Under the pieces are notes generated by a model, which was not told the DNA's origin, made no database searches, and worked only from the letters and a program-made list of their open reading frames with translations. A stretch of DNA of 64,000 nucleotides. Origin: Snodgrassella alvi wkB2. Its GTDB lineage: Bacteria > Pseudomonadota > Gammaproteobacteria > Burkholderiales > Neisseriaceae. The stretch covers positions 2,010,894 to 2,074,893 of the forward strand of contig NZ_CP007446.1 of NCBI RefSeq assembly GCF_000600005.1, given 5' to 3'. Shown piece after piece: positions 1 through 64,000 of this stretch (the first letter of the stretch is position 1; each line of letters opens with the position of its first letter). Made by a program: the position numbers and the translations under genes.

Positions 1-1095
1 ACACCTATCGCACAAGATTTCAATATTACTGAAGGTCAAGCAGGCCAAAGCGTCACAATGGTGGGGATTTTTGCAGTAGTCACCAGTCTGGTTCTCGCAC
101 CCATGACCCAAAATATTAATCGTCGGGTAGTATTACTCACTTTTTCTATTTTATTAGTATTATCCAATTTGTTCATTGCTGTTGCGCCTAATTATTTCAT
201 TATGCTGATTGGTCGAGCGCTATTAGGGATTTGTGTTGGCGGATTTTGGTCAATGGCATCTGCTGTAGTATTACAATTAGCGCCGAGTAAAGATATTCCT
301 CGGGCATTAAGTATTGTCTATGCCGGAGTGTCGGTTGCAACGATTATTTCACTGCCTCTTGCCAGTTATTTAGGTCATTTAGTCGGTTGGCGTAATGTGT
401 TTTTTATTGCTGCGGCGTTAAGTTTTATCGCGCTAGTTTGGCAACGGCTTACCCTACCATCTTTACCGCCGCGTGAAAGCACTAATTTTAAAAATATGTT
501 TGCCCTATTTAAGCAAAATTGGTGTTTTCTTGGCATTATCGGTACAATTTTTAGTTATGGAGGTTATCACCTCTTTTTTACTTATCTGCGACCGTTTTTA
601 GAGCACAATTTAGCACTACAAGCCGGTCCGTTAACCCTTATTTTATTGGTGTTTGGTATCGCTAATTGCATCGGAACTTTTGTTGCGGGTTTACTACTTG
701 GCCGATTTTTTAGACCTGTGATGATCGCCATTCATTTAGTCTTAGCCGCTATAGCCATGCTCTTATTTATTAAATATAGGTTTTTAAGTTCTGATAATGT
801 GGCTATGGATACTACATTAGTGATTGCTTGGGGATTTGTGTTTGGATTTATCCCTGTTGGTTGGTCAACGTGGATCACTCGAACGCTTGCTGATAAAGCT
901 GAACTGGTTGGTGGATTATCGGTTGCCGCGATTCAATTTTCCATTGGTTTAGCGGCTGGTGTTGGTGGAATGACCTTTGACCAATTAGGGTTTAGTGGCA
1001 TTTTTATCACGGCGACGATTATTTGTATTATGGGTGCCATCATTACCGCCTTGTGTTTTAGTTTATATAAAAAAGCAACAGGCAACCTTGCTTAA
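1..1095 (+). CDS. MFS efflux transporter, NepI-like (5' partial)
   Basis: Twelve-helix major facilitator protein, probably exporting purine ribonucleosides or a related small molecule across the inner membrane. The reading frame is open to the left edge, so the true start is outside. The residues before the first internal Met (TPIAQDF..TEGQAGQSVT) and motifs GFWSMASA, GWRNVFF and GWSTWITR match my recollection of E. coli NepI at the same positions. Hydrophobic segments run the whole length to the C-terminus. Codon use is much richer in A/T at third positions than in the tyrA-accD block, suggesting transfer. A broken secreted-protein gene follows 30 bp later. Family assignment is firm; the substrate is inference. 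Confidence 0.8.
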   Translation, partial: TPIAQDFNITEGQAGQSVTMVGIFAVVTSLVLAPMTQNINRRVVLLTFSILLVLSNLFIAVAPNYFIMLIGRALLGICVGGFWSMASAVVLQLAPSKDIPRALSIVYAGVSVATIISLPLASYLGHLVGWRNVFFIAAALSFIALVWQRLTLPSLPPRESTNFKNMFALFKQNWCFLGIIGTIFSYGGYHLFFTYLRPFLEHNLALQAGPLTLILLVFGIANCIGTFVAGLLLGRFFRPVMIAIHLVLAAIAMLLFIKYRFLSSDNVAMDTTLVIAWGFVFGFIPVGWSTWITRTLADKAELVGGLSVAAIQFSIGLAAGVGGMTFDQLGFSGIFITATIICIMGAIITALCFSLYKKATGNLA

Positions 1096-1125
1096 TCAAT
1101 CTCATATAGATAAAAAGGATCACAA

Positions 1126-1549
1126 ATAAAATTCAAGTTTACGGCTTTAGTGTTTATGCTAACTTTTGTACAAACAACACTTGCAAACACAGCAGAAGTG
1201 GCTATGCAACATTTTCCAAATCCATCAACAGTGAGTCAGGCATTACAACCTTTAGTCTCTGGCGACACCCCCTTTTGGAATGATCATCCTAAAATTAATG
1301 CCGAATGGCATCAATGGGTCGATACGATTGCTGCCCAAACTTTAAAAACACTCCCTACGTTAAAAGAACGAATGCAAGTCAGTGTTACAGCTACGCAGCT
1401 TGGTTACGTACTGATAAGCTCCTGAATACCTGAACTTGGTTTCAGCAAAGCATAGAAACAGTCAAAATTATTTTCTTTCTCAGCTCAACAAAACCACCAA
1501 CACCGTTATTGAACATCATTATTCATGGTTTTTCTATCGCATAAGCTGA
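1126..1549 (+). pseudogene. Broken secreted protein gene (lost start, frameshift)
   Basis: A good ribosome site (AAGGA at 1115-1119) precedes ATA AAA TTC AAG, where a Met start would be expected. The following residues form a signal peptide (KFKFTALVFMLTFVQTTLA). The frame from 1126 runs to a stop at 1423-1425, while another frame, open from about 1421 and reading PEYLNLVSAKHRNSQN, continues coding-like sequence to TGA at 1547-1549. I read this as one gene with a mutated start codon and a frameshift near 1405-1421. The product is unrecognised; length would be about 140 residues. It lies in the same AT-rich segment as the transporter and ends one base before the convergent ACT-domain gene. Confidence 0.55.
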
Positions 1550-1960
1550 CTATGATGCCTGACCCAGATTATTCAGAATAACCAAAGCTTGCTGCACATC
1601 ATCATCAGCTACAAAAATATGATCATGATAATAACCGGCTATAACATTACAACTGATATTCTGTTGTGCCAGTGCATGCGCAAATGCAGCAGTCAGCCCG
1701 ACAGCAGCCAGCGAAGAATGCACCATTAATGTAATCCAGCCAGCAATATATTCATAATTCAGCTGATATTCATCAGCAACTGCCTGCGGTAAAACCAGTG
1801 TAGTACCTTCGTTTTCCTGCATAATCGCCACAGCAGCGGTCAGCAATGCTGATGCAGGCTGCTGTACAGTACAAAATACATATTTGCCCGGATTATGCTG
1901 CGGTGAAGCAGATTGCAGCAAAATTTGCAGATTACTTTCACCAGAGATTTTAGCGTCCAT
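1550..1960 (-). CDS. ACT-domain protein (DUF2241 / COG3602 family)
   Basis: A 136-residue cytoplasmic protein of the small tandem-ACT family. The family signatures are visible: ISGESNLQILL near the N-terminus, YVFCTV about residue 27, LVLPQAVADEY about residue 55, the core WITLMVHSSLAAVGLTAAFA, and CNVIAGYYHDHIFV near the end. ACT domains usually bind amino acids, but the ligand of this family is not established to my knowledge. Length matches the family. It stands alone, convergent with the broken gene to its left. Confidence 0.85.
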   Translation of the reverse strand: MDAKISGESNLQILLQSASPQHNPGKYVFCTVQQPASALLTAAVAIMQENEGTTLVLPQAVADEYQLNYEYIAGWITLMVHSSLAAVGLTAAFAHALAQQNISCNVIAGYYHDHIFVADDDVQQALVILNNLGQAS

Positions 1961-2233
1961 ATCAAAGTATCCTCAGAAACAATCAAACCGGTCATCTAAT
2001 GACTAAATTGGTCAAAAGAATTTATCCTAGCATTAATTCTATTTGCATGACAGCACCGAATACCTTTGATTACCAGTATCTGTCTGGCAAATTTACTTAC
2101 TTAAGCCATAATGAACAATTCTGTCACCGAAGCTGAAAGCAACTAAACATCAGGCTATATTTACTCAGCCATCAAAAAAATATTAATACACACCATCTGC
2201 TTTAAAATCCCATTAGCATAAAGAAAAAAAGAT

Positions 2234-2322
2234 AAAAAAATGCGCACACGATTAAGTGTGCGCCAAGTCTACAAAGGAGAAATAGAGGAGAAACTGTTAA
2301 ACCAACTAGGAGCTGATTTAAC
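2234..2322 (-). ncRNA. Candidate small RNA with anti-Shine-Dalgarno stretch
   Basis: Read on the minus strand. A promoter (2330-2358) points at G2322. The transcript would open with a hairpin (GTTAAA...TTTAAC with inner CAGCT/AGTTG). A 30-nt unpaired pyrimidine stretch follows, containing TTTCTCCTCTATTTCTCC, complementary to ribosome-binding sites. It closes with a strong intrinsic terminator (stem GCGCACAC/GTGTGCGC, then seven T). No convincing reading frame lies inside. Hairpin, CU-rich loop and terminator is the layout of Hfq-dependent sRNAs such as the Neisseria NmsR/RcoF pair, though I cannot claim homology. Predicted length is about 89 nt. Confidence 0.6.
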
Positions 2323-2329
2323 GAAGCGA

Positions 2330-2358
2330 ATTATGCCTCAACTACGCATGCATAGCAA
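2330..2358 (-). promoter_or_regulatory. Sigma-70 promoter of the candidate sRNA
   Basis: On the minus strand TTGCTA (2358-2353) is separated by exactly 17 bp from CATAAT (2335-2330). The first purine downstream at a suitable distance is G2322, which is also the first base of the predicted sRNA hairpin. Confidence 0.55.
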
Positions 2359-2537
2359 GTCATATTTTGTATTAATTCGACAAAATATAGTTATTTTAAT
2401 TAAAAATACCGCAAAATTCATTAACTGCACATATCTTTATACCGCAAACAGCATAAAAAAACACTTTATCTAACCATAACTTAGCCCAAAATAAACCGTC
2501 GTCAGACAACATTACCGCTGACTTCGGTTTATAAATA

Positions 2538-3422
2538 CTAATTATGCCAGTCTTCGCGTATTTTCTGTGCTTTTGCAAAAAAAGCAGTCAACTTTTGTGC
2601 ATCCCCTTGTTGCAGACAGTCCTGTAAATATGCCAGTTCATATTGTTGCTGCTGGAGTAAGCCAGACAGTACCTGACGATTAGCCAGACAGATATCTGTC
2701 CAAATCTGCGGATTACTGGCTGCAATGCGGGTAAAATCCCGAAATCCGCTGCCGGCAAATTGCAACAATTCATCGGCATTTGCTGCTTCGGCCAACTGGT
2801 GTACATATGCATAAGCCAGCATATGCGGTAAATGACTGACAGCGGCAAAAATTGCATCATGTCGTGCCGCATCCAGATGATAAATCTGCGCCTGTACAGC
2901 CTGCCACATAGCAACAACTGTATGTAATGCAGCTTCGTCCTGCTGTTCATGAGCGCAAACAATACATTTTTTTCCGGCAAATAAACCAAACTGCGCCGCC
3001 AGTGCACCATGCCGGTCTGAACCGGCAATCGGGTGAGCGGCCACACAGCGCGGATAATGATGCGGTAATTCAGCAGCAAAGGCTTTTAATGCCAGCTGCT
3101 TGGTACTGCCCACATCAGTAACAATACAATGCTCAGATAAATAGGGAACCAGCTGACGGCAAATTGCCGGTAAAGTATTCACCGGAGTGGCTATCAGCAC
3201 CATATCGGCTTCTGCCACACTCTCTGCATTAATCTGCGTATAGGTATAATCAACTACCCGCCGTTCCAGTGCACGAGTCAGATTATCGGCATCGATATCA
3301 ATGCCGGCTACTTCAGCAACCAGTCCGGCACGTTTTAAATCCAGTGCCAGCGAACCGCCAATCAGCCCCACTCCGACCAGCACCAGCCTGCGCATATTCA
3401 TCTCAGAAAACATCTCATACAA
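2538..3422 (-). CDS. tyrA: Prephenate dehydrogenase
   Basis: Converts prephenate to 4-hydroxyphenylpyruvate with NAD in tyrosine synthesis; cytoplasmic. The N-terminus has the Rossmann motif VGVGLIGGSLA, followed by the conserved GSTK of the NAD domain. The substrate-binding region AAHPIAGSDRHG and the helical segment AAVSHLPHMLAYA are typical of TyrA. It is 294 residues from the first start; a start at the Met of MRRLVLVG (a few codons in) is equally plausible. The exonuclease gene lies 37 bp upstream in the same direction, so the two may be co-transcribed. Confidence 0.93.
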   Translation of the reverse strand: MYEMFSEMNMRRLVLVGVGLIGGSLALDLKRAGLVAEVAGIDIDADNLTRALERRVVDYTYTQINAESVAEADMVLIATPVNTLPAICRQLVPYLSEHCIVTDVGSTKQLALKAFAAELPHHYPRCVAAHPIAGSDRHGALAAQFGLFAGKKCIVCAHEQQDEAALHTVVAMWQAVQAQIYHLDAARHDAIFAAVSHLPHMLAYAYVHQLAEAANADELLQFAGSGFRDFTRIAASNPQIWTDICLANRQVLSGLLQQQQYELAYLQDCLQQGDAQKLTAFFAKAQKIREDWHN

Positions 3423-3459
3423 ATCATCATTTCAGTTTTCGGCTTATTTATTTTGATAA

Positions 3460-4257
3460 TCAGACCGATCTGCCCCATGCACTCAGAAATTCCTGCCAGT
3501 GTGCCGCCTGTTGCGTACTCAGATAACCTTTAAGACAACGGATTTCCTGCTCATATTCGTCTGCATCCAGGAAACCGCGTAACAGATTAAAGCGCAGATA
3601 CATTAAATAAGTATTGGCTGCATCGGTTTCGCAATAATGCCTGATCTGTACCAGCTCGCCCTGCTGATAAGCTGCCCAGACTTTGCTACCGTCCATACCC
3701 AGCTTTCCCGGAAAGCCGCATAATTTGGCCATATCATCCAGAGGTACACAGGCACGGGACTGATATAAAGCCAGTAAATCCATTAAGTCACAATGGCGTG
3801 TATGATAGCGGCTGATATAGTTATTCCACTTAAAATCTCGGCTGTCGCCAAAATCACCCTCGCCCATATCCCAGTAGCGTGCCGCACTGATACCATAAAT
3901 CAAAGCACGGTAATGTAATACTGGTAAATCAAAGCCACCACCGTTCCAGCTCACCAACTGAGGTGTATGAGTTTCAATCAGCTCAAAAAAACGCGCAATT
4001 AAAGTTTCTTCGCTGTCTTCCGGTGTTCCGATACTGCCCACATGAATTTTATCCGTACCCCAGCGCATACAGCAGGAAATAGCCACTACCTGCTGCAAAT
4101 GCAGCTGCATAAAATCGTTACCGGTTTTGGCTCGTCGCTGCTGCAAGGCAAATTCCACCACATCAGCATCACTGACCTCTGCCGGCAAATGATTCAGAAC
4201 ACGAATGCCGGCTACATCCGGCACAGTTTCTATGTCGAAAGCCAAAATCGGAGTCAT
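3460..4257 (-). CDS. PolB-like 3'-5' exonuclease (DEDDy)
   Basis: A 265-residue single-domain nuclease of the predicted PolB-like exonuclease family (DNA_pol_B_exo2). The acidic residues of the DEDDy site are visible: FDIETVPD at the N-terminus (Exo I), SWNGGGFDLPVL about residue 104 (Exo II) and HYCETDAANTYLMYL about residue 207 (Exo III). Presumably it degrades single-stranded nucleic acid from the 3' end in the cytoplasm; the cellular role is not known. It is 37 bp upstream of tyrA and transcribed the same way. Confidence 0.88.
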   Translation of the reverse strand: MTPILAFDIETVPDVAGIRVLNHLPAEVSDADVVEFALQQRRAKTGNDFMQLHLQQVVAISCCMRWGTDKIHVGSIGTPEDSEETLIARFFELIETHTPQLVSWNGGGFDLPVLHYRALIYGISAARYWDMGEGDFGDSRDFKWNNYISRYHTRHCDLMDLLALYQSRACVPLDDMAKLCGFPGKLGMDGSKVWAAYQQGELVQIRHYCETDAANTYLMYLRFNLLRGFLDADEYEQEIRCLKGYLSTQQAAHWQEFLSAWGRSV

Positions 4258-4556
4258 AGCAAGAATTCACATTAATTATCGAATAAGTATTGTGGCATGA
4301 AGCTACTGGCTGCGCCAGCCGTTTAACTACAAAACAACATTACACTTATAACATGATTGCTTTATACTAACGCGTAGCCGGACAGGCCTTGCATAAAAGC
4401 AGATAAAACAGACTATAGATTTCGTTGTTTTCAGCTAGTCTGGCGTTCTGCCGGATTTATCCTGTTTAGCGATAAAATAGCAAAACTTCCCACTTGGATA
4501 CTTTTATGCCTTTCTCAGTCAGGGCATACATTAACAGACAGAAAAAGAATTTCAAT

Positions 4557-5411
4557 ATGAAAAAATCTTATCTATGGCAATGGCTTGCACCCCTACTGGC
4601 CATACCGCTAATTGCTTCATGCGACGGTACACCTGTACATAATATTGATTCTGCGGCAAAATCGGCCTCAGGTAGTACAACTGCATCTGTATCAGCAGCC
4701 AATAATGTAACTGACGCGGGTCGCCCGGCTGATGCGGAAATCAGTAAAAAAATAAATGCCAATCTAGCCAGTAAAATGAGCAAAATGCTCAAGGGTTCTG
4801 AATTAAATATACAGGGTGTATATACCACACCGTTACAAGGTATTTATGAAGTAGTCATTACCGGCAATCAGATTATTTATACTGATGAAAATGCTGCCTA
4901 TGTTATGATTGGTAATCTGATTGATCTGGAACACCGGAAAAATCTTACCGAACAGCGAGTCAGCGATATGTCCAAAATAGACTTTAAAGAATTGCCATTA
5001 GAAAAAGCAATTAAAGAGGTTCGCGGTAATGGTCAGCGAGTAATGGCTGTATTCTCCGATCCTGACTGTCCGTTCTGTAAAAAACTCGAAGAAGAAATTG
5101 CCCAGATAGACAATATTACTGTCTATACTTTCCTGATGCCGGTACCTGATTTACATCCGAACGCACAGAAAAAGGCTGTGCAGATATGGTGTCAGAAAGA
5201 GCGTACAACCGCATGGACTCAGTGGATGCGCAAGGGCAAAGAACCTGCTGCTGTTGCCAATTGTGATAATCCGGTAGCTGACATCATAAAACTGGGCAAT
5301 AAATATGGCTTTGATGGCACACCTACCTTGGTTTTCCCGAATGGCAAAACCATTTCAGGGCTAATGCTTAAAAATGAGTTAGAGCAGGAACTGAATAAAA
5401 ATCAGAAATAG
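4557..5411 (+). CDS. dsbC: Thiol:disulfide interchange protein DsbC (lipoprotein)
   Basis: Periplasmic disulfide isomerase. I chose the start at 4557 because MKKSYLWQWLAPLLAIPLIASC gives a complete lipoprotein signal with a lipobox ending at Cys22, which the upstream start at 4494 would bury. The dimerisation domain covers about residues 60-130, then the thioredoxin fold with the active site DPDCPFCKK and cis-Pro loop GTPTLVF. Length is 284 residues, with an Ala/Ser linker after the lipid anchor. An intrinsic terminator follows at 5425-5451. Lipid-anchored DsbC is usual in Neisseriaceae. Confidence 0.9.
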   Translation: MKKSYLWQWLAPLLAIPLIASCDGTPVHNIDSAAKSASGSTTASVSAANNVTDAGRPADAEISKKINANLASKMSKMLKGSELNIQGVYTTPLQGIYEVVITGNQIIYTDENAAYVMIGNLIDLEHRKNLTEQRVSDMSKIDFKELPLEKAIKEVRGNGQRVMAVFSDPDCPFCKKLEEEIAQIDNITVYTFLMPVPDLHPNAQKKAVQIWCQKERTTAWTQWMRKGKEPAAVANCDNPVADIIKLGNKYGFDGTPTLVFPNGKTISGLMLKNELEQELNKNQK

Positions 5412-5424
5412 CATTATTCATAGA

Positions 5425-5451
5425 AAAAAGCAGCCGTACCGGCTGCTTTTT
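5425..5451 (+). terminator. Intrinsic terminator after dsbC
   Basis: Perfect 11-bp stem (AAAAAGCAGCC/GGCTGCTTTTT) with a 5-nt loop, the right arm running into a T tract, 14 bp after the dsbC stop codon. Confidence 0.85.
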
Positions 5452-5630
5452 AATTTTCTGTTACGATACACAATACGGATTATTACATTGGAACCATGAC
5501 ACCGGCCGATATTGAGTATTAGTTTTTTACCACATCAGCCTACCTATTCTGCTACTGGTACACTGCCATGCTTGCCGATACAGATATTGAAAATTATGAT
5601 TGATAATTTATAGAGTTAAGCTCAATCGCC

Positions 5631-5978
5631 ATGTATAACATTCAACGTGTATATACCTATCAGCATCAGCAACCGGCAGTATTAATAGACCGTCTGTGGC
5701 CACGGGGTATCAGCAAAATCAGACTAAGCGGAGTTGAGTGGATTAAAGCTGTTGCCCCGTCCGGCCAGCTCAGAAAATGGCTGCACCAGAATCCTGAAAA
5801 TCATTATCAGGAATTTTGCCGGCTGTATCAGCAGGAACTCAGCCTGCCACAACAACAGGAAGCATTGCGCACACTGATACAACTGCATGAGCAGCATCAG
5901 CAACTATGGCTGCTTACGGCGGCCAAAGATATTGACCACAGCCATGTACCGGTATTACTGGCACAGTTACAGGCATAG
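5631..5978 (+). CDS. DUF488 family protein (YeaO-like)
   Basis: A 115-residue cytoplasmic protein. The N-terminus carries the family signature VLIDRLWPRGISK (about residues 19-31), then EWIKAVAPS and LRKWLHQNP; near the C-terminus LWLLTAAKDIDHSHVPVL matches the conserved block. The biochemical role of DUF488 is not established. The gene stands alone between dsbC and the convergent accD, with a bidirectional terminator at 6021-6048 shared by both. Confidence 0.85.
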   Translation: MYNIQRVYTYQHQQPAVLIDRLWPRGISKIRLSGVEWIKAVAPSGQLRKWLHQNPENHYQEFCRLYQQELSLPQQQEALRTLIQLHEQHQQLWLLTAAKDIDHSHVPVLLAQLQA

Positions 5979-6020
5979 CTCAAAATTAACTGATGTATCC
6001 TTTTAGTCTCTATCAATAAA

Positions 6021-6048
6021 AATGCCCTGAAAAACATATCAGGGCATT
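6021..6048 (-). terminator. Terminator between DUF488 gene and accD
   Basis: Perfect 10-bp stem (AATGCCCTGA/TCAGGGCATT) with an 8-nt loop. The better T tract is on the minus strand, 39 bp after the accD stop, but the hairpin may serve both convergent genes. Confidence 0.8.
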
Positions 6049-6086
6049 GCTATAACCATTATTCTATTATACAGATACAAACTGTG

Positions 6087-6959
6087 TCAGGCGGCATCCG
6101 CACTGGCTTCTGAGCGTAACAAACCAATCAGTCGAACAATTCGATCTTTTAATTCGCGCCGGTCAACAATCTGATCGATTGCCCCTTTATCCAGTAAAAA
6201 CTCCGAACGCTGAAAGCCTTCCGGTAAAGTTTCACGTACAGTTTGTTCAATCACCCGCGGACCGGCAAATCCAACCAGAGCATTCGGTTCAGCCAGAACA
6301 ACATCACCGATAAACGCAAAGCTGGCAGACACACCGCCCATAGTCGGATTGGTTAATACTGATATAAAAGGCAGTGATTTATCAGCAAGCAAATGTAATG
6401 AAGCACAGGTTTTAGCCATTTGCATTAATGAATTGAGACCTTCCTGCATGCGTGCACCGCCGGAAGCAGCCACACAGATAAAGGTGCAGTTATGTTTCAC
6501 TGCCTCACGTACACCGCGAACAAAGCGCTCACCCACAACAGAACCCATTGAACCGCCGATAAAATTGAATTCAAAAGCGGCCACAACCACAGGTACACCA
6601 TTCATGGTTCCGCGTACCACCAGCAGCGCATCATCTTCCTGCGTCAGCTTACGGGCAGCACTTAAGCGGTCAGTATATTTCTTGCTGTCACGGAATTTGA
6701 GAATATCAACTGGTTTGATGTCTTTACCAATTTCATACTGTTTGGTTTCATCCAGCATCATACTGATACGTTCCCGTGCTGACACCGGATTATGATATCC
6801 GCACTTCGGGCACACTTCCATATTCTTTTTCAAATCCGTGGCATATAAAGTTGCCGCACAGGACGGACATTTCTGCCACAATCCCTCAGGGATACCTGCG
6901 GATTTAACCGCTGCATCTTTTTTAATCTTAGGCGGCAGGATTTTATCTAACCAACTCAT
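6087..6959 (-). CDS. accD: Acetyl-CoA carboxylase carboxyltransferase subunit beta
   Basis: Beta half of the carboxyltransferase that moves CO2 from biotin to acetyl-CoA, the first step of fatty-acid synthesis. The start at 6959 gives the canonical [10 protein letters not shown]; the frame stays open 43 codons upstream but that stretch is not family sequence. A four-Cys zinc ribbon (CPSC, then CPKC) occupies about residues 27-50, followed by the crotonase-like fold with SGGARMQEG and [12 protein letters not shown]. Length is 290 residues. It follows trpA with a 67-bp gap, the common proteobacterial trpA-accD order. Confidence 0.96.
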
Positions 6960-7026
6960 TCTTTTATTCCCGGTTATTGCCGGCAGCCGGAACAGGCCGC
7001 CATACAGAATTAGGATGTTACACAGA

Positions 7027-7812
7027 TTATTCCAGAGCTTGTCTGAGCTCAGCGACAACAGGAGCCAGAGCTTCGGCCTCATGACCAATATGCTCGGCTA
7101 TTGTCTGCACAAAGCGGCTGCCAACGATTACGGCATCCGCTACTGCTCCGATACGGCGGGCACTGTCGGCATCGCGAATACCAAAACCCACACCGATAGG
7201 CACCTGTATAAACTGGCGTAAATGATCAATTTTACGCGAAACTTCGGCCGTATCCAACTGTGATGAACCGGTCACTCCCTTAAGTGATACATAGTAAACA
7301 AAACCACTGGCCTTACTGCCAATCAGTTTAATCCGCTCATCAGTGGTAGTAGGGGCAATCAGAAAAATGCAGTCCAGCCCGTATTTCCTGAGCTGCTCAT
7401 GCAAATCATCAATTGTTTCGGCCGGACAGTCTACAGTCAGCACACCATCCGCACCAGCCTGCGCAGCAGCACTGGCAAAACGTTCATAACCCATATGATA
7501 AACCGGATTCAGATAACCCATGAGCACCACTGGTGTCGTCTGATTTTCCTGCCGGAACTGTCTGACCACCTGAAATATATCATTCAGAGACACATTTTGG
7601 CGTAAAGCACGCTCGGCAGCTGACTGAATCACCGGCCCGTCGGCCATCGGATCAGAGAAAGGCACACCCAGTTCAATAATATCTGTACCATTGGCTACCA
7701 GCGTTTTCATCAGCTGTACTGTTGTAGCCAGATCCGGATTACCACAAGTGATATACGATACCAGAGCAGTCCGTCCATGCAGCTGCTCAAACGTATGTTG
7801 AATTCTACTCAT
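7027..7812 (-). CDS. trpA: Tryptophan synthase alpha chain
   Basis: Cleaves indole-3-glycerol phosphate to indole and glyceraldehyde-3-phosphate and passes indole to TrpB. The catalytic Glu and Asp lie in [16 protein letters not shown] (about residues 45-60). The phosphate-binding parts GVTGSS and GVGFGI are present, and the TIM-barrel length (261 residues) is normal. It is separated from trpB by three unrelated genes, unlike the usual adjacent trpBA pair, and is followed by accD. Confidence 0.96.
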
Positions 7813-7968
7813 TATGTTCTCAACTCATTTCCGAACACTTTAGCAGTATATTGATTCAGCCAGCCATCATTCTGCCGCTCCCTGCGGACAGCCAGATTTT
7901 ATCTGCCTGCAACACTGCCAGTGCTGATTATCATAGCCTGCATCATACCATGCGGTACAGCACATTCC

Positions 7969-9330
7969 TTAATTTTTCATTGACTGCACCGGTGCCGGTA
8001 CTCGTCCGCCACGATTAATAAATACCTCACAGGAACCGGATTTCACCGGCATAACCGGAGCTCGACCGAGTAAACCGCCAAACTCTACGTAATCACCGAC
8101 ATCCTTACCGGTAACCGGAATCACCCGCACGGCTGTGGTTTTACTATTAATCAGGCCGATAGCGGCTTCATCAGCAATAATTCCCGCCAATGTACTGGCC
8201 GGAGTGTCGCCCGGCACAGCAATCATATCCAATCCGACCGAACACACCGCCGTCATAGCTTCCAGTTTATCCAGAGTCAGCACACCGGCTTCTACCGCTG
8301 CTATCATACCTTCATCTTCAGATACCGGAATAAACGCACCGCTTAGTCCGCCTACTGCGCTTGAAGCCATCATACCGCCCTTTTTCACAGCATCATTCAG
8401 TAATGCCAGTGCCGCAGTCGTGCCGTGCGTTCCGCAGACACTCAGCCCCATCGCTTCCAGAATCCGGGCAACACTGTCCCCCACTGCCGGAGTAGGTGCC
8501 AGAGACAAATCCAGAATACCGAACGGAATACCCAGCATTTTACTGGCTTCATGGCCGATCAGTTCACCCACGCGAGTAATCTTGAATGCGGTTTTTTTCA
8601 CCAGCTCGGCAACTTCAGTCAGGGACAGCCCTTGTGTATTCTGCAACGCAGCACATACCACGCCCGGTCCGGATACACCGACATTAATGACGCAGTCTGC
8701 TTCTCCCGAACCATGAAAGGCACCGGCCATAAACGGGTTATCTTCCACTGCATTACAAAAAACCACCAGTTTGGCACAGCCAAAACCTTCCGGCGTGATT
8801 GCCGCAGTCTGGCGGATGGTTTCCCCCATCAGCCGTACAGCATCCATATTAATACCGGCACGGGTAGAACCGATATTTACCGAGCTGCATACGACATCTG
8901 TGCAGGCCATAGCCTCAGGAATTGATCGGATTAATATTTCATCGGCAGCACTCATTCCTTTGTGTACTAATGCAGAAAAACCGCCGATAAACGAAATACC
9001 AATGGCTTTTGCCGCTTTGTCCAGTGTCTGTGCTATCGATACATAAGAATCAGCACCGGTGGCAGCCCCAATCTGAGCAATAGGTGTTACAGCAACGCGC
9101 TGATTCACAATTGGTACACCATATTTAGCCGACAGCTCAGTTGCCGTCTGTACCAGATTTTTACCGACACGGGTAATCTTGGCATAAATTTTTTCATTCA
9201 GGCGCTTGATATCTGTATCAATACAATCATGTAAATCAATGCCAATAGTTATCGTACGCACATCGAAATGCTGGTCGGATACCATTCGTACAGTTTCCAG
9301 AATTTCATTATTCTGAATAGAAAAAGACAT
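7969..9330 (-). CDS. PFL family protein (UPF0210 / DUF711)
   Basis: A 453-residue cytoplasmic protein of the UPF0210 family, structurally related to the pyruvate-formate-lyase fold but without an established reaction. Conserved glycine-rich blocks include [45 protein letters not shown] and [16 protein letters not shown]. It starts 9 bp after the ACT-domain protein gene; this pair is conserved in many bacteria, so the ACT protein probably senses or regulates something linked to this enzyme. Confidence 0.9.
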
Positions 9331-9339
9331 AAATAACTC

Positions 9340-9615
9340 CTAAATCCGGTGCATGGCATTAAACAATGCTTCATCCTGCACACGGATGTGCAATCCCCGT
9401 TTTTCGCCTTCGCTATCCAGAAATTTACTGAACTCTAAGCGCGGTAAAGTACATTTTTCCGCATCCAGCAGAATAATCATAGTGAAATAATCATCCATTA
9501 ACTGCTGACTGATATTCACAATACTAACCTGATGCTCTGCCAGCAGCGTGGCTACCTCAGCAACTATACCAATACGGTCTTTACCAATCACTGTCATCAC
9601 AGCATGATTAGACAT
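9340..9615 (-). CDS. ACT-domain protein (UPF0237 family)
   Basis: A 91-residue protein that is almost entirely one or two ACT modules (MTVIGKDRIGIVAEVATLLAE near the N-terminus; then ISQQLMDDYFTMIILLD). It belongs to the UPF0237/GcvR-like group of presumed amino-acid sensors. It is the immediate upstream partner of the UPF0210 gene, 9 bp apart, and likely co-transcribed. The bound ligand is unknown. Confidence 0.88.
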   Translation of the reverse strand: MSNHAVMTVIGKDRIGIVAEVATLLAEHQVSIVNISQQLMDDYFTMIILLDAEKCTLPRLEFSKFLDSEGEKRGLHIRVQDEALFNAMHRI

Positions 9616-9704
9616 AAATAATCCTATTCACAATAATAATTATTACCAACCACAGAAACTAATCCGTCGCCAGCCGGCAGCCAGATCAGTTCAGCAGCAC
9701 AGAT

Positions 9705-10883
9705 TTAAGATATACGTTCACATTTAAAGAATAGTGCACACAGCAAAATCAGCGTTGCCACTCCCCCGCCCAGCAACGAAACCCCGTTCCAGCCATAATG
9801 TGCATAAGCCATAGCAGAAGCAAGTGAGCCGAGTACACCACCGATAAAATACATACTCATATAACCGGAAGTAATCCGGCCTTTGAGCGCCGGATCAGAA
9901 CGATAAATCAGCGACTGGTTACTGATATGTAATGCCTGAATCGCAAAATCCAGCAAAATTACCCCGCCGATCAATGCCCATAAATGCACCCCTCCGGCAT
10001 ACAATAGTGACCAGCTAAGCAAAAACAGTAAGGCACAAACTATTGTCATCGCATAAGTGTGGCCTTTATCCGCAGCCCAGCCCCCTACATTGGAACCAAA
10101 AATCCCCAGCGCACCAAATAAACCAAATAAACCAATTGTACTCAAACTGAAATGATAAGGTGCATGGCTGAGCAATAACGTCAATGGTGTCCACAACACT
10201 GAAAACAAACAGAAATCCAGCGCCCCAAGCACACCACGCTGCCGCAATAACGGTGTACGCCATAATAACGACCAAACTGATACCAGCGTTTTCCAGTAAC
10301 CCAGAGTACTGTGTTCACGCTGTACATGAGGCAGTTTGCATTGCAAAATCAGTGCCATTAACAGCAGCATTGCCGCACCGAGCATATATACTGTACGCCA
10401 GCCCCACCAATGGGCAACCATACCGGAAAAAGTACGTGACAACAGAATACCCAGTAACAGCCCGCTCATCAGCGTACCGATTACCCGCCCGCGCTGTTCG
10501 GGTTCTGACAGACTGGCGGCCAGCGGCATCAGCACCTGAGCCACCGTACAAAAGGCGCCGACCATCACCAGACCGGCAATAAACAGCCATAAATCAGAAG
10601 CAAATGCTATCAGCAGCGCACTGATACCCACTACAACATACAGCGATACAATCAGCTTTTTGTTATCGAGCAAATCACCCAGCGGTACCAGAAAAATCAG
10701 CCCCAGCGCATAAGCAAGCTGCGTCAGCGTAATCAGCATGCCGCTACTGGCAACATTCATACCGAAATAGCGTGCAGTTACTTCTATCAGCGGAAAGACA
10801 AAATAATTACTGGCTACGGCCAGACCGATGGCCAGAGCCATCATAAAAATCTGACCGGAAGACAGTTTAATACTCTTATTCAT
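9705..10883 (-). CDS. MFS transporter (DHA1-type)
   Basis: A 392-residue inner-membrane protein with about twelve hydrophobic helices. Its motif-A-like loop is FLVPLGDLLDNKKLIV and a second is GGWAADKGHTY, with GWRTVYMLGA after helix 6. It resembles the DHA1 drug or sugar efflux groups; the substrate cannot be read from sequence. It begins 18 bp after the trpB stop, so it is probably transcribed with trpB, splitting the usual trpBA pair. Confidence 0.85.
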   Translation of the reverse strand: MNKSIKLSSGQIFMMALAIGLAVASNYFVFPLIEVTARYFGMNVASSGMLITLTQLAYALGLIFLVPLGDLLDNKKLIVSLYVVVGISALLIAFASDLWLFIAGLVMVGAFCTVAQVLMPLAASLSEPEQRGRVIGTLMSGLLLGILLSRTFSGMVAHWWGWRTVYMLGAAMLLLMALILQCKLPHVQREHSTLGYWKTLVSVWSLLWRTPLLRQRGVLGALDFCLFSVLWTPLTLLLSHAPYHFSLSTIGLFGLFGALGIFGSNVGGWAADKGHTYAMTIVCALLFLLSWSLLYAGGVHLWALIGGVILLDFAIQALHISNQSLIYRSDPALKGRITSGYMSMYFIGGVLGSLASAMAYAHYGWNGVSLLGGGVATLILLCALFFKCERIS

Positions 10884-10901
10884 ACATACAACAAATATTT
10901 A

Positions 10902-12104
10902 CTACAGACTAATTCCGTCCAGCCGGGCAACCGTATTAATATCTTTGTCCCCCCGGCCGGACAGATTCACCAGAATGACTTCATCCGGACTCATTTTCGG
11001 TGCATTGGCTACCGCCCATGCCAGCGCATGGCTGGATTCAAGTGCAGGAATAATACCTTCCTTATGACACAGCAAATGAAATGCTTCCATAGCAGCTTCA
11101 TCGCCCATGGCTTCGTACTCTACCCGGCCAATATCATGCAGCAGACCATGCTCCGGACCCACACCGGGATAATCCAGACCGGCGGAAACAGAATGAGTAT
11201 TCATCACCTGTCCGTTTTCGTCCTGCATCAGATAACCCCGGAATCCGTGCAATACCCCCATCGGGCTGTGCGAGCTGATAGGCGCGGCATGCTGAGAACC
11301 GGATAAGCCCAGACCACCTGCCTCAACCCCTACCAGACGAGTTTCAGTCACATTAATATAAGGATAAAACAGACCAATCGCATTCGAACCGCCGCCGACA
11401 CAGGCTACTGCTACATCAGGCTGACGACCGATAGCTTCCTGCATCTGCTGTATTGCTTCATTTCCGATAACACACTGAAAATCTCGCACCATTTCCGGAT
11501 AAGGCATCGGACCGGCTGAGGTACCAATAATATAATAGGTATCATCCACCCGTGCCACCCACTCACGCAATGCTTCATTCATGGCATCTTTCAGCGTACA
11601 TGAGCCGGAATCCACCCCAACCACCTGAGCACCAAGCAGCTTCATCCGGTACACATTCGGTGCCTGACGGCGAATATCCTCAGTACCCATAAACACCGTA
11701 CATTCCAGACCAAAACGCGCGGCTACCGTAGCAGAGGCCACACCATGCTGACCAGCACCGGTTTCAGCGATAACGCGCTTTTTACCCATTCGCTGTGCAA
11801 GTAAAGCCTGACCGATCGTATTGTTAATTTTATGTGCACCGGTATGATTTAAATCTTCTCGTTTCAGATAAATCTGTGCTCCGCCCAGATAGTCAGACAA
11901 GCGCCGTGCATAGTAAACCGGACTGGGGCGGCCTACATAATATTTTAAATCCTCATGATACTGTGCCCAGAATGCCGGATCAGCTTTCGCTGCATAATAA
12001 ACCTGTTTTAATTCAGTCAAAGCTGCAATCAGTGTTTCCGATACAAACAGCCCGCCGTGCTCACCAAAAAAGCCCTGTTCGTCAGGATAGTGATAATTTT
12101 CCAT
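10902..12104 (-). CDS. trpB: Tryptophan synthase beta chain
   Basis: PLP enzyme condensing indole with serine to tryptophan. The PLP lysine is in HTGAHKINN (about residue 88) and the phosphate loop is GGGSNAIG. Length is 400 residues. I prefer the start at 12104 (MENYHYPD) because a GGA-containing purine run lies before it; an upstream Met at 12116 adds four residues. It is the first gene of a leftward group and lies downstream of trpF, with 786 bp of decayed sequence between. Confidence 0.96.
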
Positions 12105-12230
12105 ATTTTTTTCCATTGAGCGACAATTTACCCGCAAAGTAAAACTATCCGGTCATATTATCACCTTTTAAATCCATTATCCCGTTATCCATACTTAATC
12201 CGGAATAAATAAAAGAGTTCTGCTTCTGTG

Positions 12231-12542
12231 TTAATAAAAAATCCCGATATCACCAATATAAACCCTGCTATCCAGAAAGATATCAGCATACCGCGGCAGA
12301 ACAGCATAAATGCTTTGTATCAGACAATACAATATTAAAAACGAAAACCAATAAAAATACAGGTTGTTAAATTCATAAATAAGCGCTGTTTCAAATAACA
12401 ACATGAACTTGATTACATGCTTATTGATATAGCTGTCATTATTTAAAAACCCAATCTTAATAAAACCAATATCGGCTGTCTGATAATCTAGCACCAACAT
12501 CAAGACATTACTTCCAATAAAAATCTGGAAAAATAGAATCAC
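12231..12542 (-). CDS. Hypothetical small membrane protein (doubtful)
   Basis: An open frame of 103 codons beginning with GTG. It has two hydrophobic stretches (about residues 2-18 and 65-84) and a high content of Phe, Ile and Tyr. I do not recognise it. There is no clear ribosome site and the base composition is more AT-rich than the neighbouring trp genes. It may be a real orphan, a fragment of a transferred gene, or chance in AT-rich DNA. A long perfect palindrome sits just upstream (12558-12589). Confidence 0.3.
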   Translation of the reverse strand: MILFFQIFIGSNVLMLVLDYQTADIGFIKIGFLNNDSYINKHVIKFMLLFETALIYEFNNLYFYWFSFLILYCLIQSIYAVLPRYADIFLDSRVYIGDIGIFY

Positions 12543-12557
12543 GATACAAAATTTTCT

Positions 12558-12589
12558 TTTATTTTTCTGTTTTAAAACAGAAAAATAAA
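12558..12589. repeat. 32-bp perfect palindrome
   Basis: Two 16-bp arms (TTTATTTTTCTGTTTT and its exact complement) meet without a loop. Position and symmetry suggest an operator or a cruciform-prone site rather than a terminator, since there is no loop. It lies upstream of the doubtful 12231-12542 frame in the decayed trpF-trpB interval. Confidence 0.6.
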
Positions 12590-12626
12590 TCAGTCGTACT
12601 GGTTAGTATTATTTTTATCGGGTCTA

Positions 12627-12788
12627 TTATGATGATCTGTCAATAAAACGTAAAATAGCCAGTTTCAGCACCAGAATATCCACAAGCTCAATCATTTCAG
12701 CCATATTGGTTTGAGTACAAAAATAATATTCAAACAGGATGATTTCACTCTCTGGCTTTTCATCTTCAAAACCAGAACCGCACTTACC
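12627..12788 (-). pseudogene. 3' remnant of an unrecognised gene
   Basis: An open stretch of 53 codons, closed upstream by a stop, with no start codon before residue 29. The translation looks protein-like (GKCGSGFEDEKPES, then ILFEYYFCTQTNMAEM, then LVDILVLKLAILRF) rather than random. I read it as the tail of a decayed gene. The acidic start resembles small immunity-type proteins, but that is a guess. The remaining intergenic bases up to trpF hold nothing I can name. Confidence 0.35.
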
Positions 12789-12923
12789 TTATAAATATAT
12801 TTTTATTGCTCAGTAATAAACTGAATAAAATTCAGGCTTGCGGATATTGCTTTCAGTTTCTATGCCATAATAATAAATACCGCATAAAAATTCTTATTTT
12901 TTATTATAAAATCAGATTATTAC

Positions 12924-13547
12924 TTATTCAGAAAACTGATTAACAGCCGCCATCAGAGCCCGCATTTTTTGCTCATCTTTAATTCCGGGCGATGCTTCCA
13001 CACCACTGGATACATCAATAGCCATAGCTTTGCTTTGTCTGATAGCCAAAGCAATATTTTCCGGTTTCAGACCACCAGAAAGTATCCATGGAATATCCAG
13101 CCTGTCAGGCAGCATCTGCCAGTCAAAAGTCTGACCTGTACCGCCATACTGCCCGGCAACAGCTGCATCAAACAGCAAAGCACGGGCATCTGTATATGTA
13201 GCTGCCGCAGCTTCAATATCAGCTGTTTCACCTACTCTTATTGCCTTAATATACGGACGCTGAAACTGACGGCAGAATTCAGCATTTTCATCCCCGTGAA
13301 ATTGCAGAACATCCAGAGGCACATACCTCAGCACTTCCTGTACTTCAGTTGTAGCAGCATTAACAAACAACCCGACTACTGTTACAAACGGAGGTATACA
13401 CTGAGTAATTGCCTGCGCCTGTTCAATAGAGACACAGCGTTTACTGCCAGAAAAAAATATCAGTCCGATTGCATCTGCCCCAAGCCGGGCAGCAAGTATT
13501 GCATCTTCAGCGCGGGTCATCCCGCAAATCTTGCTTCGAATTTTCAT
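12924..13547 (-). CDS. trpF: Phosphoribosylanthranilate isomerase
   Basis: Isomerises N-(5'-phosphoribosyl)-anthranilate in tryptophan synthesis. The start at 13547 (MKIRSKICGMTR) gives the canonical N-terminus with the catalytic Cys; the frame is open upstream into truA but that is not family sequence. The catalytic Asp is in LLFDAAVAGQYGGTGQTFDW, and the phosphate site is LSGGLKPENI. Length is 207 residues. It follows truA by 37 bp, the usual fimV-truA-trpF order. Confidence 0.95.
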   Translation of the reverse strand: MKIRSKICGMTRAEDAILAARLGADAIGLIFFSGSKRCVSIEQAQAITQCIPPFVTVVGLFVNAATTEVQEVLRYVPLDVLQFHGDENAEFCRQFQRPYIKAIRVGETADIEAAAATYTDARALLFDAAVAGQYGGTGQTFDWQMLPDRLDIPWILSGGLKPENIALAIRQSKAMAIDVSSGVEASPGIKDEQKMRALMAAVNQFSE

Positions 13548-13584
13548 CCTCTGCCCCTTTTCAAACTTGCCCGCAATATTGGCA

Positions 13585-14436
13585 TTAATCCAGATATGGC
13601 CACAACCATACGGGTAAAGCAGCTGTTTCCACACCCCATTGCTGTGGATAATCAATACCGGTCAGATATAATCCGTCCGGCATAAATGTTGGTGGTGCCA
13701 GCCGCCGGCTTCTGGCTGCCAGTAATTGAGCAAAGCCGGCCACACTCAATTTACCTGCACCCACATACACCAAAGCACCAACAATATTACGTACCATATT
13801 GTGTAAAAACGCACTGCCATAAAAATCGATCGCCATTAATTCCGGGCTGCCGACAAGGTTTAGTTTATATAAAGTTTTTACCGGTGATTTAGCCTGACAG
13901 TCACTGGAGCGGAAACTGGAAAAATCATGTTCTCCCACCAGCATTGCCGCAGCTTCACGCATTAGCGCCATATTTAACGGATAGTGAGTCCAGCCGACAC
14001 GGCTACGCAGTTGCGGCATACGTACTCGGCTGGATTCAAGCATATAACGATAACGCCGCCCGAATGCGTCAAAACGGGCATGAAATTCAGCGGCTACCGG
14101 TTGTACTTTGATAATACGAATATTTTTATCCATCGCTGTATTCGTACCGCGCAACCATGCTTCGGCACTTCGCAGCGCACACGTATCAAAATGTACCACC
14201 TGCCCCGTTGCATGAACACCGGCATCGGTACGTCCTGCTACCACAACATTGATTTGTTCAGCAGCAATGGAACTCAAAGCATCTTCCAGAACCGACTGAA
14301 CAGTATACAAACCATCCGGCTGCTTTTGCCAGCCGTGAAAGGCACGTCCATCATAAGCCAGAGTTAATGCCCAGCGCTGTACAGGCAAACCACCTTCATG
14401 CGTAATCACCTGATTTTCTTCTCTGTTAGCAACCAT
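13585..14436 (-). CDS. truA: tRNA pseudouridine(38-40) synthase
   Basis: Modifies uridines 38-40 in the tRNA anticodon arm. The fold begins [16 protein letters not shown]; the catalytic Asp is in [16 protein letters not shown]. The blocks [14 protein letters not shown] and [17 protein letters not shown] are standard. Length is 283 residues including an N-terminal extension of about 20 (a later start is possible). It lies between fimV and trpF on the same strand. Confidence 0.95.
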
Positions 14437-14815
14437 GCCTGTTTCAAATCCAAATAAATCACATTAACCACATACAATATTATCGCATAGCCGTTAACTG
14501 CTTTCATATTTGAAACCTATGTAATTGCTCATTGCAAAGCAGCAATAAAAAATTGCCTGGTAATAAATCGCTTACATTATTAATAGTCCAGTCAAATCAG
14601 AATATATATTAGTTCAGAATGATTTTATCTGGCTACAATGCCCGTATCTGCGCGCCATTACGCACCACTACCCTATTTCTTAACAATTATATTCAGCTTG
14701 TTTCATAAGCTGATACACCTTAAAAGCAAATTTATAACCTGCAATAAAATCAATTAATAACTGAAATTTATATGCGTGATATATATTAAAAAATACGGCA
14801 AATTTACAGCAAATA
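14437..14815. other. Intergenic sequence between truA and the fimV terminator
   Basis: About 380 bp, AT-rich, carrying no reading frame I would defend. The 71-codon frame at 14680-14895 runs across the fimV terminator and has no ribosome site. Presumably it holds the truA promoter; I could not pick one with confidence. Confidence 0.5.
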
Positions 14816-14851
14816 AAATAGCCGAATTCCATAAACAGAATTCGGCTATTT
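14816..14851 (-). terminator. Terminator after fimV
   Basis: Perfect 14-bp inverted repeat (AAATAGCCGAATTC/GAATTCGGCTATTT) with an 8-nt loop. Read leftward it ends in a T-rich stretch 55 bp beyond the fimV stop. Confidence 0.8.
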
Positions 14852-14906
14852 AGTGTTTCAGATACAGAAATTAATGCAGCTGACAATTCAACCAAAGCAA
14901 GGAGAA

Positions 14907-17312
14907 TTAGCCACCTAATTGCTGTAACAGATTTTGTGCCTCTGCCAGTATCGCGCCATTAGCTTCATCAACCAATTCACGCAACGTCTGACGAGCAGTA
15001 ACTGCATCATCCATTTCCAGATACATTTTTGCCAGTTCCAGCTTGGCTTGTAATGGAATAGCCTGCTGTTCAGGAGTCAGAGGTTTATCAACCTGCTCAG
15101 GTTCAGCTGATTGTTCCAGCCAGTCCTGCCCACCATCACCGGTAGCAAATGAAGAGGTCGGCCCTGTTGGTGCAGCAGTTGCATTAACAGCTGGTGCCGG
15201 TTCAGATTTATCGTCTTCAAGCGCAAAGTCCATGGACGGAATATCAATTTCTTCCGTGTCGGCCTCAGGAGCAACAACAGGTTGATTGTCGGAATCATCG
15301 CTTATTCCTAATGAATCCCAATCAATATCTGTGGAAATAGCATCATCTTCTGCTGCAAATGCATGCTGATCATGCGGAGCCAAAGTCTGCTCAATAGAAG
15401 AATGCACTTCTTCAGGGGCAGAAGTATCCTGTTTAGATTCATCATCAAATTTAAAGTCTTCATCCCACTGCAAATCAGCCAGAGAATTTAATGAATCATC
15501 TTCTGATGCTGCCGGTTTAGACTGCTGTTCGGGCTGTACGACATCCAAATCAGAGCTGAAGGATATATCTGACGGTTGTAAATCACTATCTGATGATGCG
15601 TTATCCTGTAACACAAAATCCTGATGTGCTTCAGCCTGAGATTCATCCGGATGTTGCTCTTCTGCAACTACCCATTCAAAATCCGTATTGTCTGCCACCT
15701 CTTCCTGAGGTTCTGTAACAGCCGGTTCATTCGAAGTCAGAACTTCGGGCTGTTCAGTTTCATCAATCTGATCCAGCCATGATAAATCGTCATTACTATC
15801 CAGCTCAGCAGATGACGGTGCAGCCGTATCTGCGCTAGTTGCAGGTGTATCATCAGTGAAATTGAAATTCAGCCAGTCAGTATCGTCTTCTTCCTGCTTG
15901 GCTTCTGTTACTTTTTTATCAGGTACCTGTGATACAGGCTCTGAATGTACTTCCTTAGCAGGAACAGATTTATTATCTGCCTGAGCCGGTTTATCCGATG
16001 CTGCGGCATCATTCAGCCACGACCAGTCGTCGTCATCTGCAGCAGCACTGGCTGTAGTCGTTACTGCTGTAGCAGCCGCAGCTGTTTTAGCTGTAGTAGC
16101 TGGTACAGATGTAGATGTAGATGTAGATGTAGACGTAGACTGACTGACTACAGAAGGTTCAGTCTCAAATACCACATCATCATCTTCATCATACTCAGTA
16201 CTGTATTCTATGCTGTTGCGTTTTCTGCTTCGTTGCCAGAGTAAGGCAGCAATCAACAGAACACCGGCCAAACCGGCCAGAGCATATGACCACCATGAAG
16301 GCAGCATGGATTCTTCAGCCGGTTCTTCTGCAGGCTGAACAGGTTGTGTATTAACTTTAGGCTGTACAGGTACTGCCTTCACCACAGATGCCGCACTTGC
16401 AGCCGGAGCTGAAGCCTGTGCAACTTCTGAAGCCTGAATAGTGGCTGAAGCCTGAGCAGGAACTGAAGACGCTGCTGATGTTTCTGCTTTAACAGTGTTT
16501 TCTTTAGTTTGAGCTTCCGACGCAGCCGTATCTCTGGTATTAGCGGCTACTTTGGGATTGTCTTTTTCTTTTGTTACCGCCGGTGTTGTATTTTGTGTCA
16601 CTTCCGGTTTTACAGCTGTTTTAAGTGGTACTTTGGATAATTTTTTCAGCTGTGAAGTAGAAGGAATATTCAGACTAATATTGCGATACATCAAATCAGG
16701 ATTACCGTTACGAAAAGCATTCGGGTTAGCAACCTGTATAGCATGCATGGTCTGCTCTAAACTCAGTCCCTGCGGCCGTACCTTACGCGCAACATCCATC
16801 AGGGTTTCATTATTATCGACATTATATTTCACTACCGCATTTTCGGAAGCAAGGCCGTTTTGCAGTGCTACAGCAGCCCGTGCTGCAGATTTTTCTCTTG
16901 CAGAACGCACTGGTGCAGAATGTACAGATTTAGGATGTTTGCCGGTTGCTTTATTTTTTCCAGCCGAATGATGGCGTTCAGGTGGATCCAGCAACGCAGT
17001 ATACTGCCGCCCCTGACTGCCGGTAACAAGACTGAAAGTCAGCATCGGATCATGCACAGGTTTACTGGAGCGCAAATGAATTATGGCATTTTGTCCTTGT
17101 GCTGATACACGCACCTGTAACGGAGCTCCGGAAACAGCAGGCCGCCCGTGTAATGCTGCTTTGGCTTCATCACCAGTTACCACAATACTACCTGAGAACG
17201 GCTCTCCCAGCGCCGAATTAACCTGTAAGCTACCCAGACCTGCCCATGCAGGTGCACTGGCCAACATACATAAAGACAGTGCGATGATCTTTAAATTATT
17301 TGCGTTTTTCAA
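14907..17312 (-). CDS. fimV: FimV/TspA-like LysM membrane protein
   Basis: An 801-residue inner-membrane protein of the FimV family, which in relatives organises type IV pili and polar complexes. Signal peptide (residues 1-24, ending APAWA), then the FimV N-terminal beta domain (GLGSLQVNSALGEPF). A LysM-like region follows about residues 160-215 (VKYNVDNNETLMDVARKV). Next come an Ala/Ser/Pro-rich linker and one membrane helix about 340-358 (WWSYALAGLAGVLLIAALLW). A long acidic cytoplasmic region with repeated DDxxW motifs leads to the FimV C-terminal helical module (KLELAKMYLEMDDAVTARQ). A Ser-Thr repeat lies just after the helix. Upstream of truA, as in many proteobacteria. Confidence 0.9.
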   Translation of the reverse strand: MKNANNLKIIALSLCMLASAPAWAGLGSLQVNSALGEPFSGSIVVTGDEAKAALHGRPAVSGAPLQVRVSAQGQNAIIHLRSSKPVHDPMLTFSLVTGSQGRQYTALLDPPERHHSAGKNKATGKHPKSVHSAPVRSAREKSAARAAVALQNGLASENAVVKYNVDNNETLMDVARKVRPQGLSLEQTMHAIQVANPNAFRNGNPDLMYRNISLNIPSTSQLKKLSKVPLKTAVKPEVTQNTTPAVTKEKDNPKVAANTRDTAASEAQTKENTVKAETSAASSVPAQASATIQASEVAQASAPAASAASVVKAVPVQPKVNTQPVQPAEEPAEESMLPSWWSYALAGLAGVLLIAALLWQRSRKRNSIEYSTEYDEDDDVVFETEPSVVSQSTSTSTSTSTSVPATTAKTAAAATAVTTTASAAADDDDWSWLNDAAASDKPAQADNKSVPAKEVHSEPVSQVPDKKVTEAKQEEDDTDWLNFNFTDDTPATSADTAAPSSAELDSNDDLSWLDQIDETEQPEVLTSNEPAVTEPQEEVADNTDFEWVVAEEQHPDESQAEAHQDFVLQDNASSDSDLQPSDISFSSDLDVVQPEQQSKPAASEDDSLNSLADLQWDEDFKFDDESKQDTSAPEEVHSSIEQTLAPHDQHAFAAEDDAISTDIDWDSLGISDDSDNQPVVAPEADTEEIDIPSMDFALEDDKSEPAPAVNATAAPTGPTSSFATGDGGQDWLEQSAEPEQVDKPLTPEQQAIPLQAKLELAKMYLEMDDAVTARQTLRELVDEANGAILAEAQNLLQQLGG
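16108..16140 (-). repeat. Hexanucleotide repeat in fimV (Ser-Thr run)
   Basis: About five and a half copies of a GATGTA-type hexamer encode a short run of alternating Ser and Thr just inside the cytoplasmic side of FimV. Changes in copy number would keep frame and only alter linker length. Confidence 0.8.
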
Positions 17313-17698
17313 TCCCGTACCCTCACCGGTAATGCACCAATGCCGTCAGGCGTGTGCCTATTCATTATGAAAATTTCTACAAGTATACTTAAATAAATGC
17401 AATTGGCGTTTAACTTTCACTAAACCTGTTTTTATATTATCTCACGCTATAATAGCTTTTGCGACACTTTAATGCCAACTTACCTGTACCTGATTTGCTT
17501 TCTAACTGTATTTATCTGTGGACATTTTCATACGAACCACACTCAGGAAGGTCTGAAACCAATATACAACAATAGTTAAATTTTGTTTAATACCTTGCTT
17601 TAACACGTGCCAAGTGTAAAAACTCAGGGTATCATGGCATCTATCTGTCACCTTTAATTTAACCCGTAACCGGAAAATAAAGATATCCAGTCCTGATA
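17313..17698. other. Divergent intergenic region fimV / yciB
   Basis: About 385 bp between divergent genes, so it should hold both promoters. I see AT-rich sequence and no clear -35/-10 pair, operator or RNA structure that I would assert. Confidence 0.5.
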
Positions 17699-18235
17699 AT
17701 GAAAGCTGCATTTGAATTTTTGGTAGTCATTCTTTTCTTTGCTACCTATGCCTTAACTAAAAATATTATTCTTGCCACCGAAGTAGCCGTCGCAGCAGGT
17801 ATTATTCAGGCTGTGTGGTGCCTGTTTAAATACCGGCGCCTGCAAACAATGCAGTGGGTTAGTCTGTTACTGGTCGTCATACTGGGCGGAGCGACTATAA
17901 TTTTAAAAAATGCGCACTTCATTATGTGGAAGCCGACCGTCCTGTTCTGGGTTATGTCCGCCGGTCTGATGATTTCACATTTGTGTGGTAAAAATGTACT
18001 GAAAAGTACCATTGGCAAAGAAATAAATATGCCTGAACCTGCATGGCGTAAACTTACTTATATCTGGGTAGTATTTCTGCTGGCACTGGGTTCGCTTAAT
18101 CTCTGGGTGGCTTATACCTTTACAGAAGCACAATGGGTTAATTTCAAACTCTTTGGCAGTACCACCATATTATTTTTATTTCTTATTGGACAAGCAGTAT
18201 ATATTAGTCAGTATACTAAAAAGGATGAGTTGTAA
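17699..18235 (+). CDS. yciB: Inner membrane septation protein A family (YciB)
   Basis: A 178-residue integral membrane protein with five hydrophobic helices, of the YciB/IspZ family linked to cell-envelope and septum integrity. Recognisable parts are MKAAFEFLVVILFFATY at the start, then KPTVLFWVMSAGLMISH and MPEPAWRKLTYIWVVFLLALGSLNLWVA. Its stop codon overlaps the start of yciI, so the two are translationally coupled at the head of a five-gene rightward run. Confidence 0.92.
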   Translation: MKAAFEFLVVILFFATYALTKNIILATEVAVAAGIIQAVWCLFKYRRLQTMQWVSLLLVVILGGATIILKNAHFIMWKPTVLFWVMSAGLMISHLCGKNVLKSTIGKEINMPEPAWRKLTYIWVVFLLALGSLNLWVAYTFTEAQWVNFKLFGSTTILFLFLIGQAVYISQYTKKDEL

Positions 18236-18528
18236 TGCTGTTTATGTTAATGGCCACTGATGCCGATAACAGTCACGAAGCACGTATGCAAGCACGGCCA
18301 AAACATTTGGCGCGTTTAGAAGAACTAAAGGCACAAAACCGTTTGGTTCTGGCAGGCCCCAATCCCCTCCCGGACGATGACAGCCATTTTTCCGGCAGTC
18401 TGATTGTTGCCGAATTTGAATCTCTGGATGAAGCTCAGGCATGGGCTGAGCAGGATCCTTACGTTGATGCCGGAGTATTTGAAGAAATTCTCATCCGCCC
18501 TTTTAAAAAAATTCTGCCAAATGACTGA
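18235..18528 (+). CDS. yciI: YciI family protein
   Basis: A 97-residue small ferredoxin-like-fold protein. Family features are MLFMLMATD at the start, R-P-x-H-L-x-x-L (RPKHLARLEELK), a middle GSLIVAEFESLDEAQAWAEQDPY with the conserved Asp-Pro, and GVFEEILIRPF. The reaction is not established. The start overlaps the yciB stop by one base and the end overlaps bolA by eight. Confidence 0.92.
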   Translation: MLFMLMATDADNSHEARMQARPKHLARLEELKAQNRLVLAGPNPLPDDDSHFSGSLIVAEFESLDEAQAWAEQDPYVDAGVFEEILIRPFKKILPND

Positions 18529-18796
18529 TATTCAGACTATTATTCAAACGCGTCTGCAAATACTGGCTCCGCAGCAACTGGAACTGACCGATGACAGTCA
18601 TTTACATGCAGGACATAAAGGTCACAGGGGTGGCGGACATTACAGCCTGCTGATTGTCAGCGATGCTTTTATCGGTTTATCACGTCTGGCCCGACAGCGT
18701 AAGATCCATCAATTACTTGAAGATTTATTCAGAACAAATACCATTCATGCTTTAAGCATCAGGGCATGCACAAACATTGAATATTTAACCAGATAA
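18521..18796 (+). CDS. bolA: BolA family protein
   Basis: A 91-residue BolA-fold protein. Such proteins pair with monothiol glutaredoxins in iron-sulfur handling or act as stress regulators. I start it at 18521 (MTDIQTII) because this overlaps the yciI stop and gives the family N-terminus. Conserved: ELTDDSHLHAGH, then GGGHYSLLIVSDAF, RLARQRKIHQLL and IHALSIRA with the invariant His. Third gene of the yciB operon. Confidence 0.92.
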   Translation: MTDIQTIIQTRLQILAPQQLELTDDSHLHAGHKGHRGGGHYSLLIVSDAFIGLSRLARQRKIHQLLEDLFRTNTIHALSIRACTNIEYLTR

Positions 18797-18835
18797 TAAT
18801 CTACTTTATCTACTTAAACTAAAAGAGAGTTAACC

Positions 18836-19702
18836 ATGAAAAAACAATTTATTGCTGCTGCCATTATGTTTGGATTAACCGGTATGGCTGCTGCTCAGAC
18901 AGTAGTCACTGTTAACGGAACCAAAATTGACAGCAAAGAAGTCGATAACCAGGTAGCCATACTGGTACAGGAAAGCCAGAATCAGATTCAGGATTCCCCT
19001 GAATTGCGTAAAAATATTACCAACCGCCTGATTACCCGTATTTTGCTGATTCAGGCTGCAAAAAATCAGAATCTGGATAAAGACCCTGAATACTTGAAAG
19101 CATTAAGTCAGGCTGAAGCTGAAGCTAAACGTCTGGGCGATGATAAAAAACCGGGTTTCAAAGAAGAATGGTCTTTCTTTAAAGACAATTTGCTGACTCA
19201 GGCCTATCTGGCCAACGTGGCAAAAAACAATCCGGTAAAACCTCAGGATGTAAGTAATGCATATAACGACATGGTCAAATATTACAGCGGCACACAGGAA
19301 GTACAATTAGGTGAAATCATTACCCGTGATGCTGATACTGCAAATAAAGCCATTGCTCAGTTAAAAGCGAATAAAAACTTTAGCACTGTAGCTAAAGAAT
19401 ACACTATTGATCCTGCCGGTCGCGAAAACGGAGGCATTCCTAAAGGTTACGTTGCCATTAAAGATTTACAGGAAAGTGCCACTCCGGTTTATAACGCCAT
19501 TAAAGACCTGAAAAAAGGTCAGTACACTGCCACACCAGTACAGGGTAACAGCAATATATATGCTGTATTCTATGTAAACGATAAGCGCAATGTTAAACTG
19601 CCGAGTCAGAAAGAAATGACACCTGTTCTGTCACGCCGTCTGCAAAGCGCTTTAATAGCACAGGCAATTGATCAGCTTTATAAAAATGCAACAATCAAAT
19701 AA
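18836..19702 (+). CDS. Periplasmic parvulin-type peptidyl-prolyl isomerase
   Basis: A 288-residue exported foldase of the SurA/PrsA type. Signal peptide about residues 1-20 (ends GMAAA/Q). An N-terminal helical chaperone segment is followed by the parvulin domain about residues 155-250 (VQLGEIITRD, FSTVAKEYTIDPAGRENGGIPKGYV, KGQYTATPVQ). It probably aids folding of outer-membrane or secreted proteins. A second, shorter foldase of the same build follows 55 bp later, so this is a tandem pair. Confidence 0.88.
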   Translation: MKKQFIAAAIMFGLTGMAAAQTVVTVNGTKIDSKEVDNQVAILVQESQNQIQDSPELRKNITNRLITRILLIQAAKNQNLDKDPEYLKALSQAEAEAKRLGDDKKPGFKEEWSFFKDNLLTQAYLANVAKNNPVKPQDVSNAYNDMVKYYSGTQEVQLGEIITRDADTANKAIAQLKANKNFSTVAKEYTIDPAGRENGGIPKGYVAIKDLQESATPVYNAIKDLKKGQYTATPVQGNSNIYAVFYVNDKRNVKLPSQKEMTPVLSRRLQSALIAQAIDQLYKNATIK

Positions 19703-19757
19703 TAATTTAACTCTGGTTTAATTGACTAATCAGAAGATAAAATAAGGAATACTCAAC

Positions 19758-20519
19758 ATGAAAAAAAGCATTCCTTGGCTGGCCGGGCTGAGTATCATGG
19801 CGGCCGGGCTCGCTTTTGCTGATGCACCCAAAATTGACAGCCAGCGTATTAACGTTATGCTGAAACAGATTGAGCGTCAGATGCAGACTCAGCCAGATGC
19901 TCCGGCACCGGATAAGGCAGAAATTCAGAAAGAAATCACCTTGCGCCTGCAATCAGCTGAAATATTAAAAGCTGAAGCTATTAAGGCGGGGCTCGATAAA
20001 CAACCTGATACTCAGGCTGCATGGCAAAATGTACAGGCACAATTTTATGCTGCCCAGTATGTGGATTATCTGGCTGCCAAAACTGAAATCAACGACAGTG
20101 ATTTGCGCCGGCAATATGAACAAGTGAGTCAGGAAATCAATTTACTGCCAATTGTTTTTCCAAGCAAAGAAGCGGCTGAAGAAGGCTTAACTAAACTGAA
20201 AAAAGGTTTGGCTTACGAAACCCTGTACAAACAGGTTAATCCGGAAGCTCCTGCCAGCAACTGGATGAACCCGCAACAGTTACCGCCTGAATTTGCTCAG
20301 TTAGCTTCTCAGCTGAAAAATGGTCAGATATCACCTAATGTCATCAACATTGATGGTCATTTTTTTCTGCTGAAAGTAGCCGGTATGCGTCAGGCTCCTA
20401 ACGCACCTGCATTTAATCAGATTAAAGAGCAATTGCGTGAACAGGCCAAACAGCAAAAGGTACAGGAACAAATTAATCAGCTTTTACAAAAAAATGGTAT
20501 TAGTCTGAATGATCAATAA
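19758..20519 (+). CDS. Second periplasmic foldase (PpiC/SurA-like)
   Basis: A 253-residue exported protein resembling the preceding gene: signal peptide (about 1-21, ends AFA/D), helical N-terminal region, then a parvulin-like region about 130-225. The parvulin region is less canonical (INLLPIVFPSKEAAEEGLTKLKKG, then NWMNPQQLPPEF, LKNGQISPNVINIDGHFFLLKV), so isomerase activity may be weak and chaperone function may dominate. It ends the yciB operon; a terminator follows at 20535-20560. Confidence 0.8.
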   Translation: MKKSIPWLAGLSIMAAGLAFADAPKIDSQRINVMLKQIERQMQTQPDAPAPDKAEIQKEITLRLQSAEILKAEAIKAGLDKQPDTQAAWQNVQAQFYAAQYVDYLAAKTEINDSDLRRQYEQVSQEINLLPIVFPSKEAAEEGLTKLKKGLAYETLYKQVNPEAPASNWMNPQQLPPEFAQLASQLKNGQISPNVINIDGHFFLLKVAGMRQAPNAPAFNQIKEQLREQAKQQKVQEQINQLLQKNGISLNDQ

Positions 20520-20534
20520 GTTTTGCTGAAAAAT

Positions 20535-20560
20535 AAAACCGGTACAATCGTACCGGTTTT
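20535..20560 (+). terminator. Terminator after the foldase operon
   Basis: 10-bp perfect stem (AAAACCGGTA/TACCGGTTTT), 6-nt loop, six T, 15 bp past the second foldase stop. Confidence 0.85.
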
Positions 20561-20616
20561 TTCTATTGCCAGAATATTAATCACTACGATAAACAAGTTC
20601 TGATAACCGACCCTGT

Positions 20617-21063
20617 TCAGCCCGTTGTTTTTTTTGGCTGATACAGCATTTGTACGTAAGGGATTCCATTAGAAATATAGGGCGTTCCCTGTATCTGAAA
20701 ATCATGCCGCTGATAAAATTTAAGTACTCGCCGGTCAGCCTCAATTTTAACCGGATATTCAGCATAATGATTTTTTGCGTAATGCAGAATGAGCTTAACC
20801 AGCTGATCACCCAATCCGGTACCGCGTACCGTTGGATGTATCACAAACCGGCCAAAGGTAAAGTGAACACCAGCCAGAAACATTCGTGCATATGCCAGTA
20901 TCTGCCCGTCCCGCTGATAATAAACATGTTTAGCCTGCAAATCCCAATCATCCAGCTCAGGATAAATACGTTGTTGTTCTACTATGAAAGTATCGATACG
21001 CAAGCGAGCAATATGAAAAAAATCGTGTGATGAAATTTCATTAAATTTTTTGATACACCACAT
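20617..21063 (-). CDS. GNAT acetyltransferase (ElaA-like)
   Basis: A 148-residue GCN5-related acetyltransferase. The ElaA type is recognisable by LRIDTFIVEQQRIYPELDDWD and HVYYQRDGQILAYARMF, with the acetyl-CoA loop FVIHPTVRGTGLGDQLV. The start at 21063 is preferred because AAAGGTGG sits 8 bases upstream; an in-frame GTG at 21075 would overlap that site. The substrate is unknown. It stands alone and converges on the foldase operon. Confidence 0.85.
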   Translation of the reverse strand: MWCIKKFNEISSHDFFHIARLRIDTFIVEQQRIYPELDDWDLQAKHVYYQRDGQILAYARMFLAGVHFTFGRFVIHPTVRGTGLGDQLVKLILHYAKNHYAEYPVKIEADRRVLKFYQRHDFQIQGTPYISNGIPYVQMLYQPKKTTG

Positions 21064-21327
21064 AACGATTTCCACCTTTTACATTAAGAACGAATATCTG
21101 ATTATTCACACCATAACCCTAATCATAATATTAACAGAGTACCAATATCAAATCTTTGAATCAACATTTCAGCTTTACACCTGTTTCTAGCTTAAAATCC
21201 GCTCTGTGATCTAATATTGTTTTCAATAAAAGCAACCCTTTTAATCAAAATGCGCTCGGTTAAGTATTACAATCCGGTATATTAAATACCTAACCGGCTA
21301 AAAACTGAGTATTGTGCAAAGCACAAA
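21064..21327. other. Intergenic region left of yceI
   Basis: About 260 bp of AT-rich sequence upstream of the GNAT gene, presumably with its promoter. Nothing else is recognisable before the hairpin at 21328-21358. Confidence 0.5.
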
Positions 21328-21358
21328 CGGATTATCTGCTATTAAAACAGATAATCCG
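21328..21358 (-). terminator. Terminator after yceI
   Basis: 11-bp perfect inverted repeat (CGGATTATCTG/CAGATAATCCG), 9-nt loop, 20 bp beyond the yceI stop on the minus strand. The T tract is modest (TTTG). Confidence 0.65.
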
Positions 21359-21377
21359 TGTAAATTACCCAGTTAGT

Positions 21378-21953
21378 TTACTGTCTGGCTGCTTCAATCT
21401 GAATATTAATTTTAACATACCGGCTGGCTGGCATGGCCGTCAGATATTCATCGATCCCCCATTGTGAGCGATCAATAATAGCCTCAAAATCACCGCCGCA
21501 CACCTGCGATTGAGTCATAGGGCTATTATAACAATTAAATTTAGTTGCCCGTAATGTCACAGGATGAGTTCGTCCGACCATAGTCAGCTGGCCGCGTAAT
21601 GCTCTGACCTTGCCTTGTTTATCAAAAATCCAGTCCTGTGAAGAAAAACGCAGATTCGGATACTTTGCCGCATTGAAAAAAGCTTCGCTTTGCAGGTGTT
21701 TCGTGAACTCACTGCGGCCAGTATCCAGAGTACTAAGCGGGATAGTTATATCTACAGAACCAGTTTTCGCACCAGCATCATATTGAAGTTCACCATTAAG
21801 ATTATAAAAACCACCCACATTACTGGAGGTTGCAAAGTGATCAAGTGTAAAACGGGCATTGGCATGCAAAGGATCGATTTTATAATTTGCAGCTACAGCC
21901 GGCACGGTTATTCCCAGCAACGCTGCCATCAAAATACTGGCCAATTTATTCAT
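21378..21953 (-). CDS. YceI family periplasmic protein
   Basis: A 191-residue exported lipocalin-like protein that binds polyisoprenoid lipids in characterised members. Signal peptide about 1-21 (ends VPAVA/A). Family motifs: YKIDPLHANARFTLDHF, FYNLNGELQYD, LDTGRSEFTKHLQSEAFFNAAKYP, then DFEAIIDRSQWGID. Monocistronic, with its own terminator. Confidence 0.92.
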   Translation of the reverse strand: MNKLASILMAALLGITVPAVAANYKIDPLHANARFTLDHFATSSNVGGFYNLNGELQYDAGAKTGSVDITIPLSTLDTGRSEFTKHLQSEAFFNAAKYPNLRFSSQDWIFDKQGKVRALRGQLTMVGRTHPVTLRATKFNCYNSPMTQSQVCGGDFEAIIDRSQWGIDEYLTAMPASRYVKINIQIEAARQ

Positions 21954-22119
21954 GAAGAAACACCTCTAAACATTAGTCTGACAGCAACAATATTAACGTG
22001 AATAACCAGATAACAACATCTCGAAGAGTAAAAATATTATTTCTTGTCATGAAATAATTACAGGATATTCATCTACTTTTAACTAAACAGATAATTTTAC
22101 CTGTTTCATTATTATTGTT

Positions 22120-23433
22120 TTACCAGTCAAATACAGCGATCGACTCCACATGTGCTGTTTGCGCAAACAGATTCATAATACCGCCGGCGCGATAACGGTA
22201 ACCGCGCTTAACGAGTAAACCTGCGTCTCGTGCCAGAGTAGCCGGATCGCAGGAAATATAAACTATCCGGCGTGGTAACAGCCGCTCTTCAATTTCATTT
22301 AAAGACTGTATCAATGCCTGAGCACCTGCACGTGGCGGATCAAGCAACCATTTATGCGCATAACCCAGCTCACGCAGACGCTGCGTACTCATAGCAAAAA
22401 GATCAGCCTGCTGAAAACGTACAAGTTTGGCCAAACCATTATGCCTGACATTACGCGCAGCACGCTGACACATGGCAGCAACACCCTCAATACCCAGCAC
22501 CTCTGCCTGCATCCGTGCAATCGGTAAACTAAAATTCCCTAAACCACAAAACCAGTCAATAATCCGCTCGCCGGCACATGGCTGCAACCATTGTATTGCC
22601 CGCTGTACCATAAGCGCATTAGTCACATGATTAACCTGAGTAAAATCTTCAGGCTGATATGGAATCTCAATTTGATATTCAGGCAGACGATAAGCAAGAA
22701 TCGCAGTCGCAGATGAAGATATTAAAGTGGTTTTATTACCTTTTTGTAACCAGCACTGCCACACATAACCGCTTTGCTGCTGTAACTGTTGCAGCAGACC
22801 ATCAATCTGCATACGCTTGGGCTGGTTTAACACATCAGTCTGTATAGTGAGTGCAATAGCATCATTACCCTGATGCAGCATAATGCCCTTAACCGTATTT
22901 GCAGACCAGTTTTGTAAAAACAGCTTAATTGGTTTTAAAGCTTTCGACACTACCTCAGGTAATACCAGACAATAATCAATATCTATAATTGCATGGCTTT
23001 GTCTGGCCTGAAAACCCAGCTTTAACCGGCCTTTATCATAGACTGCACGTAATCGCACTCGTTGGCGATAATGCCATGCTAAACCATAAACAGGCGGCAT
23101 CAGTTCATCAGGCAGAACCTTACCCAGACGCCGCATCTGACTTAGCCATGCACGCTGTTTTAGTGCCACCTGAGCAGTAAACTCAATATGCTGGCTGTTA
23201 CAACCGCCACAATGAGCATAATAATCACAAGGCGGTTGTACACGAGCATTAGCCGGCATCAGTATTCGGCTAATTCTACCTTCAGTATAGGATTTTTTTA
23301 TCCGCACCGGCTGCCATTCTACTAATTCACCCGGTAATGCCTCATCAATAAATACCGCCTTACCGTCTACCCGGGCAACGCCGCGCCCTTCCTGATTCCA
23401 GTCTGTAATTTGTGCTGTAAATCGTTGTTCCAA
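22120..23433 (-). CDS. rlmD: 23S rRNA (uracil-C5)-methyltransferase RlmD
   Basis: SAM-dependent methyltransferase for 23S rRNA U1939; 437 residues. An N-terminal TRAM domain (TAQITDWNQEGRGVARVDGKAVFIDEALPGE, given here in family terms) is followed by the iron-sulfur cysteines CDYYAHCGGC. The SAM loop is DWFCGLGNFSLP, and the catalytic Cys lies in ISCDPATLARD with the GYRYRAGGIMNLFAQTAHVE tail. The stop is followed by no obvious terminator. Divergent from the L,D-transpeptidase gene. Confidence 0.93.
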   Translation of the reverse strand: MEQRFTAQITDWNQEGRGVARVDGKAVFIDEALPGELVEWQPVRIKKSYTEGRISRILMPANARVQPPCDYYAHCGGCNSQHIEFTAQVALKQRAWLSQMRRLGKVLPDELMPPVYGLAWHYRQRVRLRAVYDKGRLKLGFQARQSHAIIDIDYCLVLPEVVSKALKPIKLFLQNWSANTVKGIMLHQGNDAIALTIQTDVLNQPKRMQIDGLLQQLQQQSGYVWQCWLQKGNKTTLISSSATAILAYRLPEYQIEIPYQPEDFTQVNHVTNALMVQRAIQWLQPCAGERIIDWFCGLGNFSLPIARMQAEVLGIEGVAAMCQRAARNVRHNGLAKLVRFQQADLFAMSTQRLRELGYAHKWLLDPPRAGAQALIQSLNEIEERLLPRRIVYISCDPATLARDAGLLVKRGYRYRAGGIMNLFAQTAHVESIAVFDW

Positions 23434-23549
23434 GCTATAACCTCAAGCCAGAAATGAACTTAAATAAATTTAATTGTATTTAATTTCTCACATTACAGAC
23501 AAATTACGTTATGATTATATCCATATTGCCATACTGGATTTTAAGAATA

Positions 23550-24566
23550 ATGTTAAAACCAATACTTTATGCAGTGGCCACTACCCTTATCTCCACAGGT
23601 GCATATGCTGCCATTCCCATGCCTGACTACGCAGTACCCAGTCAGGGACAGCAAGTTATCCTGAATGTTCCGCAATTGCGGCTATTTCTGTTTCAGGACG
23701 GAAAATTAATTAAAACTTATCCCATAACTGTAGGTAAAGCCAGCACACAAACACCGCTGGGTGAATACAAAATTGGTGCCAAAGTAAACAAGCCTACCTG
23801 GAGTGTTCCGCTTAGTATCCAGAAAGAAATGGCAGCCAGCGGTAAAGCTGTACAGAAATCTGTACCACCCGGCCCGAATAACCCACTTGGTCCCGTATTT
23901 GTCCGTCTTGGTGAACCGCGGCTGGGGCTTGGCATTCATGGTACCAATGTACCCAGTAGTGTGCCCGGGGTACGCAGCCATGGCTGTGTGCGTTTACGCA
24001 GCCCGAATGCACTGGATTTTGCCGCAACAGTACAAAGCGGTGCTGATGCTGCCGTCATTTACCAGCAGGTATCAGTTAACACAGATGAACAAAATGATAT
24101 CTGGATTGCCGTTTATCGCGATCCTTATAATAAACGAAATCTGAACAGAAAGCTCTTAAACCAGAGTATCAGTTCATGGGCAGAACAGCATCAGCTTCGG
24201 GTTGACCAGCAACGTTTAAACAATGCTCTGGGCAAACCGGCCAATACTTTGATTTGTCTTACCTGCAGTACTGGCAAAACCAAAGTTAGCGGCAATCTGA
24301 GCTCACTACAGTGGACAAGCGGTAAAGGTGAAACTGTAGAATTCAAAAACGTTAATCCAGACAATATCAATTCTAAACAGGAAATCACACCGGAAAGCAG
24401 TAGTATTGAAGTAGATGAGGACACGGACGAAACACCTAAGCAACAAAATATTACTCCGTTACATCCAACCACCACACCTGCAAAAAAACAACCCACATCA
24501 GTAAAGAAGGTTCCAATTACAACCATTCCTGCCTCATCCGATGAGGGTTTTGATTCTCTGATGTAA
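23550..24566 (+). CDS. L,D-transpeptidase (YkuD domain)
   Basis: A periplasmic cross-linking enzyme or lipoprotein-attaching transpeptidase; 338 residues from the start at 23550, which gives a compact signal peptide MLKPILYAVATTLISTGAYA. A start at 23511 would add 13 residues. The YkuD catalytic core (about residues 35-165) has GIHGTNVP and the Cys motif RSHGCVRLR. The ErfK/YbiS-type neighbouring region follows, and a low-complexity Ser/Thr/Pro tail fills the last 90 residues. The start lies 116 bp from divergent rlmD. Confidence 0.9.
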   Translation: MLKPILYAVATTLISTGAYAAIPMPDYAVPSQGQQVILNVPQLRLFLFQDGKLIKTYPITVGKASTQTPLGEYKIGAKVNKPTWSVPLSIQKEMAASGKAVQKSVPPGPNNPLGPVFVRLGEPRLGLGIHGTNVPSSVPGVRSHGCVRLRSPNALDFAATVQSGADAAVIYQQVSVNTDEQNDIWIAVYRDPYNKRNLNRKLLNQSISSWAEQHQLRVDQQRLNNALGKPANTLICLTCSTGKTKVSGNLSSLQWTSGKGETVEFKNVNPDNINSKQEITPESSSIEVDEDTDETPKQQNITPLHPTTTPAKKQPTSVKKVPITTIPASSDEGFDSLM

Positions 24567-24604
24567 CATCGGACTAGCAGTTTAACTGATATATAAACTC
24601 AGTT

Positions 24605-24925
24605 TTAAGGAAGATAATTTTCCAGCAATTGCCATAAAACTGCCTTGTCTGAAGATTTAAGCCGCTTCAGCCGATATTCACATCGTGCTGCAGCGGCTTT
24701 AGTAATGTTCCGGCAAATCAGACGCATCTCAAGTGGCGGATACATGCGTGTATATCTTGCCCCCTTACCCGCATAATGCGCCTGCCAGCGCTTTAACGGC
24801 CGATTAGTTATCCCGCAATAAAATGTATCATTAGCACAGTATAAAAAATAGACAGCCCAATCAGCATCTGTCTGAGGTAAGGGGGGTAATGCATTCAGAA
24901 CAGATGCAGACAAAATCAGCTTCAT
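24605..24925 (-). CDS. yhbQ: GIY-YIG nuclease-fold protein (UPF0213)
   Basis: A 106-residue protein consisting of one GIY-YIG fold: WAVYFLYCANDTFYCGIT (the GIY and YIG elements appear as VYF and YCG), then RPLKRWQAHYAGKGARYTR. The group includes YhbQ, for which some nuclease activity has been described; the role here is not known. It converges on the L,D-transpeptidase gene, 38 bp apart. Confidence 0.88.
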   Translation of the reverse strand: MKLILSASVLNALPPLPQTDADWAVYFLYCANDTFYCGITNRPLKRWQAHYAGKGARYTRMYPPLEMRLICRNITKAAAARCEYRLKRLKSSDKAVLWQLLENYLP

Positions 24926-25236
24926 AGTTCAGTATAAACCGCAATCCCGGACTGATTGAAATTCAGTTATTCCAAACTCCGGTAAAAATTATGATATACA
25001 GCGTGTTAATAATAAACACACTTAATTCACAGCAATAAAATAATATGATTTTAAGCAAAAACCGATAATTTCAAATTTTACAGATACTGAATACAGGCCG
25101 AACACCTGGCCGCGCTTCGCCGATGTTCTTAAACATTTACCAATAACACATAAAATTTAAAATAATTATTTTTATCATACACTCAGACAAGAGAGTACTT
25201 ATCGTACATAAATACGCTCAATTTTTCGGTTTACAC
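24926..25236. other. Intergenic region dnaE / yhbQ
   Basis: About 310 bp between dnaE and the next leftward gene. The only structure I see is a weak hairpin near 25100-25128 (GAACA/TGTTC outside, GGC/GCC inside). No reading frame or named element. Confidence 0.5.
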
Positions 25237-28200
25237 TCAGAAACTCACCTGTACCGCCTCATCGCCTAGCAAGGTATACAGTTCATCAAATAAGGTAGCC
25301 TCAGGCTTGATAAGCCAGTTTCTATCCGCACGCAATTCACCATATGCCTGCTGATGCCGGCAGCAAAATTTCAGTGGCACATGAGCCTGCTGTTCACGGT
25401 ATGGTTCCAGTAATCTGGCCAATTGTCCGACAGGAGTATCTGCAGTAATGTGTAAATGCAGACTGCGTGCATAGCGGGCGCTGGCTTGCGCCAGCGTGAA
25501 TGCATCATCAGCAGTGATACGTAATCCGTCACCGCCATTGTATTCATCAACAGCAACCTTACATTCCATAATCAATACCTGATCTGCTTTCAGGCTGGCT
25601 CCGTATTCTTCCAGTGCCTGCCCCGCTACTACAACTTCCTGTTTAGCGGTACCATCCTCAAGCTGCACCACAGCAAATTTACCGCGTTTTCCCATAATAT
25701 AGCGGACACCGGTAACAAAACCGGCTACTTTCTGCTTATTATTAGATGGTTTCAGTGTTGCCAGTTTGCTGCTAACCAGTGCACGTACTTTATCAGCATA
25801 TGGTTCGAACGGATGGCCGGAAAAATAAAAACCCATTGCCTGTTTCTCTTCAGCCAGCTTTACCGCCAGTGACCATGGTGCTACCTTTTCCATTTGTAAA
25901 GGCTCTATAGCATCTTCAACCATATCAAACAGCCCGCCCTGATTCGCATTGGCAGCCACCTGCTCAGCATTCTCCATCGCCAGACCGATATTGGCCAGCA
26001 ACTGAGCCCGATTCGGATTCAATTCATCAAAGGCACCGGCGCGTACCAAAGCCTCAATCGTACGGCGATTCAGATGTTGGCGATCTACTCGCTGACAAAA
26101 ATCGAATAAATCTGTAAATGCACCACCTGTTTCGCGCGCACGTACAATGGCCTCTACGGCACCTTCGCCAGTTCCCTTAATTGCTCCAAGTGCATAACGA
26201 ATCTGCTTTTTATTATTCGGAGTAAACCGGTAAAAGGATTCATTAATACTCGGTGGCAGGAAAGTAATCCCGTTTTCAATACCATCATCAACAAAAATTT
26301 TCAGCTGATCCGTATTAGTCAATTCACTGGACATCGTACCGGCCAGATACTCAGCCAGATAATGACATTTGAGCCATGCAGTCTGATAAGACACCAGAGC
26401 ATAAGCTGCAGCATGCGATTTATTGAAACCATAGCCGGCAAACTTTTCCATATAATTGAAAATTTCATTGGCCGTTTGCTTATCTATGCCTTTTTCAGCG
26501 GCACCAGCCTCAAAAATGGCGCGATGCTTCACCATTTCCTCAACTTTTTTCTTACCCATAGCACGACGCAGCAAATCGGCACCACCCAGTGTATAACCGC
26601 CGCAAACCTGTGCCGCCTGCATTACCTGTTCCTGATAAACCATCACCCCGTAAGTAGAATTTAATACCGGTTCAAGATTTGGATGCAGATACTCTACTTT
26701 TTCCTCACCATGCATACGCCGGATAAAATCCGGAATCAGATCCATCGGCCCCGGACGATACAGAGCCACAAACGCAATAATTTCTTCAAACTTGGTCGGA
26801 CGTGCTGTCACCAGCATCTTTTTCATACCCACCGACTCAAACTGGAATACTGCTGTTGTATTACCTCTGGCAAAAATACTGGCATACGTCTCTGCATCGT
26901 CCAGCGGAATATGATTAACATCAACCTTCTGACCAGTGGTTTCCAGAATAAATTTTTGCGTCATTTCGATGATGGTTAAGTTGCGCAGTCCGAGAAAGTC
27001 GAATTTCACCAAACCAATCTGCTCAACATCATCCTTATCAAACATCGAAACCGGAGACGCATCATCACCGCTTGCCTGATAAATCGGGCAAAAATCGGCA
27101 ATTTTTCCCGGAGCCATCAGCACCCCGCCTGCGTGCATACCCAGACCGCGCGTCAGATCTTCCAGTTTCAGTGCCAGCGTCATTAGCTCTTCAGCTTCTT
27201 CTTCCTGCAATAGTTGCCGGATTTGCGGTTCTGCTTCCATTGCTTTTGTCAGACTGAGTGGTTTATTTGCTTCAACCGGTATCAGTTTAGACAAACGGTC
27301 ACACAAACCAAACGGTAAATCCAGCACACGCCCGACATCGCGTACCACAGATTTCGACGACATCGTACCGAAAGTAACAATCTGACTTACCGCAGGCACA
27401 CCATATTTATGGCGTACATACTGAATAACCCGACCACGGTTTTCCTGACAAAAGTCAATATCGAAGTCCGGCATTGATACCCGTTCCGGGTTCAGAAAAC
27501 GTTCGAACAGCAGGTTATAACGCAACGGATCCAAATCAGTAATTTTCAATGAATACGCTACTAGCGAACCGGCACCAGAACCACGTCCCGGACCTACCGG
27601 ACAGCCATTTTGCTTAGCCCAGTTAATAAAGTCCTGCACAATCAGAAAATAACCGGGAAACTGCATCTGAATAATAATTCCCAGCTCATAATCCAGTCGC
27701 TGCTGATATTCCGGCATTTTCTGTGCTCGTTCAGTTTCATCCGGATACAGAAATGACATGCGCTCACGTAATCCTTCATTACTCAGCTGAACCAACAGAT
27801 CGTCCAGCGTCATCCCTTCCGGTGTCGGAAAAAGCGGCAAATAGTTTTTCCCCAGTGTCAGCGTCAGATTACAGCGTTGAGCTATAGCAACTGTATTGGA
27901 TAAAGCTTCAGGTATGTCGGCAAAACGTGCCGCCATCTCTTCAGGCGTAACAAAATACTGACTGGGCACAAAATCATGCGGACGGCGTTTATCAGCCAGT
28001 ACATATCCGCTGGCAATGCAGACCCGAGCTTCATGTGCCTGAAAATCATCAGTATCCATAAACTGTACCGGATGGGTTGCCACCACGGCTATCTGATGCT
28101 CAGCCGCCAGTGCCACACTACCCGCTACCACTGCTTCCCATTCCGGCCGCTCAGGCAAACGCTGCACTTCCAGATAAAAACCATCACCAAACCATTGCCG

Positions 28201-28695
28201 GTATTTAATTAAAGCTTGTGCAGCCTGCTCAGGTTTCTGTGACAGTAAAGCCTGACCAATTTCACCATACTGTGCTCCAGATAAACAGATTAAGCCAGTA
28301 TTGTCTCCTTCTGCCAGCCACTGCTGACGTACTATTGCCTGATGCGGATTGCGGTCTTCACCCACATAAGCATTTGTCAGTAACTCATTCAGACGCAAAT
28401 AACCTGCATGATTTTTAACCACAAGCATCAGGCGAAAAGGCTTATCCGGCTGTTCCGGATTCTCCAGACGCACATCTACCGCCATAATCGGCTTGATTCC
28501 CGCATTACGGCATGCCTTATAAAATTTCACCATGCCAAATACATTCATCAGGTCGCTGATACCTAATGCAGGTATTCCCAAAGCACTGGCTCTTTTAACT
28601 GCCTCTTTAATCCGTACAATACCGTCTTCAATAGAAAATTCAGTATGCAGACGCAATGGAACATAGGAAAAATTTTTGGACATAGTACTTTTCAT
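25237..28695 (-). CDS. dnaE: DNA polymerase III subunit alpha
   Basis: Replicative polymerase catalytic subunit, 1152 residues. An N-terminal PHP domain (VPLRLHTEFSIEDGIVRI, GIPALGISDLMNVFG) precedes the palm with GPGRGSGAGSLVAYSL and the catalytic aspartates in PDFDIDFCQ. Next is the fingers block FAGYGFNKSHAAAYAL, then HhH, OB-fold (VAGFVTGVRYIMGKRGKFAVV) and a tau-binding C-terminal region. Length and order are normal for DnaE1. Possible starts are MKST (28695) or the MSKN Met four codons on. Confidence 0.97.
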   Translation of the reverse strand: MKSTMSKNFSYVPLRLHTEFSIEDGIVRIKEAVKRASALGIPALGISDLMNVFGMVKFYKACRNAGIKPIMAVDVRLENPEQPDKPFRLMLVVKNHAGYLRLNELLTNAYVGEDRNPHQAIVRQQWLAEGDNTGLICLSGAQYGEIGQALLSQKPEQAAQALIKYRQWFGDGFYLEVQRLPERPEWEAVVAGSVALAAEHQIAVVATHPVQFMDTDDFQAHEARVCIASGYVLADKRRPHDFVPSQYFVTPEEMAARFADIPEALSNTVAIAQRCNLTLTLGKNYLPLFPTPEGMTLDDLLVQLSNEGLRERMSFLYPDETERAQKMPEYQQRLDYELGIIIQMQFPGYFLIVQDFINWAKQNGCPVGPGRGSGAGSLVAYSLKITDLDPLRYNLLFERFLNPERVSMPDFDIDFCQENRGRVIQYVRHKYGVPAVSQIVTFGTMSSKSVVRDVGRVLDLPFGLCDRLSKLIPVEANKPLSLTKAMEAEPQIRQLLQEEEAEELMTLALKLEDLTRGLGMHAGGVLMAPGKIADFCPIYQASGDDASPVSMFDKDDVEQIGLVKFDFLGLRNLTIIEMTQKFILETTGQKVDVNHIPLDDAETYASIFARGNTTAVFQFESVGMKKMLVTARPTKFEEIIAFVALYRPGPMDLIPDFIRRMHGEEKVEYLHPNLEPVLNSTYGVMVYQEQVMQAAQVCGGYTLGGADLLRRAMGKKKVEEMVKHRAIFEAGAAEKGIDKQTANEIFNYMEKFAGYGFNKSHAAAYALVSYQTAWLKCHYLAEYLAGTMSSELTNTDQLKIFVDDGIENGITFLPPSINESFYRFTPNNKKQIRYALGAIKGTGEGAVEAIVRARETGGAFTDLFDFCQRVDRQHLNRRTIEALVRAGAFDELNPNRAQLLANIGLAMENAEQVAANANQGGLFDMVEDAIEPLQMEKVAPWSLAVKLAEEKQAMGFYFSGHPFEPYADKVRALVSSKLATLKPSNNKQKVAGFVTGVRYIMGKRGKFAVVQLEDGTAKQEVVVAGQALEEYGASLKADQVLIMECKVAVDEYNGGDGLRITADDAFTLAQASARYARSLHLHITADTPVGQLARLLEPYREQQAHVPLKFCCRHQQAYGELRADRNWLIKPEATLFDELYTLLGDEAVQVSF

Positions 28696-29101
28696 ACCAG
28701 AACAATTGTTATCTGGTTTATCCGAAATAAAATGAGAGAAAACCGGCCGGCTGAACTTTCAGCTTTCTAAGCAATATACTGAAAATTACAAATAACAGCA
28801 TTCAGTGGATCAGCCAGTGCACAAGCACATTATTACAGCGTTAATTTTACCTGATTTGTTCAAGTGAACAGCAATAATCTGGGGTAAAAACTGGCTAGTT
28901 GATTATTCAGCAGTAGTAAAGCGGATAGTAATATAAATATACAGACCAAAAAGCATTAATTCATACTTCTACAGTTGAAAGAAATATATCCGGCCACCAA
29001 ACTACCCATAAAACCTTTGTTATTTAACTGAGCCGCCGGAGCTTGGAAATTCAGCGAGTGTTACGCAGCTAACTGATACATCCGGCCAACTCGACTAATG
29101 A
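28696..29101. other. Intergenic region upstream of dnaE
   Basis: About 400 bp between the dnaE start and the 6S RNA terminator. It should hold the dnaE promoter. A 14-bp near-palindrome TGTTCAAGTGAACA lies at 28857-28870 and could be an operator. Nothing else stands out. Confidence 0.45.
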
Positions 29102-29135
29102 AAACAGGCTGCCTGAATCATCAGACAGCCTGTTT
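29102..29135 (-). terminator. Terminator of 6S RNA carrying an uptake sequence
   Basis: Inverted repeat AAACAGGCTG/CAGCCTGTTT around a 14-nt loop; the left arm contains the exact 12-mer AGGCTGCCTGAA (29106-29117). Neisseriaceae often place uptake sequences in terminator stems. It follows the 6S RNA 3' end. Confidence 0.75.
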
Positions 29136-29142
29136 ATGAAAG

Positions 29143-29326
29143 TTTCCCCCGCAGGTGCCGGTTTGGACGCCATCCGCTTGAACCTTGAGGACAAGGCTGG
29201 CAGTATCGAATGGCTTCGGGTTCATTCACAGGGAATGCTCACGCCCACCATTACCCAACCGCCAAAAAAGCGAATTATTGGTTCAAAGGAATATATGTCC
29301 TTACGAACACCGCAGGGGAAGAAAAC
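29143..29326 (-). ncRNA. ssrS: 6S RNA
   Basis: Regulatory RNA that traps sigma-70 RNA polymerase by mimicking an open promoter. On the minus strand the 5' end (TTTTCTTCCCCTGCGGTG) pairs with the 3' end (CACCTGCGGGGGAAAC) to close a long rod of about 184 nt. Internal partly paired segments include GTTCGTAAGGACATATATTC near the 5' side and CTTGTCCTCAAGG. Location directly downstream of zapA is the conserved place for 6S RNA in proteobacteria. Ends are estimated to within a few bases. Confidence 0.85.
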
Positions 29327-29327
29327 T

Positions 29328-29630
29328 TTATTTTACCACAAGTGTGAGTGTACTTTCACACAACTGTATCATATCCTGCATTTTACGCTCATAATCGCCA
29401 ATTGCCAAGTTTCCGTGCACGGTCAGTTTGAGCAGATCGTGAGCCAGATTGAGCGCAGCCATAATTACAATTTTATCTGTTTCAACAATTCTTCCGGAAC
29501 TCTGAATAGCAGTAATTTTTTCATTCAGCATTTTTACTGCCTGCATCAACGTTTCGTGTTCACTTCTGGGCGTGCCTATATTAAAAGGACGACCAAGAAT
29601 TTCCACACGAACCTGTTGAATTTCATCCAT
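29328..29630 (-). CDS. zapA: Cell division protein ZapA
   Basis: A 100-residue FtsZ-ring stabiliser. The ZapA globular head is visible in VRVEILGRPFNI and HETLMQAVKMLNEKI, followed by the coiled-coil tail (VIMAALNLAHDLLKL). It overlaps the preceding coiled-coil gene by 8 bp and is followed by 6S RNA, the standard arrangement. Confidence 0.92.
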   Translation of the reverse strand: MDEIQQVRVEILGRPFNIGTPRSEHETLMQAVKMLNEKITAIQSSGRIVETDKIVIMAALNLAHDLLKLTVHGNLAIGDYERKMQDMIQLCESTLTLVVK

Positions 29631-29955
29631 TTAAATCCTCCTGCATTTGAGGTAGCCGTTGCAGCAACCGCCGCAGCTCATCACTGGATGCTTTCACTAC
29701 CGAAGTATATCGGTTCTTTTCAGCAATCAGCCCGTCAATAGTAGTTTGCATGCTTTCCTGTAAATGAAACTTTTCCTTCTCATGCTGACTACGTATCCGT
29801 TCACGTTCTAATTGAAAATCTTCATTTTGTTTGTGTAACTGTTCTTTTGCAGTTGCCAGCTGCTGAGTCAGCTGATGTTTTTCTGCCAAAAGAGAATTGA
29901 ATTGTATTACCAGTCGCTTAACACTGTCTTCCAGTTGTTCTAATTGATTTTCCAT
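29623..29955 (-). CDS. Small coiled-coil protein (ZapB-like, TIGR02449-type)
   Basis: A 110-residue protein that is almost wholly coiled coil (LEDSVKRLVIQFNSLLAEKHQL, heptads to about residue 85), ending SSDELRRLLQRLPQMQ. Proteins of this type sit directly upstream of zapA in many beta- and gammaproteobacteria and are thought to work with ZapA at the division ring. The 8-bp overlap with zapA indicates translational coupling. Confidence 0.82.
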   Translation of the reverse strand: MENQLEQLEDSVKRLVIQFNSLLAEKHQLTQQLATAKEQLHKQNEDFQLERERIRSQHEKEKFHLQESMQTTIDGLIAEKNRYTSVVKASSDELRRLLQRLPQMQEDLNG

Positions 29956-30049
29956 TCCCTACCCGCTTCCGTCCTTAATTAATGCAGCATGAATTACCTG
30001 ATTTATCAGTACTGCTAATTCGGTTATTTTTCGTTATAACAAATAATTA

Positions 30050-31027
30050 TTATTCCGCTTTAGGCGATCTTTCCATCAGAATTTCTGCCATTGCCTGTAC
30101 CTCAGTACGACCATGAAACAGCTGTTTCAGGATATTGGCAATCGGCATATCTACCCCCAGTGAATCCGCCTGCCTGCAAACCTCTTCTACAGTATATACA
30201 CCTTCGGCGACATGTCCAAGTTCAGTTAATGCTTCAGGCAGTGATTTACCCTCTGCCAGCAATAAACCTACCCGGCGATTACGCGACAGCGATCCCGTAC
30301 AGGTAAGAATTAAATCCCCCATACCGGACAAGCCCATTAACGTTGCTGCCTGACCACCCAGAGCATGATTCAGACGCGATATTTCTGCCATACCCCGTGT
30401 CATTAATGCCACTCTGGCATTAATCCCGTAGTGCAGACCATCTGCAATCCCCGTTGCAATAGCCATGACATTCTTTACCGCCCCGCCTACAGCCGCCCCG
30501 ATCACATCAGCATTCGCATATAAACGCAAAACAGTATTATTCAGTGTAGCCGCCAGAGACTGAATCCAGGCAAAATTTTCCGATGCCAGCGTAACAGCAC
30601 AAGGTAACTGCTGAGCCAGTTCCTGTGCAAAACTTGGTCCGGACAGCACACCGATGCAGTTATTCTCGGGCATAACCTCTGCCAGTACCTGTTGCGGTAA
30701 CAAGCCGGTTTGCTGTTCAAATCCTTTACAGGCTGCAATAACAGGTACTTTACCCATACCGGCCTCAACCAGCTTCCGGGCACTTTCCCGCAAAGCAGAT
30801 ACCGGTGTGGCAATAATGATTAAATCTGCCGGCGCAAATGCATCAACAGCAGAAAGATTTTCTGGCAGAACAAAATCAGGCAAATACCGTTTGTTTACCC
30901 GCTCCTGCTGTAATTGCTGCACATGCCGGATATTGTGTGTCCATAACCAGACCTTGTGTGCATGCAGAGAAAAGTGAATGGCAAGAGCCGTTCCCCACGC
31001 TCCGGCACCCAGCACACCAATATTCAT
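30050..31027 (-). CDS. gpsA: Glycerol-3-phosphate dehydrogenase [NAD(P)+]
   Basis: Makes sn-glycerol-3-phosphate from dihydroxyacetone phosphate for phospholipid synthesis. The start at 31027 (MNIGVLGAGAWGTALA) is supported by AAAGGGAA upstream; a start at 31048 adds seven residues. The nucleotide fold, IIATPVSALRE, the GPSFAQE motif, the catalytic Lys in AVGGAVKNVMAIA and GLSGMGDLILTCTG are all present. Length is 325 residues. Monocistronic by spacing. Confidence 0.95.
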   Translation of the reverse strand: MNIGVLGAGAWGTALAIHFSLHAHKVWLWTHNIRHVQQLQQERVNKRYLPDFVLPENLSAVDAFAPADLIIIATPVSALRESARKLVEAGMGKVPVIAACKGFEQQTGLLPQQVLAEVMPENNCIGVLSGPSFAQELAQQLPCAVTLASENFAWIQSLAATLNNTVLRLYANADVIGAAVGGAVKNVMAIATGIADGLHYGINARVALMTRGMAEISRLNHALGGQAATLMGLSGMGDLILTCTGSLSRNRRVGLLLAEGKSLPEALTELGHVAEGVYTVEEVCRQADSLGVDMPIANILKQLFHGRTEVQAMAEILMERSPKAE

Positions 31028-31299
31028 GTCAAATATTCCCTTTAACAAACTATCAGCAGATAACTACCCTGTTTCTCAATACTTTCAGAAGCCAGGCTAC
31101 TTACAAATACAGCATTTCATTCATTACCGGCACAAACAGCTTTAACGAAGCATATTGTATCCAAAAACTCAGACTCAGGCTGCCTGAAATACCGTACCAA
31201 ATTAGCAGAATACAGCTGATTCACATCATGCACCAGTCTGCAAAGAGCGCTTCGGGTATTAATCCGCTCAATTCAATCATAGCTGCATGAATAGAAAAA
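31028..31299. other. gpsA upstream region with an uptake sequence
   Basis: No gene. It contains one exact AGGCTGCCTGAA 12-mer at 31177-31188, not in a hairpin. Otherwise it is AT-rich and presumably includes the gpsA promoter. Confidence 0.6.
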
Positions 31300-31329
31300 C
31301 ACAGGCTGCCTGTTGTCAGACAACCTGTG
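31300..31329 (-). terminator. Terminator after fabF
   Basis: 13-bp stem (CACAGGTTGTCTG/CAGGCAGCCTGTG on the minus strand, two G-U pairs) with a 4-nt loop and TTTTT, 24 bp past the fabF stop. The arms are close to the uptake 12-mer. Confidence 0.8.
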
Positions 31330-31353
31330 CTCATAAAATACATTTAAAAATGA

Positions 31354-32601
31354 TTAATCCTCAAAGCGTTTAAACGCCAGTGAACCATTCGTACCACCAA
31401 AACCAAACGAATTGGAAATAGCTGCACGAATCGGCAAATCACGCGCCTCATTGGCGCAATAATCCAGATCACATCCCGCTTCAATATCCTGTTCAAAGAT
31501 ATTGATTGTTGGCGGAGATTTTTGGGTATGAATAGCCATTACTGTATATACCGCTTCCACACCGCCGGCACCGCCCAGCAGATGGCCGGTCATGGATTTA
31601 GTTGAATTCACAACCAGTTTTTTAGCATGCTCACCCAAAGCAAGTTTTAATGCATTGGTTTCATTTACATCACCCAGCGGGGTCGATGTACCATGAGCAT
31701 TCACATAATCAATATCTTCAGGGTTTAAACCACCGTCTTTCAGAGCACGGGTCACACCCAGTGCCGGCCCCTCAGTATTGGGCGCAGTAATATGATATGC
31801 ATCTGAACTCATACCAAAACCCACTAGTTCAGCATAGATTCTGGCACCGCGTTTACGTGCATGCTCATACTCTTCCAGCACCATTACCCCGGCACCTTCA
31901 CCCATCACAAAGCCGTCACGTTGTTTATCCCATGGTCTGGATGCTGTAGCCGGATCATCATTGCGGGTTGATAATGCTTTCATTGCAGCAAAACCACCTA
32001 CACCCAGCTCACAAATAGCCGCCTCTGCCCCACCGGCTATCATAATATCTGCATCACCATACTTAATCAGACGTGCTGAATCACCAATACTGTGCGCACC
32101 GGTGGTACAGGCTGAAACCATACCATAGCTCGGTCCCTGATAGCCTTTAAGAATAGTAACATGACCGGAAATCAAATTAATCAGAGAACTGGGAATGAAA
32201 AACGGATTAATTTTACGTGCCCCGTGTTCCACAACAGTCCGTGCCGTTGCTTCAATCGCAGGTAATCCACCGATACCGGCACCGATATTCACCCCTACCC
32301 GGGTTTTATCCAGCCCCGGTATATCATCCAGTCCGGCATCTGCAATTGCCTGCATCGCAGCAGCTACACCAAAATGAATAAACGAATCCATTCTGCGTGC
32401 TTCTTTTGCGCTGATGTACTGAGTTACATCAAAATTCTTAACTTCACCGGCAATCTGGCAAACTAAAGACGAAGCATCAAAATGGGTAATAGTGCCAATG
32501 CCGCTTTTACCTGCAAGTAGATTTTGCCATGCTGTGGTTACATCATTACCCACAGGAGATACCTGACCCAGGCCGGTAATGACTACTCTTTTTTTACTCA
32601 T
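31354..32601 (-). CDS. fabF: Beta-ketoacyl-ACP synthase II
   Basis: Condensing enzyme of type II fatty-acid synthesis. The catalytic Cys lies in VSACTTGAHSIG, the two His in NAHGTSTPLGD and STKSMTGHLLGG, and the C-terminal NSFGFGGTN loop is present. It is 415 residues, normal. acpP lies 95 bp upstream in the same direction, the usual acpP-fabF pair. Confidence 0.96.
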   Translation of the reverse strand: MSKKRVVITGLGQVSPVGNDVTTAWQNLLAGKSGIGTITHFDASSLVCQIAGEVKNFDVTQYISAKEARRMDSFIHFGVAAAMQAIADAGLDDIPGLDKTRVGVNIGAGIGGLPAIEATARTVVEHGARKINPFFIPSSLINLISGHVTILKGYQGPSYGMVSACTTGAHSIGDSARLIKYGDADIMIAGGAEAAICELGVGGFAAMKALSTRNDDPATASRPWDKQRDGFVMGEGAGVMVLEEYEHARKRGARIYAELVGFGMSSDAYHITAPNTEGPALGVTRALKDGGLNPEDIDYVNAHGTSTPLGDVNETNALKLALGEHAKKLVVNSTKSMTGHLLGGAGGVEAVYTVMAIHTQKSPPTINIFEQDIEAGCDLDYCANEARDLPIRAAISNSFGFGGTNGSLAFKRFED

Positions 32602-32696
32602 AATTTTGCTCGTAAGAAAAAAACCTCTACCGAATCAGACGAAAAAAGCGCCTTATTTCGACAGAGGAATTTGAATTTGACCAACACTACACGGAA

Positions 32697-32936
32697 TTAA
32701 TTCAAGTGAGCGCCAACAAAGTCGATAGCTTGTTGTACGGTAGTAATTTTTTCAGCTTCTTCGTCCGGAATTTCGCAACCAAAAGCTTCTTCCAGAGCCA
32801 TTACCAATTCAACGGTGTCCAGTGAGTCAGCACCCAAATCTTCCTGGAAAGAAGATTCATTTTTTACTTCAGCTTCACTCACGCCTAATTGTTCTGCAAC
32901 AATCTTTTTCACACGTTGTTCGATATTATTATCCAT
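32697..32936 (-). CDS. acpP: Acyl carrier protein
   Basis: A 79-residue carrier of acyl chains in fatty-acid synthesis. The phosphopantetheine Ser is in [11 protein letters not shown] (about residue 37); the acidic helix II and the tail [11 protein letters not shown] are typical. It precedes fabF. The 250 bp upstream (32937-33184) show AT-rich sequence and no further gene. Confidence 0.97.
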
Positions 32937-33184
32937 TGACTGATCTTTCTTTTCTTTGCCCGGCAGTAAGTGCGGACAGGGTTAATTGAATAAATCAACT
33001 TTTTTAGTTGTTGATATTATTGTACCTAATAAAAATAGAGTTTTCCATTTAAATTGTTTTTTGCCGTCTTTTCCATGGTTTTCAGTGATTTTCACCGCAC
33101 TTTTACTTATCACCCAAGTGCAAATTTAACAGCAAGCGGCAGCCATATTAGCACAGCCTGATTTTTTGCGACAAGCAATATGAT

Positions 33185-35215
33185 TTATATTGAATCATTA
33201 TTAACAATAGTTTTATATAAAAAATTCATAATCAGAGCCAGCTCCGCTGCTGTATTTTCCTGTGTTCCGCCACCGGCATGCCCGCCAGTATCAGGTGCTG
33301 CCAGCCATACCCTCTGCTTCAGCTGCCGCAGACGCGCATAGAATTTCAGTGCATGTGCCGGATGCACACGATCATCGTGCCGGTTAGTAGTAATCAATGC
33401 CGGCGGATAGTGTTGCAAATCACCCAAATTATGATAAGGAGAAAGCAGCTTTAATGCCGGTCTTTCCTGAGAATTCTCAGGATTTCCGTATTCATCAATC
33501 CACGAAGAACCTGCTGAAAGATAAGGGTAACGCAACATATCTGTCAGTGGCACTTCGCACACCATTGACCCCATACTCTGCGGCTCACGGCAGAAAGCAG
33601 ATGCTACTACCAGACCACCATTACTACCGCCCTGTATCGCTGTATGTGCTGCCACAGCTCGATGATGTTTATATAAATCATGCAGCACAGCCAGCAAATC
33701 ACCAACACTGATATGTTTATTAATCCCTTGAGCAGCCTGATGCCATAATGGTCCGAATTCGCCTCCGCCACGGACATTTGACAGCACAAAAGCATAGCCT
33801 CTGGCCAGCCAGTGCCTACCAATACTGCCCAGATAATACGGCAGTTGCGGCATAGCGAAACCACCATACACATAAACAATTGTTGGCGTATCCTCACCGA
33901 TTTGTTTACCAACATGAAAATAAGGAATAAATGTGCCATCAGCTGCAACTGCATTAAATTGCCGTACTTGCATTCCTTGCGGATTAAATTGCCGTGGCTG
34001 GCGGCGCATAACACACAACTCACCCAGATGTATATCCAGCGTATATAAAGTCAGAGGCTCAAGAAAATTACTGATTGCCAGATACACCACATCACCGCCC
34101 CACGGCTGATCAGTAATTTCCAGTGCACCTTCCGGCAAATTCGGCAAAGTAATTTCCTGCCAGCGGCTATCTGCAAAATGCCATGCCAGCAAGCGGCTAT
34201 GCACATTATCCAGTATGGACACCAGCACAAACCGTCGTGTAGTTTCAATATTTTCAATAGCCTGAGTTTCAGTTGGTAAAAAAATCAGCTCAGCCGCGCC
34301 AAGCTTACCTTTATGCAACTTCACTGCCACCAGACTGCCTGCCGGATAGGATTTATTTGCCCGCTGCCAGTCACTGCGTAACTGCACCAGCAATTGCCCG
34401 TACAGATAACCCATCAATTCACAATCATCCGGCAATCCCAGCGGTTTAACACTAAAATCAGCCAGTACCTGATAATACTGTTTGTGATAAAACCCTTCTG
34501 CTGCTTCAAGTAAATCAATCGGTGCGCCCTGGCTATCCAGATAACGCCAGGCATTAACCATCATGCCTTCTGCTGCCATTTCCAGTATCGGCAGTGCTTC
34601 TGCAAAAGATTGTCCGCGGCGCATCAGCCACACTTGCCTGGGATAGCCCGCCTGCGTTAACTGCCGCTCATCCCAGGCCGGACATACCCATACGCTTTCA
34701 GTATCACGCCAGCTAATAATGCTTTTACTGAGCGGAAAATGAAAACCGCCTTCGACAACTTTACGCTCAGCCAGATTAAATTCGATTGTATAAGCAGCAT
34801 CAGATCCGCCCGCACTCAGACTGATTAATACATGCTCCGGTGCCTGCACATAATGAGCCACTCCCTGTAAGTACACATTATCATTAAGCAGAGAATCAAA
34901 ATCAGCTACTGAAAACAAAATTTCCCATTCAGGCAAACCTGCACGATAACTGGCCGCAGAACATACTCTGTACACACCCTTCGGAAATTCCGCTGACTGA
35001 TAAAAATGATACATACGTGCACGGTGTTCCTGACAAAAAGGAATTTGCTGCTCATCCTGCAACATTGTCACAATATCATCGCGCACCGCTGTATATTCAT
35101 CACTCGATGCAAACTCAGCCTGAGCAGCTGCATCTGCCTGCTGAATAAAAGTCTGAGTCAGTTCATTATCCAGGTCTTCAAAATGCACAAAAGGATCAGC
35201 ATCTGTCATCTTCAT
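33185..35215 (-). CDS. Prolyl oligopeptidase family serine peptidase (S9A)
   Basis: A 676-residue peptidase with an N-terminal beta-propeller (about residues 50-390) and a C-terminal alpha/beta hydrolase. The catalytic Ser is in QGGSNGGLVVAS, the Asp in NRHDDRVHPAHALKF and the His in DTGGHAGGG. GGFAMPQLPYY and LSNVRGGGEFG are family blocks. No signal peptide is seen, so it is probably cytoplasmic. The start may be MKMTD or the MTDAD Met. It is the last clear chromosomal gene before the prophage. Confidence 0.9.
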   Translation of the reverse strand: MKMTDADPFVHFEDLDNELTQTFIQQADAAAQAEFASSDEYTAVRDDIVTMLQDEQQIPFCQEHRARMYHFYQSAEFPKGVYRVCSAASYRAGLPEWEILFSVADFDSLLNDNVYLQGVAHYVQAPEHVLISLSAGGSDAAYTIEFNLAERKVVEGGFHFPLSKSIISWRDTESVWVCPAWDERQLTQAGYPRQVWLMRRGQSFAEALPILEMAAEGMMVNAWRYLDSQGAPIDLLEAAEGFYHKQYYQVLADFSVKPLGLPDDCELMGYLYGQLLVQLRSDWQRANKSYPAGSLVAVKLHKGKLGAAELIFLPTETQAIENIETTRRFVLVSILDNVHSRLLAWHFADSRWQEITLPNLPEGALEITDQPWGGDVVYLAISNFLEPLTLYTLDIHLGELCVMRRQPRQFNPQGMQVRQFNAVAADGTFIPYFHVGKQIGEDTPTIVYVYGGFAMPQLPYYLGSIGRHWLARGYAFVLSNVRGGGEFGPLWHQAAQGINKHISVGDLLAVLHDLYKHHRAVAAHTAIQGGSNGGLVVASAFCREPQSMGSMVCEVPLTDMLRYPYLSAGSSWIDEYGNPENSQERPALKLLSPYHNLGDLQHYPPALITTNRHDDRVHPAHALKFYARLRQLKQRVWLAAPDTGGHAGGGTQENTAAELALIMNFLYKTIVNNDSI

Positions 35216-35318
35216 TTTTCCAATAATTTATATCTTTTAATCCATATAACACTTCTGATATAGCAGACTGTTTATCTGGCCGGACGAATCAGACGGTATA
35301 CAAATATAAATATAAACA

Positions 35319-35347
35319 AATAGGGCAGCCCAGACAGGCTGCCCTAT
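35319..35347 (-). terminator. Orphan terminator upstream of the peptidase gene
   Basis: 12-bp perfect stem (AATAGGGCAGCC/GGCTGCCCTATT), 5- or 6-nt loop, followed on the minus strand by TTTGTTT. No protein-coding gene ends here on either strand, so it must close a non-coding transcript or a deleted gene. See the promoter-like site at 35488-35493. Confidence 0.65.
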
Positions 35348-35487
35348 TATTTAAATAAAATCAACAATATAATTTCATTATGCTTTTTACTAGCAACACA
35401 CATTCGTATATACGATGTACAAAATATAAATTGTTAATTTTTATATGGTGCCGACAACGAGCAACGCGGCTATTTTACACAAGGCGC

Positions 35488-35493
35488 ATTATA
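35488..35493 (-). promoter_or_regulatory. TATAAT -10 box with GC-rich discriminator
   Basis: On the minus strand TATAAT is followed at once by GCGCC, the discriminator style of stable-RNA promoters. Thirty-five bases downstream lies GTCGGCACCA (35452-35443), which looks like a tRNA 3' end, but the space is too short for a tRNA. The -35 region is poor. Confidence 0.35.
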
Positions 35494-35637
35494 TCGCCAA
35501 ATATCGCCACAATCCCCGTATTTACTGGCTTTCCGCTTAATTTCAGAAAACACATAAAACAACATATTAATACATATTAAATTAATTTTGTGTCACAAAA
35601 CTGTCACACAATAGGAACCTTTTAAATGACACTTATA

Positions 35638-35661
35638 TATATACTATATATATAGTATATA
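35638..35661. repeat. 24-bp A/T palindrome at the prophage left end
   Basis: Perfect dyad TATATACTATAT/ATATAGTATATA upstream of the 45-bp inverted-repeat array. Possibly an easily melted or protein-binding site. Confidence 0.5.
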
Positions 35662-35712
35662 CACTCATGAATCGATAGTACCAGATGTGTAAACTGAGAA
35701 GTTCACAAAATC

Positions 35713-36008
35713 CAGTCGTTATGCACATCATAACAACTGAATCAAACTAGTAGAATTCAACCGTTACGGAGATCGAAACGGTTGGGTGAAATTTCTAAAA
35801 TCCAGTTGTTGTGGACATCACAACGACTGAATGTAATTCACGAATTCCAGTTATGGTGGGTAGCACCATAACTGAGTTAAAGTTATTGTAATCTCCACTG
35901 AAACTAAAGAGGCTTATTATGAACACAATTAATTATTCTGATGGTTATGACGATTGCTGGGATAGAAAACTTGCCAGAATTCAACTGTGGTGTTCTCCAC
36001 CACGGTTG
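35713..36008 (+). repeat. Array of 27-bp inverted repeats with exact 45-bp period
   Basis: Five dyads, each with 11-bp arms and a 5-bp spacer, at 35713-35739, 35758-35784, 35803-35829, 35848-35874 and 35982-36008. The first four are spaced exactly 45 bp apart (18-bp linkers); the fifth is 134 bp on. Arms follow CARYYRTKRYG (for example CAGTCGTTATG, CAGTTATGGTG, CAACTGTGGTG). Bases differ between copies, but changes in one arm are mostly matched in the other, so self-complementarity is kept. Two copies carry a single mismatch. The last copy lies inside a small open frame. A GCCAGC-type terminator follows at 36085. Confidence 0.85.
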
Positions 36009-36032
36009 AAGTTGTACAAGCTAATCCGTTAA
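35919..36032 (+). CDS. Possible 37-residue peptide (doubtful)
   Basis: An ATG with AGAGG about seven bases before it opens a 37-codon frame (MNTINYSDGYDDCWDRK, then RIQLWCSPPRLKLYKLIR). The fifth inverted repeat is contained in it. Acidic N-terminal half, basic C-terminal half, two Cys. I do not recognise it; it could equally be non-coding, with the inverted repeat as the functional element. Confidence 0.3.
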   Translation: MNTINYSDGYDDCWDRKLARIQLWCSPPRLKLYKLIR

Positions 36033-36084
36033 GTACTAAAGCAGACAATGCCAATTTGATTAACTAAACCTGATTAACTAACCC

Positions 36085-36108
36085 AAGCCAGCTAACCGCT
36101 GGCTTTTA
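36085..36108 (+). terminator. GCCAGC-type terminator after the repeat array
   Basis: Perfect 8-bp stem (AAGCCAGC/GCTGGCTT), 5-nt loop, TTTT. It ends any rightward transcript from the array before the next gene's ribosome site at 36135. Confidence 0.75.
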
Positions 36109-36145
36109 ATTGAGTTTTACAACCTGAAATAAGAAAGGAGTTGAA

Positions 36146-36430
36146 GTGATTAAACAAGAAATTCTGAGTAAATTAGCTAATAAAGAAGATTTAACACAAG
36201 AAGAAATCGGATTTATGGTATATGAGTTTAAAGAAGTTCATGACAGTATTATTGAGGCAGATCCTGATGGTATCCTCCGCTCCTTCGTTTTTGAGGTAGG
36301 TGACGATTTATATTATGAAGTAACTTGTCTGGAATCTAATACTGATGGTAGTAAGAAATTTGAAAGCCAGCCTCGTAGAGTTAAAAAAGAAACGGAACCT
36401 GTTGAATCTTTTGTACGTTGTGAGGATTAA
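36146..36430 (+). CDS. Hypothetical prophage protein (94 aa)
   Basis: Starts with GTG at 36146, supported by AAGGAG ending 5 bases before. The 94-residue product is acidic and soluble, with an N-terminal helical part (ILSKLANKEDLTQEEIGFMVYEF) and a beta-like middle (GILRSFVFEVGDDLYYEVTCLE). No family is recognised. It lies between two rightward terminators (36085-36108 and about 36456-36480) and upstream of the XRE-ImmA gene. The strand is opposite to the late genes, which suggests lysogenic expression. Confidence 0.7.
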   Translation: MIKQEILSKLANKEDLTQEEIGFMVYEFKEVHDSIIEADPDGILRSFVFEVGDDLYYEVTCLESNTDGSKKFESQPRRVKKETEPVESFVRCED

Positions 36431-36455
36431 CTTATTAATTATTAAATTGAAATAT

Positions 36456-36480
36456 AGCCACTAAACAGTGGGCTTTAATT
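36456..36480 (+). terminator. Terminator after the 94-aa gene
   Basis: Hairpin AGCCACT/AGTGGGCT with one bulged base and loop AAAC, then TTTAATTTT. Confidence 0.55.
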
Positions 36481-36491
36481 TTGAACTCAGG

Positions 36492-36566
36492 CTAATCAAT
36501 CCAAGTACATTTAAACAAGTGTGCTTGTGTGGATTAGTAGACATGCCAGCATTAGCTGGCTTTTTT
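36492..36566 (+). ncRNA. Candidate structured small RNA with terminator
   Basis: A long hairpin: CTAATC (36492) pairs with GATTAG (36532), then CAAGtACA with TGTgCTTG inside an internal loop. It is followed by a terminator (GCCAGC/GCTGGC, TTTTTT, 36545-36566). There is no reading frame. It could be a free sRNA or the leader of the XRE-ImmA gene that starts 28 bp later. Confidence 0.45.
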
Positions 36567-36593
36567 ATTAGCTATAGATAAGAGGTAATCATA

Positions 36594-37673
36594 ATGTTCA
36601 ATCCAGATCAACTTAAATTTGCTTTAGATCTACGCGGATTATCAAAAGCAGATCTGGCGGAAATGATGGAGGTAACACCTAGAACAATAACTAATTATCT
36701 TAAAGGAAGAAGTGAACCTGATCTAAAAACATTGGGGAGAATCTTAAAATTCTCTCCTGATTTTTTTAAAAGGGATGATTTACCTGTTATTAGTGAGCAT
36801 GCTGTCAGTTTTAGATCTTATGCCAGAATGCCTGCAAAATACAAAAAAATGGCTTTAAGCTATGGTGTAACTGCTTTTATTTTGGATGATTGGATTAATA
36901 AAAAGTTTGAACTAAAAACAGCAAATCTTCCTGATTTATCCTCTCTTCCGCCTGAAACAGCCGCACAGATATTAAGGTTAGAATGGAGCTTAGGTAATAA
37001 ACCTATTCCTAATCTTATTGCACTACTGGAATCAAAAGGTATAAGAATTTTTTCTATATCTGTAAAGGCGAAAGAGATAGATGCTTTTTGTGTATGGAAT
37101 AATAGCACTCCTTTTATATTTCTCAATAATCAAAAATCGGCTGAACGAAGCAGATTTGATGCGGCTCATGAATTAGGACATTTAATTCGCGATACTTCAA
37201 GTATGAAACATGATGGTTCCTTTAATGCTAATAACAATGATGGCGAAGATACCAGGCAAATAGAAAAAGACGCTAATACTTTTGCGGCGGCATTTTTGAT
37301 GCCAGAACAGGCTTTACGCCAATATCAAATTACTCAAATTAGTATTGAGCAACTTTTAAACCTAAAGGCAATATTTGGTGTATCTATTACGGCATTAGCG
37401 TCTCGGATGTATAGTTTAAATATGATTACAGAATGGGTATATAACAGAGTATTATGCCCACAGTTCGCTCAACTGAAATACCGAACAAATGAACCAAGAC
37501 CAATGAAGAAAGAAACATCAAAGGTTTGGGAAAAATTACTTCTCCTATTAGAAGAAGACAACATCTCAATAAAAGATATCGCAAACCAATTAAATATACA
37601 TGAAAATGACATTTCAGATCTAATATTCAAGTTAACAAAAAACTCAAGAAATCAGCTTAGAGTTGTTAAATAG
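36594..37673 (+). CDS. XRE-family HTH fused to ImmA/IrrE metallopeptidase
   Basis: A 359-residue regulator-protease. An N-terminal helix-turn-helix (about residues 5-60: LSKADLAEMMEVTPRTITNYL) is followed by the ImmA/IrrE (M78) domain with zinc motif DAAHELGHLIRD about residue 187 and the downstream Glu in IEKDANTFAAAFLMP. A further helical C-terminal region ends with a possible second HTH (ISIKDIANQLNIHENDISDL). Proteins of this type cleave phage or ICE repressors or act as antitoxins. It is rightward, with its own flanking terminators, so it is probably a lysogenic or moron gene. Confidence 0.85.
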   Translation: MFNPDQLKFALDLRGLSKADLAEMMEVTPRTITNYLKGRSEPDLKTLGRILKFSPDFFKRDDLPVISEHAVSFRSYARMPAKYKKMALSYGVTAFILDDWINKKFELKTANLPDLSSLPPETAAQILRLEWSLGNKPIPNLIALLESKGIRIFSISVKAKEIDAFCVWNNSTPFIFLNNQKSAERSRFDAAHELGHLIRDTSSMKHDGSFNANNNDGEDTRQIEKDANTFAAAFLMPEQALRQYQITQISIEQLLNLKAIFGVSITALASRMYSLNMITEWVYNRVLCPQFAQLKYRTNEPRPMKKETSKVWEKLLLLLEEDNISIKDIANQLNIHENDISDLIFKLTKNSRNQLRVVK

Positions 37674-37704
37674 ATTGTAGTCCCCCTCTCACCCAAGTAT
37701 GTTT

Positions 37705-37728
37705 AAGCCAGCATCTAGCTGGCTTTTT
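37705..37728 (+). terminator. Terminator after XRE-ImmA gene
   Basis: Stem AGCCAGC/AGCTGGCT with loop ATCT or ATCTA and TTTTT; the same GCCAGC design as at 36085 and 36545. Confidence 0.8.
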
Positions 37729-37741
37729 AGCACTTTTAAAA

Positions 37742-37769
37742 TTGAGATAAAATAGACGAAGTATATAAA
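37742..37769 (+). promoter_or_regulatory. Promoter of the candidate RNA at 37776
   Basis: TTGAGA (37742-37747), 16-bp spacer, TATAAA (37764-37769). Confidence 0.45.
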
Positions 37770-37775
37770 TTAATG

Positions 37776-37962
37776 TACACTTACTAATGCATTGTATGTT
37801 AGTAAGAGTGCAAAATTATTTTGATCTTGTCTTTTACAGAAGATGGAGAAAATTCCGTCTACCTCTCGAACTCAGTGAAGCTGCAACTTCACTGAGTTCA
37901 TCCTGAAATTATTTTTTCACTGTATCAAAGTAAAGCCAGCCAAAACTCTGGCTTTACTTTTT
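37776..37962 (+). ncRNA. Candidate prophage small RNA
   Basis: Three hairpins in series follow the promoter: CTTACTAA/TTAGTAAG (37780-37806), AGATGGA/TCCGTCT around 37840-37861, and a perfect 13-bp GAACTCAGTGAAG/CTTCACTGAGTTC (about 37868-37899). A strong terminator (AAAGTAAAGCCAG/CTGGCTTTACTTT, 37927-37960) closes the unit. No reading frame spans it. The terminator also serves the endolysin gene converging from the right. Confidence 0.45.
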
Positions 37963-37967
37963 AATAA

Positions 37968-38507
37968 TTACGCCTCATTAGTACTGAGTTTCCCGGAAGA
38001 AGTTAAAACAGGGAGCGCATATCGACCAGGTAAAGGAGATGATTTAACTGCTTTACCAGACCATATGCTAGGCCAGTAATAACCGGTTACCCTACTGCGT
38101 GAAAAAGCAGCAATTTTGACCTCGTCCCCCTGATTGCCGCCCAGTACCATCAAATTGTTTTTTGCATCTACGCCAACAACAAAACCAACATGACCGCCAC
38201 CCTGCCGAGTAAAGGTAACAATACAGCCATATGCGGGCTTATCCAGCTTAGTCATTAATTGAGCATTATCCCATTCTCTTGCCCTGAACCAGTTTTTGAC
38301 CACATACCGCCCGGTTTCACCCAAACAATGCCCGACAAATAAACCGCACCAGGGTGTTTCATCATCACGCCACCATGCTTTGCTTTCCGTACCGTACTTC
38401 CCCATATCATCAAGCCATTTTATGATTGTCGGGTTGTGTTTAGTGCCTTTAATCTCACGCAAGCCGATGTATTTACGTGCTTCACTAATCCATGTTAATT
38501 CTTTCAT
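37968..38507 (-). CDS. Phage endolysin (TIGR02594-type CHAP-like)
   Basis: A 179-residue lysis enzyme that probably cuts peptidoglycan peptide or amide bonds. The N-terminus WISEARKYIGLREIKG and NPTIIKWL are followed by the catalytic Cys in DDETPWCGLFVGHCL and the His in GGGHVGFVVG. The tail is GYYWPSIW. No signal peptide, so it should need a holin; two small membrane proteins lie upstream at 39035-39843. It ends the leftward late operon. Confidence 0.88.
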   Translation of the reverse strand: MKELTWISEARKYIGLREIKGTKHNPTIIKWLDDMGKYGTESKAWWRDDETPWCGLFVGHCLGETGRYVVKNWFRAREWDNAQLMTKLDKPAYGCIVTFTRQGGGHVGFVVGVDAKNNLMVLGGNQGDEVKIAAFSRSRVTGYYWPSIWSGKAVKSSPLPGRYALPVLTSSGKLSTNEA

Positions 38508-38533
38508 TAGTTAACCTTTTAAACCTTTCACAA

Positions 38534-38559
38534 ACAAAAAAGCAGCCATAACGGCTGCT
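38534..38559 (-). terminator. Terminator upstream of endolysin
   Basis: AGCAGCC/GGCTGCT stem on the minus strand followed by TTTTTT; it closes the short unit containing the 60-aa frame. Confidence 0.7.
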
Positions 38560-38597
38560 GTGTATTGACTATTTAAACTTGTTTATATATTATTAAT

Positions 38598-38780
38598 TTA
38601 TGTTTCCCCTTTAGTACATTTAAAGCCCTCAAAAACTCCTCCGTGTTGAGGGTATTTTTTTTGCCATTCATACATTGGGCGAAGTTGGCCTTTACCATCA
38701 ATATATTCAACCAATCCAAAATTGGATTGGATAAAAGAATCAGGTAGTTGTGATGTAATATTCTTAAAAAAAGCCGGCAT
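38598..38780 (-). CDS. Hypothetical 60-aa prophage protein (start uncertain)
   Basis: A frame with protein-like content (FGLVEYIDGKGQLRPMYEWQ, then YPQHGGVFEGFKCTKGE). Its only upstream ATG sits in the loop of a terminator (38763-38789) without a ribosome site. A terminator follows at 38534-38559, which supports a separate small transcript here. Either a small phage gene with a non-standard start or a gene fragment. No family recognised. Confidence 0.4.
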   Translation of the reverse strand: MPAFFKNITSQLPDSFIQSNFGLVEYIDGKGQLRPMYEWQKKYPQHGGVFEGFKCTKGET

Positions 38781-38789
38781 TTAGCCGGC
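38763..38789 (-). terminator. Terminator (AAGCCGGC stem)
   Basis: On the minus strand AAGCCGGC, loop TAAAT, GCCGGCTT and a run of T. Strong. Confidence 0.8.
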
Positions 38790-38946
38790 TTGAATCTGTT
38801 ACATAATCAAATCACTATAACAGTTGATACTAAAACAGAGTGGTACCCAAATCACTCATATTCACCCATAACTATTTGATAATTATAAATTTAGGGTGGT
38901 ACCCAAACCTATGCATCATAGCAGTTGATTGCGTAACAGAATCAAG
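38789..38946. repeat. Inverted-repeat bounded element with internal direct repeats
   Basis: Outer arms CTTGAATCTGTTACATAATCAA-like (left) and its near complement (right, ending GTAACAGAATCAAG) match at all but about three positions. Inside are two copies of GTGGTACCCAAA (about 38842 and 38897) and two related CAGTTGAT segments. No convincing gene. Possibly a miniature element or a protein-binding region. Confidence 0.5.
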
Positions 38947-39034
38947 TTAGCCTACCAGCCGGCATGATTGAATATTTATATAATTCAAATATTTATCTTG
39001 TAAAAACGACTAAAAAAGCCATGCAGCCGGCACC

Positions 39035-39367
39035 CTATTTCTGCTTATCATCTGTATCACCGATTATCTTTTCCGCCCTGTTACACACAGCATTAATCAG
39101 TTTTTTAGCCAGCTTAGGCGCAGTTGCTTTGAATGCGTCTAACAGAGATTTAGAAGCCATACCGGCAAATACACCGGCACCGGCAAACAGCCACGGGTGA
39201 TCCTGTGTAAAGAAATACTCTGTTACTGCGGCTGAAAAAACCATGCCTATAATGATGAATGTCACGGTGAGCATTATACCATAGCGTCGATAATCAGATA
39301 CTACCAGCGAGCCGAGAAAGCCGCCGGCAAGGGCGAAACAGTTGGACAGTGTAAAAACTTCATTCAT
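39035..39367 (-). CDS. Holin-like small membrane protein
   Basis: A 110-residue protein with three hydrophobic segments (about 10-25, 30-55, 60-78) and a charged, lysine-rich C-terminus. No specific holin family is recognised, but size, topology and location two genes upstream of the endolysin fit a holin. It overlaps the stop of the 158-aa membrane gene by one base. Confidence 0.6.
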   Translation of the reverse strand: MNEVFTLSNCFALAGGFLGSLVVSDYRRYGIMLTVTFIIIGMVFSAAVTEYFFTQDHPWLFAGAGVFAGMASKSLLDAFKATAPKLAKKLINAVCNRAEKIIGDTDDKQK

Positions 39368-39843
39368 TATTTCCCGCCTTTTTTATCTTCTGCCTGCTGG
39401 GTGTTTTTAATCAGATTCCTGCCGGCCAGTGCGCATATGATGGCAATCAGCGGGTATGTGGTCATACCTGTAGACAGTGGCGGATAGGCGGCGATAAACG
39501 TTCCGGATATCACAAACCAAATCAACGCCGACCACAGCAGGCAGCAACCGGAAAGAATATTGCTGCGGCTGGAATGACAAAAGGCAGTAAATAACTGCCC
39601 GATGGCAACTAGTATCAGAATAGTAACGAACACCTTAGGGTATAAATGCGGGAATTTGCCGTATAAATCCTCCTTAATTATCTCGTCACCATGCAGGCCG
39701 AACACTAGCGCAAAACCCAGCATAGCGAATCCGTTCAGTACTTCGATTATTCGCGTGCCGGTACCAAACAGCCAGTTTTGCAGTCTGTCCGGTAAAAACC
39801 GGAAGTCCAGTAACCAGTAAAACCATTTAATCGCTTTTGTCAT
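39367..39843 (-). CDS. Phage membrane protein, lysis region
   Basis: A 158-residue integral membrane protein with about four helices (AMLGFALVFGLHG, VFVTILILVAIGQLFTAF, CLLWSALIWFVISGTFIAAY, LIAIICALAG) and a basic tail. Not recognised beyond resemblance to membrane proteins in phage lysis cassettes. It could be a second holin, a pinholin partner or an exclusion protein. Confidence 0.6.
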   Translation of the reverse strand: MTKAIKWFYWLLDFRFLPDRLQNWLFGTGTRIIEVLNGFAMLGFALVFGLHGDEIIKEDLYGKFPHLYPKVFVTILILVAIGQLFTAFCHSSRSNILSGCCLLWSALIWFVISGTFIAAYPPLSTGMTTYPLIAIICALAGRNLIKNTQQAEDKKGGK

Positions 39844-39908
39844 GACACATTTACTCCATAAAAAAGCTGCCCGCAGGCAGCCTGTATTGTTGAAATCACT
39901 GATTAAAA

Positions 39909-41003
39909 TTATCCGTTCGGCAATGGTCTCTCTTTACCGCTGTCCCCGCTGTCCGGGTCTGGCGGCGGCGGGTAAATCACATTATTACCATCGCCATTGT
40001 TGCCGCCATTACCGATGCCGCCGTTACCGATGCCGCCGTTACCGATGCCGTTGTTATCGTTACCGTTGTTATCGTTGCCATTGCCATTGTTGCCATTGTT
40101 ATCGTTGCTGTTGTTATCTCCGTTACCGATGCCACTGCCCGGGTTTGGCGGCACTTCGGGCGCAATCACATTAATAAACATCTTCATCAGTTCGCCGCCG
40201 GTTTCAAATTCGGTGAAGGGCGTGCCAATATCTTCGCTATCATCGTATTTGTCCAGAATGGCGCCGAACTCCTCGCCGCTTAGCGGGCTTTTAAATACCT
40301 GCACATCACAGACAGCCCCGTTAAACGGGTAAATTTTCGCGTCTTCATAATAGGCCATCTCCCAGTTTGTGAGACTGAATATCCGGAATTGATCAAATTG
40401 CTGCAGCGGCAAGATGTTCACTTCTTCATACTCGCCATTGACATATACACCAGCCAACCCTGCATCGGCATTGCTGCAAAAATTAAACCCGATACTCGCC
40501 CACTGGTCGCTGTCATTGATGTAAATGCCGGTTTCAGTTTTCCTGATATTGTCCTCATCATTCAGCGCCATGTAATACGTAATAATCTGGTAATTTTCAA
40601 CTGCAATCATTAACTTTTCACTGTTGCGGCCTTTCTGGCCGTACAGCACACACAGCAGCATTGAGCTATCCGGAAATTGTCCCGGCTTAATACGCATGGT
40701 TAGCGCGTTGCCAAACAGTCCGGAGGCATTGACTGAGTCATCAGATGGGTAATTATCATCATTGCGGTAGCTGTTAAGCAGCAATGCGTTTTGATTATCA
40801 ATGATTTTATATATTCCCTCTGTCTGCTCGATATCGTCGTATGCCAGCAGATTTCGCCCGGTTAGCTGATCTATCCAGACGCAGTTATTATCATATTCGG
40901 CAGCGGTAAACGGCAGGACGGTTACCGGCTCAGGCTTAACTACACCTAGTGGCAGGTAATACCGCCAGCCATGATGGGCATAGATTTTCACAAATACGCT
41001 CAT
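39909..41003 (-). CDS. LamG-like tail appendage protein
   Basis: A 364-residue protein whose middle (about residues 70-240) looks like a concanavalin-like LamG fold (ALTMRIKPGQFPDSSMLLCV, WASIGFNFCSNADAGLAGVYVNG, FNGAVCDVQVFKSPLSGEEF). The last third is low-complexity Gly/Asn/Asp repeat. It probably decorates the tail tip or serves as a host-binding appendage. It overlaps the preceding gene by 4 bp. Confidence 0.65.
   Translation of the reverse strand: MSVFVKIYAHHGWRYYLPLGVVKPEPVTVLPFTAAEYDNNCVWIDQLTGRNLLAYDDIEQTEGIYKIIDNQNALLLNSYRNDDNYPSDDSVNASGLFGNALTMRIKPGQFPDSSMLLCVLYGQKGRNSEKLMIAVENYQIITYYMALNDEDNIRKTETGIYINDSDQWASIGFNFCSNADAGLAGVYVNGEYEEVNILPLQQFDQFRIFSLTNWEMAYYEDAKIYPFNGAVCDVQVFKSPLSGEEFGAILDKYDDSEDIGTPFTEFETGGELMKMFINVIAPEVPPNPGSGIGNGDNNSNDNNGNNGNGNDNNGNDNNGIGNGGIGNGGIGNGGNNGDGNNVIYPPPPDPDSGDSGKERPLPNG
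40006..40130 (-). repeat. Gly/Asn coding tandem repeats
   Basis: Short tandem repeats coding GIGNG-, GNDNNG- and GNGNDN-type units near the C-terminus of the LamG-like protein; a likely flexible linker and slippage-prone. Confidence 0.75.
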
Positions 41004-41584
41004 ATTTCCCTCGCTAGGCGGCTGGCATTCAGGACTACCGGCAATTCGTCGATAGTGTTAATGCCTTTAAACTCCAGCAGCATTTCGTCACCGTCTTTCA
41101 TGTTGATAATCACAATCGGCAAGTCTTCGGATTCATCTTCACCGGCCAGTAATACCTGATTGCGTCCGTTCGATGCGTCAATTTCCAGGGCGTTTAACTG
41201 GTCGTTAATTGCGGCTTCACGCTCAATAACAATCGTTCCGCCATCGTTACCAAAGCTGGCCGCAGTCGCCGCACACAGTACCTGCGTGCCTGCCGGCCAT
41301 GCGCTGCATGCGGTACCTTCCATGCCAGCACGCCAGATGGATAATTTCCCGCCGCTGTTACAGATGTCTATCAGTTCATAGCTTGCCCCGTCCATACTCT
41401 GCAAGGTCAGGCGCATGTAATGCTCAGGGCTGGACTGGTTGTAACAGCGTGGCAATACGGCGGTTATTTTTTTGGTTGCGCTTTCATCTAAGACTAACCG
41501 GGTAAGTTGTTTATCCTCGGCCAGTGCTTCTAGCAGCGATGCATTAAAGTTGTTGATATAGTGTTTCATGTTTGTACCAAACAA
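41000..41584 (-). CDS. Phage tail protein, unrecognised (194 aa)
   Basis: Soluble protein with alternating beta-like segments (ITAVLPRCYNQSSPEHYMRL, SYELIDICNSGGKLSIW, GTQVLCAATAASFGNDGGTIVIE). Position between the 197-aa carbohydrate-binding-like protein and the LamG-like protein suggests a tail-tip or receptor-binding component. No family assigned. Confidence 0.6.
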   Translation of the reverse strand: MFGTNMKHYINNFNASLLEALAEDKQLTRLVLDESATKKITAVLPRCYNQSSPEHYMRLTLQSMDGASYELIDICNSGGKLSIWRAGMEGTACSAWPAGTQVLCAATAASFGNDGGTIVIEREAAINDQLNALEIDASNGRNQVLLAGEDESEDLPIVIINMKDGDEMLLEFKGINTIDELPVVLNASRLAREI

Positions 41585-41634
41585 TATTATCTGCCTCTTT
41601 TAACAGATTCAGATTACCTATGGAGATTGTGTAT

Positions 41635-42228
41635 TTATAACGTTCCTGTATGTGCAATTGTTTCAGTGATCGTAGCATTCAAACTAAGGCTAACGCTTGG
41701 ATCTGAGCGATCACTGCGCGCAGCGCTGCTTGGATTGTTTATCCTGAAATAAACAGGAATGGATTTGCCCCCTTTAAGCTGTTCTCCTAGTTGCAAAGCA
41801 GTTCCCGGTGCAGCCTTGTCTAATCCGTCATGTGTTAATGACATTTTGATGTCGTCTGGCTGAAATTTCTCACCCAGATTGGCAAAGGTTACTCTGCCGG
41901 AACTGCACTGGGTGTTTGGGACAGTACTCCATTCCGGCTCAATGCTGCTGGTACGGTCATTATCTAATACCTGATACATGCAGCCATTAGCTATAGTCGG
42001 CTCAACGATATTCCCGATGCTGTAACTGTAGTTAGGTTGCCATTTTTTTAAGCAGCTATTGAGTATTAGCATTATCTGCTGGTCCGATACCGGCCTCAGC
42101 GTTTCGTGACTGTACGGGCTGCCGAAATACAGCCGGAACTCGGTTTTGCCTGCTCCGTTAAAATCGAGCTGATAAGAATCGTTTGCTGTGATTGTCATCA
42201 TCTCGTCCCTGTAAAAAGTGAAAGACAT
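41635..42228 (-). CDS. Tail protein with CBM5/12-like motif (paralogue of 51889-52479)
   Basis: A 197-residue protein. The middle WQPNYSYSIGNIVEPTIANGCMYQ..PEW matches the carbohydrate-binding-like motif often found in phage tail proteins (Trp, Tyr-x-x-Gly, Trp spacing). It clearly resembles the 196-residue product at 51889-52479 along its whole length (WKPRKYYKAGEIIEPTVSNGFMY there), so the two arose by duplication. It lies directly after the tape measure gene. Confidence 0.7.
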   Translation of the reverse strand: MSFTFYRDEMMTITANDSYQLDFNGAGKTEFRLYFGSPYSHETLRPVSDQQIMLILNSCLKKWQPNYSYSIGNIVEPTIANGCMYQVLDNDRTSSIEPEWSTVPNTQCSSGRVTFANLGEKFQPDDIKMSLTHDGLDKAAPGTALQLGEQLKGGKSIPVYFRINNPSSAARSDRSDPSVSLSLNATITETIAHTGTL

Positions 42229-42295
42229 TTTTAATCCTCATAAAAAAACCGGCCTGCCGACCGGTGTACTTATACTTGTTTGAAAAGGCATTAAA

Positions 42296-45200
42296 TCAAG
42301 CCAGATTTTTTGCCAGATCTGCTATCATATTTTCGAAAAAGTGACGCAATGCTTTTGTAAAATTTGGATTAGCCAGCACTTCTCCCATAATCTTTTTGCC
42401 GTTATAAGAAAAATCTATTTTCAGTGTTTCTACGGGTCCGGATTTCTGTTTGGTTTCTGGTGTTCTGCTACTGGTTTCAGAAGCCATCTTGTTACTAACA
42501 AACAGATTCTGCGCTTCAATTTTTGAAGCCTGCATAAGCTCAAACATTTTCCCTTTGGCATCCCCTTTCCCGTCAATTTTTAGCCCGGCAAGTCCCAGAT
42601 CTTTATTGAAATCGGGTAAATTCAGTTTGCCCACAGTCAGGTTATCAACTTGCTCCTTACCGGTAAAAAAGCCGATTGCGCTACTGTCTTTTTCTTCCTG
42701 TCGTTTTCTATCCCATTCTGCCTCCTCTCTGGCGCGGGCTTCTTTGCTGAACATGCTGATATTCCCGACTGATTTTGCTGTTTCAGTTAAAGAAACAGCC
42801 GCCGTATCTAATTTTTCAGCGGCTTTGCGGGTCTTGTCCTGCAATTGTTTATCACGCTCTATCTGGTCAAGATAATACTTAGCCATATTCAGTTGCTCAG
42901 ATGTCGCGCCCTGCTTTTTCAGGTCATAAAGCTGTTTCTGAGTATCATTCATTCCAAGCTTAGCTACCTGATCACTCAAACTTGTTAGTGTCTGTGTAAT
43001 CTGTAACTGCGCATGGAGCTGCTCCACTACCTTGTTAGTAACCTGAGCCTGGCGGATTGTTTCTGCTGATGCATTTTTAACAGCGAGCTGAAAAGCAATT
43101 AATCCATCCTTACCACCTGATACTTCCGCTGCCAGTTCCGCAGCCTTAGTCTTCATGTCTTGTATGTATTTGGTGTTTTCTTCGCGGTTTTTCTGCTCAG
43201 CCTCTAACGCCTTTTGATGATCATATAGCTTTTTGGTATCTTCAATCTTTGCTTTTGCTGCTTCTACTTCAACCGCCGTGGCACCTTTCCGCGCCATTGT
43301 TTCCAAGGCTATTTGCTGCTTAGAGATTTCAATTTCCTCAGATGTCTTACCAAAGTTTTTAACTGTTTCAGCAATTCTGGCATGTGCTTCGGTTATTGAT
43401 TGGCTAAGCTCGCCTATTTCAAGCTTGGTTGCTGCCGCTTTAGCTCTGGCTGTATACTCTTCAGCAGCTTTAATTGCTTCTGCATTTTGGGTTTTGGATT
43501 TAAACTGCTCCAACAACCTATCAGCATTTTCTCTAGCTAATTGCTCTTTAGATTTTCCAAGCTCATTTGCGGCTTTTTCTGTGTTTTTAGCCAGTTTTTG
43601 CAAGTTATCCTTTATATCAACAGCCTCTTTACTCAGATCTGCTGTTTTTGGGTCTTTCTGTTTGGCTTCATATTCCTTTCGTTGCTGCTCCTTTTCTTTG
43701 GCTGCATTTTCTTCTTCATCTGTTTTCAATCTAAATAAGCCGCTAAGATGAAATTTACCAGCCGCATTATGTAACAAATCATATAAACGGGTACCTAACG
43801 TATCAACATCATTTGTAAGCCATCCAACTTTTCTTAAAAGGCTATCAAATGTATTGCTAAGCGTATTATGCGGGTCTTGGTCATTAAGTAATGCATTTAT
43901 AGACTTGCCGGCTTCATATACTGAAAAAGTTGCAGCAGCCGCAACGCTTGCAACCGTTGCAAATCCGCCAATAGCAGTTGCACGCAATGCCGTAATAGCC
44001 ACTCCTAACTGTTTTACACTATCTTTTATAGATAAAATATTCTGAACAGCAGCACTACTTTTTATTGCACCAAGTGAAGCAGCATATACACCATTAGCTT
44101 GTGCAGCTTTTGTTGCTACGCTGGCCTGTAACACCAGTGATGCAGTAAAGGCAGCCACTTCGGCAGTAGTAGCCAGCAGATATGCCGCAAGTTTTAGTCC
44201 CAGAAAGCCAACTACCGCCGTAGCAATTAAATCAATGTTATTGGCAACAGCCTGCAAAGCAGTCGTTAATATCTTAGCGGCACCGGTTGCTTCACCACTT
44301 CCTCCTATGAACATGGTTAACTGCGTTTTGATGTTTTGCAATGCCTGATCAATTGTACGGCTGGTTTTTGAAAAATCAGACTGAATCTGTGTAGATTGCT
44401 TCAGGATAGCATCAGCAAGCTGCTGTGATGTAATCTTGCCACTGCTGCCTAATGTTTTTAAGGCGCCAACAGATACACCCATGCCTTTAGCAATTGCCAT
44501 TGCCAAACCGGGTGCCTGTTCAAGAACAGAGTTAAGCTCTTCGCCGCTTAATCTGCCAGACGCCATAGCCTGCCCTAACTGGATAAGGGCATTTTCCTGA
44601 GACTGGGCACTGCCGCCACCGATTACCATAGCCTTACTAACAAGATCAGTAATAGTGAGCAGCTTCTCACCTGATAAGCCGGTCTGATCAGTAGCCTGTG
44701 CCAATCGCTGATAAATAGCTGCGGTAGCGTCCAGATTCTGTCCTGTGCTGCTTGAAATACGCGCTAATTCAGCCCTTACTTCTTTTAACTCTTTTTCTGA
44801 GTTAGTAACCAGCTTGATGCGGTTAGTCAAAGTGGTATAGGCATCCATCATGCCTTTAACTTCATTTATACTAAAGGCACCGATGGCATATTTAGCAATA
44901 CTGGAAAAGGCATTCTTCAATTCAGGAGCTGTTGCTTTTACCTTATCTAATTCGCCTTTCAGCTTTTCTACTTCTCCGCGCACATGTTTTACTTCGTTAG
45001 CACTTCCGGGAACAAGCCCTATACTGGCCATCTCTTTAGATGATACTTTTAATTGCGTAACTTCTTTCTGTAACGCTTGCAGATTCTGCGTCCATTTACT
45101 GGTAACGGCAGCATTTTGCTCAGCAGCGGCAGTCATTTTTTCAATGTTTGTGCCGGCCTTTTCCTGCGATTGCAACCAGTTTTTAGTAATGGTGTTTAAA

Positions 45201-45763
45201 GCTTTGAATTTTTGGTTATATTCTGAGAATGCTTTAGTTGCTAAATTAACTTTGGTAGTTGCCTGATCAAGCAGGTTAAGTACCTTTGTATGCTCAGTTA
45301 CAAAGCCGGCAGAATCGCCCATTTTGATATTTACAGCCAAATCAGTTTTGATTTTAAGGTCGTCTTTAAGTTTATTAATCTCGCTACGAAACTGTTCGAC
45401 CGTGCCTAGTGAGGCTGTAGCGACACTAACACCGGCAAAAGCATCAAAGGCGGATTTTGCCTGCAAAACGCTTTTACTCAGGCGTTTATACTTTTCAGAT
45501 GCCTTGCTTAGGCTGGTGTTACTTTTATTCAGAGCAGCAGCAGTCACATCAGTAAAAGATGCCAAACTACTTTGATTCTTAGTTAGTCGTTTTATCTCTA
45601 CTGAGGCAGTATTGATTTTTTTTGCGTAGCCGCTCACGGTCTGCTTTATCTGATCAAACTTTATATTTAGCTGATCTGATAACTTAATTAAACGCGACTG
45701 TTCACTAGCAAACTGCACATCATCTATGCGTATTACTGCGGTTAATTCTGCAATATCAGACAT
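42296..45763 (-). CDS. Tail tape measure protein
   Basis: A 1155-residue protein setting tail length. The start at 45763 (MSDIAELTAVIRID) is supported by GGAG seven bases upstream; the frame is open 18 codons further but runs into a terminator. Long coiled-coil regions flank the tape-measure domain (AFSINEVKGMMDAYTTLTNR, then GLSGEKLLTITDLVSKAMVIGG, QAMASGRLSGEELNSVLEQAPGLA). Hydrophobic helices about residues 510-610 (AVVGFLGLKLAAYLL, AGFATVASVAAAATF-type) are followed by further charged helices. Confidence 0.92.
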   Translation of the reverse strand: MSDIAELTAVIRIDDVQFASEQSRLIKLSDQLNIKFDQIKQTVSGYAKKINTASVEIKRLTKNQSSLASFTDVTAAALNKSNTSLSKASEKYKRLSKSVLQAKSAFDAFAGVSVATASLGTVEQFRSEINKLKDDLKIKTDLAVNIKMGDSAGFVTEHTKVLNLLDQATTKVNLATKAFSEYNQKFKALNTITKNWLQSQEKAGTNIEKMTAAAEQNAAVTSKWTQNLQALQKEVTQLKVSSKEMASIGLVPGSANEVKHVRGEVEKLKGELDKVKATAPELKNAFSSIAKYAIGAFSINEVKGMMDAYTTLTNRIKLVTNSEKELKEVRAELARISSSTGQNLDATAAIYQRLAQATDQTGLSGEKLLTITDLVSKAMVIGGGSAQSQENALIQLGQAMASGRLSGEELNSVLEQAPGLAMAIAKGMGVSVGALKTLGSSGKITSQQLADAILKQSTQIQSDFSKTSRTIDQALQNIKTQLTMFIGGSGEATGAAKILTTALQAVANNIDLIATAVVGFLGLKLAAYLLATTAEVAAFTASLVLQASVATKAAQANGVYAASLGAIKSSAAVQNILSIKDSVKQLGVAITALRATAIGGFATVASVAAAATFSVYEAGKSINALLNDQDPHNTLSNTFDSLLRKVGWLTNDVDTLGTRLYDLLHNAAGKFHLSGLFRLKTDEEENAAKEKEQQRKEYEAKQKDPKTADLSKEAVDIKDNLQKLAKNTEKAANELGKSKEQLARENADRLLEQFKSKTQNAEAIKAAEEYTARAKAAATKLEIGELSQSITEAHARIAETVKNFGKTSEEIEISKQQIALETMARKGATAVEVEAAKAKIEDTKKLYDHQKALEAEQKNREENTKYIQDMKTKAAELAAEVSGGKDGLIAFQLAVKNASAETIRQAQVTNKVVEQLHAQLQITQTLTSLSDQVAKLGMNDTQKQLYDLKKQGATSEQLNMAKYYLDQIERDKQLQDKTRKAAEKLDTAAVSLTETAKSVGNISMFSKEARAREEAEWDRKRQEEKDSSAIGFFTGKEQVDNLTVGKLNLPDFNKDLGLAGLKIDGKGDAKGKMFELMQASKIEAQNLFVSNKMASETSSRTPETKQKSGPVETLKIDFSYNGKKIMGEVLANPNFTKALRHFFENMIADLAKNLA

Positions 45764-45776
45764 GATAAGCTCCAAT

Positions 45777-45826
45777 AAAAAAGCAGCCCGAAGGCTGCAA
45801 TAGAAAAGCCAGCGCATGGCTGGCTT
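45777..45826 (-). terminator. Tandem terminators between rha and the tape measure gene
   Basis: Two minus-strand hairpins in a row: AAGCCAGC/GCTGGCTT (45806-45826) with TTTTCTATT, then GCAGCC/GGCTGC (45783-45798) with TTTTTT. They insulate the tail operon from the rha cassette. Confidence 0.8.
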
Positions 45827-45840
45827 GAATTTTTATACAA

Positions 45841-46698
45841 TCAAATTATAAACTTAGAGTGCAGCTCTTCAATCGGGCGATCTAGCCTTGAGCTGTCGCA
45901 TTCTCCGTATATTACTCTCATGCGTTTTGCCAGCTCCATCAGATACTCTGCCTGTTGCTTTGTCTGTATCAACAGTTTTTTAAACACATCAGTCTTGATA
46001 CAGTTATAACCGTTGATATTCTCTGCATATGTAACTCTGTTATTTTTAACAATTACCAGCCAGCGTCCGTCTGCATTGATGGTACGCAAAACATTGTTTT
46101 CAACAACAGCAGATTTAAACATATCAGGCGCATTCGGTATGCTTTCCAAGTATTTCAGTGCAGCGGTGTAATGTTCAACCGGCATGGCTCTGTAACTGTC
46201 GATGTTCAGATAGGTATGCAAACAAGCATATATTTTCTGATACGGCTCGCCTGTTCGCTGGCTGCGCTCTTCTACTGCGCGTTGTATTGTATCTGCCTGT
46301 TCTTTACTGATTAGGTGGCTGATTGATACATGCTGTTGTGCCTGAATCCGTCTGAGCTTTTCCGCGATAGCATTAAACGCATTAATGTAAGCTATTTTGA
46401 TTGACATAGCATTCTTACCGGTAAAACCCATTACCAATAATATAAAACCATCTTTTGTTAGTTCGTATAAGTTGGTTTTATAAGTGCCATTACCAAGATT
46501 ACTTTTTACCTCTTTTTCGAGCAACGCAAAATTACGTTCTCCGAAAGAATCAGGTACTTGCGTGAAAATTTCTTCAATTTTGCGCAAAACGTCACAATGC
46601 TTTTTACCAAATGCTTTGGCTACAAATTCACTGGTTGTTACTGGCTTGGAATGGTTAATTTGAACGAATTGCTCAAAGTCGATAGCTACTGCATTCAT
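45841..46698 (-). CDS. Rha-family antirepressor / phage regulatory protein
   Basis: A 285-residue protein. The N-terminal Rha domain (about 15-110) shows VTTSEFVAKAFGKKHCDVLRKIE, FGERNFALLE, TYKTNLYELTKDGFILLVMGF and AMSIKIAYINAFN. A helical C-terminal part (about 130-185: ERSQRTGEPYQKIYACLHTYLNIDSYRAMP) resembles antirepressor C-terminal domains. Rha-type proteins counter prophage repression. The ribosome site (AACAAGGA) matches the loop of the C4-type RNA encoded just upstream, so translation is probably antisense-controlled. Confidence 0.82.
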   Translation of the reverse strand: MNAVAIDFEQFVQINHSKPVTTSEFVAKAFGKKHCDVLRKIEEIFTQVPDSFGERNFALLEKEVKSNLGNGTYKTNLYELTKDGFILLVMGFTGKNAMSIKIAYINAFNAIAEKLRRIQAQQHVSISHLISKEQADTIQRAVEERSQRTGEPYQKIYACLHTYLNIDSYRAMPVEHYTAALKYLESIPNAPDMFKSAVVENNVLRTINADGRWLVIVKNNRVTYAENINGYNCIKTDVFKKLLIQTKQQAEYLMELAKRMRVIYGECDSSRLDRPIEELHSKFII

Positions 46699-46740
46699 GA
46701 TAGATTCCTTGTTAATATCTTGAAATTAACCCAAAAGGGT

Positions 46741-46819
46741 GGCCGAGAGGTTCAAAGACCTTAACAAGTAGGCTGGAATTATTCCCCTTGCGGGTATTGT
46801 ATTCTTCACCCTCTCGGCC
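46741..46819 (-). ncRNA. C4-type antisense RNA
   Basis: On the minus strand GGCCGAGAGG and CCTCTCGGCC close a 79-nt element with inner hairpin ACCCGCAAGGGG and the single-stranded stretch CCTACTTGTTAAGGTC. This matches my recollection of C4 antisense RNA of phages P1 and P7 and relatives. Eight bases (CTTGTTAA) are exactly complementary to TTAACAAG at the rha ribosome site, as expected for C4 blocking an antirepressor. It lies 42 bp upstream of the rha start. Confidence 0.7.
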
Positions 46820-46873
46820 ATAAAGGAATCATATGTCAATTGGATTAGTAGACATTGATAGAATCATGGACAC

Positions 46874-46930
46874 AAAAAAATCACGCTGACGGGGTGATTA
46901 CCGCTTGTTAAAGGCTTTGAAACCTCGGAT
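46874..46930 (-). ncRNA. Short terminated leader upstream of C4 RNA
   Basis: A promoter at 46934-46962 would start a transcript near 46930 that ends at a terminator (AATCAC/GTGATT at 46879-46899, then seven T). It contains GAGGTTTCAAAGCCTTTAACAAG, nearly the exact complement of the C4 segment CTTGTTAAGGTCTTTGAACCTC (differing by small indels). It could be a second C4 target or a C4 sponge; read-through would produce the C4-rha mRNA. Confidence 0.5.
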
Positions 46931-46933
46931 TAA

Positions 46934-46962
46934 ATAATGCCAAGCCTAAACGAATTTGTCAA
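46934..46962 (-). promoter_or_regulatory. Promoter of the C4/rha unit
   Basis: TTGACA (46962-46957), 17-bp spacer, CATTAT (46939-46934) on the minus strand; close to consensus. Confidence 0.6.
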
Positions 46963-46983
46963 TCTGAACATTAAGATGGTTAC

Positions 46984-47112
46984 TTATTCCTAGAAACGCA
47001 ATTTTACGTTTCTAGGAATAATCAATAATTTACATTTATCTCCCTAACGGCCGAAAATTCGGCTTCTAGCGAAAATCAAAGACTTACCATTATTTCCCGA
47101 TTTTGGGAAATA
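46984..47112. repeat. Cluster of three hairpins upstream of the C4 unit
   Basis: A perfect 15-bp inverted repeat (TTATTCCTAGAAACG, loop of 8; 46984-47021), a small GCCGAA/TTCGGC hairpin (about 47050-47063) and an 8-bp TATTTCCC/GGGAAATA hairpin (about 47091-47112). They lie between the small membrane peptide gene and the C4 promoter. The first could be an operator. Confidence 0.55.
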
Positions 47113-47142
47113 GCTATGATGCCTTTGTTTTCAACCATTCGA

Positions 47143-47262
47143 TTATCTAATTGCGCTGATAATCTCAGGCAATCTCCACGCAATTATAATCATCAGAATA
47201 ATTAACGTAGCCGTCCACATGGTTTTGCGTAATCCTTTGGGTGTGAAATTAATAGCTTTCAT
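47143..47262 (-). CDS. 39-aa single-helix membrane peptide
   Basis: Starts at 47262 after an excellent ribosome site (AAGGAG, 5-base gap). The product has a basic amphipathic N-terminus (MKAINFTPKGLRKTMW), one membrane helix (TATLIILMIIIAW) and a short tail (RLPEIISAIR). It is too short for most annotation. Size and layout suit a phage exclusion peptide, small toxin or pinholin; none can be assigned. It lies between the J-like membrane gene and the C4/rha unit. Confidence 0.6.
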   Translation of the reverse strand: MKAINFTPKGLRKTMWTATLIILMIIIAWRLPEIISAIR

Positions 47263-47283
47263 ATACACTCCTTGAATAACAAA

Positions 47284-47319
47284 GCCCGCAAAGAATACGA
47301 ATCTTTACGGGCATTTTTT
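47284..47319. terminator. Bidirectional hairpin terminator
   Basis: 11-bp stem GCCCGCAAAGA/TCTTTACGGGC with loop of 7; T-rich on both sides (TTTTTT on plus, TTTGTT on minus). It separates the J-like gene from the 39-aa peptide gene. Confidence 0.7.
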
Positions 47320-47359
47320 GCGACAATGAATTTAAATAACTGGTTATAAAATTAAATTA

Positions 47360-48157
47360 TCAACTTAACAATGCTATTTGTACAAATATTGTCAAAATAA
47401 TGAAAAACCATATAATCACCGCGAAAATTATATCTATAACTGATTTTTGTTCGTAAATAATTTTAGGGATGTTAGAAATAGTATTGTTAGGAGTTAATTT
47501 TATTTTTAACCACTTTGCTGCTATTTTTTTCTGCTCAACCGTACCGCATAGCTTAAAACCGCTTTTAATTTTTCTTAAAGTGTAAAAATTACAATATTGC
47601 AGACACAATACTACATTGAATATAAATGCCATCATAAATACTCCAAACATACCGAGCATTATGCCTATTACTATAGCAAGTACAGTATACAAACCTAAAC
47701 ACATTAAGAATCCAATAAAATCCCCAATCAGTAAAGGCGTAAAAAACCCAACTATCAAAGGAAAAAAACTTTGTCCGACAAATGTTAATCTTACCTCACC
47801 AGTATTTTCATTATAGATAGGCATTGCTTTTGAATTCAGAGCTAATAACGGTTTTTTTAAGCTAAGCTCATTTAATGCATCCTCTTCAATATCCCTATCT
47901 TTCTCTACCGCCTGAGTATTTGGCTTATCCTTTGTTTTTGGTTTAGTTAACTCCTCTAACACCTCCGGATATTCAGCAAATAGCTGCGCATTGTATTTTT
48001 TGCGTTCCTCAGGATTTAACAGGGTATCTTTACAAAGCTTCAGATCTTCTAAAGATACTAATTGAAGCTGCGCCAACTGCCGCATTGCCTTTACTATCTC
48101 TGTCTCTGTTGCTGTTGGCTCAACTCCCAAAAGCGCATATAAATTCACAAACGCCAT
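47360..48157 (-). CDS. Membrane protein with degenerate J-like N-terminus
   Basis: A 265-residue protein. Residues 4-60 resemble a DnaJ J-domain (NLYALLGVEPTATETEIVKAMRQLAQ and LLNPEERKKYNAQLF) but lack the HPD triad needed to stimulate Hsp70. Then come a charged linker and four or so membrane helices (PLIVGFFTPLLIGDFIGFLM, GLYTVLAIVIGIMLGMFGVF, and a C-terminal FAVIIWFFIILTIFVQIAL). Not a tail part; it lies in the cassette inserted between tail genes. It could be a superinfection-exclusion or envelope-altering moron; this is inference. Confidence 0.6.
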   Translation of the reverse strand: MAFVNLYALLGVEPTATETEIVKAMRQLAQLQLVSLEDLKLCKDTLLNPEERKKYNAQLFAEYPEVLEELTKPKTKDKPNTQAVEKDRDIEEDALNELSLKKPLLALNSKAMPIYNENTGEVRLTFVGQSFFPLIVGFFTPLLIGDFIGFLMCLGLYTVLAIVIGIMLGMFGVFMMAFIFNVVLCLQYCNFYTLRKIKSGFKLCGTVEQKKIAAKWLKIKLTPNNTISNIPKIIYEQKSVIDIIFAVIIWFFIILTIFVQIALLS

Positions 48158-48243
48158 TGCTGTTATCCTTTAATTTTAATATGCAAAGAATAACATAAAC
48201 CCGTTTCAAAATTAATGAGAATTTACACAGGCATGCATCATAT

Positions 48244-49752
48244 TCAGGCAGGGTTATTAGAGGCAGAATCAATCAAAATATACTCATTGTGCCGAATATC
48301 CCAAATCTTACCCGTTAAAGCGCAATGGAGCTGGAAACCGTCTGCACTCAATGTGAGCGCATATAAATTCCCGTTTTTATCCTGCATATTTAATCCGCTT
48401 AAATCATTCAAGCCAGTTGGTAACAGATCTGGCGTAACCGGGTGCATAGGAATAAATTTTGCATTAACCGGATCAAATTTCATGTCAATAATGCCTTTGT
48501 CCGGATAAATATCCAGGCTCCACAGGTGGGTTATTCCGTCGCCTTTGACCGTAGTAAACAGCTGGTAATCCTTATCAGTGGTCGGATTCCCGTCCTCGTC
48601 GTACTTATCACGCCAGTACAGACTGATATCTTTGCCGCCGATGAACTGCTGCACGCCGTCTGAATCTTCAAAGCAATGGATAAAGTGATCAGCAAATTTC
48701 ACCTGTGACGCATTACCAGCATTCACATCGTCCTTAGAGTTAAGGCCGGCACTTTTTAGGGCATAATCGCTGATTAAATCCACGCCTATGGCTAAGTCGT
48801 CCGCACATTTCCAGCGCGAATCGTATAAGCCTAGCGGCTCCGGCGCGATGCCCCAGTATGCTTCGTCTGCAGAAAGTGACTGGTGGTCAATAACGGCACA
48901 GTAAGTCAACGGCGCACTGGCGCACGTCCATTTGTAATATTGTTCAACCTCATCTCTGCGCGGAATTTTTTTCCCTTCGCGTTTCTCAGTAGAATCAATT
49001 ATCTGTTTTGCTTTACTGTCCCAGCTGCTTATTTCGAATTCTGTCCGGTCGCTATAACGGAAATACAGCTCAGCCCACGATGAATCGTTGTATTGATTGG
49101 CTTCGTTCAGATAACCGCAAAAGTAGTTATTAATCTCCTCAACGGCTTGCTTGTACTGCTCCGGGCTTTTTTTCAATAGGCCGGAAAACAAGGGGACGGT
49201 ACTAAAAAATGCCGGTGCATTTAATTCGTTCTGCGTTAGCATTTTATAAACTACCCCATCCAGGGTGGCCATGCCGTAATCCGCCCTAAGTATGGACATT
49301 TGCCCGCCCGCTAACGGTGCGGTGAGCACATCCAGCGGCGGCCACCATGTTCTTACAGATATCGGCGCATCATATTCATTAAGCAATCGTTTAAGCGTTG
49401 CCCTGTACTGATTTTTTAACTGCAATTTGTACCATGTATTCTGGCTAAAATGACTAATTTTACTGTCCGGACATATTTCCGCGGCAGGATCAAGAAAAAC
49501 CCGAAACTGGCGTCCGGTATTGATGTCAAATAAACCCTCTATAATCTGTGCGTTTTCTGTAGATGGCTTGCCGGCATCGTCAAAGCTCAGTAAATCCGTA
49601 CTTTTCAGACAGGCTTTACCCTCTTTTTGCTTAGCCGGCATTTTAGATAAACCCACTCCACCTAGTACGCGTGGGCGCTGGTCCAGCTTTTCGTATTTGG
49701 GCGTAAGTCCTAATACTTTTTTTAAATTATCCAGAAGCTGCTTATTGCTCAT
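48244..49752 (-). CDS. Phage tail structural protein, unrecognised (502 aa)
   Basis: Large soluble protein directly after the 710-aa tail protein (1-bp gap). Mixed alpha/beta composition with aromatic-rich stretches (ISVRTWWPPLDVLTAPLAGG, FYCGYL-like segment, ISLYWRDKYDEDGNPTTDKD). No domain recognised. Context suggests a tail-tip, hub or fibre component. It ends just before the inserted rha cassette. Confidence 0.6.
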   Translation of the reverse strand: MSNKQLLDNLKKVLGLTPKYEKLDQRPRVLGGVGLSKMPAKQKEGKACLKSTDLLSFDDAGKPSTENAQIIEGLFDINTGRQFRVFLDPAAEICPDSKISHFSQNTWYKLQLKNQYRATLKRLLNEYDAPISVRTWWPPLDVLTAPLAGGQMSILRADYGMATLDGVVYKMLTQNELNAPAFFSTVPLFSGLLKKSPEQYKQAVEEINNYFCGYLNEANQYNDSSWAELYFRYSDRTEFEISSWDSKAKQIIDSTEKREGKKIPRRDEVEQYYKWTCASAPLTYCAVIDHQSLSADEAYWGIAPEPLGLYDSRWKCADDLAIGVDLISDYALKSAGLNSKDDVNAGNASQVKFADHFIHCFEDSDGVQQFIGGKDISLYWRDKYDEDGNPTTDKDYQLFTTVKGDGITHLWSLDIYPDKGIIDMKFDPVNAKFIPMHPVTPDLLPTGLNDLSGLNMQDKNGNLYALTLSADGFQLHCALTGKIWDIRHNEYILIDSASNNPA

Positions 49753-49753
49753 A

Positions 49754-51886
49754 CTAATAACACCTTATAGATACATGAATATCATTATTGGGCACAGTTA
49801 CTTCGTAATCCGTTACGCCAGCGTCAATTTCTGCCGTATCGGTACTTGCCTGCTCAATATCTTCAGTTTGAACACGAAATGCATAGCCGCGCTTTACCGG
49901 CCGATCGTAATAATAAAAACCGGTTTCATAACGCACATAACCCTGGCAGCGATAAAGCTTAAACGATGATTTCCCTGAGCCAATTGAATCGCCGCCTGCA
50001 GGTTTGTCTGGCTGGCTTTCAGTCTCATCAGGATTTTTGTCACTGTCCGGATCATTCTCAATAATCTTCACACCAAAAGGCACCACATAATCTTTGAGGA
50101 CGATATAAGGGTTATAAGTGGACAAAGGTAATTCGGGACGTGGCGGCGGATTAGGCGTTAAGGTTAAATTACTATTATTACTAAGCGGATTAATAAAACA
50201 TGCGCCTGTGATATCTGTCTCGCTAGTTAAGAATAAAAAATCCATCTTATGCGTATAACTTTTAACCTTAACATTACCCTTAAACCTGTCTGTATTAACA
50301 AAAATGGTATTATCAAGGCTAATTGCCGGTGCAAACTTAGTAATTAAATTAAGCTCATTGTGCCGGTGTGATTCCAGTATCTTTGTATATGCAACATGAT
50401 AAATAACCTGCATTGCACGTGCATATTCATCAGGAATAATATTATCGACATTAATGGTGTAATCACCGTTTGCCTGGCTGGTCCCCATTGGCCTGAAATA
50501 TTTCTTTTCATTCCCCCAGTTTTTGGCAATCTTGTCTTTATCGGCATCCTGCTTAATCGTGAAGCTTAATTTTTCCTTTTTTACGCCATGCAACTGAATT
50601 GAAGGTGTATTAGTGATCACGAGCTGATACTTTTCATCAATCCCCTGTTTCCAGCGGCGCATAGCCGTCCAGCTCGCACGCATAGCATATAAATCGCCTT
50701 TTGCCGTGGTTTTTGCAACCTGCACAACGTTAACAATAGGGTTGCCGTTTGCGTCTTTATCACCGGTTGGCTGGTACTGATATTCATAATCAGTCGCGCT
50801 GAAATAGGTTGTGCCATACCATCCGCTGGGCGGCGTACCCTTTGCACGGAAATTACCTACCAGCCATCCGCCACCGGTTGCTGCGCTGTAAACATCATCA
50901 TATTTAGGCGGCGGCCCCTCATGTCGGACATTTTTGATGTAATCAATATCATTTTGAAAGCCGCAATAAATATACTCAAAATAATTCTCACGATGAAACA
51001 GGCGGTCAAACTGATGGTGTACTTCTATCTCTACGCGATTGACTAACGATGTTGCGCCACCCAGCTTAAAGCTAACCTGCCGCTCATAACAATCGCAATT
51101 AGTTAACGTCCAGTCTGCTTTAGCTTTAGGCAGCCATCCGGTTAAAACTGCCTGCCCGCGCGCATCAAAGTCAAAAGACGCAGGAACAGTACTTAGTCTG
51201 TCTGTGAGTTCAGCATTAAGTGTTTCATAGTTTGATAACTCCCCGAAAACACTTTCACACCAGTAACCGATTTTACGGATAGTATCTGTACCCAGTTTTT
51301 CAATTGAACTGCTGCGGTCGTTGCTTGCCGTTAATGTCCTTGTGTATTTCAGAAAATCAATATCAGGCGTATCCACAATCCCTGTAAACAAGGGATAAAA
51401 ATATTTATTGTTCTGAATGTAAATCGTTATTGGCTGGTTATAGTAAAGGTACATATCCACTTCGCCGCATTCTTCTTTAAGATATAAAGTGGCTTTAGCA
51501 GATTCGCCCTCGGTATAGTTGATTTCACAACTGCGCATTAGTTTGCACGGATCTATCTCATCACCGTTGATATACACCTTTACCGCATAATTCTGATAAT
51601 CCAGCCCGATCGACTGCAAGCCATTCATGGGCGCAAATGAGACGTTTCCTGCAACTGTTTGTGCCAACCCCAGCAACATTCCATCAACTTCATAATTAAC
51701 AACTTGTGCCAGCAGTAATCTGGTTTCCGTTTCATGCTCATCAATAACAGACTGAGACAACGCCAGCAGCATGCCTGTTTCCTCGCGCGATTCCACAGAC
51801 TGCCCTAATGCCAGCAGTAGCACTGATTCGCCGTCTGCCGTATCTGTTGCCAGCACCGCATGGCTCAAAGCTGAATTATTTAACAT
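49754..51886 (-). CDS. Phage tail/baseplate protein, unrecognised (710 aa)
   Basis: The N-terminal 70 residues hold four short repeats around LLLALGQSV, LLALSQSV, LLLAQVV and LLGLAQTV. The body is beta-rich (YAVKVYINGDEIDPCKL, YYNQPITIYIQNNKYFYPLFTGIVDTPD), reminiscent of hub proteins of late-control or gp27 type. The C-terminus has YRCQGYVRYETGFYYYDRPV. It follows the 196-aa protein by 2 bp. Tail hub is my best guess. Confidence 0.55.
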   Translation of the reverse strand: MLNNSALSHAVLATDTADGESVLLLALGQSVESREETGMLLALSQSVIDEHETETRLLLAQVVNYEVDGMLLGLAQTVAGNVSFAPMNGLQSIGLDYQNYAVKVYINGDEIDPCKLMRSCEINYTEGESAKATLYLKEECGEVDMYLYYNQPITIYIQNNKYFYPLFTGIVDTPDIDFLKYTRTLTASNDRSSSIEKLGTDTIRKIGYWCESVFGELSNYETLNAELTDRLSTVPASFDFDARGQAVLTGWLPKAKADWTLTNCDCYERQVSFKLGGATSLVNRVEIEVHHQFDRLFHRENYFEYIYCGFQNDIDYIKNVRHEGPPPKYDDVYSAATGGGWLVGNFRAKGTPPSGWYGTTYFSATDYEYQYQPTGDKDANGNPIVNVVQVAKTTAKGDLYAMRASWTAMRRWKQGIDEKYQLVITNTPSIQLHGVKKEKLSFTIKQDADKDKIAKNWGNEKKYFRPMGTSQANGDYTINVDNIIPDEYARAMQVIYHVAYTKILESHRHNELNLITKFAPAISLDNTIFVNTDRFKGNVKVKSYTHKMDFLFLTSETDITGACFINPLSNNSNLTLTPNPPPRPELPLSTYNPYIVLKDYVVPFGVKIIENDPDSDKNPDETESQPDKPAGGDSIGSGKSSFKLYRCQGYVRYETGFYYYDRPVKRGYAFRVQTEDIEQASTDTAEIDAGVTDYEVTVPNNDIHVSIRCY

Positions 51887-51888
51887 GA

Positions 51889-52479
51889 TTAAATTGCCTG
51901 TTTGCTAAATCGAAGCTTATTTGTTCCAATATAAATACACGGATCTGTACTGTCGTTGCGTACGTCCGTAAAACGGTTAGTTAGGCGCATGTAAATTGCA
52001 ACCGGTGAGCCGCCCTGCAAACTTTTGCCAAGACTAACACCGGAGCCAGCATCCGCTTTATCCAGTCCGGCTCTGTTTAATGCCAGCCGCACATCACTGG
52101 GTACAAACTTTGCCCCGTAATGAGTAAACTGCGCCGTTCCGGAATTAATCGTGGTCCCGATGTGCCCTGCTCCCCATTCCGGCTCGCCATCACCGCTGCT
52201 GCCTGGTGTTGTGCACTTGTACATAAAACCGTTTGAAACAGTTGGCTCAATAATCTCTCCCGCTTTGTAGTATTTTCTAGGCTTCCACTTCTCAAGCATA
52301 CTTACCGGTGTAAGCGTAATAGGCGCATCTGTAACGGATACCACCATTTCCTGAGCATCATTACTGCCATAATACAAAACTATATCCACTGATCCTGTGC
52401 CATTGTAAGTAACAGGATATGGACTGGTTGCCTCTGATGTCATTTCAGGATCTAGCCAGAATGTAAACATATTCACCAC
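51889..52479 (-). CDS. Tail protein with CBM5/12-like motif
   Basis: A 196-residue paralogue of the protein at 41635-42228. The shared pattern is WKPRKYYKAGEIIEPTVSNG, then PEWGAG, and VRLALNRAGLDKADAGSGVSLG. The two copies bracket the 710-aa, 502-aa and tape-measure genes. Likely an exposed tail decoration or a sugar-binding module. Confidence 0.7.
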   Translation of the reverse strand: MVNMFTFWLDPEMTSEATSPYPVTYNGTGSVDIVLYYGSNDAQEMVVSVTDAPITLTPVSMLEKWKPRKYYKAGEIIEPTVSNGFMYKCTTPGSSGDGEPEWGAGHIGTTINSGTAQFTHYGAKFVPSDVRLALNRAGLDKADAGSGVSLGKSLQGGSPVAIYMRLTNRFTDVRNDSTDPCIYIGTNKLRFSKQAI

Positions 52480-52721
52480 TTCCCATTAGGACATTTCTGA
52501 TTAGTTAAAGCCGCTTTAGCAATAACATAACAATTACATTTGCCGCACCTGTCGCCTTTTGTAGCAGGAGTTCCAAGCGGCACAATAGAATGAAACCGCT
52601 TTAAATCAGTACAATTGCCGCAAATTTCCAGGCGTTCACGATAATTCGCAACAAATGTACTGATTTTATTTCTTGCTGTTATAAAAGCACTTGGTGCTGG
52701 CTTTTTTCCGCAGCAACTCAT
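52473..52721 (-). CDS. Cys-rich small phage protein (zinc ribbon-like)
   Basis: An 82-residue protein with eight or nine Cys, including CCGKKP at the start, CGNC in the middle, and CGKCNCYV and KCPNGKW at the end; the spacing fits a metal-binding ribbon. It lies between the tail chaperones and the CBM-like tail protein. Such small zinc proteins occur in tail regions of many phages; function unknown. Confidence 0.65.
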   Translation of the reverse strand: MSCCGKKPAPSAFITARNKISTFVANYRERLEICGNCTDLKRFHSIVPLGTPATKGDRCGKCNCYVIAKAALTNQKCPNGKW

Positions 52722-52725
52722 TTTT

Positions 52726-52953
52726 TTAACCGCTTTCTTGACCCATCATTTCTTTAGCTAGTTCGGCACGTTCTTTTGCACTCAGTTTTATAACCTGTTT
52801 GCGCTCATACTCTTTGCGCCAATCTTCATTCTGGGTTAGGTTATAAGCAATCTGGCTTAATATCTCGCTTTTCGGCCATGTTGCTACTACGAATAACGGC
52901 GTATGCAGCTCACGCGATAACGCTAACAGCATTCTTCGCATGGGCTGTTCCAT
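52726..52953 (-). CDS. Tail assembly chaperone, T-like extension (frameshift product)
   Basis: A 75-residue frame like phage tail protein T (LALSRELHTPLFVVATWPKSEILSQIAYN). Its own ATG overlaps the stop of the upstream G-like gene (TAATG). It is probably read mainly as a -1 frameshift extension: the upstream frame ends in GCA AAA AAA TAA, and slipping back one base on the A7 run continues as ATA ATG GAA into this frame. That matches lambda gpG/gpGT. Confidence 0.8.
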   Translation of the reverse strand: MEQPMRRMLLALSRELHTPLFVVATWPKSEILSQIAYNLTQNEDWRKEYERKQVIKLSAKERAELAKEMMGQESG

Positions 52954-53303
52954 TATTTTTTTGCTTCTGAATCAATACTCCCGTCGGATAAAGATTTTTC
53001 GCCCTGAATGTTTCTTGCTATCGCCATAATGAGTTCTGATGGCAACTTCAGGACATCTTCAACACTCTGGAAAACCGGTTCGCCATCTTCATTTACTACC
53101 ATCAGACGGACTAAATGCGCAGACAATACAGCGTTGTTAACAGAATCGTTTTTATGGTGCGATAAAATAACATCGTAATATTCAACCAGATCCTGACCGG
53201 ACATTTCGGCTTTTAAATCAATACTTCCATAGTTATCTATTTGAACTGTTTTAATGCTGGGTTTTGCAAATTTACTCCAGTCAATTTTTAGGGCATTCTT
53301 CAT
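52953..53303 (-). CDS. Tail assembly chaperone, G-like
   Basis: A 116-residue acidic protein (IDLKAEMSGQDLVEYYDVILSH, VLSAHLVRLMVVNEDG, LPSELIMAIARNI) in the position of lambda gpG, between the tube and the T-like frame. The last codons lie on an A7 slippery run (52956-52962), so both the short G form and a longer GT form are expected. It works with the tape measure during tail assembly. Confidence 0.8.
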   Translation of the reverse strand: MKNALKIDWSKFAKPSIKTVQIDNYGSIDLKAEMSGQDLVEYYDVILSHHKNDSVNNAVLSAHLVRLMVVNEDGEPVFQSVEDVLKLPSELIMAIARNIQGEKSLSDGSIDSEAKK

Positions 53304-53344
53304 TTTTAATCTCCATTAAAAAAGCCGCTTAAAGCGGCTGCGGT

Positions 53345-53893
53345 TTATTTGGTTTTTTGCGATTTACCAGGGTTTTCAGGTGTTTCCGGCGTTTCAGGGA
53401 TATTGGGAGTTTCCGGCGTATAGTTTTCCGTTGTCCACGCAGCATCGGCAACGGTTGATAATTCCATTGAGCCCCCTAAAACCTCCCCAACTTTGCTATT
53501 CCAGCTCGGATTGACTTCCTTTTGACAGAAAAAAGTGCAGACATCCACATCTATCGCTTCTGCATTAGGGTCGCAGTAAATCACCCTCACCTTTAACAGG
53601 CTATTGACTAGCGCATTCATGTAAGCAGCTAAAGCCGGCTGTCTGGGGTCAAAACGCTTTAAGTTAATGGATAATGTGCCATTGTCTTTAGCCCCCGCCA
53701 TAAATGATTTTGTGCCTTTAGCTGCCTGGCAAAAATCTGTTGTGTCGTGCTTATCAGTTTTGCCATCTTTAAAATCATAGCTGTCATGACCGCAAAGCTG
53801 AATATTCTCACCATATTCCTGTTTCTTCGAATCATAAAAAGAGAATTGCATCACTAATCCGTCGGACGGAATTGCGCGTGCTAATGTCGCCAT
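53345..53893 (-). CDS. Major tail tube protein
   Basis: A 182-residue beta-rich protein (GLVMQFSFYDSKKQEYGENI, KDNGTLSINLKRFDPRQPALAAYM, EVLGGSMELSTVADAAW) in the tube position, followed by a Pro/Glu/Thr-rich tail (NIPETPETPENPG). Role inferred from order: after the tail terminator and connectors and before the G/GT chaperones. Confidence 0.7.
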   Translation of the reverse strand: MATLARAIPSDGLVMQFSFYDSKKQEYGENIQLCGHDSYDFKDGKTDKHDTTDFCQAAKGTKSFMAGAKDNGTLSINLKRFDPRQPALAAYMNALVNSLLKVRVIYCDPNAEAIDVDVCTFFCQKEVNPSWNSKVGEVLGGSMELSTVADAAWTTENYTPETPNIPETPETPENPGKSQKTK

Positions 53894-53895
53894 AT

Positions 53896-54279
53896 TTACT
53901 CCGTAATTGTTTGATAGCGGATACTTACATTGACCATGTAATGCGTTGCAGTAGTCATTCCCTGTGAGCAGCTCACTGTTGATGTAAGCAATCCGTTAAA
54001 TCGTTTATTAAAGAAAAAACCATGCAGTGCATCTGCATAGTTTTCTGCCATCGCTCTACCTGTTCCCGCCGGTGTATAAACGTTGATACTAAAAATGCCA
54101 CTGTAAATTTCAGTGGCATCAAGCGTGTCTATAATGGTCGGCTTAGGCAGATTTTTGGCTATAAAAAAAGCCCCTTTAGGGGGAATCTCAGGGACTTGGT
54201 TGTCATAGTAAACTGGTGGCGCGTTGGGTAAGGCGGCAAGCCGCTGCTCCAATGCGTTACTGATATGATTAAATAGCAT
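53896..54279 (-). CDS. Tail terminator-like protein (DUF4128 type)
   Basis: A 127-residue protein (LFNHISNALEQRLAALPNAP, PPKGAFFIAKNLPKPTIID, FSINVYTPAGTGRAMAENYADAL) resembling the DUF4128 family of tail-completion proteins. It is packed between the gp10-like gene and the tube gene with 2-bp gaps on each side. Confidence 0.7.
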   Translation of the reverse strand: MLFNHISNALEQRLAALPNAPPVYYDNQVPEIPPKGAFFIAKNLPKPTIIDTLDATEIYSGIFSINVYTPAGTGRAMAENYADALHGFFFNKRFNGLLTSTVSCSQGMTTATHYMVNVSIRYQTITE

Positions 54280-54281
54280 TA

Positions 54282-54737
54282 TTATTCGTCTTTCTTCGCC
54301 TCAGCAATTCGTTGTACCGTCTGCTGCCATCCGGCAACTGTAAGACGGAAAAAGCCCTGCGGTGCCTGAGTGGAGTAACCGTTAACCGTTTTGCCTGTCG
54401 GAACTTTAGGCGGGTTAGGATATAGCCCGTACTCCAGCACGCGGATATAGGGCAAATTGCTGAACAAATAATAATAGGCAGGACGGGATTTACCGCTTTT
54501 CAGGCGCGACAGCAATTGTCTGGCTTCCGCTAAATTGCCCTTACTGGTGTCTTTGGTTGTTTTACCGCTGCACTGATCCGCTTCAACAAACCAGTTAGAT
54601 TTAGCCTGCCCTGTATCCTCAGGTGTGGCATCAACCATTTGCTGCTGCAAATCCAGTACAGCTTCTGAAACAATATTATCAGCCTTATTGCGCGCCTTAT
54701 TCAGCATTGCCTCTATTTGAGAAGCAAACGAATTCAT
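54282..54737 (-). CDS. HK97 gp10-like tail completion protein
   Basis: A 151-residue protein with the family pattern: a helical N-terminus, VDATPEDTGQAKSNWFV, then YYLFSNLPYIRVLEYG and a Pro-rich loop before the C-terminal helix. It probably joins tail to head-tail connector. Starts inside the end of the preceding gene (4-bp overlap). Confidence 0.78.
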   Translation of the reverse strand: MNSFASQIEAMLNKARNKADNIVSEAVLDLQQQMVDATPEDTGQAKSNWFVEADQCSGKTTKDTSKGNLAEARQLLSRLKSGKSRPAYYYLFSNLPYIRVLEYGLYPNPPKVPTGKTVNGYSTQAPQGFFRLTVAGWQQTVQRIAEAKKDE

Positions 54738-55090
54738 TGACGTACCTGCAATTTATAAATTACATCAATATTAGCAGGGCTTACACGCTCAATACTGATT
54801 AAACGCATTTCCATATCGTTAACCAGTACACTATCGCCGATAACTGGTGTGGTGGCCATGTTTTCCAACAATACCACCATATCACCAGTCAAAATGCGCA
54901 TGCCATCAATTTCATTGTTACTGTAATGAAAAGCGCAGCCATAGCCGGTATAAGTCTCTATTACCTGCTGATTAGTGCCTGTAGCAGGATCATACTGCTC
55001 GCCAGTCTTTCGCATGATAGTAACAAGCTGCCCGAACTCTTTTAGCAGCTCAACGGCAATAATCCCAAGTTCTTTATAATCGAAAGTCAT
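54734..55090 (-). CDS. Head-closure / connector protein
   Basis: 118 residues from the start at 55090 (MTFDYKELGI), chosen because GAGGGTG sits just before it and the upstream frame overlaps the previous gene. Beta-rich (FGQLVTIMRKTGEQYDP, RILTGDMVVLLENM, GDSVLVNDMEMRLIS), like head-tail stopper proteins. Position supports this. Confidence 0.65.
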   Translation of the reverse strand: MTFDYKELGIIAVELLKEFGQLVTIMRKTGEQYDPATGTNQQVIETYTGYGCAFHYSNNEIDGMRILTGDMVVLLENMATTPVIGDSVLVNDMEMRLISIERVSPANIDVIYKLQVRQ

Positions 55091-55091
55091 A

Positions 55092-55502
55092 TCACCCTCG
55101 TAAAACCGGTATCTGGTTAAAGCTGCTTTTAATATACGGTGCAAGTAATGCATCTACATATTCAAAGCGCACACCAGTACTGTCACTGTAAGTAACCGAG
55201 ATATCCGCCACTGTTACCGCCCGCCGTTTTTGTTCACCATTATCAAACAGCCCGTTTTTTAACGCCAGCTCACAAACGGCTTTATATACCGGCTCAATAA
55301 CAGCCTCGTCTCCTGCCCGCATCTTCCGATTCAGGTCATTGCGCAAACGGTAACAGGCATCTATGTAATCTGAGGCAGCAACAAGCCGCAATTCCTTTTG
55401 GCTTGTCTCTAAAGCTGCCCACTCCGCCTGTGACGGGCGAATAGAATGATAAGCGTCCGCCCGCTCTATACTGACATAGCTATCACTCGGCACCCTGATC
55501 AT
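55092..55502 (-). CDS. Phage DnaT-like / head-tail connector family protein
   Basis: 136 residues from 55502 (MIRVPSDSYVSIERADAYH). The N-terminus matches the phage 'putative DnaT-like' group found after capsid genes (SYVSxExADAYH, then W, then LVAASDYID). Despite that family name its place between capsid and connectors implies a connector or adaptor role. It overlaps the preceding gene by 20 bp. Confidence 0.65.
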   Translation of the reverse strand: MIRVPSDSYVSIERADAYHSIRPSQAEWAALETSQKELRLVAASDYIDACYRLRNDLNRKMRAGDEAVIEPVYKAVCELALKNGLFDNGEQKRRAVTVADISVTYSDSTGVRFEYVDALLAPYIKSSFNQIPVLRG

Positions 55503-55860
55503 TTTGCTCACCATCGCCCGCATTTTGCGATTGCGTATGCTGCTGATACAAGGCTAACAGTTCGGCTTTCTTAGCTGCCGGCGGTATTTCTACGCCCATT
55601 TTCAGCAAGGCTTCGTTCAGCTCCTTAACCGTATTGGGCGTACTGCTTCCCTCTGCATTCTTGCCGGTATCACTTACGGCTTCGTCCTGCCTTACAAATT
55701 GCTTGTAAGGCTCCGGCACTTCTCCGGCTGCTTCGTCGCATAGCTCTATACTATCCCCGTCACGATACATACTGACATCACGTACAAGATAGCCTTTACT
55801 CTCAGCTTCCTGTACTTTTACTGGGTCTAAGCCATACATAAAATATAATTTTTTAGCCAT
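55483..55860 (-). CDS. Small phage protein with SAP/HeH-like tail
   Basis: 125 residues from the start at 55860 (MAKKLYFMYGLD). The last third (VKELNEALLKMGVEIPPAAKKAELL) is a helix-extended-helix or SAP-like motif, common in small proteins next to capsid genes. The frame open upstream lies in the capsid gene and is not used. Possibly head decoration or DNA contact. Confidence 0.65.
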   Translation of the reverse strand: MAKKLYFMYGLDPVKVQEAESKGYLVRDVSMYRDGDSIELCDEAAGEVPEPYKQFVRQDEAVSDTGKNAEGSSTPNTVKELNEALLKMGVEIPPAAKKAELLALYQQHTQSQNAGDGEQNDQGAE

Positions 55861-55870
55861 AATTTGCCTT

Positions 55871-56845
55871 TTAAATATATGTACGTTCAAGTTTAGCCAG
55901 TACACCGGCAGTATTTTTAACACTGGCGGGTACCTGCATCCAGTTGGTACCTGTCGCAAGTGCAAGATTCGTCGGGGAAGCACCGCCTTTAGTAATATCC
56001 CATTTATAACCTTTAACGGCTACGTTATACGACCATTCGGATTGATGCATAACGCCCAGATTTTCCCTGCCAAGAAGATCTTGTATTGCTGATTTATAGT
56101 CTGCGTTATCACTTACTACAATGCCGCTTTCGGTTAAGCCTAAGGTGTTATAACCTGTTATGGATTCGCGGTCATTCGGATCTGTAGCCGTTACCAGCGA
56201 TGGGCTATCAGTCACAATAAATATTCGTCCTGCTACATCTTTGGTGATATTTACCGTTCCGTATGAGAATAATCTTTCAGAATTATTTAAAGCATGATTG
56301 AGTAAATCTGAGGCACAAGCCGAATGCATAACCCATACTTTAATTGCGCTTTCACGATCGCCAAATAATGCGGCTGTATTGGGTAGCGCAGCAGCATTAA
56401 CACTACTTTCTCGCATTGCTTTTGGATTATTCTGAATAGCCGCCACGGCACACATAATGCCAGTATTCAGCATATCAGCCAGACGTGCCTTGCCTAATTG
56501 TTCGCCAATCACTATCGCTGCATCGGTCGGGTTCTGTTGAATCCAAGTATATTGACTTGGTGAGTATTCAACAGGTGGCGTGCCTGCCGCTACTTTAATG
56601 CTGTTTTCTGTTGTCTGGGTTAAACGGACAGAGTTTACTGTTCCGTCTCCATAGACATTCCGCCGTCGAATAAGATCAGCAACGCCTTTGAAGCTGGATT
56701 TAATATCCTCATCACCTCTGGACGGCCGATTAATTAACGTTATCGTCCCTTGTGAGGCTTCATTGAATTTGTTGATATCCTGATCCACCGTTTCTGTCAT
56801 CGCGGTGTAGGTTTCACTATTAAAAACTTCAAGATCAAATGGCAT
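55871..56845 (-). CDS. Major capsid protein
   Basis: 324 residues. It lies directly after the scaffold gene and before the connector genes. Sequence (LEVFNSETYTAMTETVDQDI, DIKSSFKGVADLIRRRNVYG, EQLGKARLADMLNTGIMCAV, RIFIVTDSPSLV) is compatible with an HK97-fold capsid. Assignment rests mainly on order, size and abundance of such proteins at this position. Confidence 0.75.
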   Translation of the reverse strand: MPFDLEVFNSETYTAMTETVDQDINKFNEASQGTITLINRPSRGDEDIKSSFKGVADLIRRRNVYGDGTVNSVRLTQTTENSIKVAAGTPPVEYSPSQYTWIQQNPTDAAIVIGEQLGKARLADMLNTGIMCAVAAIQNNPKAMRESSVNAAALPNTAALFGDRESAIKVWVMHSACASDLLNHALNNSERLFSYGTVNITKDVAGRIFIVTDSPSLVTATDPNDRESITGYNTLGLTESGIVVSDNADYKSAIQDLLGRENLGVMHQSEWSYNVAVKGYKWDITKGGASPTNLALATGTNWMQVPASVKNTAGVLAKLERTYI

Positions 56846-56859
56846 AAAACTCCCTGTTA

Positions 56860-57612
56860 TTAGTTATTTGCTGCTTTAGTCTGGATAAATAAGCGTCGTT
56901 CCTCTGGTGTTTTGCATTCTGCATAAGTGGCTGGTATGCCTTTTGCTACTGCATTGCCTGAGGTTGTTCCTCCGCCGGTTGCCTGATTGCCCCGCAAAAT
57001 ACTGTCTTTGTTTTTGTAATTGCCCACCAGAATTTCGAGAGCTTCATCAAAAGCGGCAGGCTCGCCCGGATTGATCTGGCTGTAAATCTCATTGCCGTTA
57101 TTGTCTTTAGCGATAATCCTGTTATCACCTGACACGTTGAAATTTTTGCCGAAAACAGCTTGAGCAATATCAGCAGGTATAGCGAGCTTGTCTTTAATGA
57201 AATTTGAACGGGCAAAGCTGCCGCCTATCTTTTCATCGTAAAGTCGCTGCGTTACTATTTCCGTTTTCTTATTTGCTTCCTCAATCCTGGCATTTGCGAC
57301 CTTATTGATTTCTGCCCTAAGCCGCTCTACCTCCCCGGCATCAATCAATTTCTTGCTATCAAGGTTATTGCACGTTTCGATAGCTTTCCGCGCCGCTTCC
57401 GGGTCTTCAATGCCATCAAACTGCCTGAGCTTTTGTTCGGCCGCCTCTTTAGCTTCTCTGTGTGTTTTGGCTTCGTTGCAAAGCTCTTTGATTTTGTTGT
57501 TAGCCTGATTTACATCATATGGGATTTCCTTTCCGTCTTCGTTCACATAAACCGGCTTCCCGTCTTGCACAACGACATGACCGGCGTCATCAAGTTTTAA
57601 CTTCAAAAGCAT
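56860..57612 (-). CDS. Capsid scaffold protein
   Basis: 250 residues from the start at 57612 (MLLKLKLDD), which has GGAG four or so bases upstream. Highly charged and helical (NNKIKELCNEAKTHREAKEAA, RLRAEINKVANARIEEANKK), with a Gly-rich hinge (NQATGGGTTSGNAV), the usual build of phage scaffolds. Directly precedes the capsid gene. Confidence 0.78.
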   Translation of the reverse strand: MLLKLKLDDAGHVVVQDGKPVYVNEDGKEIPYDVNQANNKIKELCNEAKTHREAKEAAEQKLRQFDGIEDPEAARKAIETCNNLDSKKLIDAGEVERLRAEINKVANARIEEANKKTEIVTQRLYDEKIGGSFARSNFIKDKLAIPADIAQAVFGKNFNVSGDNRIIAKDNNGNEIYSQINPGEPAAFDEALEILVGNYKNKDSILRGNQATGGGTTSGNAVAKGIPATYAECKTPEERRLFIQTKAANN

Positions 57613-57675
57613 TTTTTCTCCTGTTCGCATAAAAAAAGGACCGCCTGAGCGGTCCGGGTGTTAAATTAAAAACTA

Positions 57676-58629
57676 CTACTGATACTTTTCTCTTAATTCG
57701 TTAAGGGTCATAGACTGTAAGCCGCCGTTTTTAACGATATCGCTGACATTCACCTTACCTGTTTTCAGCATTTTGCCGATCCCTTTGCCGAATTGCTCCT
57801 GTAATTGAGTTAAGGAACGGGAATTAATCCATTTTTCACCTGTCATTCCGTCGAATTCTGCCTGTAAATCGGTTAACGGCAGCACACTGCTGCGACACCG
57901 GCAATGCAAAGGCGGAAGCTGAAAAATCTGATCATGCCCGATAGGCTGTTTATCTTTGTCCCATATTAAATGGTTACGACTAAAACAAATTGCTGATGTC
58001 CTTTCGTCAATTATTGAATAATGCCGCCATCCTTTCACCTTGCTATTCATACGACCAAAGGCATAAATAATCTGATTCCTGATTGCTCCGGCCGCTGTGG
58101 GTACTGTAGCCTTAATCCAGTTATTAGCCTTTTTGAAAACGCCAGCCAGATCAGGTATCAGTCCATCAACTGCACCAGTTCTGATCTGGCGTTTAATTGC
58201 GCTAAATAATTGCGCTTTCTGTGCTGTAAATGTTTCTTTCAGGGTTAGCCCGCCCAATAAAATACCAGCCGTTAGGCTGGTTGTCTGCGCATCTGAGAGA
58301 TGTTTAATTCCGCTATTGTCATCCGTAACTGATATAAATAAACGTGGCAGATAGCTGGCTTCATTGTCACCTATGTCGTTTATCGTCTGCTGTATTTGTT
58401 CTTCACAACTACTGTAAAAATCATCAATAGCCAGTTCGATTTGTTTCAGCAACTGCTTTAACTGCGTTTTATTTAGCGCAGTTAAATCAACACCAGCGAT
58501 CAGGACTTCAATATTTCTCTCTAACTGCCCAATCTGCCTCTGTAAGTCATTTTCAAGCCCTGTTTCAACACGGATCACATCAAGCTGGCGTGTTATCAGC
58601 TCATTTGCTATCTGCTGGTTGGTTGTCAT
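57676..58629 (-). CDS. Minor head protein (Mu gpF-like)
   Basis: A 317-residue protein whose middle has the Mu F-type signature: DERTSAICFSRNHLIWDKDK, IFQLPPLHCRCRSSVLP. The helical N-terminal half binds portal in relatives. It overlaps the portal gene end by 29 bp. Role: head assembly or DNA ejection. Confidence 0.82.
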   Translation of the reverse strand: MTTNQQIANELITRQLDVIRVETGLENDLQRQIGQLERNIEVLIAGVDLTALNKTQLKQLLKQIELAIDDFYSSCEEQIQQTINDIGDNEASYLPRLFISVTDDNSGIKHLSDAQTTSLTAGILLGGLTLKETFTAQKAQLFSAIKRQIRTGAVDGLIPDLAGVFKKANNWIKATVPTAAGAIRNQIIYAFGRMNSKVKGWRHYSIIDERTSAICFSRNHLIWDKDKQPIGHDQIFQLPPLHCRCRSSVLPLTDLQAEFDGMTGEKWINSRSLTQLQEQFGKGIGKMLKTGKVNVSDIVKNGGLQSMTLNELREKYQ

Positions 58630-60007
58630 CGCTAAAATCCATTTGAGGCGCGTTTACGGCGTCCTGTTCAGCTTCCAGACGCTTCTTTTCTTCTTCCCAG
58701 TCTGCCTGATTGGAAATAACCCCGCGCCGCTTAGCCTCTTCAAAAACGGTCTGTCTGCTAACGATATCATTGGTATTTAATGTAATAACTACATTCATAC
58801 CCTCAACGGTATCATCAGTCTCTAAATTGCCGCTAATTTCAACGTGGCTCTGTTCATTACTGCTTAGCCACTTAGACATCATATCCAATGCGCTGTCTAT
58901 CGCGCTTTCAAATAAATTTGCGTAATGTCGCAGCAGGCTGATTTCCTTGCTTTGCTCCTCTTTTGCCTGCGAATCGGTCATAGCCAGCTTGGTACGGGTT
59001 AACAGCTTAGCACCGGCAACTTTCATATCAGATTCAATTCGGTCTAACCCTGTCCAACCTGCTTCAGCAGCACGCCCGCTATGCTCAATATAGCCTATCT
59101 GCTCATCTGTTCCCAATTGCAGCATGGTGCCAACACCTGAGGTGAGTTCGGATACCTCGCGGTCACCTGAATAATACATGAGCGGGACGCTGATAAAGTG
59201 CAACAGATAATCCTGATCACTGCGCGCCTGCCAATGGCGTATATTTAACTCTGCCAGATTTTCTAAAACCGGCTTACCTGCAAAAAAACCTATGCGTTCT
59301 GGTGTAAAAGCAACCACCGGCACATAATCCAGCGGCTTGCCGCCTATTCTCAGCTCTTTTTCAGAATGTAGTGTCCAGCCGTTTTCCCCGTTTCGGTAAA
59401 CAGTGACTTTACCTGGTGTCATAACAGTAATTTGTTCTGTTATCCTCTCGCCGAAAGCACCATCAGGCTCTAATACAGCCGTCCGGTAACGGAACTGCGT
59501 ACATACCTCTATATTTTGTATGGTCTCGCTACGCCAGCCTAATACGCTATTAAAGGGTACATGCGTTACATATGGCCGCAAACCTAACCGCTTAACATCT
59601 GCAACAGTATAGTTATCATCTGCAGGCGGATAGTCGACAACTACATAACTGACACCATGTGCCATTGCGTCATAAAACCATTTGGAGCAAAACACATCAA
59701 TATTGTTATTTTTTAAATCAAAGTTTGCTAAATACTCTTTTAAGCTATCGGCGACCTTTTCGATAATCAGCGGCTTAGCAAATGTTCTGCCTACCATCTG
59801 TGCCACTGTTTGCTCGTAAGCCGGATATAACACAGACATTTTTAAACGCCGATTATATTTTTCGTCACTTTCGGCTTCTTCTTTAGGCAAAAACCTTGGC
59901 CCGGCACGACGCATAGCCTGAGTACCGCCTAATAAAGCGTTAATCTTTTCATTAATGCCATGCATATGCCGAACTATTTCGGATTTAAAATCTGGGTTAT
60001 TACTCAT
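58601..60007 (-). CDS. Portal protein (DUF4055 type)
   Basis: 468 residues from the start at 60007 (MSNNPDFKSEIVRHMHGIN). The N-terminal blocks FLPKEEAESDEKYNRRLKMS and YPAYEQTVAQMVGRTFAKP match the DUF4055 portal group; FYDAMAHGVSYVVVDYP and MAGAKLLTRTKLAMTDS-like helices follow. Located between large terminase and the minor head protein, as expected. Confidence 0.82.
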   Translation of the reverse strand: MSNNPDFKSEIVRHMHGINEKINALLGGTQAMRRAGPRFLPKEEAESDEKYNRRLKMSVLYPAYEQTVAQMVGRTFAKPLIIEKVADSLKEYLANFDLKNNNIDVFCSKWFYDAMAHGVSYVVVDYPPADDNYTVADVKRLGLRPYVTHVPFNSVLGWRSETIQNIEVCTQFRYRTAVLEPDGAFGERITEQITVMTPGKVTVYRNGENGWTLHSEKELRIGGKPLDYVPVVAFTPERIGFFAGKPVLENLAELNIRHWQARSDQDYLLHFISVPLMYYSGDREVSELTSGVGTMLQLGTDEQIGYIEHSGRAAEAGWTGLDRIESDMKVAGAKLLTRTKLAMTDSQAKEEQSKEISLLRHYANLFESAIDSALDMMSKWLSSNEQSHVEISGNLETDDTVEGMNVVITLNTNDIVSRQTVFEEAKRRGVISNQADWEEEKKRLEAEQDAVNAPQMDFSDDNQPADSK

Positions 60008-60011
60008 ATAA

Positions 60012-61298
60012 CTACATCCTGAGATCATACCGGCCATGTGCCGGTTTCTGTATTGGGTACAAATACGCAATCGGGTACGTGCCGGCATCTATCACGTGAT
60101 CGATACCGCTGGATTTATCAGGCGCACCGTTTTTGTCATATGCCTGCTGCTCTAATGCTTCTGTAAAACGCGGGCATTTTTGCGGATTAACAAACATGCG
60201 CCTTTCTTTGTTTGCATTCAGCAGCATGGCATTGGTCGCATTAATCCGATCCTTAACGGCTGGGTTGGATTTCCCAACCCTAACGGATAAACCGGCTTTT
60301 TTGATTATCGATAAATCAGATTTTGAATAATCTTTGCTGCTGGTGTTCTGTCCGCTGGCGTCTGGGTAAATATCAATCTGATGGTCCGGATACTTCGCTT
60401 TAATCAAATTGCACATTTCCGGCGTGTCACGCACATCAACCAGTTCATCAACTGCATACGGAATCCCATTGCGCAAAACGTAAACAACCGCGGCCATTTT
60501 CAGTACGTTAAAGTCCATACCGATATGCAGCCGTTCTCCCTCTTTTATCGTGGCTGTAGTGCTGTTTGCCTCTCTGTCAAAGCAGTTATAAACCGCACCA
60601 GATGTTAAATTGACGAATTGCCCGTTTAAATACGCTTTGATTAGTTCAGGCGGATAACTGGCATATAGCGAGGAAATATAATCATCAGGCAGATTAGCAG
60701 CGTTATCAAAAGTGCTTGCCTGTATTAATCCGTAAAACTGGGCCAGCTCCGGCTTTTCTCTGATATCCTTAACAAACCGCTCATAAACAAAGCGAAAACC
60801 CTCTGGTGTAGTGGTTACATCTATGCCATTTGTTAAGCCGGGTATCTTATAACGCAGACGGGCAATTGTTTTATTCCAGATCTGGAGGGCTTTTTCTTTT
60901 TTAAGCGTATCCAGCTCATCAACCAAAGCATGCCCGATTTTAAAGCCGACAATTGTGTCTGGCTTATCCATTGAACGGCATATTGTTGTGCCACGGTAGA
61001 TGCTGGTCCCAGCTTCATAAAAATCGACCTCTTTATTAGCATACTTAATATCAGCCCTGAGCCCCCATTGAGACGCCACCTCTTCTATAGTAGGAAAAAA
61101 AATATCTCTGATCTGCGGGTATGTCGGAGCAAAATAACCTTGGTTTACTTTAGGGAACTGCCAGAAACGCGCGCACATTGCAGATCCGCCTACCCATGTT
61201 TTCCCGCCGCCAAACCCTGAAACAAACGCCCTGAATTTCTTATTTAGGTTGTAGAATCTGGATTGAGGAGTATTAAGTATCGGTGTAATCGTTGTCAT
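60012..61298 (-). CDS. Terminase large subunit
   Basis: DNA-packaging motor, 428 residues from the start at 61298 (MTTITPIL). Walker A is SGFGGGKTWVGG (about residue 27), the acidic Walker B is HALVDELDTL and the nuclease domain begins at LHIGMDFNVLKMAAVVYV. The start overlaps the small subunit by 26 bp. Confidence 0.93.
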   Translation of the reverse strand: MTTITPILNTPQSRFYNLNKKFRAFVSGFGGGKTWVGGSAMCARFWQFPKVNQGYFAPTYPQIRDIFFPTIEEVASQWGLRADIKYANKEVDFYEAGTSIYRGTTICRSMDKPDTIVGFKIGHALVDELDTLKKEKALQIWNKTIARLRYKIPGLTNGIDVTTTPEGFRFVYERFVKDIREKPELAQFYGLIQASTFDNAANLPDDYISSLYASYPPELIKAYLNGQFVNLTSGAVYNCFDREANSTTATIKEGERLHIGMDFNVLKMAAVVYVLRNGIPYAVDELVDVRDTPEMCNLIKAKYPDHQIDIYPDASGQNTSSKDYSKSDLSIIKKAGLSVRVGKSNPAVKDRINATNAMLLNANKERRMFVNPQKCPRFTEALEQQAYDKNGAPDKSSGIDHVIDAGTYPIAYLYPIQKPAHGRYDLRM

Positions 61299-61734
61299 TA
61301 CTTGCCCTTGCATCCACGGTCTGCACAATAATTTGCACCGGTACCGCCTCCTGTGCTGGATTTTCGACTGTGGGCTTATCTCGCCATAGTTCAGGCTGCC
61401 TGTTCTTTAACCAGAATATCTGGGCAGTAGAATCAGGCGGTATGTGTTTTTTAGTTACACGCTTAACCTTTTTCTTGCCGTCATCGCGCACCTCTACTTC
61501 CGTTACTTCGATGCCCGTAGCTCTTTTAAACAGCGATTCTGCCACCTGTGCATCTGCGATAACCTTACCGCTTTTTATGGACTTGCAAAATTCAGGATAT
61601 TTATCTTTCCATCTATTAATCGTGCTTTCGTTTACACCAAAAAAAGCGGCTAGCTGCTTATCAGTAAAACCCAACAGACACAGTTTGCGTGCCTGTTCGG
61701 CATACTCTTGCCTGTAGTCTGTTGGTCTTGCCAT
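61273..61734 (-). CDS. Terminase small subunit
   Basis: 153 residues. The N-terminal HTH is clear (CLLGFTDKQLAAFFGVNESTINRWK), followed by an oligomerisation helix (DAQVAESLFKRATGIEV) and IFWLKNRQPELWRDK, the typical terminal motif that contacts the large subunit. Confidence 0.88.
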   Translation of the reverse strand: MARPTDYRQEYAEQARKLCLLGFTDKQLAAFFGVNESTINRWKDKYPEFCKSIKSGKVIADAQVAESLFKRATGIEVTEVEVRDDGKKKVKRVTKKHIPPDSTAQIFWLKNRQPELWRDKPTVENPAQEAVPVQIIVQTVDARASNDNDYTDT

Positions 61735-61757
61735 GTTATTAATCCCTTATTTCTTTG

Positions 61758-62204
61758 TTATCCTTTATATCGCCATGATGTTGTGTATCGATGTCTGCTA
61801 TCAGTATTTTTAGTCCTTTTGCTTCCATTAATTTTTCCGTTTCCACGTGCATTTCTTCCCTGTGTTATTAACCCCCACTTCGGGCTATTGTTTAAGGACT
61901 TTATTAACTGAGGCGATGAGGTAACTATCCCGAATTGATTATGTTGAATATAGTTATCAGCAACAATTTCTAACAATCGCATACCTATTCCTAACCCCTG
62001 ATAATCCGGATAGACAACCAGCCTATGCACTTTTATGAGATTCTTTAACTTAGGGTGAGGGAAACGCATAACGCTACAAAATCCAACTAATTCATTTTCG
62101 ATATATGCGCCATAACATTTTGCTGCTGCAATATGAAAATGACTTAAATAATGATATTTGCTAAAACTCTGCCAGTGGCTTTTGTCGATACGTTTAACCT
62201 GCAT
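61758..62204 (-). CDS. GNAT-fold acyltransferase, partner of the ABC ATPase
   Basis: 148 residues. The N-terminus SKYHYLSHFHIAAAKCYGAY is unusual for ordinary GNATs and recalls the transferase half of COG2401 (ABC ATPase plus predicted acetyltransferase); the CoA loop is HRLVVYPDYQGLGIGMRLLEIV. The start overlaps the ABC gene by 61 bp in the -1 frame. Upstream codons in this frame stay open back to an A9 run, so a frameshift there fuses it to the ATPase. Substrate unknown; base modification of phage DNA is an inference. Confidence 0.75.
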   Translation of the reverse strand: MQVKRIDKSHWQSFSKYHYLSHFHIAAAKCYGAYIENELVGFCSVMRFPHPKLKNLIKVHRLVVYPDYQGLGIGMRLLEIVADNYIQHNQFGIVTSSPQLIKSLNNSPKWGLITQGRNARGNGKINGSKRTKNTDSRHRYTTSWRYKG

Positions 62205-62827
62205 TCGGAGCGGCGGTCTTTTTTTTTACCAGCTAATCTAAACTCCATTAAATTTGTATCAAAAACCCAATCAGGCAATAACCAGTCCTCTACATCATAA
62301 TGACAACTAATAGCAATAAACTGCTTGTCTGATTTTCTTATTGCCTTTTGAACAGCATAACTACTAACCTGTGCAACCTGTCTATCTACAACGCTAGTAA
62401 ACTCGTCAAAAACAAACATTTTATTTTCAGCTAAAATTGCATTAGCCAGATCAATTCGCATTTTCTGCCCGTTGCTCAATACATGGTAAGGTTTAACCCA
62501 GCATGGAGGCGATGAAAAACCTACTGAGGAAAATACAGAACAAATCTCATTAACACTTTTGTTTGCAGGCATATCATCAATTACAGAATTATTACTGTAA
62601 TTAAATTCAGTAACATAATTATCACCAAATAATTCTCTTGCTATGGTTGTTTTACCTGTTCCGCTAGCTCCAACAATAAGCCCTATTTGCCAATTAGCCG
62701 GCAAATCTATATTTCCTGAAAATGTAATGGTGTGATTCTCGTCACTTAAATCAAATTTATCTATAACTGATTGCGTTCTAAATGACTTACTTGGGGTGTG
62801 TTTCCTTACAAAGCTAAAATGCGGCAT
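62144..62827 (-). CDS. ABC-type ATPase (COG2401-like)
   Basis: 227 residues and soluble. Walker A is VGASGTGKTTIARELFG (about residue 52), the signature is VLSNGQKMRIDLANAI, Walker B is KMFVFDEFTSVVD, and the switch His is in AISCHYDVEDWL. It has no membrane part, so it is not a transporter. The end reads AGKKKDRRSE through an A9 run (62219-62227). The ParB-like gene overlaps its start by 22 bp. Confidence 0.85.
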   Translation of the reverse strand: MPHFSFVRKHTPSKSFRTQSVIDKFDLSDENHTITFSGNIDLPANWQIGLIVGASGTGKTTIARELFGDNYVTEFNYSNNSVIDDMPANKSVNEICSVFSSVGFSSPPCWVKPYHVLSNGQKMRIDLANAILAENKMFVFDEFTSVVDRQVAQVSSYAVQKAIRKSDKQFIAISCHYDVEDWLLPDWVFDTNLMEFRLAGKKKDRRSECRLNVSTKATGRVLANIII

Positions 62828-63366
62828 TGATACCCTCTGGCAGATAATTCATTAAATATTTCTTCTTGCTGAACCTCATCGGCAACTTCAACCTCAACCA
62901 CTAATTTAGTCTCCAAGACTTGTTCTTTAGGTGGCTTTTTGGAGTCAGTAACTTCATTTACCGGATCTTTGAAAAAATCCTCATCAAATCCCAGTAAATC
63001 AATATCAAACTCATTGAGTTCTAATGCCTCAATTTCAGCGCGCAAAATATCTAAATCCCACCCGGCATTTAAAGCCAGTTGGTTATCTGCAATCAGATAT
63101 GCTCTCTTTTGCAATTCTGTAAGCCCGTGCAGAATAATACAAGGCACCTCATTCATGCTTAGACTTATCGCAGCCTCAAGCCGCGCATGCCCTGCTATAA
63201 CGTTGTGCTGCTCATCAATCAGAATCGGATTAGTGAAACCAAATTCCCTGATTGAATTAGCTACCTGATTGATCTGCTCATGCGTATGCGTCCTACTATT
63301 ATTCACATACGCGTTAATTTGTTTTACATCCTGATACACTACAACTAAATTTTTACTGCCCGTCAT
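62806..63366 (-). CDS. ParB/Srx-fold protein
   Basis: 186 residues. The ParB nuclease-like domain (about 8-95) has SIREFGFTNPILIDEQHNVIAGHARLEAA and VPCIILHGLTELQKRAYLIADNQLA. The C-terminal part is acidic. In phages this form usually precedes DNA methyltransferases or other DNA-modifying genes; here it leads the ABC/GNAT pair and terminase. The domain could bind or cut DNA, or hydrolyse CTP or ATP. Confidence 0.85.
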   Translation of the reverse strand: MTGSKNLVVVYQDVKQINAYVNNSRTHTHEQINQVANSIREFGFTNPILIDEQHNVIAGHARLEAAISLSMNEVPCIILHGLTELQKRAYLIADNQLALNAGWDLDILRAEIEALELNEFDIDLLGFDEDFFKDPVNEVTDSKKPPKEQVLETKLVVEVEVADEVQQEEIFNELSARGYQCRILAL

Positions 63367-63402
63367 AAACTACTGCTTAACCCTGAAAAATAAAACACCA
63401 AC

Positions 63403-63434
63403 AAAAAAGCGGATTAGCTATTAGCCAACCCGCT
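63403..63434 (-). terminator. Terminator just before the late operon
   Basis: 12-bp stem AGCGGGTTGGCT/AGCTAATCCGCT (G-U pairs only, no mismatch) with loop AAT and six T on the minus strand. It lies between a promoter (63454-63481) and ParB. Confidence 0.7.
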
Positions 63435-63453
63435 ATAAATTAATATCATATGT

Positions 63454-63481
63454 AATATAAGTAATTTGCTACTTAACCCAA
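63454..63481 (-). promoter_or_regulatory. Candidate late promoter (pR'-like)
   Basis: TTGGGT (63481-63476), 16-bp spacer, TATATT (63459-63454) on the minus strand, starting about 13 bases before a terminator. This is the lambda pR'-tR' layout. Confidence 0.4.
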
Positions 63482-63482
63482 C

Positions 63483-63504
63483 AAAAAACCAGCCTTTTTG
63501 GCTG
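63483..63504 (-). terminator. Short terminator after the Q-like gene
   Basis: CAGCC/GGCTG stem, five-base loop, six T on the minus strand, about 105 bp beyond the 124-aa gene. Confidence 0.55.
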
Positions 63505-63609
63505 ATTAATATGGATACTGAATCGCGCGAATAAGGTTTATATATCTTTATCTTATGTCTTATCCGAAACATAGCATAATTATAAATTTTCACTCCCGCT
63601 TTTTCAATG

Positions 63610-63984
63610 CTAAAAGCTTGAATATTCCAAATTTTTACCTAATTTAACCAAAATATCACCCATTCCGACCTCTAGCTTATCTATACAGTCACAATGCAGC
63701 TTGTTAATGATGGTTTTAACATGGGATAACTTCCTGTTCAGCCTCTGTGCACCCCAGTCGAATTTATCCTGTAGCTGTATATAGGTTTTATTCTTGGTAA
63801 AAAGGTATTCCAGCAAGGTATCGCACTCTAACGGCTGAATATATGAATCTCTGGCTAATACGTAGTTTGTTAAATCAATAATACCGGACAGGTTATAGCC
63901 GTATTCTGCATTAATCAGCGTCCATTCAATATCATTTAAAATACGCTCTACACGGGTTAACAGCATGGAACTGTTTGCATGCAT
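63610..63984 (-). CDS. Putative phage antitermination (Q/RinA-like) protein, possibly 5' partial
   Basis: 124 residues from the first ATG; the frame stays open to the right edge and no ribosome site is seen, so the real start may lie outside. The C-terminal half (YIQLQDKFDWGAQRLNRKLSHVKTIINKL) looks like a sigma-region-4-type HTH found in late-gene activators. Its place immediately before a promoter-terminator pair and the packaging genes suggests late antitermination. Family not proven. Confidence 0.5.
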   Translation of the reverse strand: MHANSSMLLTRVERILNDIEWTLINAEYGYNLSGIIDLTNYVLARDSYIQPLECDTLLEYLFTKNKTYIQLQDKFDWGAQRLNRKLSHVKTIINKLHCDCIDKLEVGMGDILVKLGKNLEYSSF

Positions 63985-64000
63985 ATCATGCTGGCTTAGC

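Follow-up and report, generated by a model that had tools for sequence, protein, structure and literature searches.

A candidate recoding joint, with -1, +1 and A-run signals, between the ABC ATPase and GNAT halves of a phage gene family

The window analyzed here, a stretch of 64,000 nucleotides from Snodgrassella alvi wkB2 (NZ_CP007446.1, positions 2,010,894 to 2,074,893), carries three overlapping minus-strand genes directly upstream of terminase. A ParB-like gene overlaps an ABC ATPase gene by 22 bp (62806-62827), which in turn overlaps a GNAT acetyltransferase gene by 61 bp (62144-62204); the coordinates and overlaps given for this cassette by an earlier, sequence-only reading proved exact. 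The features are listed below.

62806-63366 (-): ParB-like gene, first in the cassette (Pfam ParB_N 4.5e-7; phrog_620 1.3e-54)
62144-62827 (-): ABC ATPase open reading frame, whose unslipped reading would be the short product (ABC_tran 5.5e-9; phrog_11143 positions 5-208, 5.9e-63)
62226-62228 (-): TAA that closes the GNAT frame upstream in the absence of a slip
62219-62227 (-): A9 run, candidate slip site with an in-phase A_AAA_AAA heptamer; the run is kept across relatives
62144-62218 (-): tail of the putative short product, overlapping the GNAT start in the other frame and ending at the shared YHYL stop
62145-62156 (-): conserved YHYL codons of the GNAT, the last of which shares bases with the TAA stop (62144-62146) of the ABC frame
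61758-62204 (-): GNAT acetyltransferase half, with the first ATG taken as its start (Acetyltransf_1 2.5e-9; phrog_11143 positions 205-349, 2e-27)
61273-61734 (-): small terminase subunit, the next gene (phrog_309 4.6e-55)
60012-61328 (-): large terminase subunit (Terminase_6N 2.9e-29; Terminase_6C 1.8e-14)

Both halves match one ABC–GNAT family, phrog_11143 (357 positions). The ABC and GNAT frames of the window cover successive parts of it, which indicates that the proper position of the GNAT half is after the ABC half. The ABC frame passes through the run as GGT AAA AAA AAA GAC, and a -1 reading after A9 leads to AGA CCG CCG CTC CGA ATG of the GNAT frame. This frame opens at 62225 (-), and its first ATG (62202-62204) lies five codons past the slip site. 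The proposal that the A9 run joins ABC to GNAT at -1, with the GNAT frame closed by a TAA just upstream, was thus borne out in the letters of the window.

We consider it probable that this is a recoded phage gene, with two proteins made from one message. The short product would be the ABC ATPase with a tail of approximately 20-40 residues, its stop hidden in the YHYL codons of the GNAT; the long product would be an ABC–GNAT fusion. In the window, unslipped reading would give the short form and a slip at A9 the long form, either by the polymerase adding an A or by the ribosome moving -1. Related phages would keep both products by other means: a U-run, often with a stem-loop (-1), a fused A10 run, or an SD-like GGAGG followed by three nucleotides and CTT or GTT (+1). 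We infer slippage itself, as well as the product ratio and the identity of the slipping agent (ribosome or polymerase), from comparison of sequences.

Relatives were gathered from 61 related genomes, four viral-contig scans with ABC queries, one genome scan and eleven named phages. The best 80 matches were taken per scan in three of the four viral-contig scans and in the genome scan, so the class sizes given here reflect sampling. Of 362 loci matching ABC, the joint could be placed in all but six (four had no GNAT start in range and two no ABC end), and merging of identical junctions among these 356 left 259 distinct ones; ten further named phages, examined later, stand outside this set. The family occurs in phage contigs as well as in bacterial and archaeal genome bins. 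Among the matches listed, the 259 ABC–GNAT junctions comprised 168 fused in frame, 89 split with the GNAT at -1 and two at +1. Both +1 junctions are A-run length variants (L026 with A11 and L305 with A8). Reading by hand also revealed indels upstream of the joint in L162 and L173 and a later indel within the GNAT of L092. By slip signal, the loci fall into four classes: class I, split, has a U-run or other motif and often a stem-loop; class II, split, has A9-A10; class III, fused, has exactly A10; and class IV, fused, has an SD-like GGAGG, three bases and CTT or GTT. The window belongs to class II.

An in-phase slip heptamer (X_XXY_YYZ) lies at the joint in 72 of the 89 split loci, the window included, approximately sixfold above the 11.0 predicted from the remaining sequence of these ABC genes; this and the other expected values treat loci as independent, though the loci are related. 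Among 60 split representatives, 49 carry the heptamer against 7.4 expected. The 17 split loci in which it is missing at the joint are mostly P335-like with a U_UUU tetramer, and their tetramer runs may be read as weak evidence for -1 slippage. The motif itself varies between lineages of the split loci: the window, L011 (apparently from Gilliamella) and further contigs have A9-A10, contigs of Bathyarchaeota have A7 or A9, those of lactococcal, streptococcal and other origin have U5-U9, and an Oenococcus phage has A_AAG_GGC.

Among the U-type clades, the joint is often followed at a distance of a few bases by a stem-loop. Within a set of 188 junctions, 16 of 34 U-type-clade loci folded better than a GNAT-synonymous null at p<=0.05 and 18 did not reach that level, the 34 having been listed by clade, near-copies included, after stems were spotted by eye in some. 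The stem arms covary between phages (CCCCCAC/GTGGGGG, GCCCAC/GTGGGC, GCCCGCG/TGCGGGC and CGCCACG/CGTGGCG), and the stem of L194 has 14-bp pairing. A U-type slip run with such a stem would be the classic ribosomal -1 arrangement. The same threshold was reached by none of 30 other split loci (window included) and by three of 121 fused loci; as a general feature of the family, the stem-loop was therefore rejected. Stem-free A-run loci would fit polymerase slippage or a very slippery run alike; the window has A9 in the coding strand, where transcriptional slippage needs approximately nine or more.

A different account of the split loci is that they are ordinary overlapping genes, the GNAT starting by translational coupling and the A-run being incidental. 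Overlaps of tens of bases are common among prokaryotic genes, the window GNAT has its ATG five codons after the slip site, and Enterococcus phage 9184 has an ATG just ahead of its GNAT. Some ATG, GTG or TTG stands in the GNAT frame well before YHYL in 25 of the 89 split loci, the window among them (an ATG in eight), so independent initiation is possible in single cases. Against coupling, the GNAT frame is free of ATG, GTG and TTG up to eight codons before YHYL in 64 of the 89 loci, and free of ATG in 81. Merely overlapping genes should show both -1 and +1 offsets, since +1 would serve equally, yet 89 of the 91 out-of-frame joints are at -1; the excess of in-phase heptamers and the second frame held open in fused relatives (see below) argue in the same direction. 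Coupling is therefore an unlikely explanation next to recoding. The scarcity of start codons in the GNAT frame of split loci also accounts for the truncated GNAT genes drawn by some annotators.

Alternatively, the window might hold an originally fused gene that a one-base homopolymer indel has disrupted, through decay or sequencing error. Fused relatives do exist, homopolymers are prone to indels, and L026 and L305 each stand one base off from close relatives. We regard this as the least probable of the alternatives. Two IMG/VR contigs, L009 (99.95% identity over 5,853 bp) and L010 (99.98% over 5,854 bp), carry the same prophage end and preserve the window frame, with A9 and A10, respectively. 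The sole mismatch in the 5,854 bp of L010 is a T-to-A change that turns GGT-A9 into GGA-A10 and leaves the frame unmoved. That two near-identical contigs keep the window frame makes a random homopolymer miscall unlikely. The distant L011, apparently the same as Gilliamella L289, has the same -1 joint; all 30 split loci at -1 whose run reaches eight or more have A9 or A10; and the GNAT half keeps its conserved residues.

Runs of at least nine A mark the joint in 132 of the 259 loci, and in those 132 genes such runs number 132 at the joint and 10 elsewhere in 141,693 nt. The fused A-run loci have exactly A10 in 101 of 101 cases, mostly as CAA AAA AAA AAT. Codons were compared in 58 class III representatives (<90% nucleotide identity). 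At the joint, Gln is written CAA, both Lys AAA and Asn AAT throughout, except in a single locus that was misplaced owing to an in-frame stop; AAG, by contrast, appears at the other conserved Lys columns in 2 to 23 of these representatives. Because the loci for this comparison were those with the exact string CAAAAAAAAAAT, it is circular when taken alone; the A-run count was redone without that choice. Of 22 fused loci outside the string choice, seven were read by hand, giving A10 in L172 and L227 and the SD type in L093, L099, L204, L239 and L245; the remaining 15 (L002, L003 and L076-L088) are without an A-run.

These run lengths also bear on whether the A-run is a contingency locus, its length changing in DNA so that the GNAT is switched on or off between cells. 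A9-A10 runs are mutable, L214 is fused while its sister L215 is split, and a single A in the run separates L227 from L215. Run length is nevertheless fixed by class (101 of 101 fused, 30 of 30 split, with two other variants), and does not vary between close relatives as phase variation would have it, single differing pairs aside. The U-type and SD classes, moreover, keep the same two frames with no long mutable A-tract. We find a contingency locus quite improbable, a shade more so than coupling. Of the two routes to a fusion that the sequence-only reading had offered, programmed slippage is strongly supported by the comparison (fused relatives, a conserved run, and 64 of 89 split loci with no early GNAT start); switching by A-tract length is disfavored.

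The fused loci that have no A-run display a signal of another kind. An in-frame SD-like GGAGG or GGGGG lies at the joint in 66 of 67 such loci against 9.1 expected under synonymous randomization, and the full motif of SD, three nucleotides and NTT in 62 of 67 against 1.76, the motif having been defined after it was noticed in the data. Elsewhere in class IV genes, AGG makes up 5.6% of Arg codons, CTT 8.0% of Leu codons and GTT 14.2% of Val codons. In prfB, the gene of release factor 2, an SD-like AGGGGG is followed by three nucleotides and then CTT (PMC12421855), and for +1 frameshifting the 3-nt spacing is given and GG_AGG variants are noted in PMC5009743. Class IV likewise places its GGGGG or GGAGG exactly 3 nt ahead of the CTT slip codon. 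It differs in that a sense codon (CGG, CAA, CAG or other) follows instead of UGA, in that NTT C, not CTT T, is the usual slip site, and in that the unslipped reading gives the long protein. The sense codon and the NTT C site suggest that slippage in class IV may be of low efficiency. Class IV would thus work like prfB, yet we do not file it as prfB type, as it is without CTTT and an in-frame stop. Among the ten further named phages, EastWest, Jace, AnClar and Komp_PAO1_1 have motifs similar to class IV; Aeromonas phage AsFcp_2 has the SD without the YHYL stop, pT24 has a stop within the GNAT, and the other four are weaker or not resolved.

GGAGG is a strong ribosome-binding site, and the SD-like motif could instead serve internal initiation of a free GNAT. 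An ATG, GTG or TTG 4-12 nt downstream is found in the GNAT frame in none of 66 class IV loci and in any frame in six, and the NTT at fixed spacing (62 of 66) and the open +1 frame (66 of 66) point to frameshifting instead. Internal initiation at this site was accordingly rejected as very improbable.

What unites the classes is the second frame. The ABC frame of every split locus (89 of 89) runs to one common stop, which lies out of frame inside the YHYL codons of the GNAT. Fused loci place no demand on the +1 frame relative to the GNAT. It is nevertheless open all the way from the slip site to YHYL in every class III locus (101 of 101, against 42.1 expected) and every class IV locus (66 of 66, against 46.5 expected), and its first stop falls at the YHYL site in 101 class III (19.9 expected) and 65 class IV loci (17.6 expected). 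Summed, 167 of 167 are open (88.6 expected) and 166 have the shared stop (37.5 expected) under a synonymous null; a single class IV locus of 66 lacks the YHYL stop in the alternative frame. The other frame is open in two class III (4.2 expected) and 24 class IV loci (30.8 expected). Among fused representatives (<85% identity within class), 28 of 28 in class III and 54 of 54 in class IV are open, with the YHYL stop in 28 and 53, and none of 1000 simulations reached second-frame counts as high. The direction of the signals agrees: class I has -1 signals and its fusion at -1, and class IV has +1 signals and its short frame at +1. The shared stop, the open second frame and the matching directions suggest that all classes make the same two proteins, and the strictness with which the second frame is conserved suggests that the short ABC form matters.

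On a tree of the ABC half, in which 59 of 141 inner branches are weakly supported, the fused and split states require 11 changes over 144 representatives, or 10 with four long branches removed; L214 and L215 are sisters with different states. A count over five labels (24 or 19 changes) was set aside, as incidental TTTT and AAAAAA motifs blur those labels. Judged from these comparisons, the finding is real and broader than a lone A9, with a family-wide joint, seemingly interchangeable signals and a conserved second frame.

The fusion was modeled for one member, L029 (mean pLDDT 87.7, pTM 0.80), and its ABC half matches ABC transporter ATPase domains. A family alignment has G56-x-G58-K59, L117-S118-x-G120, D141-E142 and H176 invariant in 44 fused relatives; these are the P-loop, the LSNG signature, the DE of Walker B and the switch His. 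The window GNAT alone gave an AF2 model with a mean pLDDT of 91.0, and it has an acyl-CoA loop of the Q-x-x-G-x-G/A type. Its predicted fold is nearest to ordinary GNATs, among them RimI and NatE. The sequence-only reading had held that an ordinary ribosomal or small-molecule class would tell against its proposal, and on this point the predicted fold partly does. The link it drew to Mu Mom did not hold: hhalign gave probabilities of 1.6% and 0.5% against a five-sequence Mom alignment, and Mom membership of the GNAT was rejected, as the profile comparison is not significant, although an HY motif common to Mom and the GNAT aligns over 29-31 residues. Mom is GNAT-like, modifies DNA bases and sometimes sits beside ParB, but is without an ABC ATPase. 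A more distant comparison is with the tRNA(Met) cytidine acetyltransferase TmcA (2zpa), at Foldseek rank 48 for the fusion model with a TM-score of 0.30. TmcA is an ATPase plus GNAT acting on a nucleobase; compared with ABC–GNAT, it has a different ATPase type, an RNA substrate and a single protein, and the likeness is one of analogy, not kinship.

The genomic context is more constant upstream than downstream. Directly upstream, 224 of the 248 loci with more than 400 nt of upstream sequence have an ORF from the blastp cluster that contains ParB. Downstream, the two largest clusters, whose representatives are the small and large terminase subunits, hold 100 of the 242 loci with more than 600 nt, and the rest are mixed. 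In the window, the ParB also matches the ParB-methyltransferase family phrog_498 (5.2e-46), and this half resembles the ParB part of ParB-methyltransferase fusions (phrog_498; PADLOC MTase_II). In Microbacterium phage Bush, a Mom-like gene sits behind an overlapping ParB gene, in the place of the GNAT system. A formyltransferase gene lies nearby in four distant members, a hint that the transferred group may vary among members.

PMC7824862 describes an ABC–GNAT system of the same family, in phages and with both domains together; a GNAT coupled with an ABC ATPase is there predicted to perform an uncharacterized acyl modification of a DNA base, a prediction traced to Iyer 2013. Its example QAX98348.1 is the protein recovered here in AsFcp_2. 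Together with the ParB context and phage Bush, that prediction makes a base-modifying role reasonable, though unproved. In one scheme, ParB would direct an ABC dimer with one or two GNAT arms to phage DNA, where a base amine would be acylated ahead of packaging; we see about as much reason to believe this scheme as to doubt it. The recoding may equally be real and the enzyme nonetheless acylate a protein, such as terminase, host ribosome or RNA polymerase. The GNAT fold is closest to RimI, NatE and other GNATs, a group that includes enzymes with protein substrates. This would suit a protein target, as would the phage GNATs thought to modify host proteins that PMC7824862 describes. Weighing against it are the ParB partner, of a type fused to DNA methyltransferases, the Mom-like gene that overlaps ParB likewise in phage Bush, and the DNA-modification prediction itself; a protein target is a serious possibility that we hold to be somewhat doubtful.

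ABC ATPases work as dimers, and a mix of short and long forms would therefore set one or two GNAT arms per dimer. An extended proposal is that of an obligate two-subunit enzyme whose ratio of ABC-only to ABC–GNAT subunits is set by recoding: three unlike signals (U-run with stem at -1, A-run slippage and prfB-like +1) would have been exchanged and the fused and split layouts swapped approximately 10 times, with both products and the YHYL stop kept, and the ratio would fix the number of acyltransferase arms per ABC assembly modifying phage DNA ahead of terminase. We put this forward tentatively, leaning slightly against it as a whole.

Among known recoded genes, dnaX is one gene with two nested products, made by ribosomal -1 frameshifting in E. 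coli and by transcriptional slippage in Thermus (PMC5009743); unlike it, the ABC–GNAT family holds split and fused layouts and +1, -1 and A-run signals. The orfA/orfB genes of insertion sequences encode one domain in the 0-frame and a fusion at -1, with a slip run and often a stem-loop, according to PMC4066793 and PMC5009743. The ABC–GNAT joint is alike in all of these respects; it differs in that the product is not a transposase and that fused relatives keep the frame of the short product by other signals. Recoding as a kind is known, and the present variant appears new in the literature searched: no report of recoding in ABC–GNAT genes was found there, most subscription papers and bioRxiv lying outside its coverage, and the seen part of the PMC7824862 account of ABC–GNAT makes no mention of recoding, two products or a shared stop.

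The recoding joint would explain why such genes are split or truncated in some annotations. Recoding is as a rule cataloged gene by gene, and here the signals of one family appear to serve one purpose. A single family with -1, +1 and A-run signals thereby offers a natural experiment on how recoding signals replace one another, and the two-product reading provides a stoichiometry hypothesis for a predicted DNA-acylating system.

Sequence comparison of the near-identical prophage at locus L010 with that of the window revealed a single differing base in 5,854, and this base extends the A-run at the ABC/GNAT joint from nine to ten. The run of ten lies at L010 4600–4609, and the ABC/GNAT frame is unchanged relative to the window. 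Separately, 15-bp short tandem repeats occupy 40001–40118 of the window, inside the prophage.

Many copies of the ABC-GNAT family, several per bin, were present in Bathyarchaeota metagenome bins among the matches listed in the genome scan, and these may be viral or archaeal.

Bathyarchaeota bin members: L296, L297, L299, L301–L307, L310–L314, L316–L318, L321 and L322

The joints of these copies are mostly split in the −1 frame, at runs of A7 or A9. One member, L305, carries an A8 run as opposed to A9 in its near relatives, which puts its GNAT in the +1 frame relative to the ABC.

A divided GNAT occurs in a Tenacibaculum phage.

L372:2483–3655, ABC-GNAT of Tenacibaculum phage pT24

Here the joint is read through in frame, yet a stop follows shortly past the conserved YHYL motif, so that the deposited GNAT is in two pieces.

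Several genes were observed downstream of ABC-GNAT. A formyltransferase-like gene lies 3′ of it in four distant members (L002, L003, L375 and L376), as called partly from translations by eye and partly from annotation. An ORF of cluster 5 follows GNAT in seven split loci (L089, L095 and related loci), and the ORF 3′ of GNAT in MismyG carries the annotation ASCH. In L300, from a Treponema bin, the ABC-GNAT gene has downstream of it another GNAT-like ORF that belongs to the same family and seems to stand alone.

The ParB-ABC-GNAT arrangement has a counterpart in a phage locus containing a Mom-like gene.

L415:969–2121, overlapping Mom-like and ParB-like genes of Microbacterium phage Bush

The overlap of these two genes in Bush represents the same arrangement as that of ParB-ABC-GNAT.
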